Shown here one piece after another: positions 1 to 64,000 of a stretch of 64,000 nt of DNA. Source of the DNA: Methanolobus zinderi (GTDB lineage Archaea > Halobacteriota > Methanosarcinia > Methanosarcinales > Methanosarcinaceae); contig NZ_CP058215.1 of NCBI RefSeq assembly GCF_013388255.1, forward strand, positions 1,860,001 to 1,924,000, given 5' to 3'. Each line of letters starts with the position of its first letter. The first letter of the stretch is position 1. Below the pieces are notes generated by a model. It made no database searches. It saw only the letters and a program-made list of their open reading frames with translations, and was not told where the DNA came from. The position numbers were made by a program, and so were the translations under genes.

Positions 1-653
1 GCCACACATGCAGCAAGCAGTTCCGGTCTTGTTGTTGCTATTTTGACTTTATCGAAATTCAGGAAATTCAGTTTAGTATCCCTTGCTTCATACTCGACCT
101 CTGCAAAGGCGATTGCCGTTTCACATCTGGGACACCAGTTGACAGGATGCTCCGCCTGATACACACGACCCATATCATACATCTTCCTGAAAGACCTCTG
201 GGTCTTGGAATAGTACTCAGGCTCCATTGTGACAAACTCGTTGCTCCAGTCGGTGGAGAAGCCGAGATTCAGCATGGTCTCACGCATCTTCTCTATGTTT
301 CCTCTGGTAAGTTCCCGGCACATACGCCTGAACTCTTCCCTTGGAACTGCATTTTTGGTTATGCCATGAATCTCCTCAACCTTTACCTCAGTGGGAAGAC
401 CATGGCAGTCCCAGCCCTGGGGGAACATAACATTGTAGCCGCACATTCTTTTATAGCGTGCAACAAAATCGATATAGCACCAGTTCAGGGAGTTTCCGAT
501 ATGGAAATTACCGGTCGGGTATGGAGGAGGTGTATCTATAATGTACTGGGGTCTTGTACTGTCATTCCAGTCGAAATGGTACATAGACATATCCCATGCC
601 TTTTTCCATTTTGGCTCGATCTCATGGGGAATATATTCTTTGGGAACCGTCAT
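1..653 (-). CDS. valS: Valyl-tRNA synthetase, N-terminal part (cut by window start)
   Basis: This class I aminoacyl-tRNA synthetase charges tRNA-Val in the cytoplasm. Reading the minus strand from the ATG at 653 gives an uninterrupted frame to base 1. It holds the class I nucleotide-binding signature as PTGNFHIGN, followed by the [13 protein letters not shown] block typical of the ValRS/IleRS/LeuRS group. The last codons read [12 protein letters not shown], the start of the editing (CP1) domain. About 218 of an expected ~860-900 residues are present, and the rest lies outside the window. A GGAGAG ribosome-binding site precedes the ATG, and an AT-rich TATA-like stretch lies about 20 bp further upstream. 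It is transcribed away from the ferritin operon. Identity is very secure. Confidence 0.96.
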
Positions 654-1419
654 TAGAACTCTCCGATAAATATTATATTGTGATAGTGTTTTTTATCCTA
701 CAGTGGTCTAAGATTATTTAAACATATAGTTAAATGTTTGCAGCTATTTTGCTAGCAGGATACCAAACTGGTAGTCCTTTTACACAGGACTGCACAGCTC
801 ATCATATCCTGTATAGAACATATATATTTCAGTTAAACGGCTCAGGGCAGCCACCATTAAAAAGTCCCAGCTACGGGCTACAGAGAACACATGCCTGTAC
901 GAAAGATTGTGGCCAGGAACTACAGCTTTTGTACCTTTTCCAGGAGCTTTGCCCCGGTGGAGTCAATAGCAAGCAATTGGTGTACGAATGAAGCATGCTG
1001 AATTGGATGGCAAACAGATACTGACATTTAACTACTGTAATCCTGACACAGGCAGGCATGTGCCTATTTGTGGGTCATACGCCATGCTATATTAATTTTG
1101 CGAATCTTACTTTAATTAACAGGGAAACTGCAAGAAAAGAAGACTAAAAGAAGACTTCTACAATAAAGTCAGACACCGAAAACACTTTATGTAAATCTAT
1201 CTAATTGAAGACAGGGGCGTTCTGGATTTTAAGTCCACAGGTGACGGATTGTTGAATATACGACAGTGGCATTGGATAGACACGGATACTGAACCTCTTA
1301 TTATGTATAGTGTCCGGAAGATTATGCCATAAGAATATTACAGCTTCTATCATGGAACAATCCGCCAGACGATCTACAAACGACCTATTATTGTAAAACA
1401 GTTTCAAAGGAGGAGTGAA
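654..1419. other. Long intergenic region, valS promoter and ferritin leader
   Basis: The left edge carries the valS promoter on the minus strand. The right edge has a TATA-like CTTTATGTAAA near 1187-1197 that could drive the ferritin operon. Between them, open frames on both strands (for example 734-991 plus and 871-1059 minus) have no convincing ribosome-binding site and match no family I recognise. A third plus frame reads MKHAELDGKQILTFNYC and onward to about 1100, directly after an in-frame stop, so a decayed gene is possible. No tRNA or transposase was seen. Confidence 0.4.
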
Positions 1420-1932
1420 ATGATAAGTGAAAAAATGACCAGTGCTTTGAATGAACAGATCAATAAAGAAATGTATTCGGCATATCTGTACATGTCCATG
1501 TCCGCACACTGTAGCAATGTCGGACTTGACGGATTTGCAAACTGGTTCATGGTGCAATACCAGGAAGAGATGACACATGCAATGAAGATATACGATTATC
1601 TTAACGAACAGGGAGAAAAGGTAATACTCGAAGCTATCGAGAAACCGCCATCCGAGTTTGGAACTGTGCTGGAGATGTTCGAAGCTACCCTTAAGCATGA
1701 GCAGTTCATCACCAGGTCCATACACGAACTCGTAGACCTTGCAAATGAGGAAAAGGATTATGCTACACAGATCTTCCTTCAGTGGTTCGTAACAGAACAG
1801 ATAGAAGAAGAAGGAAACGATAATGAGATCATAGCCAAGTTGAAACTTGTAGGAAACGAAGGCAACGGGCTTTTCATGCTTGACAGGGAAATGGCAGCAA
1901 GAACATTCAACGAACCAACATCAGAAGAATAA
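1420..1932 (+). CDS. Ferritin (bacterial FtnA-like)
   Basis: A 170-residue non-heme ferritin that oxidises Fe(II) and stores iron in a 24-subunit shell. The ferroxidase residues fall at the canonical positions for this family: E17, E50 and H53 (in EEMTHA), E94, Q127 and E130. The length matches typical FtnA proteins, and a strong AAAGGAGG site precedes the ATG. It is followed after 18 bases by superoxide reductase, so the pair probably forms one oxidative-stress and iron operon: removing superoxide and sequestering the iron that would feed Fenton chemistry. No heme-ligating Met of bacterioferritin is evident. Function is secure; a role in oxygen tolerance of this anaerobe is inferred. Confidence 0.95.
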   Translation: MISEKMTSALNEQINKEMYSAYLYMSMSAHCSNVGLDGFANWFMVQYQEEMTHAMKIYDYLNEQGEKVILEAIEKPPSEFGTVLEMFEATLKHEQFITRSIHELVDLANEEKDYATQIFLQWFVTEQIEEEGNDNEIIAKLKLVGNEGNGLFMLDREMAARTFNEPTSEE

Positions 1933-1950
1933 ACACATAGAGGTAAAACA

Positions 1951-2301
1951 ATGAATTTCGGAGAAATACTCAAAGGAAAGGAAGAAGAAGGTAAAGAGAA
2001 ACATGTCCCTGAAATAGAGATTATCAGAGGACATGGAAAAGCAAACGCTGATTTTGTACGCGTGGTAGTCGGCAAAGAGGTCCCGCACCCGAATACCGTT
2101 GAGCACCATATCGAATGGGTCGAGCTTTACGGTATCACAAAGAAGGGTCAGACAATTGACTTTGGCAGGATGAATTTCGAACCTGTGCACACAGAGCCTG
2201 TAGGTACATTCCACGTGAACAACATTGATGATTTCAAGGCATTCTGTGCACTGGAATACTGTAACATACACGGTGTATGGCAGAACTGCATTGAAGTCTG
2301 A
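1951..2301 (+). CDS. Superoxide reductase (neelaredoxin, class II)
   Basis: A 116-residue single-domain superoxide reductase that reduces superoxide to hydrogen peroxide without releasing oxygen. All ligands of the square-pyramidal Fe(His)4Cys centre are visible: H18 in EKHVP (with E16 as the sixth ligand in the oxidised state), H46 and H52 in HPNTVEH, and C104 and H107 in CNIHGVW. The N-terminal rubredoxin-like desulforedoxin domain of class I enzymes is absent, so this is a neelaredoxin. It follows the ferritin gene at short distance on the same strand and should be co-transcribed with it. Rubredoxin is the usual electron donor in the family; none is encoded here. Confidence 0.95.
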   Translation: MNFGEILKGKEEEGKEKHVPEIEIIRGHGKANADFVRVVVGKEVPHPNTVEHHIEWVELYGITKKGQTIDFGRMNFEPVHTEPVGTFHVNNIDDFKAFCALEYCNIHGVWQNCIEV

Positions 2302-2316
2302 ACAGGATTCTCTTCT

Positions 2317-2339
2317 ATATGGCACGATCGGTGCCATAT
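2317..2339 (+). terminator. Hairpin after ferritin-SOR operon
   Basis: A perfect 9-bp inverted repeat, ATATGGCAC and GTGCCATAT around a GATCG loop, lies 15 bases after the superoxide reductase stop and is followed by CCCTTTT. It is best read as the operon terminator. A regulator site for the small gene downstream is an alternative. Confidence 0.55.
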
Positions 2340-2408
2340 CCCTTTTATATTTGGACAGGCCAGCGTTACTATTGTAGTTTACTAAAACCACAACAGGAAG
2401 TGAACGCA

Positions 2409-2504
2409 ATGCTGGTACAACTCGCCATGAAACTGGCGCTGCTTGCTATGATAGCCGGTACGCTGACATACGTGTATCTCAGCTACATGGCACCATATAT
2501 GTGA
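2409..2504 (+). CDS. Candidate 31-residue single-span membrane peptide
   Basis: A short frame encoding an almost wholly hydrophobic peptide (core MKLALLAMIAGTLTYVYL) ending in YMAPYM. It has an AGGAAGTGA ribosome-binding site at suitable spacing and a TATA-like CTTTTATATTT about 65 bases upstream, just after the ferritin-SOR hairpin. I do not recognise a family. It could be a small membrane protein or a chance frame. A single transmembrane helix with no soluble domain is all that can be seen. Confidence 0.4.
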   Translation: MLVQLAMKLALLAMIAGTLTYVYLSYMAPYM

Positions 2505-2534
2505 ATTAAGAAAAGTGAAAAAAAGAAAAAGGGG

Positions 2535-3737
2535 TTATTTATTTTCACTATACCCGATCTCTTCATCGCTCAGATAACATGCAGGGTCATCAGCCCAGAT
2601 GTTATTGTGCACAGCCTCGGCTCTGACACGGAAGTTTCCGTTGCAGACGTCAAACCATTTACAGTTTGCGCATCTGTCAGCATTGGCTTTGATCAGAGGC
2701 TTGCGGTCTTTCAGACCTGCCATCAGGGGATCGGACGTATCGGTCCATATCTCACTGAACTTTCTTTCTTTGACATTTCCAAAACTGTAATGTCTCCAGA
2801 ACTGGTCCGGATGAACTGAACCGTCCCATGAAACGCAGCCTATACCGATTCCAGTGGAATTGCCACGATTCATCTGAAGCAGCTCAAGTACCTCTGCCGC
2901 ACGCTCAGGATCTTCTTTCAAGAGGCGCAGGTAGATATATGGACCGTCACAATGATTGTCAACTGTGAGTACCTCGACCATCTTACCCTTTGCATGAAGC
3001 TCCCGAGTCCTGTCTATAAGCAGGTCGACGGTCTCCCTGGATTCTTCAAGGGAAAGGTCTTCTTCTCTCATATCAGAGCCCCTGCCTGAGTATACCAGAT
3101 GGTAGAAACAGATACGAGGAATGTTCTCCTTTTCAAGCAGATCGAATATCTCGGGAATATCCTCTACATTGTGCCGGTTAATGGTAAAACGCAAGCCCAC
3201 CTTGATACCCGCTGCCTGACAGTTACGTACCCCCTGCAGGGCTTTATCGAAGGCTCCCTCTACTCCCCTGAACTTATCATTCGTCTCTCTCATACCATCC
3301 AGGGATATCCCTACATAGGAGAGACCTATTTCCTTGAGCTCGCGGGCTTTTTCCTCGCTTATTAGAGTACCGTTGGTTGAAATGACCGCACGGATACCCT
3401 TTGAGGTCGCATAGGCTGCAAGTTCGGTAAGGTCCTTGCGCATCAGGGGCTCTCCTCCTGAGAAAAGGATTACGGGGCTGCCAAATTCCGCAAGGTCATC
3501 TATGAGTTCCTTTCCCTGTTCGGTGCTGAGCTCATCCTGGTACTCAATATCCTTAGAGTGGGCATAGCAGTGAACACATTTTAAGTTGCAGCGTCTGGTC
3601 ACGTTCCAAACGACAACGGGTTTCTTATCTTTGGAAAACTGGAGCAGGTGGGAGGGAAGTTTTTTTGATTCACGGCCGTAGCGCAACGCGTCAGAAGGTT
3701 CTACGGTTCTGCAGTATAGTTTTGAAATGCCTATCAT
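2535..3737 (-). CDS. ahbC: 12,18-didecarboxysiroheme deacetylase AhbC (radical SAM/SPASM)
   Basis: Radical SAM enzyme of the siroheme-dependent heme pathway. It removes the acetate side chains of didecarboxysiroheme to give Fe-coproporphyrin III. The MIGISKLYC start is characteristic of AhbC. The SAM cluster motif is C50-x3-C54-x2-C57 (RRCNLKCVHCYA), followed by FSGGEPL. A C-terminal SPASM region (RCANCKWFDVCNG, then DPAC) should bind a second cluster. I place the start at the ATG with a GGGAG site (400 residues); a frame extending 20 residues upstream exists but has no homology feel. It lies downstream of cobA and hemD on the same strand, which fits its substrate route. AhbD (same superfamily) is the main alternative. 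Confidence 0.85.
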   Translation of the reverse strand: MIGISKLYCRTVEPSDALRYGRESKKLPSHLLQFSKDKKPVVVWNVTRRCNLKCVHCYAHSKDIEYQDELSTEQGKELIDDLAEFGSPVILFSGGEPLMRKDLTELAAYATSKGIRAVISTNGTLISEEKARELKEIGLSYVGISLDGMRETNDKFRGVEGAFDKALQGVRNCQAAGIKVGLRFTINRHNVEDIPEIFDLLEKENIPRICFYHLVYSGRGSDMREEDLSLEESRETVDLLIDRTRELHAKGKMVEVLTVDNHCDGPYIYLRLLKEDPERAAEVLELLQMNRGNSTGIGIGCVSWDGSVHPDQFWRHYSFGNVKERKFSEIWTDTSDPLMAGLKDRKPLIKANADRCANCKWFDVCNGNFRVRAEAVHNNIWADDPACYLSDEEIGYSENK

Positions 3738-3894
3738 TATAACGCTCCCTGAACTGGAATAATAAAAACCGGCCAGATATATGTGATATGCGATCACCTA
3801 TATAGTCATACTATATTATATCTGTGGTATACTTCCGGATATTTTGCTGGAGAAATAAAAATATAAAAAGAGCTGAACAGCAGTAAAATTTAAT

Positions 3895-4692
3895 TCAGGA
3901 AAGTTCTTCCTGAACCTTTTTCAATACATCCTTAAAAGTGAACCTATCGGGGATAACTGATACATTTATACCGTAATCTTCAAGCGTATTTCCAGTGGGA
4001 CCACCTATGGCAGCCACCAGGGACCTGTTAAGCGCCCGGATAGTCTCTTCTTCCTGACCACGGTTTCTGGCATGTTCTATGAAGTTGCGCACCATCATGG
4101 AACTCGTGAAGGCGAACACCCTTATTTCGCCATTCAACGCAGACTCGATGAGCTTGTCCTGCTCAGCACCTTCCGGTTTTTCAAGAGTGTAGACATTGGT
4201 CTCATAGACCGTAGCACCGCATTTGCGCAGACCTTCTGTGAGCAGTGTCGAGCCATAGAAACTCCTGGCGGTATCTATCACTTTACCTTTCACATCATCA
4301 CAGAGATAGTCGACAATGCCCTCTGAACTAAATACTCCCGGCATTCCCATGACAGCAATTCCCATCTCTTCAAGTGCCTTGCGGGTTGTGGGACCTATGG
4401 CCACGACATTTGTGGAATTCAAAGCTCCTATGAACTTATCTACGGACTCCGACTGAATCTTTTTCAGAGTGAAATCTATACCATTGGCACTGGTGAAGAT
4501 GACATAATCAGAGCTGCCCTCGAGTACTCTTTCCACAAAACCGTCGAACCCTTCATCCTTCATTTCCGTGATCTCGACCATTGGCACCATGACAGCTTCA
4601 AATCCCATGGATTCTGCAAGCTCCTTTGATTTTGCCATGTACCTCTCGGGTCTCATGATAGCCACTTTTGGTTTCCCGGACATTTCACTCAC
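3895..4692 (-). CDS. hemD: Uroporphyrinogen-III synthase
   Basis: HemD closes and inverts ring D of hydroxymethylbilane to form uroporphyrinogen III, the branch point to siroheme, heme, cobalamin and F430. The sequence has the two-lobe family pattern, with YVIFTSANGIDF in the first half and a C-terminal AFTSSMMVRNF block then AAIGGPTGNTL. The start is uncertain: GTG at 4692 has a GAGGTG site at good spacing, with GTG 4698 and ATG 4683 as alternatives. It begins just after the cobA stop, so the two are almost certainly one transcript, placing HemD directly before the SUMT that uses its product. Confidence 0.93.
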   Translation of the reverse strand: MSEMSGKPKVAIMRPERYMAKSKELAESMGFEAVMVPMVEITEMKDEGFDGFVERVLEGSSDYVIFTSANGIDFTLKKIQSESVDKFIGALNSTNVVAIGPTTRKALEEMGIAVMGMPGVFSSEGIVDYLCDDVKGKVIDTARSFYGSTLLTEGLRKCGATVYETNVYTLEKPEGAEQDKLIESALNGEIRVFAFTSSMMVRNFIEHARNRGQEEETIRALNRSLVAAIGGPTGNTLEDYGINVSVIPDRFTFKDVLKKVQEELS

Positions 4693-4701
4693 AGGCACAC
4701 C

Positions 4702-5472
4702 TCACTCAAAGGCCGAAGCCGGAAGTATCTGCTCGCCAAGTTCCCCGTGAAGTTGTACGACATCGCCTACCACTGTGATGGCAGGGGCCTTGACGCCTCT
4801 CTCTTTTGCAAGGTTGGCTATATTTTCCAGTACACCCACGGTGACCCTCTGGTCCGGGCGTGTTCCCTTTTCTATAAGTGCCACAGGGGTTTTCGGGTCC
4901 TTGCCGTATTTCATCAGTTCGTTGACATTTCTTTCAAGCATCTTTACACCCATAAAGATAACCAGTGTACCCTGGAACTTTGCAAGGGTTTCCCAGTCGA
5001 GGGCGCTCTCATCCTTTGTCGGATCCTCATGACCCGTAACAAAGGTTACCATGGAAGCATGATCCCTGTGAGTGACTGGTATACCAGCATATGCAGGAAC
5101 GGCTACTGCAGATGTGATACCGGGCACTACTTCGAATTCAATTCCCGCTTCGATGAGTTCTTGGGCTTCCTCTCCACCTCGTCCGAACATGTAGGGATCT
5201 CCTCCCTTCAGGCGCACAACACTCTTTCCTTCCTTTGCTTTCTCGATTATCAGCGCATTGATCTCATCCTGTTTTAAGGTATGATTTCCTGCATGCTTTC
5301 CTGCGTTGATCTTCTCCGTCTTTTCAGGGATGGAATCAATTATCGCCTTTCCAGGAAGCTGGTCATAGACCACAACATCAACAGAGTCCAGCAATCTGCG
5401 GGCTTTCAGTGTCATAAGCTCGGGGTCTCCGGGCCCTGAGCCAACCAAATAAACTTTTCCATATCGGGTCAT
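4702..5472 (-). CDS. cobA: Uroporphyrinogen-III C-methyltransferase (SUMT)
   Basis: SAM-dependent methylation of uroporphyrinogen III at C2 and C7 to precorrin-2, feeding siroheme, heme and the corrinoid/F430 branches. The 256-residue length is that of a stand-alone CobA-type enzyme without the CysG dehydrogenase/chelatase half. The N-terminal VGSGPGDPEL loop (residues 10-19), RLKGGDPYMFGRGGEE and VTFVTGHE are the standard tetrapyrrole methylase motifs. It is first in the cobA-hemD(-ahbC) minus-strand unit, and a weak AGGAT site precedes its ATG. Confidence 0.95.
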   Translation of the reverse strand: MTRYGKVYLVGSGPGDPELMTLKARRLLDSVDVVVYDQLPGKAIIDSIPEKTEKINAGKHAGNHTLKQDEINALIIEKAKEGKSVVRLKGGDPYMFGRGGEEAQELIEAGIEFEVVPGITSAVAVPAYAGIPVTHRDHASMVTFVTGHEDPTKDESALDWETLAKFQGTLVIFMGVKMLERNVNELMKYGKDPKTPVALIEKGTRPDQRVTVGVLENIANLAKERGVKAPAITVVGDVVQLHGELGEQILPASAFE

Positions 5473-5639
5473 GTTAGTGAAATCCTGTCTGTCTTATTTT
5501 GATTCTAATGAAACTTCAACTTATATATTCGTTGTTCCGGTAAAGATTGAACATAGGTATCTTTTATGTTCTTAAACAACAATATTAATTACAGTAAGAG
5601 CGTTTTATCCATATTCAACTGATATTGGGTGGGAGAATA

Positions 5640-6851
5640 ATGGACTTCTATCAGGAAAAGATCACAACGATACATAATTTCTACAGCGATACCGAGAGAA
5701 TATCACAACACCTGCATGACCTGTCCTTTATACGGCCTGCAGTCGTGGTAATACCGATGTTGTATCAGGAGATAGAGAATCCACCCCTGACACACATCAT
5801 AAACGAGCTGAACAAATGTGCATACATTAAAAAAGTAGTTGTGGCACTTGCGGCTGATGATCAGGAACAGTACAGGACCACGGTGGAATTTTTCAATAGA
5901 CTGGAACTGGACAACATGATCGTCTGGTGCAACGGACCTCGTATCTCCAATGTCATCAATGAGATGAAGGATAACGAACTGGACATCACGGCTTTCAGCG
6001 GCAAGGGAAAGGATGCATGGATAGCAATTGGGATTGCAAGTCTCTATGCTTATGCGATTGTGCTGCACGATGCTGACATCGTGACATACAACAAGGACTT
6101 TCCTGCCAAGATGCTTTACCCGATAATGAACCCGCAGCTCAACTTCTATTTCAATAAAGGATATTACGCCAGGATTAAGCTTGACGAGAAGACCATGCAC
6201 GGGCGGGTCTACCGTCTCTTCGTGCGTCCTCTCCTGGATACACTTGCCAAGGACGTGGAGTATGAATCAGAAACGCTTGAATTCCTGCAGGCCTTCAGGT
6301 ACACACTTTCTGGCGAATTTGCCTTTACAAGGGACCTGGCTCTTAACATCAGGGTACCTTCAGACTGGGGACTTGAAGTCGGTTTGCTTGCTGAGATATA
6401 CAGGAACACGACCATGAAGAAGGTATGCCAGACAGATCTTGGATTCTACGATCACAAGCACAAGGAAATGGGAAGCAGTCCCTCCGAAGGACTTGGCAAG
6501 ATGGTAAACGATATTATGGTCACCTTCCTGCGTATTGTGAACGAGACCACAAGCACAAACGTATCTGATACCTTCTTAAGAGGGGTCCAGGTAAAATACA
6601 GGAGATCCGCCCAGGACCTCATCAGGCAATACAATGCCGATGCCATCTGTAACGGTCTTCACTACAGCAGGCACCTGGAAGAGAAATACGTGGATCTGTT
6701 TGCCGACATACTGATGGGCGCAGGAGACCATTATCTGGAAAATCCTTCAGATGAACTTCTTCCAGACTGGGAGCGTGCTCTGTCTGCAATCCCGGACCTT
6801 CGCGAACGATTACGGGATGCTGTAAATGCGGATCTGAACGAGATCAAATGA
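5640..6851 (+). CDS. gpgS: Glucosyl-3-phosphoglycerate synthase
   Basis: Retaining GT81 glycosyltransferase that transfers glucose from an NDP-glucose to 3-phosphoglycerate, the first step to the compatible solute glucosylglycerate. The frame is 403 residues from the ATG with a GGGTGGGAG site; an upstream in-frame TTG is unlikely. The nucleotide/metal DXD motif is D144-A-D146 (VLHDADIV), preceded by SGKGKDAW. The protein matches my memory of the characterised Methanococcoides burtonii enzyme. The phosphatase partner gpgP is 9 kb away on the same strand. An inverted repeat GAACATA/TATGTTC at 5549-5571 sits in its upstream region and might be an operator. Confidence 0.9.
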   Translation: MDFYQEKITTIHNFYSDTERISQHLHDLSFIRPAVVVIPMLYQEIENPPLTHIINELNKCAYIKKVVVALAADDQEQYRTTVEFFNRLELDNMIVWCNGPRISNVINEMKDNELDITAFSGKGKDAWIAIGIASLYAYAIVLHDADIVTYNKDFPAKMLYPIMNPQLNFYFNKGYYARIKLDEKTMHGRVYRLFVRPLLDTLAKDVEYESETLEFLQAFRYTLSGEFAFTRDLALNIRVPSDWGLEVGLLAEIYRNTTMKKVCQTDLGFYDHKHKEMGSSPSEGLGKMVNDIMVTFLRIVNETTSTNVSDTFLRGVQVKYRRSAQDLIRQYNADAICNGLHYSRHLEEKYVDLFADILMGAGDHYLENPSDELLPDWERALSAIPDLRERLRDAVNADLNEIK

Positions 6852-6855
6852 CCCA

Positions 6856-6863
6856 TTTTTTTT
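6856..6863 (+). terminator. U-tract terminator after gpgS
   Basis: Eight consecutive T residues, preceded by CCCA, follow the gpgS stop in the short gap before the converging antiporter gene. This fits archaeal U-tract termination without a hairpin. Confidence 0.5.
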
Positions 6864-6868
6864 GAACT

Positions 6869-8116
6869 TTATTCGGGAGCCCATCTGTCCATAACAGGCC
6901 TGGCGGACAGTCCGTGTATGAACACTGACAGTACGATCACCGTGGTGACAATGGCAAGGGCTTCCCTGCTTTGTTCGAACCCTGCATGGTCAAAGGCATA
7001 GAGCAGATAGTATATGGACCCGATCCCACGGATACCATAGAATGAAATTATATATTTTCTGGATCTGCGAAGCTCTGTTCCTGCAAGGCCTATAAGGCCT
7101 GTCAGCGGCCGTATGACCATTATTATCAATAATGCGGCCGGGAGCATGTACCACTGGAAATCATTTATGAAGCCGTGGCTGATATATATCCCCAGTATTG
7201 TAAAAAGGATGACTATAAGAGTTCTTTCTATCTCTTCCGAGAAATCATGCAGGACGTTAAGATGTTCATGGGTGGTTTCCTGATATCTGAAAGCGCAGGC
7301 TGCTACAAAAACCGTGATAAAACCGTATGAATTAAAAATCTCAGCCAGGCCATAAGGCAGCAGTGTAAGGCTTATTGTCAACAGACCTACAGATATGGCT
7401 GAACTGTGACATTCGGGTTTTGGACAGTTAAATATTATTTTGGCCAGAAGCCAGCCCGTAGCCAGACCTATGAGAGTGGCTACGATAATCCTGTAAAAGA
7501 AATCCATTATCAGCCAGTCAGCGAACCAGAGTGAGGGACTACTCCCCACCAGCACCATGGCAATTGCCATATTGGTAAAAGGGAAGGCAAGACCGTCGTT
7601 TAATCCGGCTTCAGTGGTCAGTGCAAGTCTTGTATTTGAATGATCTTCGCTTTGCGGAGGTGTGGTCTGAATGTCCGAAGCCAGTACCGGGTCAGTTGGA
7701 GCAAGCACAGCCCCCAGAAGTACTGCGGTGGCAGGTGCAAGTCCAAGGAATCTCCATCCTAATAAAGCTATCAAAGCGATTGTCAGAGGCATGGTTATGA
7801 TCAGAAGCCTTGCTGCATAGCGCCAGCTATGCCAGGAGAAAGGTCGCGTAAGTTTGAGTCCCGCAGCTGTAAGTGAGATAATCACACCCATTTCGGTAAG
7901 TCTTTTGCCAAGGACAGGAGCTTCTCCCAGATGGGGAAGCGGACTTACAGGGAAAATGGAGAATACAGCCACTGCTATTAAAAGATAGACAACAGGTTCG
8001 GTGATTATATAGTCTGACAGGAATCTTGGAAACAACACTGCGATCAGAATTACAATTCCAAGATAGAACAGAATGACATCATATATATCAGGCGAAAATA
8101 CCTCGATCAATCCCAT
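6869..8116 (-). CDS. Na+(K+)/H+ antiporter, CPA1 (NhaP) family
   Basis: A 415-residue polytopic membrane protein exchanging monovalent cations for protons, important for pH and salt homeostasis. About 11-12 hydrophobic spans are apparent. The CPA1 functional motifs are visible: APTDPVLAS around D142, and TEAGLNDGLAFPF with N173-D174, the ND pair of electroneutral antiporters. The C-terminus has only a short cytoplasmic tail, so no regulatory RCK/TrkA domain is attached. It converges with gpgS, the osmolyte gene, which makes a shared osmotic role attractive but unproven. Ion specificity cannot be read from sequence. Confidence 0.9.
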   Translation of the reverse strand: MGLIEVFSPDIYDVILFYLGIVILIAVLFPRFLSDYIITEPVVYLLIAVAVFSIFPVSPLPHLGEAPVLGKRLTEMGVIISLTAAGLKLTRPFSWHSWRYAARLLIITMPLTIALIALLGWRFLGLAPATAVLLGAVLAPTDPVLASDIQTTPPQSEDHSNTRLALTTEAGLNDGLAFPFTNMAIAMVLVGSSPSLWFADWLIMDFFYRIIVATLIGLATGWLLAKIIFNCPKPECHSSAISVGLLTISLTLLPYGLAEIFNSYGFITVFVAACAFRYQETTHEHLNVLHDFSEEIERTLIVILFTILGIYISHGFINDFQWYMLPAALLIIMVIRPLTGLIGLAGTELRRSRKYIISFYGIRGIGSIYYLLYAFDHAGFEQSREALAIVTTVIVLSVFIHGLSARPVMDRWAPE

Positions 8117-8450
8117 ATTTAATTGACTGCCTCCATCATAAAATCAAAGTTTTGTACACAAACATCGGTGAGCTATTACGATGAGAACAATTATTGTTAA
8201 TTCATACGCTTGAAATAGATTTAAAAAGAATCATCTGAAAAATCCAATTTAAAAGTCAATATGGATGATTCATAAAATCATTGAATAAAAAGGTTAAAAG
8301 AGTGTTTCTGAAAATAAATTGTGAAATTCCTTTATATCCCCGTCCCTGATTTCCAGAACTGTTCTCTAGATTCCACCATCGATGACCATCCACCGGTAAG
8401 ACAGGTATGCAAGACAGTACCGTTTAAATTAAGTGGTCACCGAGTCAGGG
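8117..8450. other. Intergenic region upstream of the antiporter
   Basis: AT-rich spacer between two minus-strand genes. The only structure seen is an 8-bp inverted repeat, GAATCATC (8228-8235) and GATGATTC (8264-8271), about 115-155 bp upstream of the antiporter start. No gene or RNA was recognised. Confidence 0.35.
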
Positions 8451-8849
8451 TTATTTCTTGCTCAGTATGTAAAAGAGCATATCCCTGTTCAGCTTGCCCT
8501 CACGTTCCAGCTTGTTTACTATCTCTTCATCCGACATACCCTCGGATTTGAGCTCCTTGATCTTATCAAGAAGCGCCGGAGATACGCTGTAGTACTCATT
8601 GATATCCTTTCTGTGACCCCATACATCCCCTTCGATCAGTTTTATTCCCTGCATTTCCAGAAACATCTCGATCGATTTGGAAACCGTACGGCGATATGAA
8701 CTTGGTATCTGTATGACCTCTACTTTGGGACATGTCTGTACCAAGGAAAAAATATCTTTGTTTGATGGTCTGAAAGCAAGATGAATTACCTTCTCGTTTG
8801 GATTCAGATTTGGTATCTCCTCTCGCGAACTTACAACTCTGATCTTCAT
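8451..8849 (-). CDS. DUF1699 family protein
   Basis: A 132-residue soluble protein of a family I recall as DUF1699, restricted to methanogens. Characteristic blocks are HLAFRPSNKDIF, QIPSSYRRTVSKSIEMF and GDVWGHRKDINEYY. The C-terminal ~45 residues (KIKELKSEGMSDEEIVNKL and on) look like a small helical, HTH-like segment. A GAGG site precedes the ATG. No enzymatic motif or metal site is evident. It is followed on the same strand by the antiporter after 334 bases, so it is probably monocistronic. Function unknown. Confidence 0.75.
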   Translation of the reverse strand: MKIRVVSSREEIPNLNPNEKVIHLAFRPSNKDIFSLVQTCPKVEVIQIPSSYRRTVSKSIEMFLEMQGIKLIEGDVWGHRKDINEYYSVSPALLDKIKELKSEGMSDEEIVNKLEREGKLNRDMLFYILSKK

Positions 8850-8938
8850 GAAACTTCCTCACTTAAAGTCCTTCAGGTGAAGAACTTACTAAATTAGTGT
8901 ATGTGCTTACCTATTAAATAATTACCGATTTACAGGAC

Positions 8939-8947
8939 AAAAAAAAA
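8939..8947 (-). terminator. U-tract terminator after hisD
   Basis: A run of nine A on the plus strand gives U9 in the hisD transcript, seven bases after its stop codon. Confidence 0.5.
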
Positions 8948-8953
8948 GGATTG

Positions 8954-10234
8954 TTAGTTCCTGAACCTAGTTCTTATTGACTCTGCGTGTGCCATGAGAC
9001 CTTCCTCCTCGGCAATTGAGATTACAGAATCTTTCAAAGTTTCAAGACCTTCTTTACTTATCCTCTGTATACTGGCACACTTCAGGAAATGTAATATATT
9101 CAGACCGGAGTACATTTTGGCATACCCCGCAGTCGGTAGGACGTGATTGGTACCGGATGCATAATCCCCAACAGGCACAGGTGCATAGTTACCCACGAAC
9201 ACAGAGCCTGCGTTATCAATATCGCTGAGAACCGAATCGGAGTTCTCCACCATAATCTCCAGATGTTCAGGGGCAAAATCATTGGAGAATTCGATACAGC
9301 TCTCCATTGAATCTGCTACCAGTACTGCAGCATTCTCAAGAGACGCATTCACAATATCCGATCTTGCAGCCTTTGAGGCCTGTTCCAGTACTTCCCTGTG
9401 AACATCTTCTGCCAGTTTTTCGGATGATGTCACAAGTACGGAAACGGAATTCGGGTCATGCTCTGCCTGTGCAATGATATCGGATGCAGCCATTGCAGCA
9501 TCGGCCGTGTCATCGGCAATTATCAGTACTTCACTGGGTCCTGCCGGGAAATCGATCTCGGCCATATCACGCACCTGCATCTTTGCAGCGGTGACAAATA
9601 CATTTCCGGGACCGACTATCTTGGAAACCTGATCAACGCTCTCAGTACCATATGCCATTGCAGCTACAGCCTGGACCCCGCCTATCCTGTAAACATGGTC
9701 CGCACCCGCAACTTTTGCTGCTGCAAGGGTGAGGGGATTCACCTTACCGTCAGGACCCGGAGGAGTGCACATGACCACGCGTTTAACACCTGCAACTCTT
9801 GCAGGGATTATTGTCATAAGTGCAGTGGATGGATAGGAAGCCCTGCCTCCGGGCACGTATGCACCCACACTCTCAAGGGGAGTGAACTTCTGCCCGAGTT
9901 CAATTCCCGGAGATAACTCCATGAACCACATCTTTTCGGGCATCTGTGCCTGGTGGAACTTACGGATATTCTCAGCAGCGAACTCGAGATGTTTGAGTAA
10001 AGACTTGTCAATACTGCTGACAGCTTCCTCAATCTCATCTTTTGAGACCTCAATTGCCCCGATATCAGCCCTGTCAAACTTCTTCGTATAGCTGCGGAGG
10101 GCTTCGTCTCCGTTGTCCTTTACGTCCCGTATGATGGAAGCTACTGTTTCCCCGACATCCGCAAGCTCTCCTCCGCGATTGATGAGCTTATCTTTTTCTT
10201 CCCCGCTTAGTTCTGATAGTCTTTTGTAAAGCAT
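8954..10234 (-). CDS. hisD: Histidinol dehydrogenase
   Basis: Zinc enzyme catalysing the last two steps of histidine synthesis, the NAD-dependent four-electron oxidation of L-histidinol to histidine. It is 426 residues, the usual length. Recognisable family blocks include [43 protein letters not shown] and [10 protein letters not shown]. The C-terminal GTNHVLPT segment is also present. It stands alone with no other his gene beside it, as is usual for scattered his genes in methanogens. A 15-bp tandem repeat occupies its promoter or leader region. Confidence 0.97.
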
Positions 10235-10242
10235 GATGATCC

Positions 10243-10300
10243 CTTGAATATGATTTACTTGAATATGATTTACTTGAATATGATTTACTTGAATATGATC
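10243..10300. repeat. 15-bp tandem repeat upstream of hisD
   Basis: The unit GAATATGATTTACTT occurs three times head to tail (10246-10290), followed by a fourth partial copy GAATATGAT. The array begins 12 bases upstream of the hisD ATG, so it lies in the leader or core promoter. Confidence 0.85.
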
Positions 10301-10389
10301 ACTATTTAGAATATCGTGCAGATTAATACAGCTTCATTATATATAGATTCTTCAAAAAAGCTAATTTTAAGCAATAATTTCCGGAATAT

Positions 10390-12621
10390 TCACTTTTCAA
10401 AGTCGCTGAAAGTACTCTGCTCATTCCCGATAAGTGAATCCATTGTTTTCGAACCGACATCATCGGGGTTTCCGGGATCTATATCGATGTGCATACCGAT
10501 TTCCCTGAGCAGCTTCCCGGCGGTCTTCGTACCGATAAGCTTTCCGATTACGGCAGGATCGGCCTTCCTGATGTCTTCAACCGTCTTAAGACCACTGTCA
10601 TAGAGCCTGCGGGCACGTACCCTTCCTATACCCCGTATCCCCACCAGTTCCATAAGTTCCGGCCGTGCACCATAGTGGATCCTCTTCTCAAGCATGCCCG
10701 CCATGTCAGCAGCAGGATGTCCCCGGACCCTGGCAAGGCGCGAGAGTGAGTGCATGAGCCATTCGGATAACTCCGCGAGGGCATGTATGTCTCCTTCACC
10801 CACATTGAAACTCTTACTAATGTCGTCCATTGGCCGCTCGTTTATCCAGTCCAGCACAAGAAGAGCAGTCTTAACCTCAGCAAGGAACCATTCGTAATCG
10901 GTATCCTTGAACTGATTCGGTATCTCGGAAAACTCCTCCGCGTGCGTGATGACAAAATCATTGATCAGTTCGTAATCACCGGACCTCAGGTAGAGCTGCC
11001 GCATATCAGGTGTCTTGCAGACCAGATGCATCAACGTAAGTTCGGTGATATTTTCCGCTTTGTCCAGCCCATCCAGCATAGTTGCTGCCGATAGCGGATC
11101 AACGTAAAGCATGGACACAAGGTTTCCAAAGGGTGTGGCCACAAGCCGTGTATCACCTTTGAGCATATCATGTTCTTTCAGGAAATCAATACAGTCATCA
11201 ACAACCTCCATAAGTCCCCATGTATCGTTCTGGTGGGCAAAGAACGTGGCTTCGATAAATTCCATCAGGCCGTCACGGGCGTTTGCAAAGCCGTTAACGA
11301 TAGTGGACAGTATATGGGTCCTCAGAGCATTCTCTGCACCAAGTTTTGACCAGATGTCCTCCGCATCGGCGTCGATGTAGTTGTCGAACAACTGCTGCAT
11401 CTCACCATATGATTTTGCGACCAGTACCGATTCTCCGTAAGGATCAAGGTGAGGACGCCCTGCCCGGCCTGCCATCTGTTTGTATTCAAGGACCGGGATT
11501 GGCTGCATGCCAAAGTTCGAATCGAAACGTTTGTAACTCCTGATGATAACCCGTCTTGCAGGCAGATTAAGACCCGCCGCAAGTGTTGGTGTACTGCATA
11601 TGACCTTAATCTTATTTTCCCGGAAACCATCCTCCACGAGTCTTCTGTGAGCCGAGTTCAATCCCGCATGATGGAAGGCCGTACCGTTCCTGATACACTG
11701 GGCCAGTACTTTTGAAGCCTCTGTCTCACCGTTTTCAAGAACCTGCTCGACGATACTGTCAAGCGCATCACGTGTGGGCCTGTCAAGTAACTGGGATACC
11801 TTCGCACCCGCTCTTCTGGCAAATCCGACACTGTTCCTGCGGCTGCTCTCAAATACAAGGCACTGTCCCCCATCTTCAAGGGTATCAAGAATTATGTTGA
11901 TAGCATCATCCTTGGAGGAAGCTGCGATAAGTTTCTGGGAACCCCTGAAATTTATGTTCCCACCATAATAAACGCCTTCCCGCAGATCAGTAGGCCTCCA
12001 TTCGCTACGTACAAGCCCCGCACCGAGCCAGTCCGCAACTTCATATGCGTTTCCGATGGTTGCCGACAGCGCGATGATCTGGCATTCGGGATTGAGCTTC
12101 ATTAGTTTGGTGAGCGTTACTTCAAGAGTGGGACCCCTGTTAGCAGAATCCAGCAGGTGTACCTCATCCACTACAATAGTGGTAATCTCTTCCATCCATG
12201 CTGTCCCGTTACGCAGGAGAGAATCAGTCTTCTCGGATGTGGCCACGATGATATCGTTAGAGCCAAGCCACTCGTCCCTTGATTCGAAATCCCCTGTGGA
12301 TATACCGACCCTGACCCCTCTATCCTTTCCGTTCTTCAGATCTATGGATGAAAATTCCCTGAAACGATCGAACTTCTCCGATGCCAGGGCTCGCAGCGGT
12401 ACTATGTATAACGCCTTACCACCCTTTGAGATGGACTTGAGCATGGCAAGCTCTGCCAGCAGCGTCTTTCCCGATGCGGTGGGAATGGCAGCAAGGATGT
12501 TCTTCCCGTCAAGTAAGCCTTTCTCGATAGCTTCTGCCTGGGGAGGGTACAGTTTCTCAATCCCGGAATCCAGATAGAATTGAAGGACCTCTTCCGGAAT
12601 ATCAAGGGATCTTATTTCCAT
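10390..12621 (-). CDS. hel308: Ski2-type DNA helicase Hel308
   Basis: 3'-5' superfamily 2 DNA helicase of archaea that acts at stalled replication forks and in recombination. From the ATG at 12621 the protein is 743 residues, the usual size; a longer frame of 45 extra residues upstream looks non-coding. Motif I is [10 protein letters not shown] (K52), motif II DEVH (152-155), motif III LSATIGN and motif [11 protein letters not shown]. The C-terminal part has the ratchet domain and a helix-hairpin-helix-like [15 protein letters not shown]. No clear ribosome-binding site precedes the ATG, so a leaderless transcript is possible. Confidence 0.96.
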
Positions 12622-12667
12622 ATTATCGGATAGAAGGTGGATAATAACTAATAAAATTACCCTAGCA

Positions 12668-12730
12668 GGGTGAAAGTGTAATTTACTGCATATCTTTTCG
12701 CCTCTGGCCAAATAGAAATTACTTTCACCC
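12668..12730. repeat. Imperfect long inverted repeat upstream of hel308
   Basis: The arms GGGTGAAAGTGTAATTT (12668-12684) and AAATTACTTTCACCC (12716-12730) are complementary except for one extra base, with a 31-base spacer. They lie between hel308 (minus) and the GyrI-like gene (plus), where both promoters must be, so paired operator sites or a stem-loop are possible. Confidence 0.5.
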
Positions 12731-12795
12731 ACCTTGGCATGTGCTTTTATAGCCATATGGCAGAGAATGTTTGAAGTTAAAGATTGGTGATAAGT

Positions 12796-13284
12796 TTGGA
12801 AATAATAAACGATCCGGAAATAACAGAACTGGAAGAAAGGAATGCAGCATGTGTTTCATTTGTCGGTAACTATCTGGGAAATGCCGGTGTCTTCGAAGAA
12901 CTGTTCGGCAGGCTTTTCAGCTGGGCAGGTCCGAAGCAATTGATGGGACCGGACACTCTTTTGATTTCTGCATACTATGATGACCCGGGTACCACAGCTC
13001 CTGAAGAGCTCAAACTGGATGTATGCATGACCATTGCAGACGATGTGCAGGTTGAAGGAGACATAAAAAAGAAAAAACTTCCCGGAGGTAAGTACGTGAT
13101 GATGCGTGTGGAACTGACAGGCCCTCATGAATATGCTCCTGCCTGGGAAAAGATAGTTGAGTGGGTGGTACAAAATGACCTTAAAATTGATCTGTCCCGG
13201 GCAAGCTATGAGATATATCTGAATTCGCCGGAAGAACATCCGGAAAAGCATCATATACTCGATATCTGTATGCCGGTCAAGTGA
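12796..13284 (+). CDS. GyrI-like small-molecule-binding domain protein
   Basis: About 162 residues with the pattern of the SbmC/GyrI and AraC effector-binding fold: [10 protein letters not shown] near the start, then [43 protein letters not shown] and a C-terminal [15 protein letters not shown] block. No DNA-binding domain is attached. Stand-alone members bind hydrophobic or drug-like ligands, and some are hydrolases. The start is probably TTG at 12796 with a GGTGAT site; TTG 12784 is the other option. It converges with the aquaporin gene across a shared terminator hairpin. Confidence 0.75.
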
Positions 13285-13329
13285 AAAGATCTGGTGAATA
13301 ATAAATAATAAATAATAAATGATAAAAAC

Positions 13330-13353
13330 AAAAGAGCAGATTGCTGCTCTTTT
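13330..13353. terminator. Bidirectional hairpin terminator
   Basis: A perfect 10-bp stem, AAAAGAGCAG and CTGCTCTTTT with a 4-base loop, lies between the convergent GyrI-like and aquaporin genes and touches the aquaporin stop. It gives an A-flanked, U-ending hairpin in both directions. It is preceded by an AATA/AAT low-complexity run (13298-13320). Confidence 0.7.
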
Positions 13354-14102
13354 CATTCAAGTTCTTTTACCCCTGATACATAATCATATACAAAAGCCGC
13401 AATCAGGGCACCTGCAATCGGTCCGATAATGTAAATCGGGAACTGCCACCAGAAATTTTCACCTCCCAGCAGGAAATCCGCCAGATAAGGGCCGAAGGTG
13501 CGCGCAGGATTAAGCGACGAGCCTGTGATGTTACCCACAACCGTCACATCTGCGGCAACCACAAGGCCCACTGCCAGACCTGCAAAACCAGCCGGAGCCC
13601 TGTTATCAACCGCAGTTCCCATTATTGTCAGCATTAAAAAGAACGTTGCAATCGTTTCACATAATATAGCCTGGCCGTAACTTACACCGGCGAACATGGC
13701 TGTCGCGCCAAGACCTGTTGCGACCGCACGTGAACCAAGTATAGCAACTATGCTGAAGGAAGCAAGACTTGCACCAATAAGCTGGGCAACAATGTATCCG
13801 ACCATGTCTTTAGTGGGGAATCTTCCTGTAGCCCACAATGCGATGCTGACAGCCGGATTGATGTGTGTTCCCGAAATATGTCCGAAAGCATATATCATAG
13901 CCACAATAGCGATCGCAAAGGCCATACCGATTGCAAACCAAGCTGCAATATCCAGGCCGATACTAAAAGTATTACCTGGCAGTAGTTCTGCTCCCTCGAT
14001 CAGCAACACTGCCGTAACTACGGACCCCGTACCCAGGAACACAAGGACATAGGTTCCTATGAGCTCTGCGATCGACCTCCTGAGCAAACTGATCTCCACC
14101 AT
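13353..14102 (-). CDS. aqpM: Aquaporin (AqpM-like MIP channel)
   Basis: A 249-residue major intrinsic protein forming a water (possibly also glycerol or gas) channel in the membrane. Six hydrophobic spans and both pore half-helices are clear: HINPAVS (N82-P-A84) and SSLNPARTFGP (N198-P-A200, R201 of the selectivity filter). Length and the long first extracellular loop resemble methanogen AqpM. The ribosome-binding site GGGAGGTGA is strong. It lies downstream of DUF2193 on the same strand at 49 bases and may be co-transcribed. Confidence 0.95.
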   Translation of the reverse strand: MVEISLLRRSIAELIGTYVLVFLGTGSVVTAVLLIEGAELLPGNTFSIGLDIAAWFAIGMAFAIAIVAMIYAFGHISGTHINPAVSIALWATGRFPTKDMVGYIVAQLIGASLASFSIVAILGSRAVATGLGATAMFAGVSYGQAILCETIATFFLMLTIMGTAVDNRAPAGFAGLAVGLVVAADVTVVGNITGSSLNPARTFGPYLADFLLGGENFWWQFPIYIIGPIAGALIAAFVYDYVSGVKELE

Positions 14103-14151
14103 ACTTCACCTCCCAAAAACCGAAATGTGCCTGTTTCAGGCACAACTTCGA

Positions 14152-15627
14152 TCAAACTGCCTCCGTCCAGTTGCAGTATCCGCACTTGTAGTCGAAGTAG
14201 TTGGCTGAACAGAACTTACATACACGTGCAGGTGAATGTGCCTCTTCCTTGTGAAGTGCGATGATATTGGTCATCATGGTCGCAGTCACAGGTTCACTTG
14301 TCAGCAGGCATGGGAAATCCGCAAGACGCATGAGTGCCGAGAACCTGACAGTAATAGCACATGCAGGATAAGTGTAGCGTTGCGGGTTATTCAGGATCTC
14401 ACTTTTTTCGATAGGACTCAGGTCAATATTAATACCCTGTACCATTCCGCCTGCACCCCTTGGCTTGTGGTCGATTATACGCTCACCTTTCTCAATAAGA
14501 TCAATGAAATCCACATTGTGAAGCTCGGCCGCGGCACCTCTTCTTGGATTGGTGAGTACCAGGTTGTGGAATCTTTTCACAAGCAGATCCAGCACCATCA
14601 TTGTGGTAAAGCCGTCCATCCAGAGAATCTTGGTAGTTGCAGCTGCTGTAGCATCCGTTGCAATGGTCAACGGAGAGTACTCGTCCCTGAAATTACCCAT
14701 GGCATTGTTCATGGTGCCCTCGAGAACGTTCGAGACAACATTGATGGCTTCCATTACGACATCATCCTTTGTCATATTGAACATGGACTGGGAGATGTGA
14801 TGTGCTACGTCCCCCACACCATAGGCAGGAACTGTTACTATGTTTCCGTAGAAAACTTCCTCATCCATCGCAGCTCGGACCGTCTTTTTCATCTTCTGCT
14901 TGTACTGGTCCATGTACTTCCTGACATCAAAGGAGCTGTGACCTGCTTCTTCCATCAGTTTGAACTGAGCCTCCACAGGTGTATCATAAACCATTTTGAG
15001 CATGTCTATCTCTTCTTTCAGAGCCTCAGATGGAGTCTTACCATCCTCTATCGCGATCTGGAATTTTGCTCCGACTCCGTAGGATGTGTTCATACCCCAG
15101 GATTTAGAAGCAAGTATGGCTCTTTTATGCTGAAGAGGAATATCCATATCCTGAAGGATCCTGTTTACGACATTGCTTGTGCTGCCGGGAACGAATGCAA
15201 AATCAACCACGCAGGTAGGACCATAAAAGCCTGCATATCTGCGAATTGATTCCTTGCCGATAAGGGCTTCGGACTTTCCTATCTCTTCAATGAACTTCTC
15301 AACCGATGTACGGAAAGAAGGATCTTCCTCATACAGGATCTCCAGTATAGGAGGGGTTTGATAATGTTCAACGAAAGGATCATCTTCCGGCCTTACGGTT
15401 TCCGTTAACCCGGTAAGAACATCAAAATGAGCATTCACTGAATCAACATGAAGATCGAAGACTTCTTTACTTTGTTCACCCTCGGGTTTCATGCGATTGA
15501 CTGCATCGACATAAGGTTGTGCATCTTTCACCTTGAAAGATGTGCCTCTTTTATTGTTTATTGTGCTAACAACTGCCTTCTGGGCATTTACGGCTTCAGT
15601 AGCCATCTTGTCATATATCTCTTTCAT
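14152..15627 (-). CDS. DUF2193 family protein
   Basis: A 491-residue soluble protein that I recall as the methanogen family DUF2193. Its start (MKEIYDKMATEAVNAQKA) is typical. The body contains an Ala/Thr-rich block TIATDATAAATTKILWMDG and PRGAGGMVQGINIDL. The C-terminus carries a compact Cys cluster, CKFCSANYFDYKCGYCNW, which looks like a zinc- or iron-binding knuckle. No catalytic motif of a known enzyme class is recognisable. The ribosome-binding site is AAGGGGTT. A small palindrome (15692-15706) lies about 65 bases upstream of the start. Function unknown; presence in methanogens suggests a link to one-carbon metabolism, but nothing in the sequence proves it. Confidence 0.7.
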   Translation of the reverse strand: MKEIYDKMATEAVNAQKAVVSTINNKRGTSFKVKDAQPYVDAVNRMKPEGEQSKEVFDLHVDSVNAHFDVLTGLTETVRPEDDPFVEHYQTPPILEILYEEDPSFRTSVEKFIEEIGKSEALIGKESIRRYAGFYGPTCVVDFAFVPGSTSNVVNRILQDMDIPLQHKRAILASKSWGMNTSYGVGAKFQIAIEDGKTPSEALKEEIDMLKMVYDTPVEAQFKLMEEAGHSSFDVRKYMDQYKQKMKKTVRAAMDEEVFYGNIVTVPAYGVGDVAHHISQSMFNMTKDDVVMEAINVVSNVLEGTMNNAMGNFRDEYSPLTIATDATAAATTKILWMDGFTTMMVLDLLVKRFHNLVLTNPRRGAAAELHNVDFIDLIEKGERIIDHKPRGAGGMVQGINIDLSPIEKSEILNNPQRYTYPACAITVRFSALMRLADFPCLLTSEPVTATMMTNIIALHKEEAHSPARVCKFCSANYFDYKCGYCNWTEAV

Positions 15628-15691
15628 ACTAACCCCTTGTTTTATTGGTAGTTACCAAAAAACAAAGGAAGCAGGCCTCAATACAAGGATC

Positions 15692-15706
15692 ATGACCTAA
15701 GGTCAT
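15692..15706. promoter_or_regulatory. Palindromic candidate operator of DUF2193
   Basis: ATGACC-TAA-GGTCAT, a perfect 6-bp dyad around a 3-base centre, located 65-79 bases upstream of the DUF2193 start. Confidence 0.35.
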
Positions 15707-15936
15707 CAAATAAGTACTCTAATCACCAGGTAAGAAAAGCCTCCAAATTTACTCCCTCCAACATAATTTCCAGTAACCCCATAATTAATATAATCCACCT
15801 GCAAAATAAAGTTAACGAAATTCTATTTTTTATCCAGGATTGTTATCATCAAAAGATAATTTACAGCATATCTTCCGAATTTCTGACATTACATACCCAC
15901 GGTTCAATAAGCTATTAATAAAGTTATTATGAAAAG

Positions 15937-15944
15937 TTATATTG
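15937..15944 (+). promoter_or_regulatory. TATA-like element of gpgP unit
   Basis: GTTATATT lies about 60 bases upstream of the small cysteine peptide start. Transcription would begin near 15965-15970, giving a leader of about 35 bases. Confidence 0.4.
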
Positions 15945-16003
15945 ACTATCAGACAAACAGACTATACAGAATTGAATAAGGATATAGGAAGGGGGTTATT
16001 CCT

Positions 16004-16096
16004 GTGGCACAAGCTTGCTCCTTATGCAATAAGGAAGGATTATCTTGCAATCTTACTGCTCAGGTTGTATCCTCCCCAATGGAGATCAAAGAATGA
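16004..16096 (+). CDS. Candidate 30-residue cysteine peptide coupled to gpgP
   Basis: A GTG-started frame with a GGAAGGGGG site eight bases upstream. It encodes 30 residues beginning MAQACSLCNKEGLSC, so it has a CxxC pair and a third Cys six residues later. Its TGA overlaps the gpgP start as ATGA, the arrangement of translational coupling. It could be a small metal-binding protein, a leader peptide controlling gpgP, or a chance frame. I recognise no family. Good site strength, the overlap and the Cys pattern together make it worth listing. Confidence 0.45.
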   Translation: MAQACSLCNKEGLSCNLTAQVVSSPMEIKE

Positions 16097-16896
16097 GATA
16101 TGTTGTATTCACCGACCTTGACGGTACCCTGATAGACCATAACACCTACTCCTATAAAGCTGCAAAACCAGCCATAGAGAGGCTGAAAGAAAAAGACATA
16201 CCGCTCATTTTCTGTACGAGTAAGACACGTGCGGAAATTGAAGTCTATGTCAGAGAACTCAAATCCTCACACCCGTTCATATCCGAGAACGGAGGAGCAA
16301 TATTCATTCCGAAGGACTATTTCAGCGTGGATTATCCGGTATCAAAAACAGAAGGTAACTATAATGTTATCGAACTGGGAACTTCCTATAACACTCTCAG
16401 GCATGTACTCACAGATATTCGTAGTCATGAAAAAATGGATATCATTGGTTTTGGAGACATGGATGATAAAGGCGTGAGCAAGGATACAGGACTTGATATC
16501 GAATCTTCAAGGCTTGCAAAAATGCGTGAATATGACGAAGCTTTCAAGCTCAATGGTGATGAGGAAACAGCAGAACGACTAAAAGAGTATATAAAATCAG
16601 AAGGCCTGAACTACACAAGAGGTGGACGGTACTGGCATATCATGGGAGATAACGATAAGGGAAAAGCTGTCAATATCCTGACCGGACTTTACAAAAAAGA
16701 GTACGGTGACGTTAAGACAATAGGACTTGGAGACAGTCTGAACGACTTTCCCATGCTTAAGGCTGTGGACATTCCCGTACTTGTCCAGAAGCAGGATGGG
16801 AAACACGATCCTAAGATAGAGGACTCTGAAATAAGGAGGGTGGAAGGCATCGGTCCTATAGGATGGAATATGGCCGTACAGGAAATAGTATCCTGA
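16093..16896 (+). CDS. gpgP: Glucosyl-3-phosphoglycerate phosphatase (MPGP-like HAD)
   Basis: A HAD-superfamily (class IIB, mannosyl-3-phosphoglycerate phosphatase-like) enzyme of 267 residues that dephosphorylates glucosyl-3-phosphoglycerate to glucosylglycerate. Motif I is FTDLDGTL (nucleophile D8, acid/base D10), motif II FCTSKTR and motif IV GLGDSLNDFPML. ISENGG and the cap region are as in MPGP/GpgP proteins. The ATG has a GGAGATC site and overlaps the upstream peptide stop. With gpgS elsewhere in the window the two-step pathway is complete. A mannosyl substrate is possible in the family, but gpgS makes the glucosyl one more likely. Confidence 0.85.
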   Translation: MRYVVFTDLDGTLIDHNTYSYKAAKPAIERLKEKDIPLIFCTSKTRAEIEVYVRELKSSHPFISENGGAIFIPKDYFSVDYPVSKTEGNYNVIELGTSYNTLRHVLTDIRSHEKMDIIGFGDMDDKGVSKDTGLDIESSRLAKMREYDEAFKLNGDEETAERLKEYIKSEGLNYTRGGRYWHIMGDNDKGKAVNILTGLYKKEYGDVKTIGLGDSLNDFPMLKAVDIPVLVQKQDGKHDPKIEDSEIRRVEGIGPIGWNMAVQEIVS

Positions 16897-17082
16897 ACAA
16901 GTGAACAGGATGCTAATTGTATCTGTTTACGGAGACTTTAGCTGAAGAAAATGAGAACAGGTATTTATAGTCCCGGAAATCAATATTCTATTATAAGATA
17001 AAAATCAATTAATTACACGTCAGGCATATCTGTTATAGAATATTAAGTAACAATTAACTGTCATCGGAGAAGGGGTGATCAA

Positions 17083-17610
17083 ATGATAAGACTGGAAAAT
17101 ATGTTTCCACAGGCATTTTTGGTCGGTGTGACAAAAATGGTGGATAAAGACGGAACACTTGAAACTATACAGTGGTTACAGGAAATAGGCGAAGAACTTG
17201 CAACCCTTGAGGGACCCGGATTTGAGGGTGCAAGGGAGGATAGCATCAATTACCTGCCCATATGTCCGTTTGGTAGCGAAATTACTGAATTCAATGAAAT
17301 ATACGGACACCCTGCCGAATTTGACGATATTGTCAAAAAGGTATATGAAATGAAAAAGGCCTCTGACAAACCCTGGGAATATCCTGCACTGACACATGCA
17401 CTGGGAGTATTGCAGCATAGTTACAGTACAAAAAGGGCAGAACTTGCAGGAGCAGAACTATACAGCCTGGGTTCAAAATCCCCGAAGGGAGATTTCAAGC
17501 AGTTCAATGAAGAAGCCATTGAAAAGGTGGGAATATCAAAGGAAACTGTTGGGGAGATGCTTGATAGAGCGTTCTACGTTTATAAAATAGTATATCCGGA
17601 TAAGGAGTGA
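17083..17610 (+). CDS. Hypothetical protein next to GH15-like gene
   Basis: A 175-residue soluble protein with no signal peptide and no motif I can assign. Visible features are GPGFEGAREDSINYLPICPFGSEI, acidic helices, and a C-terminal segment of helical character. The ATG has an AGGGGTGATC site, and a TATA-like TATTTATAG lies at about 16962-16970. Its last codons overlap or abut the start of the glycosidase gene, so the two are translationally linked and presumably work together. It could be an accessory or regulatory partner. Function unknown. Confidence 0.8.
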   Translation: MIRLENMFPQAFLVGVTKMVDKDGTLETIQWLQEIGEELATLEGPGFEGAREDSINYLPICPFGSEITEFNEIYGHPAEFDDIVKKVYEMKKASDKPWEYPALTHALGVLQHSYSTKRAELAGAELYSLGSKSPKGDFKQFNEEAIEKVGISKETVGEMLDRAFYVYKIVYPDKE

Positions 17611-17615
17611 GTTAT

Positions 17616-18839
17616 TTGAATCGGATAGAAGCGGAGAAATTATACGAGAACAGTGTCCGCATACTTAAAAATAATCAACACGAGAACGGAGGGTTCTATG
17701 CAAGTCCTCCCGGAACACGTTACCCCTTTATCTACCCGAGGGACCATTCAATAGCAATCCTTGGTTGCGTTTATGCAGGACTGATGGATGAAGCCAGAAA
17801 AGGACTGGAGTTTATACTTAACTCCCAGAAACCACTGGGGGAATTCTCTCAGAGATACGACATCGATGGTAATGATGCCAGTTATAAGGACCTGCAGATA
17901 GACGGTAACGGACTCGTACTATTTGTGCTCGGCAAGTATTTCCAGGCAACCGGCGGTTCGTTCTTTAAGGAAATGGCTGACACAGCCTTTGTAGAGAAAT
18001 ACTGGGAAACTATCGAAAAAGCCGTAAGCTTCATACTCCTTAACAAGAACGAAGAAGTTGACTTGATACACACGATCAACAGTATTCATGAATATCCCGC
18101 CTATGAGCATGGTTTTGAGATATACGCCAACTGTGCATGTTGTGCGGGAATATATGCCGCCGTCAGTATGGGAAAAGTTCTCGGAAAAGATGTTTCCGAG
18201 TGGGAAGAACAGGCAGATATTGTCAAGGAAGCAATACTCACCCGCCTGTACAGTCCCAGAAGACGTTCTTTCATCAAATGTATCCGTGTTAAGGATAAGA
18301 ACAGCAAACCTATCGGTTACGATCCTTTTGCCTCCACTGTACTTGATATCGATGCAGCGGAATATGCACCTGCCTACTTCGAACTGATCAAGGACAGTGA
18401 TGTGAAGATGATCACTACTGTGAAGCGTATACATAAACATCTATGGGACAAGGAAATAGGTGGACTGAACCGTTATCCTGAGTATTGGGGACGTAACAAT
18501 GGCGGTTACGGGCCATGGTGTCACTTCACATGTGAGCTTGCAAACCACTATATTGAGACCGATGACCAGGATCAGGCAGAAATGTATCTGGACTGGGTCG
18601 TGGATATGGCGCATAACTATACCCTCCCGGAACACATCTCAACCATCGAGAGATTCGAACTATGGCTTGAGGATTATACCAACGCCAAAATTCTAAGGGA
18701 TAGCAAGGTCAAGCTAATCGATGATGTAAGAAGTCATCCAAAGTGGAAGGACGGGCTTGCATATGTCACGATACCGCTTATATGGCCTCATGCAGAGTTC
18801 GTTATATCCTACAAGAAATACAGTGATAAGTTCCATTAA
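17616..18839 (+). CDS. GH15-like (glucoamylase family) glycoside hydrolase
   Basis: About 407 residues with the (alpha/alpha)6 barrel pattern of GH15 glucoamylases and trehalases: RYPFIYPRDHSIA near residue 40, GEFSQRYDIDG near 80, and an HEYPAYEHGFEIYAN block that would carry the general acid. A LPEHIS motif near residue 340 supplies the probable general base. It lacks the N-terminal super-beta-sandwich domain of classic archaeal glucoamylases, so it is short. TTG 17616 has a well-spaced GGAG site; GTG 17607 overlapping the previous stop is the alternative. Its place after gpgP suggests turnover of glucosylglycerate or of glycogen, an inference only. Confidence 0.75.
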   Translation: MNRIEAEKLYENSVRILKNNQHENGGFYASPPGTRYPFIYPRDHSIAILGCVYAGLMDEARKGLEFILNSQKPLGEFSQRYDIDGNDASYKDLQIDGNGLVLFVLGKYFQATGGSFFKEMADTAFVEKYWETIEKAVSFILLNKNEEVDLIHTINSIHEYPAYEHGFEIYANCACCAGIYAAVSMGKVLGKDVSEWEEQADIVKEAILTRLYSPRRRSFIKCIRVKDKNSKPIGYDPFASTVLDIDAAEYAPAYFELIKDSDVKMITTVKRIHKHLWDKEIGGLNRYPEYWGRNNGGYGPWCHFTCELANHYIETDDQDQAEMYLDWVVDMAHNYTLPEHISTIERFELWLEDYTNAKILRDSKVKLIDDVRSHPKWKDGLAYVTIPLIWPHAEFVISYKKYSDKFH

Positions 18840-18871
18840 ACGGAATTAGAAAAACAAGAAAACAAGAATAG

Positions 18872-18899
18872 ATGTGTGACATGTATCCATGCCACACAT
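18872..18899. terminator. Hairpin between convergent GH15 and trpB2
   Basis: A 12-bp stem with one mismatch (ATGTGTGACATG / CATGCCACACAT, loop TATC), followed by AGATTTTAATTTTT. It lies between convergent genes and could terminate both. Confidence 0.6.
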
Positions 18900-18933
18900 A
18901 GATTTTAATTTTTAATCTCAATTGTTCAAGTTC

Positions 18934-20232
18934 TCAGTCATTACTGAGCTCGCCTGAGAAGTACTTGTCATATGAACTCATGTCGAAATGTCCATGACCG
19001 CTCAGGTTGAAAAGTATTGTTTTCTCCTCACCTGTCTGCTTGCACTTGAGAGCTTCATCAATAGCACATTTGATTGCATGTGATGACTCGGGAGCCGGTG
19101 CTATTCCCTCACTGCGTGCAAATTTCACCGCAGCATCGAATACTTCCACCTGATGATAGGAGGTCGCTTCCATGATGCCGTCTGCAACGAGTTTACTGAC
19201 AATTGGTGAGGCTCCATGATATCTCAGACCGCCTGCATGGATTGCCGGTGGTATGAACTCTGAACCAAGAGTGTACATCTTAAGCAGAGGTGTCATCTGT
19301 GCCATGTCGCCGAAGTCATACTTGAACTCTCCTGAGGTCAGGGTTGGACATGCGGAAGGCTCTACTGCTATGAATCTGGTGTTGGTCTTGCCTGCAATGT
19401 TGTCCCTGATATACGGCAGGCTCACACCTGCAAGGTTACTTCCACCACCACAACATCCAATAACGATGTCAGGGTAATCCTCGGTCTTATCGAACTGTGC
19501 CTGGGTCTCAAGACCTACAACGGTCTGGTGCAGACTGGTATGGTTGAGTACACTTCCAAGTGCATACCTTGTATTGTCATTGAGAGCAGCTTCCTCAAGT
19601 GCCTCACTTATCGCAATACCAAGACTACCTGTTGTTTCGGGGTACATCTCGAGTACCTTTCTTCCGAACTGCGTCTCTGTGCTCGGGGAAGGTATAACGT
19701 TTGCTCCCCAGAGGTTGATAAGGGACTTACGGTATGGTTTCTGGTAGAAGCTTGAACGTACCATGTAAACCTTACATTCGATGTCGAAATAGTTACAGCA
19801 GAGTGATAATGCACTACCCCACTGACCCGCACCGGTCTCGGTGGTGATCCTTTCGGTGCCTTCCTTCATATTGTAGTATGCCTGTGCAATGGCAGTGTTT
19901 GGCTTGTGGCTTCCCGCAGGACTGACACTCTCGTTCTTATAATATATCTTTGCAGGTGTGCCCAGAGCCTTTTCAAGCCTGTGTGCCCTGTAAAGAGGTG
20001 ATGGTCTCCAGAGAGTGTATATTTCCCTGATCTCCTCAGGAATGTCAATATACCTCTCAGAGCTTATCTCCTGCTGAATGAGCTCCTTTGCAAATATAGG
20101 CTCAAGGTCCTTTGGATTCATTGGCTCATTGGTTGCAGGATTGAGTGGTGGCTCCACAGGAAGGTCAGCAAGGATGTTATACCACTGTTTTGGCATTTCG
20201 TTTTCATCGAGTAGTATTTTTGTATGGTCCAT
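18934..20232 (-). CDS. trpB: TrpB2-type tryptophan synthase beta chain
   Basis: PLP enzyme that condenses indole with serine to make tryptophan. The 432-residue length, the [12 protein letters not shown] start and the [16 protein letters not shown]-like region mark the TrpB2 subfamily (trpEb_2), which does not need the TrpA partner. The PLP lysine is K110 in [15 protein letters not shown] binds the cofactor phosphate, and the C-terminus has LSGHGHFD. I chose the ATG with a GAGGTATA site; 39 residues further upstream are open but unlikely. It is solitary, with no trpA nearby, so it may salvage indole. Confidence 0.93.
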
Positions 20233-20419
20233 GATTATACCTCTGTAAAAAAGTGAATCAATGATGTATAACTGAGTACATTGGAGGGGGTATTTAATGT
20301 TTTTGATTTTTGAGATACAGGTAAGTCTAACTTCATATTGACAGTTCAAAAGTCAAAAAGGAAAAACATGTGCATAAAATTGATTGTTAAGAAAAAAGTG
20401 ATTAATGGATTCATAGAAA

Positions 20420-21031
20420 TTACTTTTTCCTCAGGGCAACAACTAAAGTCAGAGCAAAAATAGTACACAACACTGTAAATGCAGGAGTTGTAGGAGAACT
20501 GCTTTCGTTAGATGAAGCTTCTGAGGCTGTGACTTCTGTAGCCTCTGGATCATCGTAGTATTCGTTGGAAATGGTGACGTAGGCGGCGGTGAATCTACCA
20601 CTGGCAATTGTTCTTTTGGTTTCCAAATCCGTAAGTTGATAGTAAAAATCAATTGGCGCACTACCACCAGCCCACTCTTCATTTGGAGCCACAGTCCATT
20701 CAAAAACTCTTGTTTCATTCGCTTCTATAGTTCCACGAGTACCAGTTCCCAGACTTGATGTTGGCCCTTCTAGTATGTCAAAGTCATCATTACCAATAGA
20801 CAATAACTTCGCAGACAAGTAATTTTTTCTGTAACAAGTCACTTCAAACCTAAGAGTAAAGGGTTCACCTATTTTTACTAGCGGTTTTGGAGTTTCTGGA
20901 GAATCGGAATCTGTGACCAAATGACCATTATAATAGTATTCAATATTTCCAAAGGGGCTTTTTGATGATGCAGGCGATGAAAACATCGCTAATAAACACA
21001 CAATATATACTAAATAAATTTTACAACTCAT
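20420..21031 (-). CDS. Sarcinarray family surface protein
   Basis: A 203-residue exported protein. It has a hydrophobic signal (about residues 5-22), a body with KIGEPFTLRFEVTCY, EWTVAPNEEWAGG and PIDFYYQL, and a Ser/Thr/Glu-rich stretch near 165-180. A C-terminal hydrophobic segment ends in RKK. This matches my memory of the sarcinarray (MAST domain) family of Methanosarcinales, whose C-terminal tripartite signal resembles those processed by archaeosortases. The mature domain should be displayed on the cell surface. It starts nine bases after the large bitopic protein gene and has a GAGGGAA site, so the two are one operon. Confidence 0.75.
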   Translation of the reverse strand: MSCKIYLVYIVCLLAMFSSPASSKSPFGNIEYYYNGHLVTDSDSPETPKPLVKIGEPFTLRFEVTCYRKNYLSAKLLSIGNDDFDILEGPTSSLGTGTRGTIEANETRVFEWTVAPNEEWAGGSAPIDFYYQLTDLETKRTIASGRFTAAYVTISNEYYDDPEATEVTASEASSNESSSPTTPAFTVLCTIFALTLVVALRKK

Positions 21032-21040
21032 ACATTTCCC

Positions 21041-24000
21041 TCAAAATTGCGATTCAAAATCATCATAAAAAATAGATTTTTCATCCCTATCTCCTACTTT
21101 ATCTCCAACACCTTTTGGACCAGGGCCCACAATTGTAGCAGCATAACCTGAGAATTTAAATTCGATAGGATGGTTGTCCCCCAAATAAATAGGAGATCCA
21201 ATGTTATCATTTTTTGTTGGATGAAAAATTTCCTCATCTTTGCGAACATAAACCTGTGCATTATGTCCAAAATAAGGATTGAACATGCACTCATTATCGT
21301 TATCAATAACTTCAAACTCTCTGTATGCACCCTTGACATCATACTCCCACACATTCACAGTACACACCCAATGAGGAGGAATAACCGGAAGACCACATGG
21401 CACAAGTTTCATGGACTTCTGCAACCTTTTCTCAATCTTCTCAGCAAATTCACCTGTCAGTTTTTCTGAAGATTCGTCCAGTTTTTTCTCTAACTCACTG
21501 TTGATGTTTGCAAAACACTCATCAATTACTTCCTGACAGTCCTGTATGGCTACACATACTCCATCTGCAACACCTATACGCATGTCTGCTTCCAGACGGT
21601 ATAGAGCTACTTCGGTCTCATCAGATGATGCTGCACTGTTACTACTTACCTCATCACTAACCCTGGAAAATATCTCTTCCTGAAGAGTGTTGTTGGCAGT
21701 CATGTTCACAAGTTCAGCATCGGAAAGAGAATTAAGATAGTTGCTAGTTATCTCTGTTACATCAGATTCACTGATTAACGTTCTTAGAACCGGGTCTTTT
21801 GCAACTTCAACTGCTATAGCCTTCGGAACCTGTTCTCTTATGCTGTCACTGTATGCATCCATCATTTTGGTGCGGTTCTCTTCAATGAATGTAGTATCTG
21901 TTGACACGCCGTTCATTGCAAGCCCTACACTATTACTTTCGACATCTTCAAGCAGAGAATCGATCTCTGCGTTTGCTTCTGCAAGACTCTGGCTCATTGA
22001 CTGGGAAACAGCATCCTTCAAAGGTGATGAGGCAGCCTCTAACATTCCTGCAATATCATCACCTATTCCCGTAGAGAAAACACAGACATTGCGTACGCCT
22101 AATGGATAAATTGTAGCTCCTGAAAATTCATCAGTCCACTCATACTGGCTCTGCATATCAAAATCCGGGTCATGGTAGAGATAATCGGGATACTGATCCA
22201 CCAGAAGTGTCATGTTCTCGGTCCAGTTGTACTTGCTCTGGGGCTCACCGGTGATTTCCATAGTCTCTATGATGCCCACCTCGTTGGCAAGGGCTGTGGA
22301 TGCTTTTTCCATCGCAGGGTTGTTGAAGATTATATCAGTGGAGACCGCATTCTTCACAAGATCAAGGAGAGAGTGCCCCTGCTCGTTGGAGAAGGAATTA
22401 TCGATGTAGCTCTCAAACGAACCTTCTACGTTCTTGTTCCTTTCCTCAAGCTCTATGAGCAGGCGGTCGTAAGCTTCATTCTTTGCTATGAGACGGCAGG
22501 CATCACTGCTCGTGTTATACTGTCCTGCGTTCATGTATTGTGACTCATCGATGAATGAATCGCGTTTTGTTCCGCCTGCCATCTCTGTGGCGAGGTCCAG
22601 TGATGCTTCCTTGATGAGCGTGGTCGGGTTCTTACCAAGGTTCTTGCCGAGCAAGGAGACGTCCCTTGTGGGATTGTCTTCGTTGATGGCAGCGAACATG
22701 TTCTCCATTTCCTGTGTCATGTTCTTGTGAAGCCAGTAGGGAACATCGCAGTAGACCTTTTCAGTTGAGAGGTTCTTTCCATCTGGATACAAAAGATGAT
22801 GTTTCTCTATGCTGTATATATCTACAAACTCATCACGATAATTATCAGCTGCATCACTGCAGTCTTTATCTTCTCTGGGAATACCATCTACTATGACTGT
22901 TGTTTTTCTATAATCATTGGCACTGCCGGAATCATGAGAATTGATTCCTGTGTAACCTCCTGATGGCAGAACCTGATGATAGACAATACTTATGTTCTCG
23001 CTTTCCGTTTGGGTATGAGAAACAGAAACAATATTTTCAAGAGGCTCATTCTTAAGTGAACCGGAAGAATCACCGGAATAAAAATTCCAGCTTCCCGTAC
23101 CATCGACACCGGGACTGTAGGTTTTGTAAGACCAGTGATAATTATAATTAATATTCCAGCGGGTTTTAACTTTGAACTTTAAATTGTATTTAACCTGCCA
23201 GTCAAATGAGTGGTTTTCCTTTGAAAGATAACCATCTACCCGTTCAGAATCGATCAAACTGTCATTCCCAAGATACTTATAAGTGACATCCACTCCTTCA
23301 CAGACTACATCAGTAGACACATGCTCCACTTGCACGGAAGTGAAATACCATTTGTGTGATGAGGCATCGATATTGACTTCATGATTTACATTTAACGTAC
23401 CTGCAAAGTTATAATCCGGTGTCAGAGCACATGTATGTGAAATAATGACTGGATAGTGCCCTTTCCACTTGACATCTTTACCGTCTTTCGACTCTCCTGT
23501 CTCATACGAAACAGAATCATAACTGGTGGGGCCTACCTGTAAATTGTAAGGAGTTATTTCGTTAAAACCATCCCTGAAAACCTGACCCTGTATAGTTCCA
23601 CTATAGACATCATTAGTCACATCATGTATCAGGTCCGGATATGCATCATCTGTCCAGACATCGACATCGTTGTAGACCCAGTTACTGTAAACCTCATCTG
23701 TGAAATTGGAGACCGAGACGACTATCCGGGAATTGTTCTCAACTTCTTCTATGCTGGTGTTCGCATCCATCATGGACTCGTTGATCCCGTCTGAAACACT
23801 CATATTGAATGTGTCACCATCTGACAGGTTATCATAGGTGGTGCTCAGGTTGCTTCCCTTTTTCTCCTCATAGGAACTTGTGTCCTGTTTGATATCATTG
23901 TAGAGCACCTTTCCGCTGTAATAGGTAGTATATGTGAGAGCCCATGGGTCCACGGAATCGAAGACTCGTTTCTGGGTATAGAGTGTACCTGCGTTCACCG

Positions 24001-25099
24001 AGGAAGTGAGCGAGGGTCCTGTAACGATGTTAAGAGGACCATTCAGGTAGTGCTGCCACGGGCCATAGGTGAATGTTCTGATATTGGTTGCTCCGAGCAC
24101 GATATCCGATGTTGTGCCACTGCTTAAGGCCCGCTCGTACTCGGATGTCAGCTCTGCAAGCAGGGGTTCCCTGGAAGTTATCACCGTCGACACATCCATG
24201 CTGCGGTTGTAACTTTCACCTGTACTCAGGTCAACAAGCGTATAGTTCAGGTTATCAATGGACATAGTATAGTAGAGAATATAATCCGTGTCATCACCTG
24301 CAGAACGCTCGATCTCACGCTTCAACGTGCCGTTGATAGTACCAATCTTAATTCTGGAAGCGGATATGTTCTGCTCCACATTTATCGCATAGTTATTGAA
24401 AGTATGCAGATTCCCCTGATAATTATCCTCTAGGAATTCATTGAAGTGTGAAGCTGCAATATCCTTCAGTGGATTGCTGCCTACATGGAACCAGTTGGTG
24501 GCCTTGGTCTCATCCCCATACATGAAGATTAGGTAAGCATACCCATCCTCTGCATTCTCTGGTATGGTTATCTCTTCTTCGAACTTTGAACTGGTCCAGA
24601 AAGAATGTGATTCATCATAGGAGATATTCTGGTACTCTATCCCTGAAGGACCCTTCACGATCAAAGCCCGTGGTTTGTCGGCAAACACGCAGTATATGGC
24701 TTCAAAGACATTGGAAGGCAATTTCACATCAACAACTAAACTGCTTCCTGGCTCAACATCCCTTGTAGCAGGATCAGCAGAGAAACCATCATCACCCCAT
24801 TCCTCATAGGCTGCGTCTTCAGACTTGATAACAGGATGTTCTCCCTGCCATTGCAAGGCTTCCATACCTGCATAGTTCAGACATCTTGAAAGATCGGCAG
24901 CAGCCATATCGGCGGCTGTTTTTCCCATATCGGTGCCATCTGTCTCGTATATGGTCTCTGCAAGCTCATAATCGGTTTTTGCCATATTGAAAGAAACAAA
25001 GACAGAGGACAGAAGTACGAAGACTCCGATCACCGCAAAAGGAATATAGGCTCTGGTATCCTGAAAAAATGAAGCTGTTGTTTTTCCTTTTCCGGGCAT
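21041..25099 (-). CDS. Large bitopic surface protein (~1350 residues)
   Basis: Short cytoplasmic N-terminus, one transmembrane helix near residues 18-39 (AYIPFAVIGVFVLLSSVFVS), then about 1300 residues predicted outside the cell and rich in N-x-S/T sequons. The central third is beta-rich and Trp/Tyr-rich. The region near 1000-1250 is helical with many Ser/Asn/Glu residues, possibly coiled coil. There is no C-terminal anchor. The N-terminal pattern recalls the large DUF7286-type proteins of haloarchaeal pilus-like clusters, a similarity from memory only. The start is probably ATG 25099 (AAGG site), with ATG 25108 possible. It is divergent from hisS and co-transcribed with the sarcinarray gene. 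Function unknown. Confidence 0.8.
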   Translation of the reverse strand: MPGKGKTTASFFQDTRAYIPFAVIGVFVLLSSVFVSFNMAKTDYELAETIYETDGTDMGKTAADMAAADLSRCLNYAGMEALQWQGEHPVIKSEDAAYEEWGDDGFSADPATRDVEPGSSLVVDVKLPSNVFEAIYCVFADKPRALIVKGPSGIEYQNISYDESHSFWTSSKFEEEITIPENAEDGYAYLIFMYGDETKATNWFHVGSNPLKDIAASHFNEFLEDNYQGNLHTFNNYAINVEQNISASRIKIGTINGTLKREIERSAGDDTDYILYYTMSIDNLNYTLVDLSTGESYNRSMDVSTVITSREPLLAELTSEYERALSSGTTSDIVLGATNIRTFTYGPWQHYLNGPLNIVTGPSLTSSVNAGTLYTQKRVFDSVDPWALTYTTYYSGKVLYNDIKQDTSSYEEKKGSNLSTTYDNLSDGDTFNMSVSDGINESMMDANTSIEEVENNSRIVVSVSNFTDEVYSNWVYNDVDVWTDDAYPDLIHDVTNDVYSGTIQGQVFRDGFNEITPYNLQVGPTSYDSVSYETGESKDGKDVKWKGHYPVIISHTCALTPDYNFAGTLNVNHEVNIDASSHKWYFTSVQVEHVSTDVVCEGVDVTYKYLGNDSLIDSERVDGYLSKENHSFDWQVKYNLKFKVKTRWNINYNYHWSYKTYSPGVDGTGSWNFYSGDSSGSLKNEPLENIVSVSHTQTESENISIVYHQVLPSGGYTGINSHDSGSANDYRKTTVIVDGIPREDKDCSDAADNYRDEFVDIYSIEKHHLLYPDGKNLSTEKVYCDVPYWLHKNMTQEMENMFAAINEDNPTRDVSLLGKNLGKNPTTLIKEASLDLATEMAGGTKRDSFIDESQYMNAGQYNTSSDACRLIAKNEAYDRLLIELEERNKNVEGSFESYIDNSFSNEQGHSLLDLVKNAVSTDIIFNNPAMEKASTALANEVGIIETMEITGEPQSKYNWTENMTLLVDQYPDYLYHDPDFDMQSQYEWTDEFSGATIYPLGVRNVCVFSTGIGDDIAGMLEAASSPLKDAVSQSMSQSLAEANAEIDSLLEDVESNSVGLAMNGVSTDTTFIEENRTKMMDAYSDSIREQVPKAIAVEVAKDPVLRTLISESDVTEITSNYLNSLSDAELVNMTANNTLQEEIFSRVSDEVSSNSAASSDETEVALYRLEADMRIGVADGVCVAIQDCQEVIDECFANINSELEKKLDESSEKLTGEFAEKIEKRLQKSMKLVPCGLPVIPPHWVCTVNVWEYDVKGAYREFEVIDNDNECMFNPYFGHNAQVYVRKDEEIFHPTKNDNIGSPIYLGDNHPIEFKFSGYAATIVGPGPKGVGDKVGDRDEKSIFYDDFESQF

Positions 25100-25382
25100 C
25101 ACGATCATACCTTTTTACTTAATTAAGTTTTGAAGGAGTCAGGGAAAGAGAATATTTAAACATTGTTATTTTGTTCTAATATTAAACAAAAAAATAAAAA
25201 TAAGATATAAACAAGCTGTGATGATTTAATAAATATGTCAGCGAAAAACTATCAACGAATATACTGATGGAAACAGAACTAATCGAAAATCTAAAATAGG
25301 CCACCTTATACTATCCAAGCAAAACTGTGAATGTATCATAATTATCAAGAATCCAATAATTATTCTATCAGGTTGATCTATA

Positions 25383-26615
25383 ATGAAGATAAGCAGGCCA
25401 CGTGGCACAAGGGATTTCCTTCCGGAAGATACCAGGCGAAGAAGGAATGTAGAGAACATATTGCGCAATGTCGTCAGGAACTGGGGATTTTCAGAGATAA
25501 TCACTCCAACCTTTGAGAAGCTGGATCTCTTTACCTTAAAGTCAGGAGAAGGGATTGTAGGAGAGCTCTATAATTTCACAGACAAAGGAGATAGGGAGAT
25601 GACCTTGCGTCCGGAACTCACGGCTCCTGTAATGAGGATGTATGTCAATGAGATGCAGGCAAACCAGCGGCCTCTCAAACTTTTCTATTTCGAGAACTGT
25701 TTCAGGTATGAACGGCCGCAAAAGGGTCGCTTCAGGGAATTCTGGCAGTTCGGCGTGGAGCTGATCGGCAGCAATAAACCAGATGCAGATGCGGAAGTAA
25801 TAGCCCTTGCAAGCGAGATGCTCAGTGCAGTAGGCATTAAAGGTAGTCTTCATGTGAACCATCTTGGTGTGATCAGAAATCTTCTGAGCATCCTCGAACC
25901 CGAGCATCAAAGCAAAATAATGAGACTTGTGGACAAGAAAGATGACACCGGACTTGTGGACTACCTGGAAGACATAGACGCTCCCGGGCATCTGCGTCTT
26001 GAACTCATGGAACTGATATCCCTTACAGGAGATGAAGCCATTGAAAGGGCACGCCAGATTGTAGGAGACATACCCGAACTCGATGAATACCAGGAACTAC
26101 TGGACCTGCTCGATGCCTACGGTGTGGAATATATCATAGACTTCGGCATTGCAAGAGGTCTGGATTACTATACAGGAATGGTCTTCGAGATTTATGCAGA
26201 GGGTCTCGGTGCACAGAACCAGGTCTGTGGAGGCGGATCCTACCAGCTCATCAAACTATTCGGAGGAGGAGACGTTCCATCCACAGGTTTCGGGCTTGGT
26301 TTTGACAGGATAATGGAAGTATGTGAAATCGAGCCGGATGATGAAAAGCCGGTTGTTATCATAGCCAAGGATTCTACACGTCTGGAAGCAGTCAAAGTTG
26401 CCACCAGATTACGTGAGCATATGCCTGTGTATGTTGACCTGATGAAACGAAACTTCAAAGCCCAATTCTCCTATGCGAACAATATCGGTGCCCACCATGT
26501 AGTGATAATCGGCGAGAATGAAGTAGAGGCCGGAAAAGTGACCCTCAAGGATATGGACAGTGGTGAACAGGAGCTTCTGGAACTCGAAGAAGTCATACAG
26601 AGAATAGGCAACTGA
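25383..26615 (+). CDS. hisS: Histidyl-tRNA synthetase
   Basis: Class II synthetase charging tRNA-His, 410 residues. Visible family features are the N-terminal [16 protein letters not shown], motif 2 ([16 protein letters not shown]), the histidine-specific [15 protein letters not shown] and motif 3 ([11 protein letters not shown]). The C-terminal anticodon-binding domain begins near 325 (KPVVIIAKD). It stands divergent from the large surface protein gene and only ten bases before the first of four small membrane-protein genes, so a housekeeping enzyme shares a transcript with a surface-protein set. Confidence 0.97.
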
Positions 26616-26625
26616 GCAGGATAAA

Positions 26626-27126
26626 ATGGTGCAGGGCCAGAAGAAAAATATTCGAGACAATATTATTTGTGATGAGCAGGCTGCGGATGCCCTGCCAATG
26701 AGATTCACAGCCGCCGCCATCATACTTCTTGTTCTTACTTTCCTTTCAGGAACAGCCTTTTCCGGTATCATGGAAAAAAAGAGCCTCCATGATGCTGAAG
26801 CGGTGGTTTCGACCATCGAATCGAATGCTGAAATGATTTCCGCAAACGGTGCGGGCAACCGGATCACACTCGATATAGACGTACCTGAAAAGGTGACTCT
26901 GGTATTGGGCGCAGTTCCGGGCAGGGAAGATAAATGGCCCGGAGATGCACGGAACTATTATATAATAACCGACAGCAAGCAATTAATGGGAGAATCCCCG
27001 GCTGCGTATTCCAATGAGTATCTTAACGGCACGGCAGTCTTTGGTCCAGGAAATCACAGGATCGTTTTAGAAAGTGTTAAAAGGACCACTGACAATAGAA
27101 TTTTTGTGAAGATATATGAAAATTAG
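26626..27126 (+). CDS. Small bitopic membrane protein A, hisS downstream
   Basis: 166 residues: a charged N-terminus (1-26), one transmembrane helix (about 27-48, TAAAIILLVLTFLSGTAF), then a short helix rich in Asp/Glu/Ala and a small beta domain predicted outside (DIDVPEKVTLVLG). The helix followed by an amphipathic stretch (AEAVVSTIESNAEMI) is the layout of pilin-like proteins, though no class III prepilin cleavage motif is evident. It is ten bases after hisS and overlaps the next gene by 11 bases. Unknown family to me; possibly one of the DUF728x group. Confidence 0.75.
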   Translation: MVQGQKKNIRDNIICDEQAADALPMRFTAAAIILLVLTFLSGTAFSGIMEKKSLHDAEAVVSTIESNAEMISANGAGNRITLDIDVPEKVTLVLGAVPGREDKWPGDARNYYIITDSKQLMGESPAAYSNEYLNGTAVFGPGNHRIVLESVKRTTDNRIFVKIYEN

Positions 27127-27778
27127 AGAGAAGAACACAATTTTATCGTGCAATAGTCTTCCATACAACAATTTTCAATACTTCAGAAATAATGACAGAG
27201 CATGGATCGACCTGATCCTTTCAAAGACTGCCCTGATCTTTGCAAGCATCATCATACTGGCTGCACTTTATCACCTGAGCGCAGATTTCCAGCAGGCTGA
27301 TAAACAAAGGCAACTTGACGCAATCGCGCAGGACTTCAGATCTGCAATCGATTCGGCAGGTCAGAGCCCCCATGGCACATCATCTTCAAATATCAGTTAT
27401 TCTTTTGACGCTTACGGACCGGAAGGACAGTTCACCGGCCAGCTGGATGCATGGGTATCGGGTGAATATGTAGGCATTTCATATGGAGAGAACAACAGAA
27501 CCATATATGCCGTAAAACCGCTTACTTACAAAACTCTGCCATACAATGAAACTATAATGCGTAACAAACTTCTTAACCGATTTTCAGCCAGCGGAGAATT
27601 GGCAGATCCCATAGTATCACCATTCAATTACCTGAATGTTTCAGACTTTCTCACAACTCTCGGAACAAAAGAAAAAAATTTAAATACAAGCACAAAAGTT
27701 CACATTGTTAAGACATTGATACATGTCCAAAATGGAACAGAGGTCAGAGAACTTGAGTATGTGCTTGTTTATCAATAA
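27116..27778 (+). CDS. Small bitopic membrane protein B
   Basis: 220 residues: about 30 hydrophilic residues, one transmembrane helix (about 32-54, SKTALIFASIIILAALYHL), an amphipathic helix with QQADKQRQLDAIAQDF, then an extracellular domain with several N-x-S/T sites. The same layout as its neighbours suggests subunits of one envelope structure. It overlaps the gene before it (11 bases) and the gene after it, so translation is coupled. No cleavage motif or catalytic residues seen. Function unknown. Confidence 0.75.
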   Translation: MKIREKNTILSCNSLPYNNFQYFRNNDRAWIDLILSKTALIFASIIILAALYHLSADFQQADKQRQLDAIAQDFRSAIDSAGQSPHGTSSSNISYSFDAYGPEGQFTGQLDAWVSGEYVGISYGENNRTIYAVKPLTYKTLPYNETIMRNKLLNRFSASGELADPIVSPFNYLNVSDFLTTLGTKEKNLNTSTKVHIVKTLIHVQNGTEVRELEYVLVYQ

Positions 27779-28259
27779 CGATGACGCCTTTCTGGAACCA
27801 CACAACGACATAATATCAACAGCTCTGGTCGTTATCGGGTTTGTCGTGTTTGCGGCCATTGTTTCACAGACGTACCTCACCTTTGATGACAACTCGTATG
27901 CACTTGAGAACTACAAACAGGCTTCCATGATAGCAAAAGACATAGCAGAGTATCCCGGGATACAGGGAAGCCGTACAGACCTTATTTCCGCAGATGCACT
28001 GGATCATATATGTGTTCCGGTAAAAGATCATCAAATGCATGAGATGTTCTTCCAGCGTTTTTCCTCAAATCTTGATTTTTATGTAGAGGTTGCTACCAAT
28101 GATGGAAACTACCAATGGACAATTCAACAAGGCAGCAGTGGAAGCAGTCATCGGGACATAATTGCAGCATCCGTTCCTGTGGTAATCGAACTTGGCAATA
28201 GTGCCAACTGCGTACCCGGCACTCTCACAGTAAGGATGTGGAAGAACAGCTGGATATAA
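27759..28259 (+). CDS. Small bitopic membrane protein C
   Basis: About 166 residues from ATG 27759; an upstream ATG at 27723 would add 12 and lengthen the overlap with gene B. Neither has a good ribosome-binding site. A single transmembrane helix (IISTALVVIGFVVFAAIVSQTY) is followed by a domain with EYPGIQGSRTDLIS and a beta-rich end. Cysteines are present in the external part, in HICVPV and ANCVPG, which could form a disulfide. Same layout and operon as genes A, B and D. Function unknown. Confidence 0.7.
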   Translation: MCLFINNDDAFLEPHNDIISTALVVIGFVVFAAIVSQTYLTFDDNSYALENYKQASMIAKDIAEYPGIQGSRTDLISADALDHICVPVKDHQMHEMFFQRFSSNLDFYVEVATNDGNYQWTIQQGSSGSSHRDIIAASVPVVIELGNSANCVPGTLTVRMWKNSWI

Positions 28260-28284
28260 CTATAAGAGAAAAGAGGAAATTTAA

Positions 28285-29463
28285 ATGAGATCCATTCAGG
28301 ATGAAAAAGCATTCTCGTCAAGCCTTGATTCCATTTTCTTTCTCATACTCATTTCAATATCTGCAGTTATCCTTATGCCGTCACTCATGGCAGAGGAACA
28401 ATACAGGTCAGCAGGATATGTGTCTGCACAGGATATGGATACCCACCTGCTTGGTACGATTTTGAGCACCAGGACAGACGAATTCGAATACACACTCAAA
28501 CCAACAGAGATCGCAGGCCTTAATGTGACATTTCCAGAGGGGTCCATGCTAGAAAGCTCCGAAGAGACACTTTATGGAAGGGAACAGAAACACAGGACAT
28601 TTGCTGATATCATAGCCGAGGACCTGGTCCTTGGAATTACATTTGAGAACAACAGCAATACCGTATATCTCAATCCAATGGCAAAGATCCATCCTGTAAG
28701 TACGGAAGATTCGATTGAAGAATTCCTTGATTCCATGATAGGTGAACGTTACAAATACAGATTCGAAGCGCGCTGGCATCTGGTCAGCGGATATGGAATC
28801 GGAAGCGAGATCGAAATAGGAGATGCAGCTCCTGTTGATTCGTTCCGGCAGCGTGCCAAAGTATCACTACCTCTGGGCTATTCACCTTCAAGGGAAGAGT
28901 TCTTTGACTCCATGAACAATTCTGCCCTCTTGGCTGCTGCCAGTTCACCTGACCCTTCAAAGGAGATACATGACGGATACAACCATAGCATCGAAACCGC
29001 CTCCCGGGGAGCAGCAGAGGCAATAACGACAATTATCTTCCCTGCGGAGTATCTGGAAAGTCTCAATACCACGGACGTCAGCCTCAAAGGTGAACAATTG
29101 TCCCTTATATCGAGTCCCGACAACATGGACATTGCAAACCCTGAACTTGTTATTGCTTTGCACAGCATCAACTACACAACAAACGAAGTATTTGGCCTTA
29201 ATAAATCAATTCCTCTTGAAAGCGAAAGTATGTCGCTAAATCTTGTAAACGAGATAAATGACGAACTGGTAGATTCGAATAATGATATGATATCCGCATA
29301 CCTGAAAGAGAACATGTCCGACGAGATAGACCAGACTGTTGCAAGCATTATCAATGCTACAGACAACGATACAAAAATAGCATTACATGAAGAACAGATG
29401 GAATCTGTCTACGGAAGGGTCAATCAGGGAGGAGCGGATATTATCCTGTATTTGTGGCAATAA
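28285..29463 (+). CDS. Bitopic membrane protein D
   Basis: 392 residues with a GAGG ribosome-binding site. A 13-residue N-terminus precedes one transmembrane helix (about 14-34, SIFFLILISISAVILMPSL), after which the rest is predicted outside. The external part has a repeated helical-acidic character, sequons (NSNTVY, NTTDVS) and a long helical C-terminal third ending in YLWQ. It is the last and largest of the four genes after hisS. The N-terminal SLDSIFFLILIS pattern recalls DUF7284-like haloarchaeal proteins, from memory and unverified. Confidence 0.75.
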   Translation: MRSIQDEKAFSSSLDSIFFLILISISAVILMPSLMAEEQYRSAGYVSAQDMDTHLLGTILSTRTDEFEYTLKPTEIAGLNVTFPEGSMLESSEETLYGREQKHRTFADIIAEDLVLGITFENNSNTVYLNPMAKIHPVSTEDSIEEFLDSMIGERYKYRFEARWHLVSGYGIGSEIEIGDAAPVDSFRQRAKVSLPLGYSPSREEFFDSMNNSALLAAASSPDPSKEIHDGYNHSIETASRGAAEAITTIIFPAEYLESLNTTDVSLKGEQLSLISSPDNMDIANPELVIALHSINYTTNEVFGLNKSIPLESESMSLNLVNEINDELVDSNNDMISAYLKENMSDEIDQTVASIINATDNDTKIALHEEQMESVYGRVNQGGADIILYLWQ

Positions 29464-29510
29464 AGTTCTCTTTTATCGATCAGACACAGCAATGTCCTTC
29501 AATCACAACA

Positions 29511-29517
29511 TATATAT
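29511..29517 (+). promoter_or_regulatory. TATA box of rps15
   Basis: TATATAT in the context ACATATATATTTG, about 150 bases upstream of the rps15 ATG. Initiation near 29540 would give a leader of about 125 bases. Confidence 0.5.
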
Positions 29518-29566
29518 TTGATAATGCTTTTTGTAGAGAACACTTCGCCAATCATAGAACTGACTG

Positions 29567-29616
29567 CCGTACGATCAAGGTTCTCCTGTTCGTTCAAACA
29601 GCCTGGAAGAGTACGG
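29567..29616 (+). promoter_or_regulatory. Structured leader element upstream of rps15
   Basis: Three nested helices can be drawn: CCGTAC (29567-29572) with GTACGG (29611-29616); AGG (29578-29580) with CCT (29602-29604); and CTGTT (29586-29590) with AACAG (29597-29601), with a CGTTCA loop. It lies in the transcribed leader, about 50 bases before the start codon, so it is a candidate autoregulatory site for S15. Confidence 0.4.
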
Positions 29617-29665
29617 TCAACTATAAACTAATAAATCAAATATCATAATTATCAGGAGGAATTGC

Positions 29666-30124
29666 ATGGCAAAGATGCACACCCGGAGAAAAGGACAAGC
29701 CGGGTCAACAAGACCACTTCGCAGTGAACCACCTGCATGGTCCACTATGAGTGAAGAGGAAGTAACAGATGTCGTTATCGACCTGTGGAAGCAGGGAATA
29801 AGTACCAGTGAGATAGGAATGATACTCAGGGACAAATACGGTGTGCCTGATGTCAAACTCGTAACCGGCAAGAAGATCACCGGTATTCTCAAGGAGAAGA
29901 ATGAAGCACCTGCAGTACCAGAAGACCTCTACAACCTCATTGTAAAGGCTATCGGGATCAGGAAGCACATTAAGGAAAACAAGAAGGACGTTCACAACAA
30001 GCGTTCACTCCAGAATACCGAATCCAAGATCAGAAGGCTTGTTAAGTACTACCAGTCCACAAAGGTCCTGCCTGCAGACTGGAGATACAAGCCAGAGACA
30101 GCAGAAATGCTGCTCACAAGATAA
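29666..30124 (+). CDS. rps15: 30S ribosomal protein S15 (S13e)
   Basis: 152-residue archaeal/eukaryotic S15 with the N-terminal extension [10 protein letters not shown]...[10 protein letters not shown] that bacterial S15 lacks. The core contains [17 protein letters not shown] and a C-terminal RNA-binding helix pair with [18 protein letters not shown]. It binds the central domain of 16S rRNA. A strong AGGAGG site precedes the ATG. The gene follows the surface-protein operon with its own TATA box and precedes the UDP-GlcNAc operon. Confidence 0.97.
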
Positions 30125-30174
30125 TCAAAATACTACATATTTCTCAGGGCCTGGCAACTGTCCAGATCCTGTAT

Positions 30175-30185
30175 CTTTTTTATTT
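30175..30185 (+). terminator. U-tract terminator after rps15
   Basis: CTTTTTTATTTT about 50 bases after the rps15 stop, without a strong hairpin; it fits archaeal U-tract termination. Confidence 0.45.
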
Positions 30186-30252
30186 TACGGCCTAATAATA
30201 GTATAAATACTCTATTTTTATACTGAATCTTTTTCTGAACCAATAAGGCAAG

Positions 30253-30259
30253 ATATAAA
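30253..30259 (+). promoter_or_regulatory. TATA box of the glm operon, leaderless start
   Basis: ATATAAA lies 27-33 bases before the glmU1 ATG. Archaeal initiation about 25 bases downstream would fall almost on the start codon, and no ribosome-binding site is present, so the transcript is probably leaderless. Confidence 0.5.
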
Positions 30260-30285
30260 TTGTTATAAAGAGCATATAATACTCC

Positions 30286-31503
30286 ATGAAAGCTATCGTT
30301 CTTGCAGCCGGAGAAGGGAGAAGGTGCAGGCCACTGACACTTACCAGGTCAAAGGTAATGCTACCCGTGGCAAACAAACCGATTTTGGAACATGTAATAA
30401 ACGCTCTTGCAAAAAACGATGTCAAAGATATAGTCCTGATAGTCGGATATGAAAAGGAACGTATCATGGACTATTTTGAGGATGGAATCGATTTCGGGGT
30501 AAAGATACAATATATCGAGCAGAAGGCTCAGATAGGTACGGCCCATGCGGTACTGCAGGCCAGGAGAACGATAGGCGAGGAAGATCAGGCTTTTCTGGTT
30601 GTGAACGGGGATAATATCATCGAAGCTGAAACCATCAGTGACCTCATAAAGGGTTCAAGCGGGGATGCGACAGTACTTGCATGCAAAAAGGAAGATGCAA
30701 CCGGATACGGCGTTATTGTTGCAGAGGGGCAGAATGTCAGGAAGATCGTAGAAAAACCCCAATCGATGGTAAGTCACCTCATCAATACTGGTACCTACCT
30801 TTTCAAACCTCAGATATTCGATGTGATAGAAAGAACACCACTTGCACCAAGCGGAGAATATGCCATAACCGATACGCTTCAGATAATGATCGATGAGGGA
30901 ATGAAGGTCACAATGACAACAACATTTTCTGACTGGCTTGATGCAGCCTATTCATGGGATCTTCTCAAAGCCAATCCGATTGTTCTCGGAGAATTCGAAA
31001 CCGATCTGAAAGAGGGGACGGTAGAAGAAGGGGCAGTGATAAAAGGAAATGTATCCATCGGAGCAAACACGACCATACGTTCAGGATGCTACATCGTGGG
31101 TCCTGTGATAATAGGGGATAATTGCGACATTGGTCCGAATGTGGTCATACTGCCTTCCACGAGTATAGGGAATAATGTATCCATTGCTTCCTTTACCACG
31201 ATACAGAACAGTATAATCATGAATGATGGCAGGATAAGTACACATTCCATGATCTCAAACTCGATAATAGGAAGTAATACAGCCATTGGATCACATTTTA
31301 TCACAGAAGAAAAGGAAAAGATGTTGATAGAGGTCGAAGGAGGGCTCTATTCAACCGACAGGCTGGGAACAATTATAGGTGATGACGCCGAAATTGGCAG
31401 TGATGTACTTGTGAAAGCAGGGATGATGATCGGTCCGAACTGTCGGGTCAATTCCGGGAAGGTTGTGACAGAAGCACTTCCGGTAAATTCAATTGTTATT
31501 TGA
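30286..31503 (+). CDS. glmU: Bifunctional sugar-1-phosphate nucleotidylyltransferase/acetyltransferase, copy 1
   Basis: 405 residues: an N-terminal nucleotidyltransferase domain (to about 225) and a C-terminal left-handed beta-helix of hexapeptide repeats. In archaea such proteins acetylate glucosamine-1-P and form UDP-GlcNAc. The nucleotide-binding signature reads LAAGEGRRCRPLTLTRSKVMLP, which departs from the usual [13 protein letters not shown] form seen in the second copy: Thr is replaced by Arg and Pro by Ser. VVNGDNII supplies the metal aspartate. It is first in the glm operon and has no ribosome-binding site. The sugar or nucleotide used by this copy may differ. Confidence 0.88.
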   Translation: MKAIVLAAGEGRRCRPLTLTRSKVMLPVANKPILEHVINALAKNDVKDIVLIVGYEKERIMDYFEDGIDFGVKIQYIEQKAQIGTAHAVLQARRTIGEEDQAFLVVNGDNIIEAETISDLIKGSSGDATVLACKKEDATGYGVIVAEGQNVRKIVEKPQSMVSHLINTGTYLFKPQIFDVIERTPLAPSGEYAITDTLQIMIDEGMKVTMTTTFSDWLDAAYSWDLLKANPIVLGEFETDLKEGTVEEGAVIKGNVSIGANTTIRSGCYIVGPVIIGDNCDIGPNVVILPSTSIGNNVSIASFTTIQNSIIMNDGRISTHSMISNSIIGSNTAIGSHFITEEKEKMLIEVEGGLYSTDRLGTIIGDDAEIGSDVLVKAGMMIGPNCRVNSGKVVTEALPVNSIVI

Positions 31504-31515
31504 GGTGAGGGGGAT

Positions 31516-33348
31516 ATGTGTGGAATTGTAGGGTACGTGGGCAGAGAACCTGCCGCACCCGTTTTAATAGAGTCGCTTAAAAGGCTCGAGTACAGAGGAT
31601 ATGATTCTGCGGGGATAACCGTTCTTAACAAATCTCTTGAAACTTACAAGACCGTCGGTAAGATTGCGGATCTTGAGTCTATCCTTCCGGAAGAGATTGT
31701 TGCAAATGTGGGAATCGGCCATACAAGATGGGCCACCCATGGAAAACCGGAAACCAGAAATGCGCATCCGCATATGTCATCCAGTATATCGGTAGTGCAT
31801 AACGGAATCATTGAGAACTATCTTCAGCTCAAGGAAAAGCTCATAGATCTTGGCTATGTCTTTGAATCGGATACTGATACCGAAGTCATTGCACATATGC
31901 TGAACTACAAGATGTATAACGGAAAGAAAAAGATCGATCTGCTGACGGCTATCCGTGAAACAACAAGAGAGCTTGAGGGTTCTTTTGCAATAGCAGCTCT
32001 ATGCTCAGACGAAAAAGGCTGCCTTGTGTTTGCCCGCAAGAACAGTCCCCTGGTACTTGGAATCGGTGATGACGGATATTATGCGGCCTCTGATGTGACG
32101 GCTTTTCTGAAATATACCAAGAAAGTGATCTATGTTGATGATCACGAGATCGGTGCTGTTCGACCGGATTGCATAGAGATATTCGATCCGAAAGGCAATC
32201 TCGTATCCAAGGAGACTCATACCATTGAGTGGGATCTGGAAGCGGCTGAGAAGGCAGGGTATGACCATTTCATGTTAAAGGAGATACATGAACAGCCGAC
32301 AGCTATCCAGAAGACTTTTGCAGGAAAGCTCATGGAGCTCGAAGGTACTATCAAAATGGATGAGCTGTACCTCACACCCGAACAGATCAAACACCTGCGC
32401 AGAGCTACAATCATCGCCTGCGGAACATCCTGGAATGCAGGAATACTCGGAAAATACCTTTTTGAGAAACTCGCCGGCATACACACGGATATCGAGACAG
32501 CATCGGAATTCAGGTACGGCAATCCCGTGCTGTGCGGTGAGGAACTGACAATTGCCATTACACAGTCAGGAGAGACTGCAGACACCCTGGCAGCCGTGAG
32601 AAGCTCACAATCCTACGGATGCAGGACCGTTGCCATTACCAACGTTGTCGGAAGTACCATTACCAGAGAATCCAGCAGCGTGGTCTATACACGGGCAGGG
32701 CCGGAGATAGGAGTTGCTGCAACAAAGACATTCACTGCACAGCTTATCACACTTTACATGCTTGCCATTTATCTGGGAAGGGTAAGGGGAGTACTGTCCG
32801 CCGAAGAGGCAAAGAACCTGATAGTCAACATAAAGCGTCTTCCGGGACAGATACAGAAGATCCTGAACAGAAAAGATAAGATAAAAGAATGTGCGGAGCA
32901 GTTTGCCGACAAGAGGGATTATTTCTTTATCGGGCGTTACCTGAACTTCCCCATTGCACTGGAAGGTGCGCTGAAGCTTAAGGAAATATCATACATACAT
33001 GCTGAAGGATATGCTGCTGGTGAGCTCAAACACGGACCGCTTGCCCTGCTTACCGATGAGACTCCGGTTGTGGCCATTGCCACCAAGGGTCACACCTATG
33101 ACAAAATACTCAGCAATATCAAGGAAGTAAAGGCCCGGGATGCAACCGTGATAGCAGTTGCAAACGAGGATGATACCGAGATCGAGAAATACGTGGATGA
33201 AGTGCTCAGGATCCCTCAGTCACACGAGATGACGGCACCGATACTTACTTCGGTGGTACTACAACTTCTCGCATACTATACGGCACTTGCCAATGATTGC
33301 TCTATCGACAAACCCAGAAACCTTGCAAAAAGCGTGACAGTGGAGTGA
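31516..33348 (+). CDS. glmS: Glutamine-fructose-6-phosphate transaminase (isomerizing)
   Basis: Makes glucosamine-6-phosphate from fructose-6-phosphate and glutamine, the first committed step to UDP-GlcNAc. 610 residues: an N-terminal class II glutamine amidotransferase domain with nucleophile C2 (MCGIVGYVG) and HTRWATHG, then two SIS domains (CGTSWNAG, SQSGETADT-type loop, GRYLNFPIALEGALKLKEISY) and the C-terminal KPRNLAKSVTVE. The ribosome-binding site GGTGAGGGGG is strong. It lies 12 bases after glmU1 and 35 before glmM. Confidence 0.97.
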   Translation: MCGIVGYVGREPAAPVLIESLKRLEYRGYDSAGITVLNKSLETYKTVGKIADLESILPEEIVANVGIGHTRWATHGKPETRNAHPHMSSSISVVHNGIIENYLQLKEKLIDLGYVFESDTDTEVIAHMLNYKMYNGKKKIDLLTAIRETTRELEGSFAIAALCSDEKGCLVFARKNSPLVLGIGDDGYYAASDVTAFLKYTKKVIYVDDHEIGAVRPDCIEIFDPKGNLVSKETHTIEWDLEAAEKAGYDHFMLKEIHEQPTAIQKTFAGKLMELEGTIKMDELYLTPEQIKHLRRATIIACGTSWNAGILGKYLFEKLAGIHTDIETASEFRYGNPVLCGEELTIAITQSGETADTLAAVRSSQSYGCRTVAITNVVGSTITRESSSVVYTRAGPEIGVAATKTFTAQLITLYMLAIYLGRVRGVLSAEEAKNLIVNIKRLPGQIQKILNRKDKIKECAEQFADKRDYFFIGRYLNFPIALEGALKLKEISYIHAEGYAAGELKHGPLALLTDETPVVAIATKGHTYDKILSNIKEVKARDATVIAVANEDDTEIEKYVDEVLRIPQSHEMTAPILTSVVLQLLAYYTALANDCSIDKPRNLAKSVTVE

Positions 33349-33383
33349 GCATCACTAATGAAAATCAATTACAGAGGCATTAA

Positions 33384-34685
33384 ATGAAACTGTTCGGTTC
33401 ATCAGGCATAAGAGGAATAGCTAACAGGGACATAACCGTGGACCTTGCCCTGAAAGTCGGGCTTGCACTTGGAAAGTCAAAGAAGACAGCTGTCATAGGA
33501 AGGGACCCAAGGGTTGCAGGTGAGATGATAGAGCATGCGCTTATCTCAGGTCTGGTTTCTGCTGGTTGCGATGTTGTCCGTGTCGGACTTGTGACAACAC
33601 CCACGCTTGCATATTCAGCAAGGCATTATGATTGCGGAGTCATGATAACGGCATCCCACAACCCTGCAGAATACGTCGGGATTAAACTATGGAACCCTGA
33701 CGGTATGGCCTTTGACTCACAGCAACAGGAAGAAATAGAGTCTATAATCGAAAAGGAAGATTTCAAACACGTTCAATGGGACAATGTCGGTGAGATAGGT
33801 TCCTACGACGGTGCCGTACGGGACCATACCGATATGATCCTTAAAAACTCAGGAAAATCATCCATGCGGGTGGTCCTTGACTGCGGATGTGGTGCGGGAG
33901 GTACTATTACTCCGACCCTTTTACGGAAAATGGGATGCGAGGTAATAACACTGAACGCCCAGCTTGACGGACATTTTCCGGCAAGGAATCCCGAGCCCAA
34001 TGAAAAGAATCTCGGAATGCTGATGAAAGTGGTGAAAGAGCTCGATGCCAGCCTTGGCATAGCACATGACGGTGATGCTGACAGGATGATGGCGGTTGAT
34101 GAGAAGGGAAATTTCGTAACTGGCGATGAAATGCTTGCCATATTCGCATCCGGCGAGTGCGAGGGCAGATCAAAGATCGCCGTGCCTGTGGACACTTCAA
34201 TGATCGTGGATGATGCCCTGCCGGAGGCCGAGATCATCAGGACACGGGTAGGAGATGTCTATGTGGCTGAAAAGATGAAAGAGCAGGGAGCGGATTTCGG
34301 AGGGGAACCATCAGGAAGCTGGATATTCCCGAGAATCTCATATTGCCCGGACGGCATCTATGCGGCTGCAAGGCTTGTGGATATTGTTAAAGAAACTCCA
34401 TTATCAGAATTAAAGGAAAGCCTGCCTCAATACCCGACCCTCCGCGGTACACTTGCATGTGACGACTCAGCCAAGGAAAAGCTGATGGAAGATGTAAAGG
34501 AAAAACTTGGATCCATGGGAACGGTCTCAGATATCGATGGCATAAGGGTCGAGATGGAAAATGGATGGGTACTTGTACGCCCATCGGGAACCGAGCCAAA
34601 GATACGCATTACGGCCCAGTCCGGTGAAAACGTAGAAGAGCTCTATGAAACTACAGAAGCTCTTGTAAAGGAGTGCCTTCAATGA
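33384..34685 (+). CDS. glmM: Phosphoglucosamine mutase
   Basis: 433-residue alpha-D-phosphohexomutase converting glucosamine-6-P to glucosamine-1-P. The phosphoserine loop is TASHNP (S91), the metal loop DGDADRM, the sugar-binding loop GGEPSGSW and the C-terminal phosphate site [11 protein letters not shown]. It starts SSGIRGIAN as in archaeal GlmM/ManB proteins. Position between glmS and glmU2 makes the glucosamine assignment better than phosphomannomutase. Its TGA overlaps the next gene's ATG (ATGA). Confidence 0.94.
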
Positions 34686-35884
34686 AAGCCGTAATTCTTG
34701 CCGCAGGTGAAGGCACACGGATGCGTCCTCTTACGGAATCAAGACCAAAGGTGATGCTTCCCATAGCCAACAAACCAATGATAGAGCATACCATTGATGC
34801 TGCAGTTGCCGCCGGCATCAGGGATTTCGTACTTATAACCGGATATCATGAAGATGCACTCAAAGACTATTTCGGAAACTGTGACAATGGTATCAGCATA
34901 GAGTACGTACACCAAGAACAGCAACTTGGTACCGCCGATGCCATAGGTTGTGCAAAAGGCCATGTTGAGGGCAGTTTCGTAGTGCTCAACGGAGACATGC
35001 TGATAAGTGCGGAACACATCAGAGAGCTCATATCCTCTGACAGGGATGCTGTGATCACCGTAAAGGAAGTTGACGATCCTTCCCATTTCGGGGTGATAGA
35101 GACCGACGAAGACAGGGTTACAAAGATCATAGAAAAACCGGCAAACCCTCCAAGCAATCTTGCCAATGCTGGAATATATCTTTTCAGAGACACCATTTTT
35201 GATTTCATTGACCGGACCGAGCTTTCCCCAAGAGGTGAGCTGGAAATAACCGACTCCCTGCAGATGTTGATCGAGGCAGGAGGCAATGTCGGCTATCAGG
35301 TGCTAAAGAGCGAGTGGATAGACATAGGCAGACCCTGGGACCTGCTTGATGCCAACAAGGTACTTCTGGGAAAGATGAAAGGAGAGATATATGGCACTGT
35401 GGAGCCTTATGCAACCCTTAAAGGTGATGTCACTGTAGGCAAAGGTACTATAATACGCAACGGAGCATATATTATAGGGCCCGTGACCATCGGAGATCAT
35501 TGTGATATCGGCCCAAATTGCTTTATCCGACCATCCACTGCAATAGGTGATAGTGTACATATCGGCAATGCTGTTGAAGTGAAGAACAGCATCATAATGG
35601 ATGGTACCAAGATCGGACATCTCAGCTACCTTGGAGACAGTATTATTGGTTTTAACTGTAATTTCGGTGCGGGTACAAAGGTTGCCAACCTGCGTCATGA
35701 TGGGAAGAACATCAAGTGTCCTGTAAAAGGAGAAGTCGTTGATTCCGGCAGGAGGAAACTTGGTGTCATTATGGGCGACGATGTACATACCGGTATCAAT
35801 ACAAGCATAAATGTAGGCACGGTCATGGAGGCCGGAAGCTATAGCCTTCCGGGAGAAGTTGTCATGCCACAAAAGAAAAACTAA
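34682..35884 (+). CDS. glmU: Bifunctional sugar-1-phosphate nucleotidylyltransferase/acetyltransferase, copy 2
   Basis: 400 residues with the same two-domain plan as copy 1, but with the canonical signature [31 protein letters not shown] and a hexapeptide-repeat C-terminal half ([21 protein letters not shown]). A late segment, [18 protein letters not shown], is like the acetyltransferase active-site region of GlmU. It is coupled to glmM by a 4-base ATGA overlap with a GGAG site inside glmM. This copy is the stronger candidate for the real glucosamine-1-P acetyltransferase/UTP uridylyltransferase. Confidence 0.92.
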
Positions 35885-35924
35885 TTAAAGCACTTTAGCC
35901 TTTTTCCATTGTCGAGTGATATAA

Positions 35925-37259
35925 TTGAACTTCAATGTCGAGATCCAAAAACTTAAAGATCTGGCACGGCAGGCAGCTGATGTCATAGATGAGCAGGATT
36001 ATGTCCGGGTGATATCACATAACGATGCAGACGGACTGACATCGGCAGGCATCATATGCCGTGCACTCATGAAAAAAGGAATTCGTTTTCACACCACAAT
36101 AGTACCAAGGCTGGATGAGACTGTAGTGGACACTGTCATCGAGAGTGCAGGAGAAGATGACCTTGTCCTCTTCTGCGATATGGGAAGCGGGCAGTCTGAT
36201 ATGATCTCACGTATCAGCCAGGATATCGTTGTCCTGGATCACCATGTACCTGTGGGAGAATCTCCTGCAAAGGTACTTGTAAATCCTCATCTTGTAGGGA
36301 TCGACGGAGCAATGCACCTGTCGGCTTCCGGGACCACATATCTTGTGGCAAAGGCGCTGGATGAGAGCAATGTAGAACTTGCAGGACTGGCAATTGCAGG
36401 AGCCGTAGGTGATAAACAACTCATGGACACCGTCAATGGTACGATCCTGGAAGAAGCTGAGGAAGCAGGTGTCATATCCACACGCAAAGGTCTGAAGATA
36501 GGAGACGGTGATATCGCCGATGTGCTTGAATACACACCCGAACCATATCTTGATATTACCGGTGACAGGGAAAAAATAGAGGATTTCCTTGATATCCTGG
36601 ACCTTAAAGGAAGCATCAGCGAGCTTTCTGCCGAAGAACTGAAAAAGCTTACATCGGCCATAGCCCTCAAACTTGCTAAAAAGGCAAGTCCCGAAGCAAT
36701 CGATGCGTCCATTGGTGATGTATACCATCTGGACCGGGAAATCGTCAACAATGTTTACGATATGGTAGCCATACTCAATACATGTGGCCGTATGGAAAAG
36801 GCCGGTATGGCACTTTCCATATGCATGCATGACCGGGAACATCTTGAAGAAGCAAAAGAAATGGCCATCGAGTACCAGCGCTCGATTGTTGAAAACATAA
36901 ACAAAGCACTTGACGAACTACAGATAGGAAACAATATCGGCTATCTTATCACGCAGGACATGGAATCCACCGGAATGGTTGCAAGCACCATGGTCCGCTT
37001 CATCAATCCGGATATGCCCTTTATAGCTGTCAATCAGGTGGATGAGCTTGTGAAAGTCTCTGCAAGAGGTACAAGGGCACTGGTCGCAAAGGGACTGGAC
37101 CTTGCATTTGCACTCCGGGAAGCTTCAGCAGAGGTAGGAGGTCAGGGAGGAGGACACAATGTAGCATCAGGAGCTTCCATACCTCCCGGAACTGCAGAAG
37201 AGTTCATCAGCAAGGTGGATGAGATAGTGGGTTCCCAGCTTGAAAGCGGTGAGGATTGA
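35925..37259 (+). CDS. RecJ-like DHH/DHHA1 phosphoesterase
   Basis: 444-residue single-strand-specific nuclease of the archaeal RecJ family, which in related archaea associates with the replisome (GAN) or acts in RNA processing. Motifs: SHNDADGLTS (D34, D36), LFCDMGSG, VLDHHVP, and the C-terminal DHHA1 motif GGQGGGHNVASGA. It starts at TTG with a GAGTGAT site, 40 bases after glmU2, so it may be read through from the glm operon. The next gene, pcc1, begins one base after its stop. Confidence 0.9.
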   Translation: MNFNVEIQKLKDLARQAADVIDEQDYVRVISHNDADGLTSAGIICRALMKKGIRFHTTIVPRLDETVVDTVIESAGEDDLVLFCDMGSGQSDMISRISQDIVVLDHHVPVGESPAKVLVNPHLVGIDGAMHLSASGTTYLVAKALDESNVELAGLAIAGAVGDKQLMDTVNGTILEEAEEAGVISTRKGLKIGDGDIADVLEYTPEPYLDITGDREKIEDFLDILDLKGSISELSAEELKKLTSAIALKLAKKASPEAIDASIGDVYHLDREIVNNVYDMVAILNTCGRMEKAGMALSICMHDREHLEEAKEMAIEYQRSIVENINKALDELQIGNNIGYLITQDMESTGMVASTMVRFINPDMPFIAVNQVDELVKVSARGTRALVAKGLDLAFALREASAEVGGQGGGHNVASGASIPPGTAEEFISKVDEIVGSQLESGED

Positions 37260-37260
37260 A

Positions 37261-37494
37261 ATGAAGATTAAGACCACCGTGGAGTTCAGGGACGAGGATG
37301 CGGGAGAGATTGCCGAAAGAGTTGCAAGGTCACTTGCACCGGATAACCTTACCAGCATGCATACTGAGATAACAAAGAAAAGTGCAAAGATACATATCTC
37401 CACGGAAAAGATCACTTCACTTATAGCCACCCTTGACGACCTGCTAATGAATGCAAAGGTGGCAGAAGAGGTGCTTGAGGAACTTGAAGAGTGA
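37261..37494 (+). CDS. pcc1: KEOPS complex subunit Pcc1
   Basis: 77-residue small subunit of the KEOPS complex that makes threonylcarbamoyladenosine at position 37 of ANN-decoding tRNAs. The pattern KIKTTVEFRDEDAGEIAERVARSLAPDN followed by a beta strand and the long C-terminal helix LIATLDDLLMNAKVAEEVLEE is typical of Pcc1 dimers. The start is the ATG with a GGTGAGG site; a frame extending seven residues into recJ is unlikely. Linkage to a recJ-like gene is common in methanogens. Confidence 0.88.
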   Translation: MKIKTTVEFRDEDAGEIAERVARSLAPDNLTSMHTEITKKSAKIHISTEKITSLIATLDDLLMNAKVAEEVLEELEE

Positions 37495-37496
37495 GC

Positions 37497-38111
37497 TTAC
37501 TCCCAGAGATTCCTGTTCTTGTCTATCAGTTCCTTCTGTTCTTCAATCCTTGATCTCTGGTAGATCATAGCTGCAGGATGGTATATCTTCAGAATATTTC
37601 TGCCATCCTCATCTACTACCGGGACACCCCACTGCATATTTTTCCGACCCCAGAAAGCTTCATCTGCAGTATTTCCCAACAGTATGATCACTTTCGGATC
37701 CAGAAACTCGATCTGTGCCATCAGGAAAGGCTTGCATTGCTCGACCTCAGTTTTGCGGGGTTTGCGATTGTTCGGGGGACGGCATTTGAGAACATTGATC
37801 ACAGCGTAATCTTTGTCTGAGAGATCCATATATTCGATCATCTCATCGAGTTTCTTTCCGGCCCTGCCGCTAAAGGGAATGCCGGTCATATCTTCGGTCT
37901 TACCGGGAGCCTCTCCGATAAAAAGGACCTTCGGGTCACGGGAGCCCTTCATGATGACAGGGTTTGTAGCACCCTCGTGGAGGGAGCAGTTGGCACATTG
38001 CCTGATCTCCTTTTCGATATGTTCGAATCCTCCGTTGATCAGTTCCTGTATCATGGACTCGTGGTCCGGGTTTTTTTCTATTTTCCGGTCTCTATCCTTT
38101 GCCAAGATCAT
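37497..38111 (-). CDS. Uracil-DNA glycosylase, family 4
   Basis: 204-residue Fe-S uracil-DNA glycosylase that removes uracil arising from cytosine deamination. The active-site motif is GEAPGKTEDMTGIPFSGRAG (residues 66-85) and the second motif HPAA. The four cluster ligands are C39, C42, C110 and C126. The ATG has a GATGGTGA site. It converges with pcc1, with only two bases between their ends. The N-terminus carries about 25 extra charged residues before the domain. Confidence 0.93.
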   Translation of the reverse strand: MILAKDRDRKIEKNPDHESMIQELINGGFEHIEKEIRQCANCSLHEGATNPVIMKGSRDPKVLFIGEAPGKTEDMTGIPFSGRAGKKLDEMIEYMDLSDKDYAVINVLKCRPPNNRKPRKTEVEQCKPFLMAQIEFLDPKVIILLGNTADEAFWGRKNMQWGVPVVDEDGRNILKIYHPAAMIYQRSRIEEQKELIDKNRNLWE

Positions 38112-38334
38112 TCACCATCTTTTCTTAACTTCTTTCCTGAATCTGTGGAATAATACTGGTTTTCCCGATAAAAGGCTAACTACAGGAACAGAGCCTCAAG
38201 GCCATTGTGAAAAGAGAAGGCCTTAATTAGCAAAAAGTACATCAAGCATAAAGTAACCTGACAAAGAAAAGTATTTGTGAAACAATCTATCGCTACTTAC
38301 ATACCCATATCATAATAACAGGAATGAAGTTACA

Positions 38335-39906
38335 ATGAATTCGAAGAAAAGTGCCGGATGTTGCCCTTCAGACGATAAGCCAGGAAACGGAGAATTGATA
38401 GATTTCAAGTTCAAACTGGAATGTTCACTAAAGACCAGTGCCGATGCCACAAAAGCGGAAGATGTCATTGGCGAATATATCGATGAGGCAAACAATACCA
38501 TACTCACAAAGGGCGCACCTGAGGGACAGGGAGCAAAGGTCACTGCATGGAATGTCGAGGGAGACAGGATAAAGCTCACCATTGAATCAGGAAGGCACGT
38601 TCGTGTACATGATGCTCTGCTCCGTATGAGAAAACCTCTTGCAGGGAAGCTCGGTAAAGGGTTCAAGATCGGAATTCGCGGAATAGAAGTCGATTCATAT
38701 ACGATTGAAGTACCATCCGAGAAGGAACTTCCACAGATGAAGATTCCCTATGTCAGTGAAATGAAATATGAGGACTGTACCATCAGACTTGAGCTGGATG
38801 TGGATGAAGCGGCCATGTCAAACCGTGTGCCTGACAGGATACTTTCCCTGATGGAGGACAAGATAGAGCAGCAGTCTTATGGCGGAAAGACCGAGCACTG
38901 GCATATTCTCTGGCAGAGCGAACCAAAGGAGCACAAGTTCACCGAAGATCCCACCAAGGCTATGATGGAAGCAGGCTGGCTGAAAAGAGGTGCCAGCAGG
39001 GGTCAGTGGATACATGGTCCGCAGTCTACCAGGATGTTCAGGACCTTTGAGAAAATTGTGCTTGAAGAACTGCTTGAGCCTCTTGGATACAGGGAAATGA
39101 TATTCCCGAAACTTGTCCCATGGGAAGTATGGCAGAAATCCGGACATGCAAAGGGTGTTTATCCTGAGATCTACTATGTGTGTCCTCCAAAGACCCGTGA
39201 TCCCGAATTCTGGGAAGAGGTCATCGACCATTACAAGGTCACACATGAGGTCCCGACATCACTGATCAAGGAGAAGATCGGTGATCCCATAGGCGGAATG
39301 TGCTATGCACAGTGTCCTCCTTTCTGGACCTATCTTCAGGGTGAAACCATACCCACAGATGAATTCCCCCTCAAGGTATTCGACAGGTCGGGAACCTCAC
39401 ACAGGTATGAGAGTGGAGGAATCCATGGTATGGAACGTGTGGACGAGTTCCACAGGATAGAGATTCTCTGGGTTGGAACCAAGCAACAGGTACTTGATGC
39501 TGCTTCAAGGCTGCATGACAGATACATGCACATTTTCAACGAGATACTCGACCTTGAATGGAGAAAGGCATGGGTCACACCATGGTTCATGGCACAGGAA
39601 GGACTTACCGGTGTTTCCGAACAGACCGAGGCCGGGACCACCGACTATGAAGCAGTTCTGCCATACCGCGGAGAGGACGGCGAATGGCTGGAATTCCAGA
39701 ATGTCAGTGTAAACGGAAACAAGTATCCATCCGGCTTCAACGTCAAATGCCAGTCCGGTGAGGAACTCTGGTCCGGATGTTCAGGCGTGGGACTTGAGAG
39801 ATGGGCATCAGCTTTCTTTGCACAGAAGGGACTGGACCCTGAAAACTGGCCTGAGGAATTCAGAAAAAGAGCAGGGGAAATACCACAGGGAATCAGCTTC
39901 CTCTGA
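38335..39906 (+). CDS. serS: Seryl-tRNA synthetase, methanogen type 2
   Basis: 523-residue class II synthetase of the rare zinc-dependent methanogen type, not the common bacterial SerRS. It aligns by eye with the Methanosarcina barkeri enzyme over its whole length with an offset of 21. The zinc ligands, C306/E355/C461 there, fall on C327 ([10 protein letters not shown]), E376 (HRIEILW) and C482 ([11 protein letters not shown]). Motif 2 is [14 protein letters not shown]. Superficial likeness to ProRS (CPP, VPW) is part of the family pattern. The N-terminus has a ~21-residue Cys-Cys extension absent from the M. barkeri protein as I recall it. Confidence 0.95.
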
Positions 39907-39964
39907 AGCTGCCCTGCAATATTATTTTTTCCAAGGAAACCTGAAATTCAGAAAAGGGGTTTCC

Positions 39965-40909
39965 TTAATCTATTTCTATCACAACTTTGCCCTTCACACT
40001 GCTATCACGCTGATAGGCCATGGCATCCACTGCCTTATCCATGGGAAAGGCCCTGTCAACATTTACTGTAACAACACCTCTATCATAAAGTTCTGCAAGC
40101 TTCTGCAGGCTATCGGTACTGATCTGTGTGAACTGACCCTCGGCATTTACCTGATATTTGTTCATAAGTTCCTCATCAGGACTCTCGAGCATTGATACGA
40201 TGATACCTCCTTTTTTAAGCACCTGGTAGGATCTTTTGTAGGTATCTCCGCCTACCGTATCAAAAACTGCATCATAATCGCTCAGTTTATCCTCAAATTT
40301 CTCATTTTTGTAGTCTATTATCTTGTCTGCCCCGAGCTCCCTGAGGTAGTCGGTCTTGTCAGCTCTGGCAGTGGTCGCAACATATGCACCTAGATGTTTT
40401 GCGATCTGGATTGCCATGGAACCGATACCACCCGAACCACCGTGTATGAGAATCTTCTGACCCTCCTGAAGCTTTATCTTTTTGGTGATCACATCCAGTG
40501 CACTCACACCCACAAGAGGCAGAGCGGCAGCTTCAAGATTGTTTGCATTTTCAGGTTTCTTTGCTATCATCTTAGTATCGGTGGACAGATATTGTGCATA
40601 GGCCCCGGATCCTCCGGCCAGGAAAATGGCAGTGCCATAGACATCATCACCTTTTCCATATTCTGTTACACATTCACCAATATCTGCGACCGTACCTGTG
40701 AAATCACCACCCAGTGTCACAGGAGATTCAAGGTCTTTTCCCTGACTGGTGTAACCTTGCGTGATCTTCCAGTCTATAGGATTTACGGCTGCAGCATGCA
40801 CCTTTACCAGAACCTTGCCCGGAGAAAGTTCAGGTACCTCAACATCCTGGTCTATCCCTACTACTTTATTAATGTCGTCACCATATTCTTTAAGCCTGAC
40901 AGCTTTCAT
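39965..40909 (-). CDS. NAD(P)-dependent quinone oxidoreductase-like MDR protein
   Basis: About 314 residues of the medium-chain dehydrogenase/reductase superfamily, quinone-oxidoreductase branch. The N-terminal GroES-like part has HAAAVNPIDWKI, and the Rossmann motif is HGGSGGIGSMAIQIAK. The catalytic-zinc motif (GHE) of alcohol dehydrogenases is missing, so it should reduce quinones or enones with NADPH. The start is the ATG with a GGAGGG site. A perfect 7-bp inverted repeat beside the TATA-like element suggests local regulation, perhaps by redox or electrophile stress. Confidence 0.88.
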   Translation of the reverse strand: MKAVRLKEYGDDINKVVGIDQDVEVPELSPGKVLVKVHAAAVNPIDWKITQGYTSQGKDLESPVTLGGDFTGTVADIGECVTEYGKGDDVYGTAIFLAGGSGAYAQYLSTDTKMIAKKPENANNLEAAALPLVGVSALDVITKKIKLQEGQKILIHGGSGGIGSMAIQIAKHLGAYVATTARADKTDYLRELGADKIIDYKNEKFEDKLSDYDAVFDTVGGDTYKRSYQVLKKGGIIVSMLESPDEELMNKYQVNAEGQFTQISTDSLQKLAELYDRGVVTVNVDRAFPMDKAVDAMAYQRDSSVKGKVVIEID

Positions 40910-40969
40910 GATTATTCCCTCCACTCATGAACAATGATTATTTTTCATATTGACATTTCAGTATATATC

Positions 40970-40987
40970 AACTTAGAAAACTAAGTT
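40970..40987. promoter_or_regulatory. Inverted repeat at MDR oxidoreductase promoter
   Basis: AACTTAG-AAAA-CTAAGTT is a perfect 7-bp dyad. It lies immediately upstream of a TATA-like GATATATAC on the minus strand, 61-78 bases before the MDR start; this is the place of a typical archaeal operator. Confidence 0.4.
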
Positions 40988-41068
40988 ATCGGAGCTTATA
41001 TGTTTTTTTGTGGACAAACTATAAAGGACGGCTTCTATAAGGTGACTAAAATAAGCTGAAGGCTAAAA

Positions 41069-41523
41069 TTACCCAAATAGATAGAGATATCTTAGAAGTA
41101 TCTGGTTAAGAAGACTTGTATAATCTTCAAATCACTTTTTCAGCACGTTCTTAGTATCATCAAATCCTCTTTCATGTTACATAATACCGGCAATCGCTTA
41201 CAGCGTTTCAGCAAGCACATGGTCACTATTCAGTGATTTTGTATTATTTGCCCGTTTCCAGGCTTTATGAAAGATTCAATCCAATTTATCTGGCAGTGTT
41301 GGCAAGCCCTTTTTTCTATTTCAACCCTTTCAGGGGTGGTTTCAGCTCCCGTTTTGTGGTAATCTCCAATCAGCAATTTTGTTAAAAAAATTTAGAACAG
41401 CGTCACAAGAGTGTGAAACTCATTCTGTCCCTTGCAATGATGCTCATTGGAATAGCCTTTGTATTTAAGTGCCTGTTCCAGTAGATCTTTGTTCTGGAAA
41501 TGATAGCCGAGGGTTTTTTTCAA
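41069..41523 (-). pseudogene. Degenerate ribonuclease III gene
   Basis: Reading the minus strand from TTG 41523 gives KKTLGYHFQNKDLLEQALKY and GQNEFHTL, then one missing base before the RNase III signature LGDAVLN. The original frame resumes with LLIGDYHKTGAETTPERVEIEKRA. After another frame change it reads SDHVLAETL-stop-AIAGIM-stop-HERGFDDTKNVLKK-stop-FEDYTSLLNQ. The three stops stand where Glu, Tyr and Trp would be expected. These are the N-terminal, signature and C-terminal helices of an RNase III catalytic domain, in order and spanning about 150 codons. The gene is dead unless the sequence is wrong. It lies 20 bases downstream of hsdM on the same strand. Confidence 0.82.
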
Positions 41524-41543
41524 TATTATTGCTTATGGGCATC

Positions 41544-43055
41544 CTATTCACCATTTCCGTTGATAATTCCCAAAACTTCCCTGAAACTCTCCAGTGAAGC
41601 TTCGATATTTTCCACGATCTCATTTGCTAAAACATCAGGATCAGGCAAGTTATCGAGATCAGCAAGACTTGCATCTTTGAGCCAGAAAATATCAAGGTTG
41701 GTCTTGTCCCGTGCCACAATTTCCTCATAGCTGAATTTGCGGAACCTTCCGTCAGGATTATCTTCGCTCCAGGTTTCTTTACGGTTGTGCCGATCTTCAG
41801 GATTGTAGCATTTTATGAAATCCTCAAGATCGGCATATTTCAGGGGATTTTTCTTGAGGGTATGGTGAACGTTGGTACGATAATCATATATCCAGACTTC
41901 TTTTGTCCAGGGATCTTTTGATGCTTCTTTTGCCTCGAAGAACAGCACGTTAGCCTTTACACCATGAGCATAGAATATGCCTGTTGGAAGCCTAAGTATG
42001 GTGTGCAGATCGGTGGTCTCAAGGAGCTTTTTACGCACGGTCTCCCCGGCTCCACCTTCAAAGAGGACATTATCAGGCAGCACCACAGCAGCCTGACCAC
42101 CTGTTCTGAGAATGGTATGGATGTGCTGAACGAAGTTGAGCTGTTTGTTGCTGGTAGTTACCCAGAAGTCCTGACGGTTGTATGTCAGGTCCTCTTTTTC
42201 GATCTCACCTTTCTCGTTGGTGAAGGTCATGCTGCTCTTTTTACCGAAAGGCGGGTTGGTGAGCACGTAGTCATATCGGTCTCCGGGGTCGGCTATGAGG
42301 GCATCCGAAATGGATATGAGCGGTTCGCCATCGATCTCTCCGATGTTATGCAAAAAGAGGTTCATAAGAGCCAGCCTGCGGGTTCCCGGAACTATCTCGT
42401 TACCTCCGAATGTCTTGTCTTTCAGGAAACGATTCTGCTCTTTGTCAAGCTGGTAACCTGATTCCGGGGATGTCAGGAAATCATAGGCTGCAAGGAAGAA
42501 ACCGCCTGTACCACAACAGGGGTCGCCTATGGTCTTCATGGGTTCGGGACGCACACATTCGACCATGACCTTGATGAGCGGTCGGGGTGTGAAATACTGC
42601 CCTGCTCCGCTTTTTGTGTCCTCGGCGTTCTTCTGCAGGAGTCCTTCGTATATCTCGCCCTTGGTATCAACACCCATCATGACCCAGCTTTCCTTATCGA
42701 TCATGTCAATGACCTTGTAGAGCATTGCAGGATCGCTTATTTTGTTCTGAGCCTTGAGGAATATCTGCCCGAGCATCCCCGACTTTTTGCCAAGTTCCTC
42801 AAGCAGTTTCCTGTAATGCGTGTCAAGTTCAGCACCACGCTTCTGTTTCAGAGTATCCCAGCTATATTCTCCCGGGATACCGATATCCCTGCTATACGGA
42901 GGATTTCTGTACTCCTCGGCCATCTTCAGGAATATCAGGTAGGTGAGCTGCTCAAGGTAATCCCCGTAGCTCACCCCTCCGTCACGCAGTACATTACAGA
43001 AGCTCCAAACTTTGGATACGATGGATGATGTGTTCTCAGTCATTGTTTTTCCCAT
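41544..43055 (-). CDS. hsdM: Type I restriction-modification system methyltransferase subunit
   Basis: 503-residue N6-adenine DNA methyltransferase subunit HsdM. N-terminal helical domain (WSFCNVLRDGGVSYGDYLEQLTYLIFLKM), SAM motif I DPCCGTGGF (178-186), catalytic motif IV NPPF (267-270) and VLPDNVLFEGGAG are all intact. With HsdS it protects host sites, and with HsdR it forms the restriction complex. It is last in the minus-strand unit and overlaps the AlbA_2 gene before it by about 20 bases. ATG 43055 has an AAGGA site, and ATG 43043 is an alternative. Confidence 0.96.
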   Translation of the reverse strand: MGKTMTENTSSIVSKVWSFCNVLRDGGVSYGDYLEQLTYLIFLKMAEEYRNPPYSRDIGIPGEYSWDTLKQKRGAELDTHYRKLLEELGKKSGMLGQIFLKAQNKISDPAMLYKVIDMIDKESWVMMGVDTKGEIYEGLLQKNAEDTKSGAGQYFTPRPLIKVMVECVRPEPMKTIGDPCCGTGGFFLAAYDFLTSPESGYQLDKEQNRFLKDKTFGGNEIVPGTRRLALMNLFLHNIGEIDGEPLISISDALIADPGDRYDYVLTNPPFGKKSSMTFTNEKGEIEKEDLTYNRQDFWVTTSNKQLNFVQHIHTILRTGGQAAVVLPDNVLFEGGAGETVRKKLLETTDLHTILRLPTGIFYAHGVKANVLFFEAKEASKDPWTKEVWIYDYRTNVHHTLKKNPLKYADLEDFIKCYNPEDRHNRKETWSEDNPDGRFRKFSYEEIVARDKTNLDIFWLKDASLADLDNLPDPDVLANEIVENIEASLESFREVLGIINGNGE

Positions 43056-44532
43056 GAATTTTTCCTTTTAGCTTTTTCTTCATTTTATCTGTTAGGTAAT
43101 AACCCCCGGTCAATGTTGATTTGCCTCTGAAATCTATCAGATCAGCAGTCTTTAATTTCTTAATGTATCTTTCAACACTGCTAACCGACATTTTGGTTAT
43201 GGCTGCATAGTAAGGAACTTTTTGACCTTCGTTTTCTGCAATCATTTGCAAAAGTAAAGTCAGTTTTTCTTTCACCTGTTGGGTTACTCCCTCAACTGCT
43301 CCCTCAATTGCTCCCTCAATTGCTCCCTCAATTGCTCCCTCAATTGCTCCCTCAATTGACTCATGAGCAATCGGAATGACGGTTTTGAACACGTTTCCTT
43401 CTATAAACTGAGGAGTTCCATCATCAGTATATTCTTTTATCAAACGATTTACGTTTAAAACACCGGAACCTAATTCATCCACCCTTCCAAGCTGCATGAA
43501 GAATTTTACGATTGCAGGGTTTTTGGGGAACGGAGCAAATCTTTCAGGATCAATTGGCCCTTCACCGTGTGGGTTATTGGCATTCTCAACTTCCACCCGG
43601 TCTTCGTAGATTATGAATGTGCAGGGGTATGCATTCATATATTCCCTGTGGACTATCAAGTTTGCAACTATTTCCCTGAATATTTTATTTCTAAGACTTA
43701 CTCGCTGGTCACCTTGCATGTAAAATTTATCGGGTAAATGTTTGCTGATGAACGTCATTAGCTGCTCGTAGGCTTCTATAAGATTTGTCTGAATGTATTC
43801 ACGGTCATCGTAACGATAAATGTCTTCTCTGCGAACCAGTGCATCGATCTTAAAGTATGGAATTATCTGCTGGATAGTTTCATCTTTTCCCAGTAGCAAG
43901 GCTGCTGCAAGGGTGTAACCTTCCTGCGATGTTTTGAGATCTCTTTTCCATAGACCTGCTTTTTCAAGCATCTGCTGATCTGTCAGCGCCAGCCACGGAT
44001 GATTGTCGTTGTGGCTTCTGATAAGGTTCTTTATTTTGGGAAACAGGTCGGCTTTGAAATCTTCAAAACGCAGTGCAGGATAAATTATTCCTTCGGTGTA
44101 ATGGGATGTTTTGTAGTTGTATATCTCTGCGATCTGCTGTGGCTGTGTGACTTTAAAATCGCCGTCATTGCTGCGATTGAATACTTTGTTGGCAGTTTTA
44201 TGCACCTGTGAACTGGCAGGAACCTGAATATGTATCAGCCATTTCCCCTCTATTTCATAGATTTGCGGAAATAGTATGAACGGTGGTTCGAGTTTTTGAG
44301 GATTGTTTGACAGATTGACCAAATTAGTGACGATGGACTCGATTTTGTTATGCTCAACACCGATAATCTTACCATTGTCATCCGCTCCAAGAATTATGTC
44401 TCCTCCATCCCGATTGAGCATGGCACAAATTGTCTCGAATACATTTACAGGCAAGGAGGTACGTGCTTCCTTGAATTCCAGATGGATTCCTTCCTGCTCT
44501 TCAAGCAATCTTTTCAATCTTTCCAGTCCCAT
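43036..44532 (-). CDS. Schlafen AlbA_2 / COG2865 protein with EGAI repeats (copy 2)
   Basis: 498 residues: an N-terminal AlbA_2 (Schlafen-type) domain with LEFKEA and ILGADDNGKIIGVE, then a central helical region. Next comes a RecG-like/HATPase-related region (FREIVANLIVHREYMNAYP, ELGSGVLNVNRLI), and a C-terminal winged helix (KMSVSSVERYIKKLKTADLI). Residues ~392-415 are six tandem IEGA-type tetrapeptides joining the body to the winged helix. COG2865 proteins are often called transcriptional regulators, and AlbA_2 proteins recur in type I loci (the Rlo proteins of Campylobacter). It is six bases after hsdS and overlaps hsdM. Confidence 0.88.
   Translation of the reverse strand: MGLERLKRLLEEQEGIHLEFKEARTSLPVNVFETICAMLNRDGGDIILGADDNGKIIGVEHNKIESIVTNLVNLSNNPQKLEPPFILFPQIYEIEGKWLIHIQVPASSQVHKTANKVFNRSNDGDFKVTQPQQIAEIYNYKTSHYTEGIIYPALRFEDFKADLFPKIKNLIRSHNDNHPWLALTDQQMLEKAGLWKRDLKTSQEGYTLAAALLLGKDETIQQIIPYFKIDALVRREDIYRYDDREYIQTNLIEAYEQLMTFISKHLPDKFYMQGDQRVSLRNKIFREIVANLIVHREYMNAYPCTFIIYEDRVEVENANNPHGEGPIDPERFAPFPKNPAIVKFFMQLGRVDELGSGVLNVNRLIKEYTDDGTPQFIEGNVFKTVIPIAHESIEGAIEGAIEGAIEGAIEGAVEGVTQQVKEKLTLLLQMIAENEGQKVPYYAAITKMSVSSVERYIKKLKTADLIDFRGKSTLTGGYYLTDKMKKKLKGKIHGKNND
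43287..43358. repeat. 12-bp tandem array coding the EGAI linker
   Basis: Six head-to-tail copies of CTCCCTCAATTG on the plus strand, the first copy with one change. They are in frame, so copy-number change would alter linker length without breaking the protein. Confidence 0.92.
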
Positions 44533-44538
44533 TTGTTC

Positions 44539-46353
44539 TCACTTCTTCCCCTTCTTCTCCGCCTTCACCCTCTCCAGCAAAACATCAGCCGGCTCCCAGT
44601 CCGGCGCGTTCCTCACTTCCTCCAGCTCCCGCTCATCAAGCAACTTCCCCTCAAACGCCTTTTTCAAAATACTCTGCCGCAGCACCTCGGCCTTCTCCAG
44701 ATTCTCCGCGATGTCCTGCTCCATTTTGTCACAGACTGAAAGGCGTGTTTCTATTTCCTGGACGATGGCTTGTTGTTCTGGCATTGTAGGCAACGGGATT
44801 TTCATATTCAAAAATCTTTTTTGCGTGAGATTCACACCACTATCACTAATTCCAGTTTTCAAACCCTCTATAATAAGTGTATACTTTGCAGAATTCATTG
44901 TGTATTCAAAAAATTCAGGCACAATAAGGTCTTTTTTGAGTTTAATTCTGTATGCTTTATCGCAATTAATCAATCTAGGTCTGACTTTTTTAACTAAACA
45001 ACATACCCCAACTCTGACTCTCGGACCAGCACGTGTAATTAAGATGTCGCCTGCATTCAATTCATGTTGTGACTTTGGTTCAAGGTTTTTAGGTAATTTC
45101 TTGTTCTCTCTTTCATTGAAGTGGCCAGCTTGGATTGCAGTTGTTTTTATCACCCCCCACTCATCATCATTTGTGGATGGTTCTTTGTTACATTTTGGGC
45201 TCCAACCTTGTCCGAGTTCTTCAATTACCTCAGTGATAGGCACAAAAGTTTCAATTTTTGATGTTTCATCTAGCACCGCCTGCCTGTAAACTTTGAGCTG
45301 CTCCTGTACCAGTTTGAGATTGGTGATGCCGTTGTCGAGTTCGCTGAAGAGCTGCTCGATCTTGGAGACTATGGCGCGTTGTTCGGGGAGTGGAGCAACA
45401 ATAAATCGTATCGAATCAAATTTACTTTTATTTACAATGGTAACAGTTGTAGCAGAAGCTAAATTATTGAGCTGATTTTTAAAAAAAAGTGATTGTACTT
45501 GATAATATGTAAATTTAGGTTCAATAAATTGTGTTGGTTCTATGGCATTGATTTGCTGATTGAAAGCAATTTTTTTATTTGCTAAACCAACCCTGCCTAA
45601 ATTTCCAATGCATGTTATCAAAACAGTTCCTTCTGGAACAACTCTTGCTTTCTCTGCTCCTTTATTAGATAAATATTCAGAGGGCTCTCCGATAATTGAA
45701 TTGAACAATTCAGGTGGCTTTATTAATGGAATTTCAGAACCATAGTATTCAGATTTTTTCTTTGAAGGTGTATTTCCAGTAACAGTTTCAAAGATAGAAC
45801 CAACCTCAGACTCTTCCCATCCAACCTTTTCTTGTGCAAATCCTGAACTTTGGATGTTTTGTGAAGTCTCTTGTGGAATGGAACGATATTCAGAATTGTA
45901 CTCTTCCTTTTCCTCTGCTGAAGACATTGTATAGTCTTTGTTTAAAGAGCTTTGATATGATTTTGTTTCAAAATAATCCAGAGGTAAATAGCAGTAAGAT
46001 TGGGGTGGTCTGAAGTCTTTTTTCAAGATATAGGGATCGATTGGTTCAGAAAATTTTTCAAAATTAGTGATTTCAATTGCATAGCCGATATCCGATGTTT
46101 TATAGTAGTCAAAAAAGTCCTTTTCCGGGATGCCGGCATATTCACTACATTGTTTCCAGAGATTTTGAGGTGAATCTTCAATTATTCTTACAATCTCAAA
46201 TGATGCAACTATTTTTTTAACAGGAGAGCTTGCATAAATGAAAACTTTACTGATATCTCTTTTTTTAAAAATAGCTTTTCTAAACTCGAATTTCTTTTTA
46301 CCAGCTATTATCTCATCAACATACTTTGGTTTAATTGATAGTAAAACGTTCAT
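44539..46353 (-). CDS. hsdS: Type I specificity subunit HsdS with N-terminal ASCH domain
   Basis: 604 residues, against about 400-450 for a normal HsdS. Residues 1-125 form an ASCH (PUA-like) domain: MNVLLSIKPKYVDEIIAGKK, KFEFRK, VFIYASSPVKKIVASFEI. After a linker comes TRD1 (VTGNTPSKKKSEYYGSEIPLIKPPEL), conserved region 1 (PLPEQRAIVSKIEQLFSELD), TRD2, and conserved region 2 (PTMPEQQAIVQEIETRL). TRDs read the two halves of the DNA site. The ATG has a GGTGG site; an internal ATG at 45927 that could start a plain HsdS has none. It overlaps the PIN-GNAT gene by 23 bases. The ASCH fusion is unusual. Confidence 0.9.
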   Translation of the reverse strand: MNVLLSIKPKYVDEIIAGKKKFEFRKAIFKKRDISKVFIYASSPVKKIVASFEIVRIIEDSPQNLWKQCSEYAGIPEKDFFDYYKTSDIGYAIEITNFEKFSEPIDPYILKKDFRPPQSYCYLPLDYFETKSYQSSLNKDYTMSSAEEKEEYNSEYRSIPQETSQNIQSSGFAQEKVGWEESEVGSIFETVTGNTPSKKKSEYYGSEIPLIKPPELFNSIIGEPSEYLSNKGAEKARVVPEGTVLITCIGNLGRVGLANKKIAFNQQINAIEPTQFIEPKFTYYQVQSLFFKNQLNNLASATTVTIVNKSKFDSIRFIVAPLPEQRAIVSKIEQLFSELDNGITNLKLVQEQLKVYRQAVLDETSKIETFVPITEVIEELGQGWSPKCNKEPSTNDDEWGVIKTTAIQAGHFNERENKKLPKNLEPKSQHELNAGDILITRAGPRVRVGVCCLVKKVRPRLINCDKAYRIKLKKDLIVPEFFEYTMNSAKYTLIIEGLKTGISDSGVNLTQKRFLNMKIPLPTMPEQQAIVQEIETRLSVCDKMEQDIAENLEKAEVLRQSILKKAFEGKLLDERELEEVRNAPDWEPADVLLERVKAEKKGKK

Positions 46354-47818
46354 CGAGTTTGCCACCAGTTTTTAGGGCTAGATATTTCTCATGGTTTATT
46401 TCTGTTATTGATTGTGGTGGTCCTTTTAAAATATTTTCATGGATAAGTTCATTCAGATCCATTGGATCTGGTAAGAAAAAGTGGTGCTTAAAACGGATTA
46501 TAAATGCATTTTTATCTGCTTTCTCTGTGAGTTGTTCTTCAGAATACACGCTTCTTTTACCTACAATCCTTTTGAATTCATTTTGGTCGTTAGTTCTAAT
46601 CGGTTCCTGATCAACTACTCCCAGGGAAGTTATTGCTTTTTGATCATGCGACCGATAGAACAGAACAATATCTCCGGTCCTCAATCTTGAAGAATATCTA
46701 TCAGAAAGATAGGCTTTCTTAATCGTATTGCCCGGAATATTGATCTCACAATAGTCAGTGATTTTCATTTGTCTTTTCACATATTCCGGGAATAAGGTGT
46801 CGTGATACTCTGGACGAATGGGGATTATGAATTTTCTGATGTTTTCACCATCTTTAAAACAAGGATAATATTTTCTGGCGATCTCCAAAGCACCTAGGTC
46901 TTTATTTTCAGGCAAGAGTTTTTTAAGATATACCGGTTCGTTATTGTGGCTTAGTTCTCCCACTCTCTCAAAACCAAAATTTCGAATCACATGAATCAGA
47001 GTATCATCTTCGATCTCAAAGTGAGTCAGGTAAATTTCAAAGATTTCATTCTTAACGCAGTATTCAAAAGCAATTTTAAGGAAAAGTTCACCGATTTTGG
47101 AACCTGTCAGGTCTACTTTCAAAGTCGCAATTTTAACTCTGTTCACAGCAGGAATAGGAATATGTGTTTCTATTGGCTCGTTTTCTTCTTTTAACATGAG
47201 AAATGCTTTTACTTCATCACCGATTTGATACACATAGCACTCACGACCTTCATTTATGCACTTATCATACCATAATTTGAAATCTTCTTCTCCATAATCT
47301 GCTTTCAGGGAGTCAAAAAACGGTTGTTCGATATCAACTTCATGAGCATAGCATTTTTTCAACAGAGTATGGCTTGGAAAATAACGTTTGTGAAGTGAAG
47401 AAAAATAAGCAAGAGCAGAACTTATAGAAAAAACCCTGTCATCGAGGTTTAAGAGAAACGCCTTTTTCCTGATTCCTCTATCCTCTGTGATCAGAAAATC
47501 AACAAGGTTCTTTTGTAGCGAAAAAAGAATTTCATTATCGTTTTCATCATGTGAATTCTTTGGAGCACCAACCAGAGATATAAACTCATCATTAGGTATC
47601 GGTGGAGAAGGAATTATGGGATAGCCATGAACTTTTGATGAAGTAATTTTCCTTCTCTCGATATCAGTATCATTTCCGAGGTCTTTAAGAGAGGCAGGAT
47701 GAATATACTCTTGATGTCCATGCTCTCTTATCAGTCTCAACAGATTTTGGAGATCAGGAGCAAGTTCTTTTGGATCAAGAATATGAATCAGAATGTTAGT
47801 ATCATACAGGATTTTCAT
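46331..47818 (-). CDS. PIN-GNAT-PUA-like (EVE-type) fusion protein
   Basis: 495 residues in three parts. Residues 1-145 are a PIN-type nuclease domain: D6 in LYDTNIL, D91/D94/E96 in HDENDNEIL and D113 in ITEDRG are the acidic set. Residues ~160-300 look like a GNAT acetyltransferase (VNRVKIATLKVDLTG, FGFERVGELS). Residues ~327-495 look like an EVE/PUA-type RNA- or modified-base-binding domain (FIIPIRPEYHDTLFPE, RTGDIVLFYRS). I recall PIN-GNAT proteins beside ASCH proteins as possible toxin-antitoxin-like pairs. Here the ASCH partner is fused to HsdS in the overlapping next gene. Domain calls are by eye. Confidence 0.78.
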   Translation of the reverse strand: MKILYDTNILIHILDPKELAPDLQNLLRLIREHGHQEYIHPASLKDLGNDTDIERRKITSSKVHGYPIIPSPPIPNDEFISLVGAPKNSHDENDNEILFSLQKNLVDFLITEDRGIRKKAFLLNLDDRVFSISSALAYFSSLHKRYFPSHTLLKKCYAHEVDIEQPFFDSLKADYGEEDFKLWYDKCINEGRECYVYQIGDEVKAFLMLKEENEPIETHIPIPAVNRVKIATLKVDLTGSKIGELFLKIAFEYCVKNEIFEIYLTHFEIEDDTLIHVIRNFGFERVGELSHNNEPVYLKKLLPENKDLGALEIARKYYPCFKDGENIRKFIIPIRPEYHDTLFPEYVKRQMKITDYCEINIPGNTIKKAYLSDRYSSRLRTGDIVLFYRSHDQKAITSLGVVDQEPIRTNDQNEFKRIVGKRSVYSEEQLTEKADKNAFIIRFKHHFFLPDPMDLNELIHENILKGPPQSITEINHEKYLALKTGGKLDERFTIN

Positions 47819-47847
47819 ATTAGTCCGCCAACTCTACTTCCATAAAC

Positions 47848-47880
47848 AATATAAATTTAAAATGTGCATGTGATATAAAT
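47848..47880 (-). promoter_or_regulatory. Promoter region of PIN-GNAT/hsdS/hsdM unit
   Basis: Two TATA-like elements on the minus strand, in the ATATAAATTT (47850-47859) and GATATAAAT (47872-47880) regions, precede the PIN-GNAT start. This splits the island into two transcripts: hsdR-AlbA_2 and PIN-GNAT onward. Confidence 0.4.
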
Positions 47881-47922
47881 ATATTTCATTATTATATTGA
47901 ATAAGTGCAAAGTACGATTTAT

Positions 47923-47977
47923 CCCACAAATTAAACCACAGTTTATACCACAGTTTATACCACAGTTTATACCACAG
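47923..47977. repeat. Intergenic 12-bp tandem array
   Basis: Three perfect copies of ACCACAGTTTAT (47935-47970), a fourth partial copy and a degenerate one before them. It shares the 9-mer CCACAGTTT with the coding array of the AlbA_2 gene 220 bp away. On the plus strand it reads as repeated PQFI without a plausible gene around it. Confidence 0.88.
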
Positions 47978-48003
47978 AAAACAAAAGATTAAAACTCAGT
48001 GTT

Positions 48004-49371
48004 TCAGCTTTCAGATTGGTCCGTCACTTCCCAGTGTCCGCCTCTGTCAGGTCCTATGCGCTTCAAACGCCCTTCTTCTTTCAATTTAGCAATATTCCAC
48101 TCCACTCCGCGTCGGGATAGGCCTGTTATCCTGGTCAGTTCTTTTGTGGTGATGGAAGGTTTCTCTTTAATTGCTTCGATGATCTTTTCTGCGGAATTCT
48201 CCACAGTTTTCTCCACAGTTTTCTCCACAGTTTTCTCCACAGTCTTCTCCGAACTTGCATCGCGTTTTCGGAAAACCACAGAAAAACTGCCATCGTAGGA
48301 GAACTCCACCGATGCTTTATCACTTTCTTCCACAGCCTGCTTGATACGGTTTATCCCGGTGCCGACCTTCTCGATATAATCGATCCGATGCAGCAGGGAG
48401 GCAATAAGGGGATTGCGGGCAACACTCCGGGTACCGAACTCAGAGGGTTTCAGGCCACTTGGCAGGCCGCCGGGATTTGATATTTCAACCCTGTCGTCAA
48501 AGACCTCAACAAGCACATTGGAACCCCGGTCAAAATAATCACGGTGGCATACTGCATTGATAATAGCTTCCCTGAGGGCTATATCGGGTATATCGGGAAT
48601 TTCCTCACGGCGGATCTTTTCAATCCTGTACTCCACATTGGTATGCCTTTTGACAAAAAGGATAGCATTATCGATGTTCTCAACAATATTCTCCTTGAAA
48701 TCTTTCTTGTCAAGAATATTCACTTTTTCGATTCCCTTATACAGAACACAGACCACTATCGCATGATTCAGCAGGAAATCGATATCCTTTGCAAAGAACA
48801 GCACACCGGCATTGTTCAGTTTTCCGTCATCGGTAATGCAATCCAGATTCCTGAGCAGATCCATCCGGTCGATGGAACTGGTAATGCCCGCGAGCTTCAG
48901 GAAATTACGAAACGCCCTTTCATCAAAATCCGTCTCAAAATCAGCCTTGTCATTTCTCAGTTCCTCAAAACGAATACGACCTTCCTTCTGGAAAAAAGCT
49001 ATTATCTCATTACGGTTAAGCTTCTGGGAATTTGCCCCGTTCCGGAGAAAGAAGCCTCTGGAGCAGGCATAAGGTTTTTCGCTTCCCTCCGGCACATCGG
49101 CAACAATGAAATTGTCATATACTTCGATTTTAACATCTAACTGTGGCTGCAGCTGTCTCAGGGAATCCTGCACTCTTGATCTGAAACTGTTATCGGTCTG
49201 AACTCCCTTGATAATTCCCTTATCGCTAACTCCAAGAAAAACCTTACCGCCATTGGAATTAGCAAAAGCGCAAACCTCTTCCACAAACGACTTATCAAGA
49301 CTCTCCTTGAACTCAATATGGTATCCTTCGCCGGCTGCAAGAATACTCTCTATCCATTCATCCATATTCAA
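48004..49371 (-). CDS. Schlafen AlbA_2 / COG2865 protein with EKTV repeats (copy 1)
   Basis: About 455 residues. N-terminal AlbA_2 domain (YHIEFKESLDKSF, NGGKVFLGVSDKG), central part with FFLRNGANSQKLNRNEI. The RecG-like region is ALREAIINAVCHRDYFDRG and VEISNPGGLPSGL. Four EKTV tetrapeptides (residues ~376-391) lead to a winged helix (TRITGLSRRGVEWNIAKLKEEGRL). It is a distant paralogue of copy 2 with the same domain plan. Start TTG 49371 overlaps the hsdR stop; ATG 49365 is an alternative. Coupled to hsdR, it may be an RM accessory or regulator. Confidence 0.9.
   Translation of the reverse strand: MNMDEWIESILAAGEGYHIEFKESLDKSFVEEVCAFANSNGGKVFLGVSDKGIIKGVQTDNSFRSRVQDSLRQLQPQLDVKIEVYDNFIVADVPEGSEKPYACSRGFFLRNGANSQKLNRNEIIAFFQKEGRIRFEELRNDKADFETDFDERAFRNFLKLAGITSSIDRMDLLRNLDCITDDGKLNNAGVLFFAKDIDFLLNHAIVVCVLYKGIEKVNILDKKDFKENIVENIDNAILFVKRHTNVEYRIEKIRREEIPDIPDIALREAIINAVCHRDYFDRGSNVLVEVFDDRVEISNPGGLPSGLKPSEFGTRSVARNPLIASLLHRIDYIEKVGTGINRIKQAVEESDKASVEFSYDGSFSVVFRKRDASSEKTVEKTVEKTVEKTVENSAEKIIEAIKEKPSITTKELTRITGLSRRGVEWNIAKLKEEGRLKRIGPDRGGHWEVTDQSES
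48199..48246. repeat. 12-bp tandem array coding the EKTV linker
   Basis: Four copies of CTCCACAGTTTT (the last ending in CTT), in frame in the AlbA_2 gene between body and winged helix. Confidence 0.9.
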
Positions 49372-52151
49372 GCCGCCAGCGCCTCATTCATCTCATTAAT
49401 AATCCCGGCCATCTCATCACCAAATAACTGGTACATCCTGCCACGACCGCCAAGGCGGTCAAAAGGTGCATAGTCAAGGTCATCCATTTCCAGATGGAAG
49501 CTATTGGTCACATAGTTTTTAATTGTGCGCAGCCAGTCCATCTGTTCCTCGGTGAACTTCAGGGTTCCAGCCTGTTTTCCAAAAACCCAGTCCTGGAAAT
49601 TCCTGTTCACGGTCTGGTCGTATGCTGTAAGAACCGGATCTATACCAGTGATCCTTCGGATAAGCGCGATCAGGGCTGTAAGCTCGTTCTTTGGTGAATT
49701 ACCTTTGACATCTTCCAGTTGCTCGTATGCCTGCCATATACGGTGTGGGGCAAACTGCGGCTTTTCAGCTTTCAGTTTATCCATCACCTCTTTTATCATC
49801 CTGAAGGTCACGTCCCTGCGCCGGTAAGGTTGGTCATAGAAGATACTTAGTGCCGTGATCTCATCCTTATTGGCTTCCATGTATGCCTTGAAATCATCTA
49901 CAAGATCGTCCGCCTTTGCCACAGCATCCTTATCCCATTCAGCCCGGGTGACCCTGTCAATGTTCACCGAATCAATGATCTGCTCATGCACCCTGCGGAC
50001 ATTTTCGATATACTCGTTCAACTCCCTGGTAAAGGTTGATCTTGCAGTATCTATGAGTTCCTTTTGGGCCTGTGTCTTCAGTTCCGATTCGGGAATCTCC
50101 GGATCACGTTGTTTGATCTCAAAGGCTTTTGCCTCAATTATATCCGGATTATAGGCATTGAGCAGGTCCCTGACAGCCTGGTTTATGTTCTTTCCATCTG
50201 CCTTCTCAGCAAAGGTCTCCCTTTCATCATCAGTAAGCTGCTTGTTCAGCCTTGAAAGACGGCTGGCAAGGGAAACATAGAGGTCTTCACTCTCCGCTCC
50301 GAAGGTCACAGCCTCCAGCAGTTCTTTCATGGGAACACCTTTCTTACGTTCCATAGCCCTGCTTTCGGTTTTAACCGATTTAGTCACACCGGAGGCATCC
50401 ACAACAACAAAATGGGTCTTGGCAGAAACAACCGAAGGTGTCACTTTTTTCAGGTCATCCAGTTCAATGGTCCTTGTACCGCGTCCCTTCATCTGCTCGA
50501 AATAATTGCGGCTCTTCACATCCCTCATGAAAAGCAGGCATTCCAGTGGCTTAACATCCGTACCGGTGGCAATCATATCCACCGTCACGGCAATTCTCGG
50601 ATTATAGTCATTACGGAAAGCTGCAAGTACTGATTTCGGGTCATCCTCTGCCTTATATGTAACCTTCTTGCAGAAAGCATTCCCTTCATTGAACTCTTCT
50701 CTGACTATCTGGATAATATCATCGGCATGACTGTCGGTCTTGGCAAATATCAGCGTCTTTGGAACCTCATTCCTTCCGGGAAATATCTCCGGCAGCTTAT
50801 CCCTGAATGCCTTTATTACATTGCGTATCTGGCTGGGGTTGACAACATCTTTATCCAGTTTCTTCCCTGTGTAAGTGTAGTCCTCATCCAGTTGTTCCCA
50901 GCGTTTTTTACGACTGAGTTTCTCCCTGCGGTCCACATACTGGCCGGCCTGTATCTGAGCACCGTTTTTGGTGATCTCGGTCTCGATAGTGTATACATCA
51001 TACCCTACATTCACCCCATCGGCAACCGCATCCTCATGACTGTATTCACTAACCACATTCTCATTGAAAAAGCCGAATGTACGTTTATCAGGTGTGGCAG
51101 TCAGTCCTATCAGAAAAGCATCGAAATAATCAAGCACCTGTTTCCAGAGATTGTATATGGAACGGTGGCATTCGTCTATAACAACAAAATCAAACGTTTC
51201 AATTGGTATATCTTTATTATAAGCTACAGGCACAGGTTTCTTTTGCCATTCTTTCCTTTCAGCCGGATTCTCCTCTTCCATTTCCTCATCCAGCTCTTCC
51301 CCTTTCAGTATCGAATAAAGACGCTGGATAGTGGAGATACAAACTTGACTGTCAGAAGCAATAAAATTGGAACGCAGACGCTGCACATTATATAATTCCG
51401 TGAACTTACGGTTATCGTCATTCGGAACATAGGCCATAAACTCCTGCTCTGCCTGTTCTCCGAGATTCTTTGTATCCACAAGGAAAAGCACTCTCTTAGC
51501 ATCTGCAAACTTAAGCAATCTGTAGATAGATGTAATAGCAGTATATGTCTTACCCGACCCTGTTGCCATCTGGACCAGTGCCTTTGGACGATTATCCTTA
51601 AATGATTCCTCAAGATTCATGATCGCCTTGACCTGACAATCACGCAGCCCCTGTATTCCAAGCTCCGGAATATTCATCAACCGGGATCGGAGTGACTTAT
51701 CGTTTTTGAGCCATGCTATGAAAGTATCGGGCCTGTGGAAAGAAAAAACTGGTCTGGACCGTGGTTTTGGGTCGCGATAATCTGTAAACCTTGTAAGCTC
51801 CCCATTACTTTCATAAACAAAGGGAAGCGGGTCATTGTCCAGATACTTCAATTTGCTGGAAGCATATTCAGCTGACTGCTCTTCCACAACTGTTAATTTG
51901 CACCCTTCTTCTTCCTTTTTTGCCTCAATAATCCCTACAGGCACTTTATCAACAAAAAGAACGTAATCCGCAGGCCCAACATCAGTCCAGTATTCTCTTA
52001 CTGCAATTCCGGATGAGACGTTCCAGTCGATCTTGTTTCGATCCTGCACTTTCCAGCCAGTATCATCTAGCTTTTCATCAATGATATCCCTGGCTTTTTG
52101 CTCTGGGTTCTGATTCTGGCTCATAGATTCCTGGTCCACCGTAATACTCAT
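49368..52151 (-). CDS. hsdR: Type I restriction endonuclease subunit R
   Basis: 927-residue motor and nuclease subunit of EcoEI-like type. PD-(D/E)xK nuclease residues are D62 and E76-A-K78 (VGIIEAKKE). The helicase part has Walker A QMATGSGKT (195-202), DECH box (326-329), LTATPDKRT and a C-terminal helicase motif with QMKGRGTRT. The coiled helical C-terminus binds the HsdM-HsdS core. All motifs are intact, so restriction should be active. A TATA-like ATTTATATAAA precedes it. It is the first gene of the island and shares four bases with the AlbA_2 gene. Confidence 0.96.
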   Translation of the reverse strand: MSITVDQESMSQNQNPEQKARDIIDEKLDDTGWKVQDRNKIDWNVSSGIAVREYWTDVGPADYVLFVDKVPVGIIEAKKEEEGCKLTVVEEQSAEYASSKLKYLDNDPLPFVYESNGELTRFTDYRDPKPRSRPVFSFHRPDTFIAWLKNDKSLRSRLMNIPELGIQGLRDCQVKAIMNLEESFKDNRPKALVQMATGSGKTYTAITSIYRLLKFADAKRVLFLVDTKNLGEQAEQEFMAYVPNDDNRKFTELYNVQRLRSNFIASDSQVCISTIQRLYSILKGEELDEEMEEENPAERKEWQKKPVPVAYNKDIPIETFDFVVIDECHRSIYNLWKQVLDYFDAFLIGLTATPDKRTFGFFNENVVSEYSHEDAVADGVNVGYDVYTIETEITKNGAQIQAGQYVDRREKLSRKKRWEQLDEDYTYTGKKLDKDVVNPSQIRNVIKAFRDKLPEIFPGRNEVPKTLIFAKTDSHADDIIQIVREEFNEGNAFCKKVTYKAEDDPKSVLAAFRNDYNPRIAVTVDMIATGTDVKPLECLLFMRDVKSRNYFEQMKGRGTRTIELDDLKKVTPSVVSAKTHFVVVDASGVTKSVKTESRAMERKKGVPMKELLEAVTFGAESEDLYVSLASRLSRLNKQLTDDERETFAEKADGKNINQAVRDLLNAYNPDIIEAKAFEIKQRDPEIPESELKTQAQKELIDTARSTFTRELNEYIENVRRVHEQIIDSVNIDRVTRAEWDKDAVAKADDLVDDFKAYMEANKDEITALSIFYDQPYRRRDVTFRMIKEVMDKLKAEKPQFAPHRIWQAYEQLEDVKGNSPKNELTALIALIRRITGIDPVLTAYDQTVNRNFQDWVFGKQAGTLKFTEEQMDWLRTIKNYVTNSFHLEMDDLDYAPFDRLGGRGRMYQLFGDEMAGIINEMNEALAA

Positions 52152-52588
52152 CTTTCGTTGCAGTCTTCACGAAAAATCAAGCTTTCCATGAATGATTTTG
52201 GCGAAGTTTATGACCACATTTTATATAAATATTTATAATGAAACTCAATAATGAATAAAAATAGCCAGCACAAACTAGTTTAATAATTTTATCATACTCT
52301 GTGAAGCAAAATGAACATACTACTACACAATTTTAAATAAGAGTGGACATAAAATTTCCCATTAACACTCGATCAAGCGAATTTTTGGAACATATGTGCA
52401 CACTATACACATGTAAGTGTTCATCAATCCGTTGATTAAGGCTCTGAAAAAAATCTCAAATCTGACAGTCGAAAGCAGAAAGTGAGGGGAAGATCAAGCT
52501 ACATACTTGATAATGTGTCAGATTACCAGTAAAAGTACGATGAGAGATTCAGCAAAGTCTAAAAAATAAATATACAGGCGGAGATCAG
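52152..52588. other. Divergent intergenic region at island edge
   Basis: Contains the hsdR promoter on the left and, on the right, the secreted-protein promoter. Small dyads such as ATCAA-TCCG-TTGAT near 52424-52437 occur. No gene remnant, terminal repeat or duplicated target site was identified. Confidence 0.35.
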
Positions 52589-53317
52589 ATGAAAACAAAA
52601 ATATTTGTATTGGGCATTGCAGTGGTAATTATATGTGCCGGACTGATGGTTTCAGTGGGTGCGGCGGCAAAACCGGGAGTGGATTTTAACGGAGAGCACT
52701 ACAACCTGAACATCATCGGCAAAAAAACAGACTGGAACGGCGGCGGCAGTTATGACAACGGAGACAGGCATACAATGTTTGTTCCCGAGGACACAAGTTC
52801 CTTTAATTTCACCGTATATGATGAAGGAAATGAGACCGTACTTTCCGGTATAACAATAGAGATGACACAGGGAGATGAATTTGCTGTCCTTGACGGAAAT
52901 GCATTTGATGACGGTAAAGCAGCATTCCAGCTTGCTCCGGGCAAGTATAATGTCTATATTGCTGCAAAAGGCAAACCTGGAGGATACACAGACATCAACG
53001 GATGGGTAAAGTGCAACGACACATATTATTTTGACATTGGTGATTTGAGAGTTTCCAAAAGCAAAAAAGCAGGATGGACGGATGCTACAGACCTTTTCTA
53101 TGTAGATGCTACAGAAGAACCTGATACCGTCGGTTACCTGGATAACCTTACAGAACAGGGATTGTTTGAAGAGAATGAAGAGATGTGGGTATTCGATTAT
53201 CTGACAGGCCTGACAAACTATGATTCACTTCTATACCCTTCCGATGGAACAGATCACTTCTGGCAGTATGACAACCACGGAAGCAAGCTGGTTCAGGTTC
53301 GCTTTTACCCGATATGA
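52589..53317 (+). CDS. Secreted hypothetical protein
   Basis: 242 residues with a clear signal peptide (MKTKIFVLGIAVVIICAGLM, cleavage near VGAAA). The mature part is beta-rich and acidic, with VDFNGEHYNLNIIG at its start, KFNVYIAAKGKPGG-like strands in the middle and a C-terminal LVQVRFYPI. Proteins with the HYNLNIIG opening and an RFY ending recur in methanogen genomes as uncharacterised exported proteins. No anchor, catalytic residues or sorting signal are seen. The ribosome-binding site is GGCGGAGATC. It stands alone. Confidence 0.8.
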   Translation: MKTKIFVLGIAVVIICAGLMVSVGAAAKPGVDFNGEHYNLNIIGKKTDWNGGGSYDNGDRHTMFVPEDTSSFNFTVYDEGNETVLSGITIEMTQGDEFAVLDGNAFDDGKAAFQLAPGKYNVYIAAKGKPGGYTDINGWVKCNDTYYFDIGDLRVSKSKKAGWTDATDLFYVDATEEPDTVGYLDNLTEQGLFEENEEMWVFDYLTGLTNYDSLLYPSDGTDHFWQYDNHGSKLVQVRFYPI

Positions 53318-53380
53318 ATAAATTCTATTTTTCCTTTTTTCCATTTTTTAACCACTTTCAACAGTCGGTGTTCGAGATTC

Positions 53381-54031
53381 TTACATATCCAGTTTTGTTT
53401 TCCGGATAGTATCAATAAAACTCCTTGTTTCCCTTTCCACATCCTCACTGCACACGACTGCAGAGATAGCTACAAGGCTGTCAGCGCCTCCCCGAACAAC
53501 ACTCACGCAGTTCTCTTTATTGATTCCGCCAATTGCAATAACAGGGATACTTATAGCATCCTTTACAGCCCTGATGCTTTCAGGACCAATGCCATTTCCG
53601 GCATCCTTTTTGGTGGAAGTATCAAATATGGGGCTCAGACCAACATAATCGGCACCCTCTCTTTCAGCTTCAATAGCCTCTTCAATATTATGGACGGTGA
53701 GGCCGATGATCTTATCAGGACCCAGAAGCTGCCTTGCAATATCTATGGGCATATCATCCTGCCCTATATGAACACCATCAGCCTCCACCGCCAGTGCAAC
53801 ATCGATCCGGTCGTTCACCAGAAAGATCGCTTCATTACCACAGAGTTTTTTGATCTGTGACGCTTCAAGTATCATATCCTTCGTACTTCCTGACTTTTCC
53901 CTGTACTGCACTATCCGGCATCCTGCTGCAACAGCACATTTTACATCCGAAACGGTTCCTTTTTTAGAGAGGCCGGAATCGGTGACAAGATAAAAGTCGA
54001 TCATCTCGAGTAGAGATCTTTTAGTGTTCAT
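53381..54031 (-). CDS. thiE: Thiamine-phosphate synthase
   Basis: 216-residue TIM barrel joining HMP pyrophosphate and thiazole phosphate to thiamine phosphate. Recognisable are [50 protein letters not shown] and [15 protein letters not shown], and [15 protein letters not shown] 54031, preceded by GGGAAG, gives the usual length; an upstream ATG adds 14 residues. It follows thiM at 52 bases as one thi unit, probably for salvage since no synthesis genes are beside them. Confidence 0.95.
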
Positions 54032-54083
54032 TTTCAACTTCCCATTTTGTAAAAGATACTGACCGGCTGGCATCGTAGTTGGG

Positions 54084-54869
54084 TCAGTATTCCTTAAAAT
54101 TCAGCTTTGCCTGTACTTCCTCATCCGAAAGACGGGATACTTCGTCATAGAAATGCATTTTGAAGGTACCCGGACCACCGGATTTTCCTGCCGCCAGTTC
54201 CCCGGCTATTCCGAAATAGCACAGTGCATCCTTTGCAGCATCACAATAGTCGGGATTGACCGCAGCAAAAATTCCGATAACAGAAGCTGCCATACAGCCG
54301 GTACCAACAATTGAGCCCATTGATTCATGTCCGTTCTTCACCATAAAAACTCTTTTCCCATCACTGATGATATCCTCTTTCCCGGTCATGACTACCACGC
54401 ATGATCTTAAGTCCGCATACTCCTTTGCGATTTTTTTCGGGTCTGCATCAATGGATGTCGCCTCGACGCCTCTGGTCCGGGCGTCCTCACCTGCAAGTCT
54501 GGCAACTTCGGAGTAATTACCCTTGATGATATCAACCTGGACTGAATCCAGTATCTTTGCAGCCATGTCATCACGGAATCCGGTGGCACCTACACCCACT
54601 GCATCAAGTACCACAGGTATGTTCTTTTCGTTCGCAGCCTTTGCGGAAATTATCATAGCATCTATCAGATCAGAAGTAAGGGTTCCGATATTCAGCACAA
54701 GGGCAGATGCAATGCCAGTCATATCCGCTGCCTCTTCCCGGGCATGAGCCATAACCGGAAGCGCACCGAATGCCCTTGTCATGTTAGCACAATCGTATAT
54801 CGTTACCCAGTTAGTTATGTGATGAACCAGTGGTTTTGTTTCCCTGATCGATTTTAATGAATTTTTCAT
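54084..54869 (-). CDS. thiM: Hydroxyethylthiazole kinase
   Basis: 261-residue ribokinase-fold enzyme phosphorylating 4-methyl-5-(2-hydroxyethyl)thiazole for thiamine salvage. Family blocks: [54 protein letters not shown] and [15 protein letters not shown] with the catalytic Cys. It is first in the thiM-thiE unit, with a GGAAGGAC site before its ATG. A perfect palindrome 130 bp upstream lies in the shared divergent region. Confidence 0.96.
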
Positions 54870-55000
54870 TTTAGTCCTTCCAGATGTTTGTAATAATTAA
54901 GATAAAATGGCTGTTTTACTAAATAACTCACCTATTAACAATGAGTTGCTAATCGGGTTATCATATTGATAGTTCAGCCAAAGAGTTCTACATTATTGAT

Positions 55001-55018
55001 CATTCACAATTGTGAATG
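55001..55018. promoter_or_regulatory. Perfect 18-bp palindrome between thiM and membrane gene
   Basis: CATTCACAATTGTGAATG is fully symmetric with no spacer. It is placed between the divergent thiM and polytopic-membrane-protein genes, so it could be the operator of either. Confidence 0.5.
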
Positions 55019-55124
55019 TGGCTGACATGTAGTTTATCGATAAAAAAGTTTTTGTTATAATCGGAAACTATCCGCTGTAAACCAACCATTACACAAAAAC
55101 AATAAATTCATATAGAAAACATTG

Positions 55125-55138
55125 TATATTTATTTATA
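55125..55138 (+). promoter_or_regulatory. TATA element of the polytopic membrane protein gene
   Basis: TATATTTATTTATA lies 12-25 bases before the GTG start, so the transcript has almost no leader. Confidence 0.4.
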
Positions 55139-55149
55139 CGAGTTGGTAT

Positions 55150-56184
55150 GTGGTTGATGCAGTAGATAGTGCCTTTAAAAGAACAAAAAAGAGCCTTCTT
55201 GAGCCATTTGATTTCTGGAAATGGATGAAACTCGCATTAATAGTATTCCTTGGAGCAGGGAGCCCGTTCCTGAGTAACAGCACGGGATCTGGTGGATCTT
55301 TTGACGATCCGGAAATGAATGCTGAGCTTTCTTCCGCCTTTGATAGTTTTGTTAATTTTGTAACATCAGACCAATATTTCAGTCTGATAGTAACAGCAAT
55401 CATCCTTCTGTTAGTAGTTCTTGTTTTGTTCGCATACATCAGGAATGTTATGGAATACGTTTTTGTAGATTCCCTGGTCAGCAACGAAGTCAAGCTCAGG
55501 GAATATTTTCGCAACTATCTAGGAAAAGGCTTCTGGCTCTTCATTTTCCGTCTTCTGGTTGCAGTTGCAGTCATTGTCTTAGCAATAATAATGGTGCTTC
55601 CCGTATTTCTGCTGATGATAGGAACTGCCGAAAGCGAGTCCTGGATTGGTTTCTTGTTTTCTTTACTTCTACTGATTGTAGCCATAGTAATGGCAGCAGT
55701 TATATCCGGTGCATTAAATTCTTTCATAAACCTGTCCATACCCGTGTCAATGTACGGTTCAAAAAGCATATCTGCAGCATTTTCCCGGGTATTGCGAACA
55801 TTCAGGAATGATTGGAAACAGATAGTTCTCTACTGGATAGGAAGAGCAGTATTGCGAATAGCGGTCGGTATAGCAGTAGGAATCGTAGCAATAATAGTTG
55901 CTGTAATTCTTTTGGTCGTTTTGGGAATAGTCGATCTGGCATTATACTACATATTCGAGCCGGTACTGTCCGATCCTAGTATTATTATATGGAGTATGGC
56001 AGGCATAATTGTGTTCCTGGAACTCTTGTTTTTGATATTCATAATATCAATTGTAGAGATGCCAGGAAAAGTTTTCCTGAAATATCATATGCTCACGTTC
56101 ATGCAGCATTGGTACCTGGAAATGGAGATACCGATGTTCGACACAGAGCAGAAAAAGCTTGAAAACACGAATGAAGCATACTAA
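55150..56184 (+). CDS. Polytopic membrane protein (DUF7544-like)
   Basis: 344 residues beginning at GTG. About six to seven transmembrane segments are visible (for example IVTAIILLLVVLVLFAYI and AVAVIVLAIIMVLPVFLLMI). The N-terminal ALEPFDFWKWMKLALI-like pattern (here LEPFDFWKWMKLALIVF) and the internal FRNDWKQIVLYWIGR recall the DUF7544 or glycerophosphodiester-phosphodiesterase membrane-domain group, from memory. No catalytic motif is seen. It probably starts on a nearly leaderless transcript. It is divergent from thiM. Function unknown. Confidence 0.75.
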   Translation: MVDAVDSAFKRTKKSLLEPFDFWKWMKLALIVFLGAGSPFLSNSTGSGGSFDDPEMNAELSSAFDSFVNFVTSDQYFSLIVTAIILLLVVLVLFAYIRNVMEYVFVDSLVSNEVKLREYFRNYLGKGFWLFIFRLLVAVAVIVLAIIMVLPVFLLMIGTAESESWIGFLFSLLLLIVAIVMAAVISGALNSFINLSIPVSMYGSKSISAAFSRVLRTFRNDWKQIVLYWIGRAVLRIAVGIAVGIVAIIVAVILLVVLGIVDLALYYIFEPVLSDPSIIIWSMAGIIVFLELLFLIFIISIVEMPGKVFLKYHMLTFMQHWYLEMEIPMFDTEQKKLENTNEAY

Positions 56185-56230
56185 AGGCGCAGTTGAATGG
56201 TAATTCTGCCCTTATATCTTTTTTATAGGC

Positions 56231-56956
56231 TCAACCGCTTGCAAATTCACCGATTCGGACTGCCCTACATTTCTCTCTGTCCTCAATGAGTATACTTTCT
56301 TTTGCAGAACAAAACAAAACGTTCAGTTTTTCCACAGTATCGGCAGCATCAGCACCATATATATCCGCTCCGATCTCAAGAGCCCATTCATCACTTACAG
56401 GAGAACCGCCCACGACAGTTTTCAACCTGTCCCGGATACCGGTATCCTTTAACTTTTCTTCCAGTACCTGCTGATTTACCATGGTTATATTCATGAGAGC
56501 CGATGTGGCAACTACATCCGGAGACAGTTCCAACGCTTTTTCAGTAAATTCTTCAACAGGAACGTCGATCCCAAGATCAATTACCCTGTAGCCTGCGATC
56601 TGAAGTGAGGCAGCAACAATATCCTTTCCTATTGAATGAATATCCCCTTCAATGGTCCCGATCATGACAGTAGCTTTGAATCCACTCATTGGAACATATT
56701 CTTCATGAGCTGGCAGAAGAGCCCTTACCCCGGCATTCATTGCTTCTGAAGCCGCAATCACATGCGGAAGGTATAACTTCCCTTCACTGAACATCTCTCC
56801 TACCCGTTCCATGGCAACACTGAGTCCTTCTTCTACCAGGATGACAGGATCGGTTCCCGCACTAAGTGCATCAAGAGCAATTTCTTCTACTTTATTTTCA
56901 TCATATTTCAGAACTGCTTCTATCAGTTTCGGGACAAAATATTCCTTGGGATGCAT
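56231..56956 (-). CDS. Methyltransferase corrinoid protein (MtaC/MtbC-like), orphan
   Basis: 241-residue cobalamin-binding shuttle protein. An N-terminal helical cap (LYLPHVIAASEAMNAG) is followed by the B12-binding Rossmann domain with D105-x-H107-x2-G110 (GDIHSIGK), whose His is the lower axial cobalt ligand. Such proteins carry methyl groups from a substrate-specific methyltransferase to a coenzyme M methyltransferase. No methyltransferase gene lies beside it, so the substrate cannot be named. ATG 56956 has a GAGTG site; GTG 56968 is an alternative. Confidence 0.9.
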   Translation of the reverse strand: MHPKEYFVPKLIEAVLKYDENKVEEIALDALSAGTDPVILVEEGLSVAMERVGEMFSEGKLYLPHVIAASEAMNAGVRALLPAHEEYVPMSGFKATVMIGTIEGDIHSIGKDIVAASLQIAGYRVIDLGIDVPVEEFTEKALELSPDVVATSALMNITMVNQQVLEEKLKDTGIRDRLKTVVGGSPVSDEWALEIGADIYGADAADTVEKLNVLFCSAKESILIEDREKCRAVRIGEFASG

Positions 56957-57328
56957 AATGATCAACACTCAGTTATTAGCCTTTAACAGCACTAGGACAC
57001 AAGCAACTTTATTCCGATAGGCAATATAAATACTTTGCTAAAACTGGATTGAAAACAATAAGAATATTAGCACATAAAGCAGATCAAGAGTCACTTTAAA
57101 TCTGATATAAGCGGAAAAGATAAAAGGAAAAATACTTATCTATTGATATTTACCTGTTCTGAGGCTTAATCAAGATGCTAACCGATTTATTTATATATGG
57201 ACATGACTTGTATAGAGAGCCAATCTAGTGTACATAATCATTATTCATATAGCGATAGCCCGTTGAACATTTAATTGATCACTTAATTTAATATATCACA
57301 CAGAATCACATTCATTCGGAGGAATTTC
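56957..57328. other. Divergent region corrinoid gene / rps3ae
   Basis: Carries the promoters of both genes and a leader of about 105 bases for rps3ae. No small gene or RNA was recognised. Confidence 0.4.
57189..57198 (+). promoter_or_regulatory. TATA box of rps3ae
   Basis: ATTTATATAT is the best TATA match upstream of rps3ae; initiation near 57222 is expected. Confidence 0.45.
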
Positions 57329-57925
57329 TTGGCAAAGAAAGTACAGAGAAAGTTAGACAAATGGAAAACAAAGACCTGGTATAACGTAGAAACACCCGAG
57401 TTCATCAGCAGGACAAACATCGGAGTAAGCCCTGCAGAGGATCCAGAGCAGCTTATCGGACGTGTTGTTGAGACAACAGTTGGCGAGATAGCTAACGATT
57501 TCACAAAGCACAACACAAAGCTCAAGCTCGAGATCAGCGACGTTAACGGCGATGTTGCCAACACCAGATTCATCGGTCACGAAATCACAACCGACTACCT
57601 GCGTTCCATTGTCAAGCGCCAGACCTCAAGGATTGACAACAACCTCGATGTAAAGACCAAGGACGGTTATCTCATCAGGGTCAAGCCTATCTGCTTCACT
57701 GTTAAAAGGGCAAGAACAAGCCAGATCAAGGGCATAAGGGAAGTAATGGACAAAATCGTAACCGAGCGTGCTGCAGAACTCAATTTCGAGCAGTTCATCG
57801 AGGAAGCGATCATGGGTAAGCTTTCCGCAAATATATACAGGAACGCAAAGACCATCTACCCGCTCAGAAGGGTAGAGATCAGGAAGACCGAAGTACTTGC
57901 TCTTCCTCTTGGTTCAGCTGCTTAA
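57329..57925 (+). CDS. rps3ae: 30S ribosomal protein S3Ae (eS1)
   Basis: 198-residue archaeal/eukaryotic small-subunit protein. [60 protein letters not shown] and the [14 protein letters not shown] end are diagnostic. It begins at TTG with an excellent GGAGGAATT site and ends before a hairpin terminator. In other methanogens I recall it next to recJ-pcc1; here it is separate. Confidence 0.96.
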
Positions 57926-57956
57926 GTTAGAAGCTGAATAATAACATCAGTATAAA

Positions 57957-57994
57957 GGCATCACTTGGTTGTGATGCCTGAAACTATCTTTTTT
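57957..57994 (+). terminator. Hairpin terminator after rps3ae
   Basis: A perfect 8-bp stem GGCATCAC / GTGATGCC with a 6-base loop, followed ten bases later by a run of T. It is shared with the convergent zinc-ribbon gene. Confidence 0.7.
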
Positions 57995-58047
57995 CTGATT
58001 CTTTTTGCATTCTAAGTTAAAGGATGATATTTCAGATATAGCACCAT

Positions 58048-58305
58048 CTAGCTTTGAATATCAGTGGCACCACTGTCATATTCCTTTCTGATGAGCTTTG
58101 CCATCTCTTCGTTCGCATCCACAACAAAGGAACCTATGTACCCGCAATATTTACAGTGATACAGACCTTCAACTCCCCCTGCTTCATAATAGAGGTCCGT
58201 GCTTCCGCAGACAGGGCAGACCTGCATGGTTTCGCCGGCTTCGTTATCATCCTCACCCATCAGTTTTTCAATCTCGTCCATGGTTTCCTGATCAGGGTCT
58301 TCCAT
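58048..58305 (-). CDS. Zinc-ribbon protein
   Basis: 85 residues: an acidic N-terminus (MEDPDQETMDEIEKLMGEDD) and a four-cysteine zinc ribbon, CPVCGS then CKYCGY 25 residues on, followed by a helix. The fold is like TFIIS/RPB9-type or rubrerythrin-type ribbons, but no DE catalytic dipeptide of transcript-cleavage factors is seen. The ATG has a GAGAGGAAC site; a 24-residue upstream extension is unlikely. Small methanogen zinc proteins of this kind are uncharacterised. Confidence 0.8.
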   Translation of the reverse strand: MEDPDQETMDEIEKLMGEDDNEAGETMQVCPVCGSTDLYYEAGGVEGLYHCKYCGYIGSFVVDANEEMAKLIRKEYDSGATDIQS

Positions 58306-58405
58306 TTTAGTTCCTCTCCAGAGAATTATAAGATTAGTCAGTATAATGTCACAAAAGGATATGACACTGCCATGCATATCAAACTATCTCAGGTTCCTGT
58401 TCTGG

Positions 58406-59347
58406 TTAACGCAAGACAAGTTCCTGAGGATACGGCCTGAAAAATGTCTGGTTAGATATATAATCAACATCAAAGTGCAGTGCCCATGACATGAGTTTTT
58501 CCTTCAGACTGAAAAGAACGGAAACATCTTCACGGTATTGTTGCAATTGCTGCAGGAAAATGAACTTGTCCTGAGCACCCAGATATCTGGAAAGGTAGCC
58601 GAACGCATGCATCATAGCATTGATAGTGGAACCGGTTTCATGGAGCTCTGACAGCAATTCCGTAAGCAGATCAAGATAAAGTGCAAAAACCTCCTCTGCA
58701 GGAAGTCCTTCCCTGTTTGCAACGACATTGCCCATCCTTGCCAGGATATTCTTGTTACAGGACATGAACAGAAGCTTGTTGCAGGTGTGATACTCTATCA
58801 GTGAACGCATACTCACCGAAAATGACATCTTCCTGAAAGAAGCCAGCGTAAAGATCGTGGTCAGAAAATGGTCCCGCAGGAGAATATCATCAAGCTGTTC
58901 ATCCTCCATGACCGGAAGATGAGAATATTTGTCTGTAATAGCATCTGCAAAAAAGCCGTTCCCTCGTTTATCCAGACACACAGTGCCTTCAGCATCCGGA
59001 TATATTTTGGTACTTCCTATCCCACAGGATGGAGATCTGGATTTGAGTACAAAACCATCAAAATCATCAAGATTCTCAAGATAGGATCGGGCAAATCGCT
59101 CCATTTTCTGCGTTAAATCCTGCCCTGTAGCAGGCTGGACAAGCTTTTTCCCCCCATCAAGAACGATCCTGATCGGATCCCTTGGAACACCAAGTCCGAC
59201 CTCACATTCCGGACAGACATCAATAAAATCCACAAACGACTTCATTCGATCAATGAAATCGCAGGAAATTATCTGCCCGTCATAACGGCAGGGAGCAAAG
59301 CCCAGACATTTACTGACTACAACAATGGGACGGGCAAAGCGGGACAT
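58406..59347 (-). CDS. DUF523 and DUF1722 domain protein
   Basis: 313 residues. The N-terminal DUF523 part (1-~150) has conserved cysteines C14, C20, C45 and C48 and a SRSPSCGIG motif near 105, suggesting a metal or iron-sulfur site. The C-terminal DUF1722 (YbgA-like) part begins near residue 180 and contains HTCNKLLFMSCNKN-type and AFGYLSRYLG blocks. This two-domain form is known in bacteria and archaea. Recent literature links DUF523 proteins to thiouracil metabolism, which I cannot confirm here. It starts eight bases after pyrK on the same strand. Confidence 0.88.
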   Translation of the reverse strand: MSRFARPIVVVSKCLGFAPCRYDGQIISCDFIDRMKSFVDFIDVCPECEVGLGVPRDPIRIVLDGGKKLVQPATGQDLTQKMERFARSYLENLDDFDGFVLKSRSPSCGIGSTKIYPDAEGTVCLDKRGNGFFADAITDKYSHLPVMEDEQLDDILLRDHFLTTIFTLASFRKMSFSVSMRSLIEYHTCNKLLFMSCNKNILARMGNVVANREGLPAEEVFALYLDLLTELLSELHETGSTINAMMHAFGYLSRYLGAQDKFIFLQQLQQYREDVSVLFSLKEKLMSWALHFDVDYISNQTFFRPYPQELVLR

Positions 59348-59355
59348 TAAGGTAC

Positions 59356-60135
59356 CTAGAATTGCTTTTTATTCCCGCTCGGACCCCTCATGTATTTGCC
59401 GAACTCGGAATCAACAAGTTGTAATCCATTGAACACGGGTCCGTCCTTACAGACCCTGAGACCATCCCCATCCATGCAGCATGCACCACAAACTCCTATG
59501 CCACACTTGAAATACCTGTGAAGGCTGAACTCGGCTTTTTCCAGGGAACCCTGCTCCTCAAGGATTCCGAAGACACATTTCATCATCATCTCGGGGCCGC
59601 ATGTGTATATCCTGTCAAACTCCAATGTATCGGTTTCCACAAGGACATCGGTTACGAAGCCACACCTGTGAGCAGAACCGTCGTCCGTTGTCAGGTGAAG
59701 TCCTCCGCAGGGTGTGAGCCTGTCAAGGAACAGCATTTCATCTGCATTCCTTGCACCAAGTATCGTCGTCACAGAACTGCCCACCGACATTGAATATTCG
59801 GCAAGCAAAGCGATTGCTGCAGCACCCACGCCTCCTGCTACAAGGAGGACTTTCTCATCAGCCTGGGGAAGAGTGAATCCCTTACCGAATGGTCCGCGGA
59901 TGCCCAGGTGGTCCCCTTCCTGAAGTTCGAACATCTTCTCAGTGGCATCTCCCACCTTCTGCACAGTTATGGCGTTCCTGTAGGAGAGGGTCATCGGGAT
60001 CTCATCCGTACCCCTTATCCAGACCATGACAAACTGGCCAGGAAGTGCTTCTTCAAAGCTCTTGTCAAAAAAGAAGGTCTTAGTGGAAGGTGACTCCTGC
60101 ACTATTTCTGTAATCGTAACATCAACGGGATACAT
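59356..60135 (-). CDS. pyrK: Dihydroorotate dehydrogenase B, electron-transfer subunit
   Basis: 259-residue FAD/[2Fe-2S] subunit that passes electrons from dihydroorotate oxidation to NAD+. An FAD-binding part is followed by NAD-binding [14 protein letters not shown] and the cluster ligands C211, C216, C219 and C229. It is coupled to pyrD by a one-base TGATG overlap with AGGAGG immediately before, so subunit synthesis is balanced. The heterotetramer with PyrD is the expected form. Confidence 0.96.
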
Positions 60136-61034
60136 CAGATCCTCCTGTGGGCAAGCCCTATTATATCATCAAAGCTCAGGTCCCTGTCCGCAAGGAAACT
60201 ATCGATCCCGTCTGCAATACTTCTGAAAACATCTACCCCGTCATAGACAGCAGAACCGATCTGCACGGCAGATGCACCTGCCATCATCATCTCCACGGCA
60301 TCCTCCCAGCAGGAGATTCCGCCCACACCGATCACGGGTATGTCAAGGGCCTCATAGAGATCATACACGCATTTGACAGCAACCGGCTTAACAGCACTCC
60401 CGGAAAGTCCTCCGAACCTGTTACCAAGTAGAGGATATCCGCTATGGATATCTATTGCCATGCCGCGTACGGTGTTGATGGCAACGATTGCATCAGCACC
60501 ACCTCTTTGGGCCGCTTCTCCTATACTGACTATGTCAGTTACGTTCGGAGTCAGTTTCACCCATACCGGAATGTCGGTCATGTCACTGACAGAAGCGGTT
60601 ATTTCCTCTACCGCACAGGCATCACATCCGATGGATGCACCGTAGCCCTGTGCATGGGGACAGCTTACGTTAAGCTCGAAGGCATCCGCCCCTGCATCTG
60701 CCAGCCCTTCGGCAACCTGTACAAACTCATCGGAATTCCCCCCGAATATACTGGCAATTACCGGAACATCTGCTTTAGCTCCGGCCGTTTCAAGTTCTGC
60801 TGAAAAATCAGGATAAGAGGGATTTGGAAGTCCCATGGCATTCAGGAAACCATATCCAAGATTTACCATGCTCGGATTCTTGTGTCCTTCCTTTGGCTGC
60901 GGACCGATGGATTTTGTAACAACAGCACCGGCTCCCTCCTTAGCAACACGTACAAGGGATGCAGCCGTGGTTCCCATGATACCTGCTGCCAGTATCGTGG
61001 GATTCCTGAGCTTAAGACCTGTAATCTCTATCAT
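60135..61034 (-). CDS. pyrD: Dihydroorotate dehydrogenase B, catalytic subunit
   Basis: 299-residue FMN TIM barrel oxidising dihydroorotate to orotate in pyrimidine synthesis. Class 1B features: [25 protein letters not shown] with the catalytic Cys of the family, [19 protein letters not shown], and [25 protein letters not shown]. It lies 12 bases after hemC and is fused in translation to pyrK, linking pyrimidine and heme genes in one minus-strand run. Confidence 0.97.
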
Positions 61035-61046
61035 AATAACAATTGA

Positions 61047-61970
61047 TCAAAGCATTTTATTTGAAAGCTGGCAAACCGCCCTCTGGACAAGTTCCTTTCC
61101 ACCCATAGCCACCATTTCCCTGGCAAGCCTGCGGGCATGTTCCTCGTAGTTTTCCAGTGGGATGATCTCGTCAATACGCACTTGCATGGTACCGTCCAGT
61201 GAGAGAACTTCCGCAAGTACATGCAGTTCCTCATCATTCACGAACTCAGTGAAAGAGCCGACAGGTGCAGTACACCCTCCCTCTATGTCAGCTACAACGA
61301 TGCGCTCAATACCTGTCTCGATACGTGTCTTCTCATGATCAAGCATTGAAGTAGCCTTTTCCGCCTCGCTACCGGAAAGAGTGACAACTGCTATTGTTCC
61401 CTGGTTTGCGGACGGACAGAAGTCATCGGTATTCAGTCTTTGAACAACCATCTCCCAACCCATACGCTGCAGACCCGCTTCTGCCAGCAATATGCCGTCA
61501 TATAGACCATCCTTGAGTTTCCTGATACGGGTATTGATATTACCTCGCAGATCCTGCACATCGAGATCAGGCCGATACCGGAGGATCTGTGCACGTCTGC
61601 GCATGGATGTGGTACCAATAACCGCCAGTTCCGGCAGCTCTTCCAGTGTTGAGCCGTCAGTTGTCAGGAGCACATCACAGGGCGAATCCCTTTCCAGGAC
61701 AGCCGAAGTACTCATTGTTTCAGGCCTGAGTGTCGGGAGGTCTTTCATGGAGTGGACCGCTATGTCCACTTCCCCTTCGAGCATCCGGTCATCGAGTTCC
61801 CGCACGAAGGCACCGACCCCTTCCACCTCATGCAGGGGACGGTCAGTGAAAGTATCACCTGTGGTCTTGATAATCTTCCTGGTAGTTTTCACCCCTTTCT
61901 CTGCAAGCATACTCTCAACCTTTGTAGCCTGTGCAAGAGCAAGGTCACTTCCGCGGGTTCCTATGATCAT
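61047..61970 (-). CDS. hemC: Porphobilinogen deaminase (hydroxymethylbilane synthase)
   Basis: 307 residues; polymerises four porphobilinogen molecules into hydroxymethylbilane. The dipyrromethane cofactor Cys is C233 (IEGGCTAPVG), and the catalytic Asp lies in HSMKDLP (D77). RGNINTRIRKL and the C-terminal domain are intact. It has a GCGGAGC site and is 14 bases after hemL, within the hemB-hemL-hemC run. Confidence 0.97.
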   Translation of the reverse strand: MIIGTRGSDLALAQATKVESMLAEKGVKTTRKIIKTTGDTFTDRPLHEVEGVGAFVRELDDRMLEGEVDIAVHSMKDLPTLRPETMSTSAVLERDSPCDVLLTTDGSTLEELPELAVIGTTSMRRRAQILRYRPDLDVQDLRGNINTRIRKLKDGLYDGILLAEAGLQRMGWEMVVQRLNTDDFCPSANQGTIAVVTLSGSEAEKATSMLDHEKTRIETGIERIVVADIEGGCTAPVGSFTEFVNDEELHVLAEVLSLDGTMQVRIDEIIPLENYEEHARRLAREMVAMGGKELVQRAVCQLSNKML

Positions 61971-61984
61971 GCGTTTTGCTCCGC

Positions 61985-63250
61985 TTATCTGAGATTTGTT
62001 CTGTAGGCCTCCAGGACCTTCTCTATATCTTCTTCCGTATGTGCGGTGGACAGGAAGTTGGTCTCGAACTGTGAGGGCGGTATGAATATTCCGCTGTCAA
62101 GCATCTTGTAGAAGAACTTCACATATCCTTCCTTATCACATTTGAGCACATCCTGGTAATCCAGAGGTTTGTCTCCGAAGAATATCTTGAACATCGAAGA
62201 GATTCCTGATACCGTATAGTCGAGATTGAGATCTGACACGATATCTGTCAATGCAGACCTGACTTTGTTTCCGGTCTCATCCAGCTTTTTGTGTACATTC
62301 TCTTTCTCAAGTACATCCAGTACCGCAAGACCTGCTGCAACTGATGTCGGACTTCCGCTGAAGGTACCTGCCTGGTACACACTTCCGGAAGGTGCCACCA
62401 TCTCTATGATCTCCTTCTTACCACCGAAAACTCCTATGGGCATTCCGCCACCCACGATCTTTCCTAGCGTGGTCATATCAGGTGTGACACCATAGTATTC
62501 CTGTGCACCTCCCATGGCGAGCCTGAATCCTGTGATAACCTCATCGAATATGAGCACGACATCGTTCTCTTCGGTCACCTTGCGTACTTCCTTGAGATAT
62601 CCTTCCTCGGGAAGCACCGGTCCGATATTACCCATCACAGGTTCCAGGATAAAGGCAGCCAGATCATCACTGTACTTCTCTATCATGTCTGTCAGCGCTT
62701 CAATATCATTGAATGGAACCTGAAGTGTGTGTTTGGTAAAGTCCTCGGGTATTCCGAGAGAGTCGGGTTTTCCAAGTGTTGTGGCACCGGACCCCGCTTT
62801 TACGAGAACAGCATCATGTGCACCATGGAATCCGCCTTCAATTTTAATGAACTTGTTCTTGCCGGTAAAGCCCCTTGCAGCCCTGAGAGCACTCATTGTA
62901 GCTTCGGTTCCTGTTGACACAAAGCGTAGCATATCAATGCTGGGATACATACCGGCTATCCTGTCTGCCAGATCCACCTCGGCTTCCGTGGGAGTACCAT
63001 AGAGCCATCCCTTTTCTAACTGGGAATTTATGGCCTCTTTTACCTGAGGATGTGCATGACCCAGGATATTGGGACCATATGCAAGACAAAAATCAATGTA
63101 CTCATTTCCGTCTATATCCGTGATCTTTGATCCGTTTGCCGAGCGGGTATAGAAGGGATAGGGCTTGATAGCCCTTACTGGACTGCTGACTCCTCCGGGA
63201 AGGAGGTTTCTTGCTTTCTGATATAATTCTCTTGACTTATCTAAGGACAT
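61985..63250 (-). CDS. hemL: Glutamate-1-semialdehyde 2,1-aminomutase
   Basis: 421-residue PLP enzyme producing 5-aminolevulinate by the C5 pathway. [50 protein letters not shown] and the PLP lysine K264 ([14 protein letters not shown]) are present. It is preceded by hemB at 15 bases and followed by hemC. Glutamyl-tRNA reductase, the enzyme before it, is not in the window. Confidence 0.97.
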
Positions 63251-63265
63251 ACGATCACCGTAAAA

Positions 63266-64000
63266 TCATTTTAACATCTTTGCCATATCCCTGGCAAAAT
63301 AGGTAAGTATCATATCCGCACCTGCACGTTTGATGGAAAGCAGCGATTCATGCATCACCTGTTTCTCATCCAGCCAGCCATTCTGTGCGGCTGCTTTTAG
63401 CATTGCGAATTCTCCGCTGACATTATAAGCTGCTGTTGGCATCTTGAATTCATTCTTGATGCGATAGATGATATCAAGGTAGGGCAGTGCAGGTTTTACC
63501 ATAACAATATCCGCACCTTCCAGGACATCCAGTTCAACTTCCCTGATAGCCTCCTCGGAGTTGGCAGGGTCCATCTGGTAGGTTGACCTGTCACCGAAAC
63601 AGCATCCTGAATCCGCAACATCCCTGAAGGGACCGTAGAATGCAGACGAATACTTCGCTGCATAGGACATTATCGGGATTTCCTTGAAATTGTTCTCATC
63701 GAGAGCCGACCTTATCGCACCTATCATACCATCCATCATTCCTGATGGTGCCACCATGTCCGCACCTGCCTTTGCATGGCTTACAGCAGTCTTTCCCAGA
63801 AGTGGCAGTGTCGGGTCGTTAAGGATCTCTCCCTTCTCCCGGTCGATCATACCGCAGTGTCCGTGGTCGGTGTATTCACAGAGACAGACATCGGTTATAA
63901 CCAGCATGTCTTTACCGAGTTCATCCTTGACCTCACGGACCGCTTTCTGGACTATATCCTCATCTCCCCAGGCAGAACTTCCCATATCGTCCTTCTTTGA
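63266..64000 (-). CDS. hemB: Porphobilinogen synthase (delta-aminolevulinate dehydratase), C-terminal part
   Basis: About 244 codons are in the window; the frame continues through the right edge without a start ([11 protein letters not shown] is internal in the family). It condenses two 5-aminolevulinates to porphobilinogen. The two active-site lysines are in [12 protein letters not shown] and [10 protein letters not shown]. The zinc-type cysteine region [14 protein letters not shown] is present, so it is a Zn-dependent form. It is upstream of hemL on the same strand. Confidence 0.96.

What the first reader, a model, noticed from the sequence alone, without database searches (positions are those of the whole stretch)
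44539..46353. ASCH domain fused in frame to HsdS
The specificity subunit starts with a complete ASCH domain of about 125 residues with its own ribosome-binding site, while an internal ATG has none. A PUA-like domain on HsdS could sense RNA or a modified base and gate the assembly or specificity of the RM complex.
Basis: partly seen in the sequence, partly recalled or inferred. Interest (0 to 1): 0.66.

Follow-up and report, generated by a model that had tools for sequence, protein, structure and literature searches.

The report
ASCH domain fused to restriction specificity subunit
In a methane-producing archaeon, the protein that tells a restriction enzyme where to bind DNA carries an extra nucleic-acid-binding domain at its front; the fusion is real and shared by several related genera, but it was already reported in 2020 and nobody is known to have tested what it does.

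Summary
ORF 46353-44539 (-) is 604 aa: a complete ASCH domain (residues 1-128), a variable linker (129-177), then a full two-TRD HsdS. It sits in the operon HsdR / Schlafen / PIN-GNAT-EVE / ASCH-HsdS / Schlafen / HsdM. The fusion is not a sequencing artefact: the same open frame occurs in 11 genomes of five Methanosarcinaceae genera. ASCH is under purifying selection (mean pairwise identity 83%, dN/dS 0.10) while linker and TRDs diverge, and some relatives have no internal start codon at all. The fused ASCH domains form one clade (99/94), so the fusion probably arose once. None of the other ASCH genes compared is fused to HsdS; ASCH usually overlaps the PIN-GNAT-EVE gene and sometimes abuts hsdS. 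The ASCH model matches ZmASCH (Z 17.5), and all three ZmASCH residues shown by mutation to bind nucleic acid are kept. The architecture is already published for Methanohalophilus (Bell et al. 2020, PMC7641849), with a proposed modified-base role. My mechanism is that ASCH is the dedicated partner of the PIN-GNAT-EVE effector and its fusion ties that effector to the restriction complex, as PrrC is tied to EcoprrI. That is inference. Function is untested.

The parts
45970..46353 (-). ASCH domain, residues 1-128 of the fusion
   Evidence: PADLOC PDC-M11B 6e-49; AlphaFold model pLDDT 95, ZmASCH Z 17.5 rmsd 1.9 A over 130 residues
45823..45969 (-). variable linker, residues 129-177, with the non-conserved internal ATG at 45927
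   Evidence: mean pairwise identity 0.36, dN/dS 0.59; very low pLDDT in a low-confidence model
45403..45822 (-). HsdS target recognition domain 1, residues 178-317
   Evidence: Pfam Methylase_S; variable among fused relatives
45271..45402 (-). HsdS conserved region 1 / long helix, residues 318-361
   Evidence: mean identity 0.91, dN/dS 0.07; long helix 323-363 in a low-confidence model
44794..45270 (-). HsdS target recognition domain 2, residues 362-520
   Evidence: second Methylase_S stretch; variable
44539..44793 (-). HsdS conserved region 2 to stop codon, residues 521-604
   Evidence: mean identity 0.80, dN/dS 0.11
46362..46366 (-). GGTGG, candidate ribosome-binding site for ATG 46353 (lies inside the upstream coding sequence)
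   Evidence: sequence
46331..47818 (-). PIN-GNAT-EVE protein (PADLOC PDC-M11A), overlaps the ASCH start by 23 nt
   Evidence: PADLOC E=1e-148; weak Pfam EVE and PIN; PIN-type acidic residues D6, D94, D113 conserved in 52-53 of 53
41544..43055 (-). HsdM, type I methyltransferase subunit
   Evidence: Pfam N6_Mtase 2e-66, HsdM_N
43036..44532 (-). Schlafen/AlbA_2 plus RecG C-terminal-like protein between hsdS and hsdM
   Evidence: Pfam SLFN_AlbA_2, HATPase_c_4
48004..49371 (-). second Schlafen/AlbA_2 plus RecG C-terminal-like plus HTH protein
   Evidence: Pfam
49368..52151 (-). HsdR, type I restriction subunit
   Evidence: Pfam ResIII, EcoEI_R_C, HSDR_N

Best explanation
This is a genuine ASCH-HsdS fusion protein. 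It probably formed once, in an ancestor of part of the Methanosarcinaceae, when two neighbouring genes of a type I restriction operon were joined: the asch gene of a PIN-GNAT-EVE/ASCH pair and hsdS. Steps shown by sequence: single open frame, single clade, conserved ASCH cleft, intact hsd operon, PIN-GNAT-EVE gene always directly upstream. Steps inferred: the ASCH domain is the dedicated partner of the PIN-GNAT-EVE effector and binds it and/or a nucleic acid it acts on. Tethered to the S subunit by a flexible linker, it places that effector (a likely RNase) under the control of the restriction complex, so that invaders whose modification or inhibitors defeat restriction release or direct a second, RNA-level defence. 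This would work like PrrC held by EcoprrI but is not a member of that family.
For: Fusion real and single: 11 genomes, five genera; fused ASCH monophyletic 99/94; ASCH dN/dS 0.10 against 0.59 in the linker. Operon intact: HsdR and/or HsdM with the fusion in all 11, both wherever the contig reaches far enough. PIN-GNAT-EVE directly upstream in 11 of 11 fused loci and 52 of 69 unfused ones, with overlapping genes; HsdS downstream in only 14 of 48 unfused. Precursor gene order asch-hsdS with 4-nt overlap or a short gap in unfused relatives. PIN-type acidic residues kept. TRDs are exchanged while ASCH stays constant, so ASCH reads or binds something that does not depend on the target sequence. PrrC/EcoprrI precedent (PMC2610378).
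Against: No interaction between ASCH and PIN-GNAT-EVE has been measured. Seven of 33 well-flanked unfused loci have ASCH with restriction genes but no PIN-GNAT-EVE, so the restriction link can stand alone. In Methanococcoides seepicolus the PIN-GNAT-EVE gene has an in-frame TAG while the fusion is intact; this is a nonsense codon unless it is read as pyrrolysine. Close linkage of all operon genes makes co-evolution signals weak evidence.
Confidence: 0.45

Rival explanations
1. The ASCH domain is a modified-base reader that adds modification dependence to the restriction complex itself, without needing the PIN-GNAT-EVE protein (the proposal of Bell et al. 2020).
For: Published proposal for the same fusion in Methanohalophilus (PMC7641849). 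PUA-like folds on other restriction enzymes read modified bases (review PMC12707154); the ASCH model matches the McrB N-terminal domain (Z 9.3), VcaM4I (8.1), YTH domains with m6A (8-8.6) and THYN1 with 5mC DNA (8.2). Cleft residues are conserved. ASCH-HsdS neighbours without PIN-GNAT-EVE exist.
Against: Fold similarity at Z 8-9 does not show ligand. The only close structural relative with data, ZmASCH, binds ssRNA and ssDNA and cuts ssRNA (PMC5615036). Most ASCH genes pair with PIN-GNAT-EVE rather than hsdS.
Confidence: 0.3
2. The fusion only couples expression and copy number; ASCH works with PIN-GNAT-EVE as before and contributes nothing to restriction.
For: Long, fast-evolving, probably disordered linker. 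asch and hsdS are adjacent and in places overlapping in unfused relatives. The ASCH/PIN-GNAT-EVE pair occurs without restriction genes in 16 of 33 well-flanked loci.
Against: The fusion has been kept without a stop through five genera, although an unfused neighbour would give the same coupling.
Confidence: 0.17
3. The frame yields two products, with free HsdS also made from the internal ATG 45927 or by cleavage in the linker.
For: Some relatives carry in-frame ATG codons in the linker.
Against: No Shine-Dalgarno motif at 45927; the ATG is not conserved; L040 has no start codon in the linker and L156 none before TRD1.
Confidence: 0.08

Closest known systems
ASCH-HsdS fusion of Methanohalophilus (Bell et al. 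2020, PMC7641849)
   Same: Same domain order, same PIN-GNAT-EVE operon, same type I system; the Methanohalophilus genomes found here (L041, L044) fall in the same clade.
   Different: The window copy lies in the Methanolobus group, has other TRDs and a shorter centre; the published text names only Methanohalophilus.
PADLOC candidate PDC-M11 (PDC-M11A + PDC-M11B)
   Same: Both proteins match, at E=1e-148 and 6e-49.
   Different: PDC-M11B is modelled as a protein of 132-142 residues; here it is the N-terminus of HsdS.
ZmASCH of Zymomonas mobilis (5GUQ, 5GUS)
   Same: Fold (Z 17.5) and nucleic-acid-binding residues Y47, K53, S128.
   Different: ZmASCH is not fused to HsdS; its pocket residue W15 is K8 here.
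PrrC held by EcoprrI
   Same: A likely RNase gene inside a type I hsd operon; proposed control by the restriction complex.
   Different: PrrC is an ABC-ATPase anticodon nuclease; here the effector is PIN-GNAT-EVE. Similar working is inferred, membership is not claimed.

Membership tests
Type I restriction specificity subunit (HsdS) | two target recognition domains (Methylase_S) | tested here: met
Type I restriction specificity subunit (HsdS) | conserved regions between and after the TRDs | tested here: met
   CR1 identity 0.91, CR2 0.80 among fused relatives; EcoKI S match 1e-33
Type I restriction specificity subunit (HsdS) | hsdM and hsdR in the same operon | tested here: met
Type I restriction specificity subunit (HsdS) | directs methylation and restriction at a split DNA site | not testable with these tools
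   needs methylome or assay
ASCH (ZmASCH-like) | PUA-like ASCH fold | tested here: met
   model pLDDT 95; ZmASCH Z 17.5
ASCH (ZmASCH-like) | GxKxxxxR motif | tested here: met
   G18, K20, R25, conserved in the alignment
ASCH (ZmASCH-like) | Pfam PF04266 curated cut-off | tested here: inconclusive
   21.0 bits against 21.2; a detection threshold, not a feature
ASCH (ZmASCH-like) | nucleic-acid-binding residues Y47, K53, S128 | tested here: met
   Y40, K46, S119 in all 8 fused sequences tested
ASCH (ZmASCH-like) | ssRNA cleavage | not testable with these tools
   reported for ZmASCH
YqfB-type ASCH amidohydrolase | Thr nucleophile at position K+3 of the motif | tested here: not met
   position is E23 in all 67 sequences; T24A inactivates YqfB; equivalence by motif spacing
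PDC-M11 candidate defence pair | PDC-M11A next to PDC-M11B | tested here: met
   genes overlap by 23 nt
PDC-M11 candidate defence pair | antiviral activity | not testable with these tools
   a candidate system in PADLOC; I found no paper testing PDC-M11
PrrC anticodon nuclease | ABC-ATPase N-domain with ACNase C-domain | tested here: not met
   the upstream protein matches EVE and PIN profiles weakly and PDC-M11A strongly; no ABC-ATPase match

The most novel reading that the evidence does not exclude
The S subunit acts as a docking platform: its N-terminal ASCH domain holds the PIN-GNAT-EVE effector on the restriction complex and releases or activates it when restriction fails, giving an archaeal, structurally unrelated counterpart of PrrC/EcoprrI.
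Probability: 0.25. Interest if true: 0.75.

Novelty: new member of a known kind. Interest (0 to 1): 0.36.

Why it matters
A stable natural fusion physically links a restriction enzyme to a domain whose usual partner is a candidate toxin-like effector. It gives a clean handle for asking whether embedded PIN-GNAT-EVE modules serve restriction or guard it, a question left open in 2020. I found no experimental data on any such system in archaea.

Tried and rejected
Full-length AlphaFold model with 11 relatives: pLDDT 50, ASCH not folded, so no use for domain contacts. Viral contigs: no relative of the ASCH part. Plasmids: no place covering 80% of the fusion; the listed matches are to HsdS only. 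Considered and rejected: sequencing error or missed stop (open frame in 11 genomes); pyrrolysine read-through as the basis of the fusion (there is no TAG in the frame); YqfB-like deacetylase (Thr replaced by Glu). Given little weight: correlation of protein distances among operon genes, because all the genes are linked.

Full report
What is there. The frame at 44539-46365 on the minus strand is open. The best-supported start is ATG 46353, giving 604 residues. GGTGG lies eight bases upstream, inside the end of the preceding gene, which the frame overlaps by 23 nt. Stand-alone relatives begin at the same MNVLLS, and in L051 that ATG follows GGAGG. Residues 1-128 are ASCH and about 178-604 are HsdS with two TRDs. 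The same genome holds HsdS matches at three other places, in open frames of 386, 422 and 569 aa. The family model for this ASCH found only one place in the genome, the window, so ASCH is not a general part of HsdS in this organism.

Surroundings. Reading the minus strand, the operon is HsdR, a Schlafen/AlbA protein, PIN-GNAT-EVE (PDC-M11A), ASCH-HsdS, a second Schlafen/AlbA protein, HsdM.

Is the fusion real? A family search of 393 and then 186 genomes showed long open frames through ASCH in 11 genomes of five genus codes, all in one family. The named records include Methanolobus psychrotolerans, Methanohalophilus euhalobius, Methanococcoides seepicolus and Methanosarcina spelaei. Domain calling confirmed ASCH and HsdS in one frame in each; none of the other ASCH loci examined is fused to HsdS. 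The named scan kept 80 of 297 relatives, so rarer fusions elsewhere are not excluded. Among the 11, ASCH has mean pairwise identity 0.83 and median dN/dS 0.10, like the HsdS conserved regions (0.07, 0.11), against 0.59 in the linker. TRDs differ widely even between relatives with nearly identical ASCH, for example L042 and L043: ASCH 96%, TRD1 29%. High dN/dS in the TRDs reflects exchange and saturation as much as selection. L040 has no possible start codon between ASCH and TRD1, and L156 none before TRD1 itself.

Origin. A tree of 90 ASCH domains puts all 11 fused ones on one side of a branch with support 99/94; the nearest group is unfused. Several unfused relatives have asch directly before hsdS: overlap of 4 nt in L105, L120, L149 and L152, a gap of 13 nt in L092. 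Joining of neighbours is the simplest route (inference).

What ASCH does elsewhere. Of 69 unfused loci with enough upstream DNA, 52 have PIN-GNAT-EVE immediately upstream. Of 48 with enough downstream DNA, 14 have hsdS within 2.5 kb. Among 33 loci with both flanks, 16 have PIN-GNAT-EVE and no restriction gene, 9 have both, 7 have restriction genes only, 1 neither. So the primary partner looks to be PIN-GNAT-EVE. These loci were found with a query weighted to this clade, so the fractions are descriptive.

Structure and residues. The ASCH model (pLDDT 95) matches ZmASCH with Z 17.5 and rmsd 1.9 A over 130 residues, far above the next rows. ZmASCH binds nucleic acids and cuts ssRNA; Y47, K53 and S128 contribute (PMC5615036). 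Their equivalents Y40, K46 and S119 are present in all eight fused sequences tested; Y40 is present in all 67 and S119 in nearly all. The YqfB nucleophile is replaced by Glu, so YqfB-type deacetylation is not expected.

Mechanism. Shown: fusion, conservation, context, cleft residues. Inferred: that ASCH binds the PIN-GNAT-EVE protein or its target, and that tethering places it under the restriction complex. The PrrC case shows that a type I enzyme can hold an RNase silent until an inhibitor strikes (PMC2610378). The published alternative is that ASCH gives the complex modification specificity (PMC7641849). I rate the first at 0.45 in its broad form and the second at 0.3; the data here do not separate them firmly.

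Novelty. Bell et al. [quoted passage not shown] Other papers found with both terms and read do not discuss this fusion. What is added here: the window copy, the spread over five genera, evidence for one origin, the selection pattern, the absence of internal starts in some relatives, and the ZmASCH residue check. This is a new member of a known kind.

Noticed in passing
43287-43358 and 48197-48250: In-frame 12-bp tandem repeats (6.0 and 4.5 copies) inside the two Schlafen/AlbA genes (IEGA and TVEK repeats); length changes would keep the frame.
   Followed up: no
47918-47977: Five copies of a 12-bp repeat (TTTATACCACAG) between the second Schlafen gene and the PIN-GNAT-EVE gene, near its possible promoter.
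   Followed up: no
L156:10700-10830: In Methanococcoides seepicolus the PIN-GNAT-EVE gene has one in-frame TAG; in this family TAG can encode pyrrolysine, so it may be read through or be a nonsense codon.
   Followed up: partly
L048:202-1104: 300-aa protein with ASCH plus a C-terminal part holding an RNRVAH motif and weak HEPN matches: another ASCH fusion with a possible RNase.
   Followed up: partly
L047:8663-10360 and L126:2348-4048: 565-566 aa proteins in which ASCH is followed by GNAT, a possible nuclease-like region and a second EVE/ASCH domain.
   Followed up: partly
L086:3785-5973 and L091:3785-5976: In Methanoperedens hsd operons the place of PIN-GNAT-EVE before asch is taken by a 407-aa protein without Pfam match, a small protein with weak SocA/MC2 matches and a stand-alone PIN protein.
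   Followed up: partly
44794-45270: The window S subunit is about 50-110 residues shorter than its fused relatives because it lacks the central KKAFEGEL/W region and its extension before TRD2.
   Followed up: no
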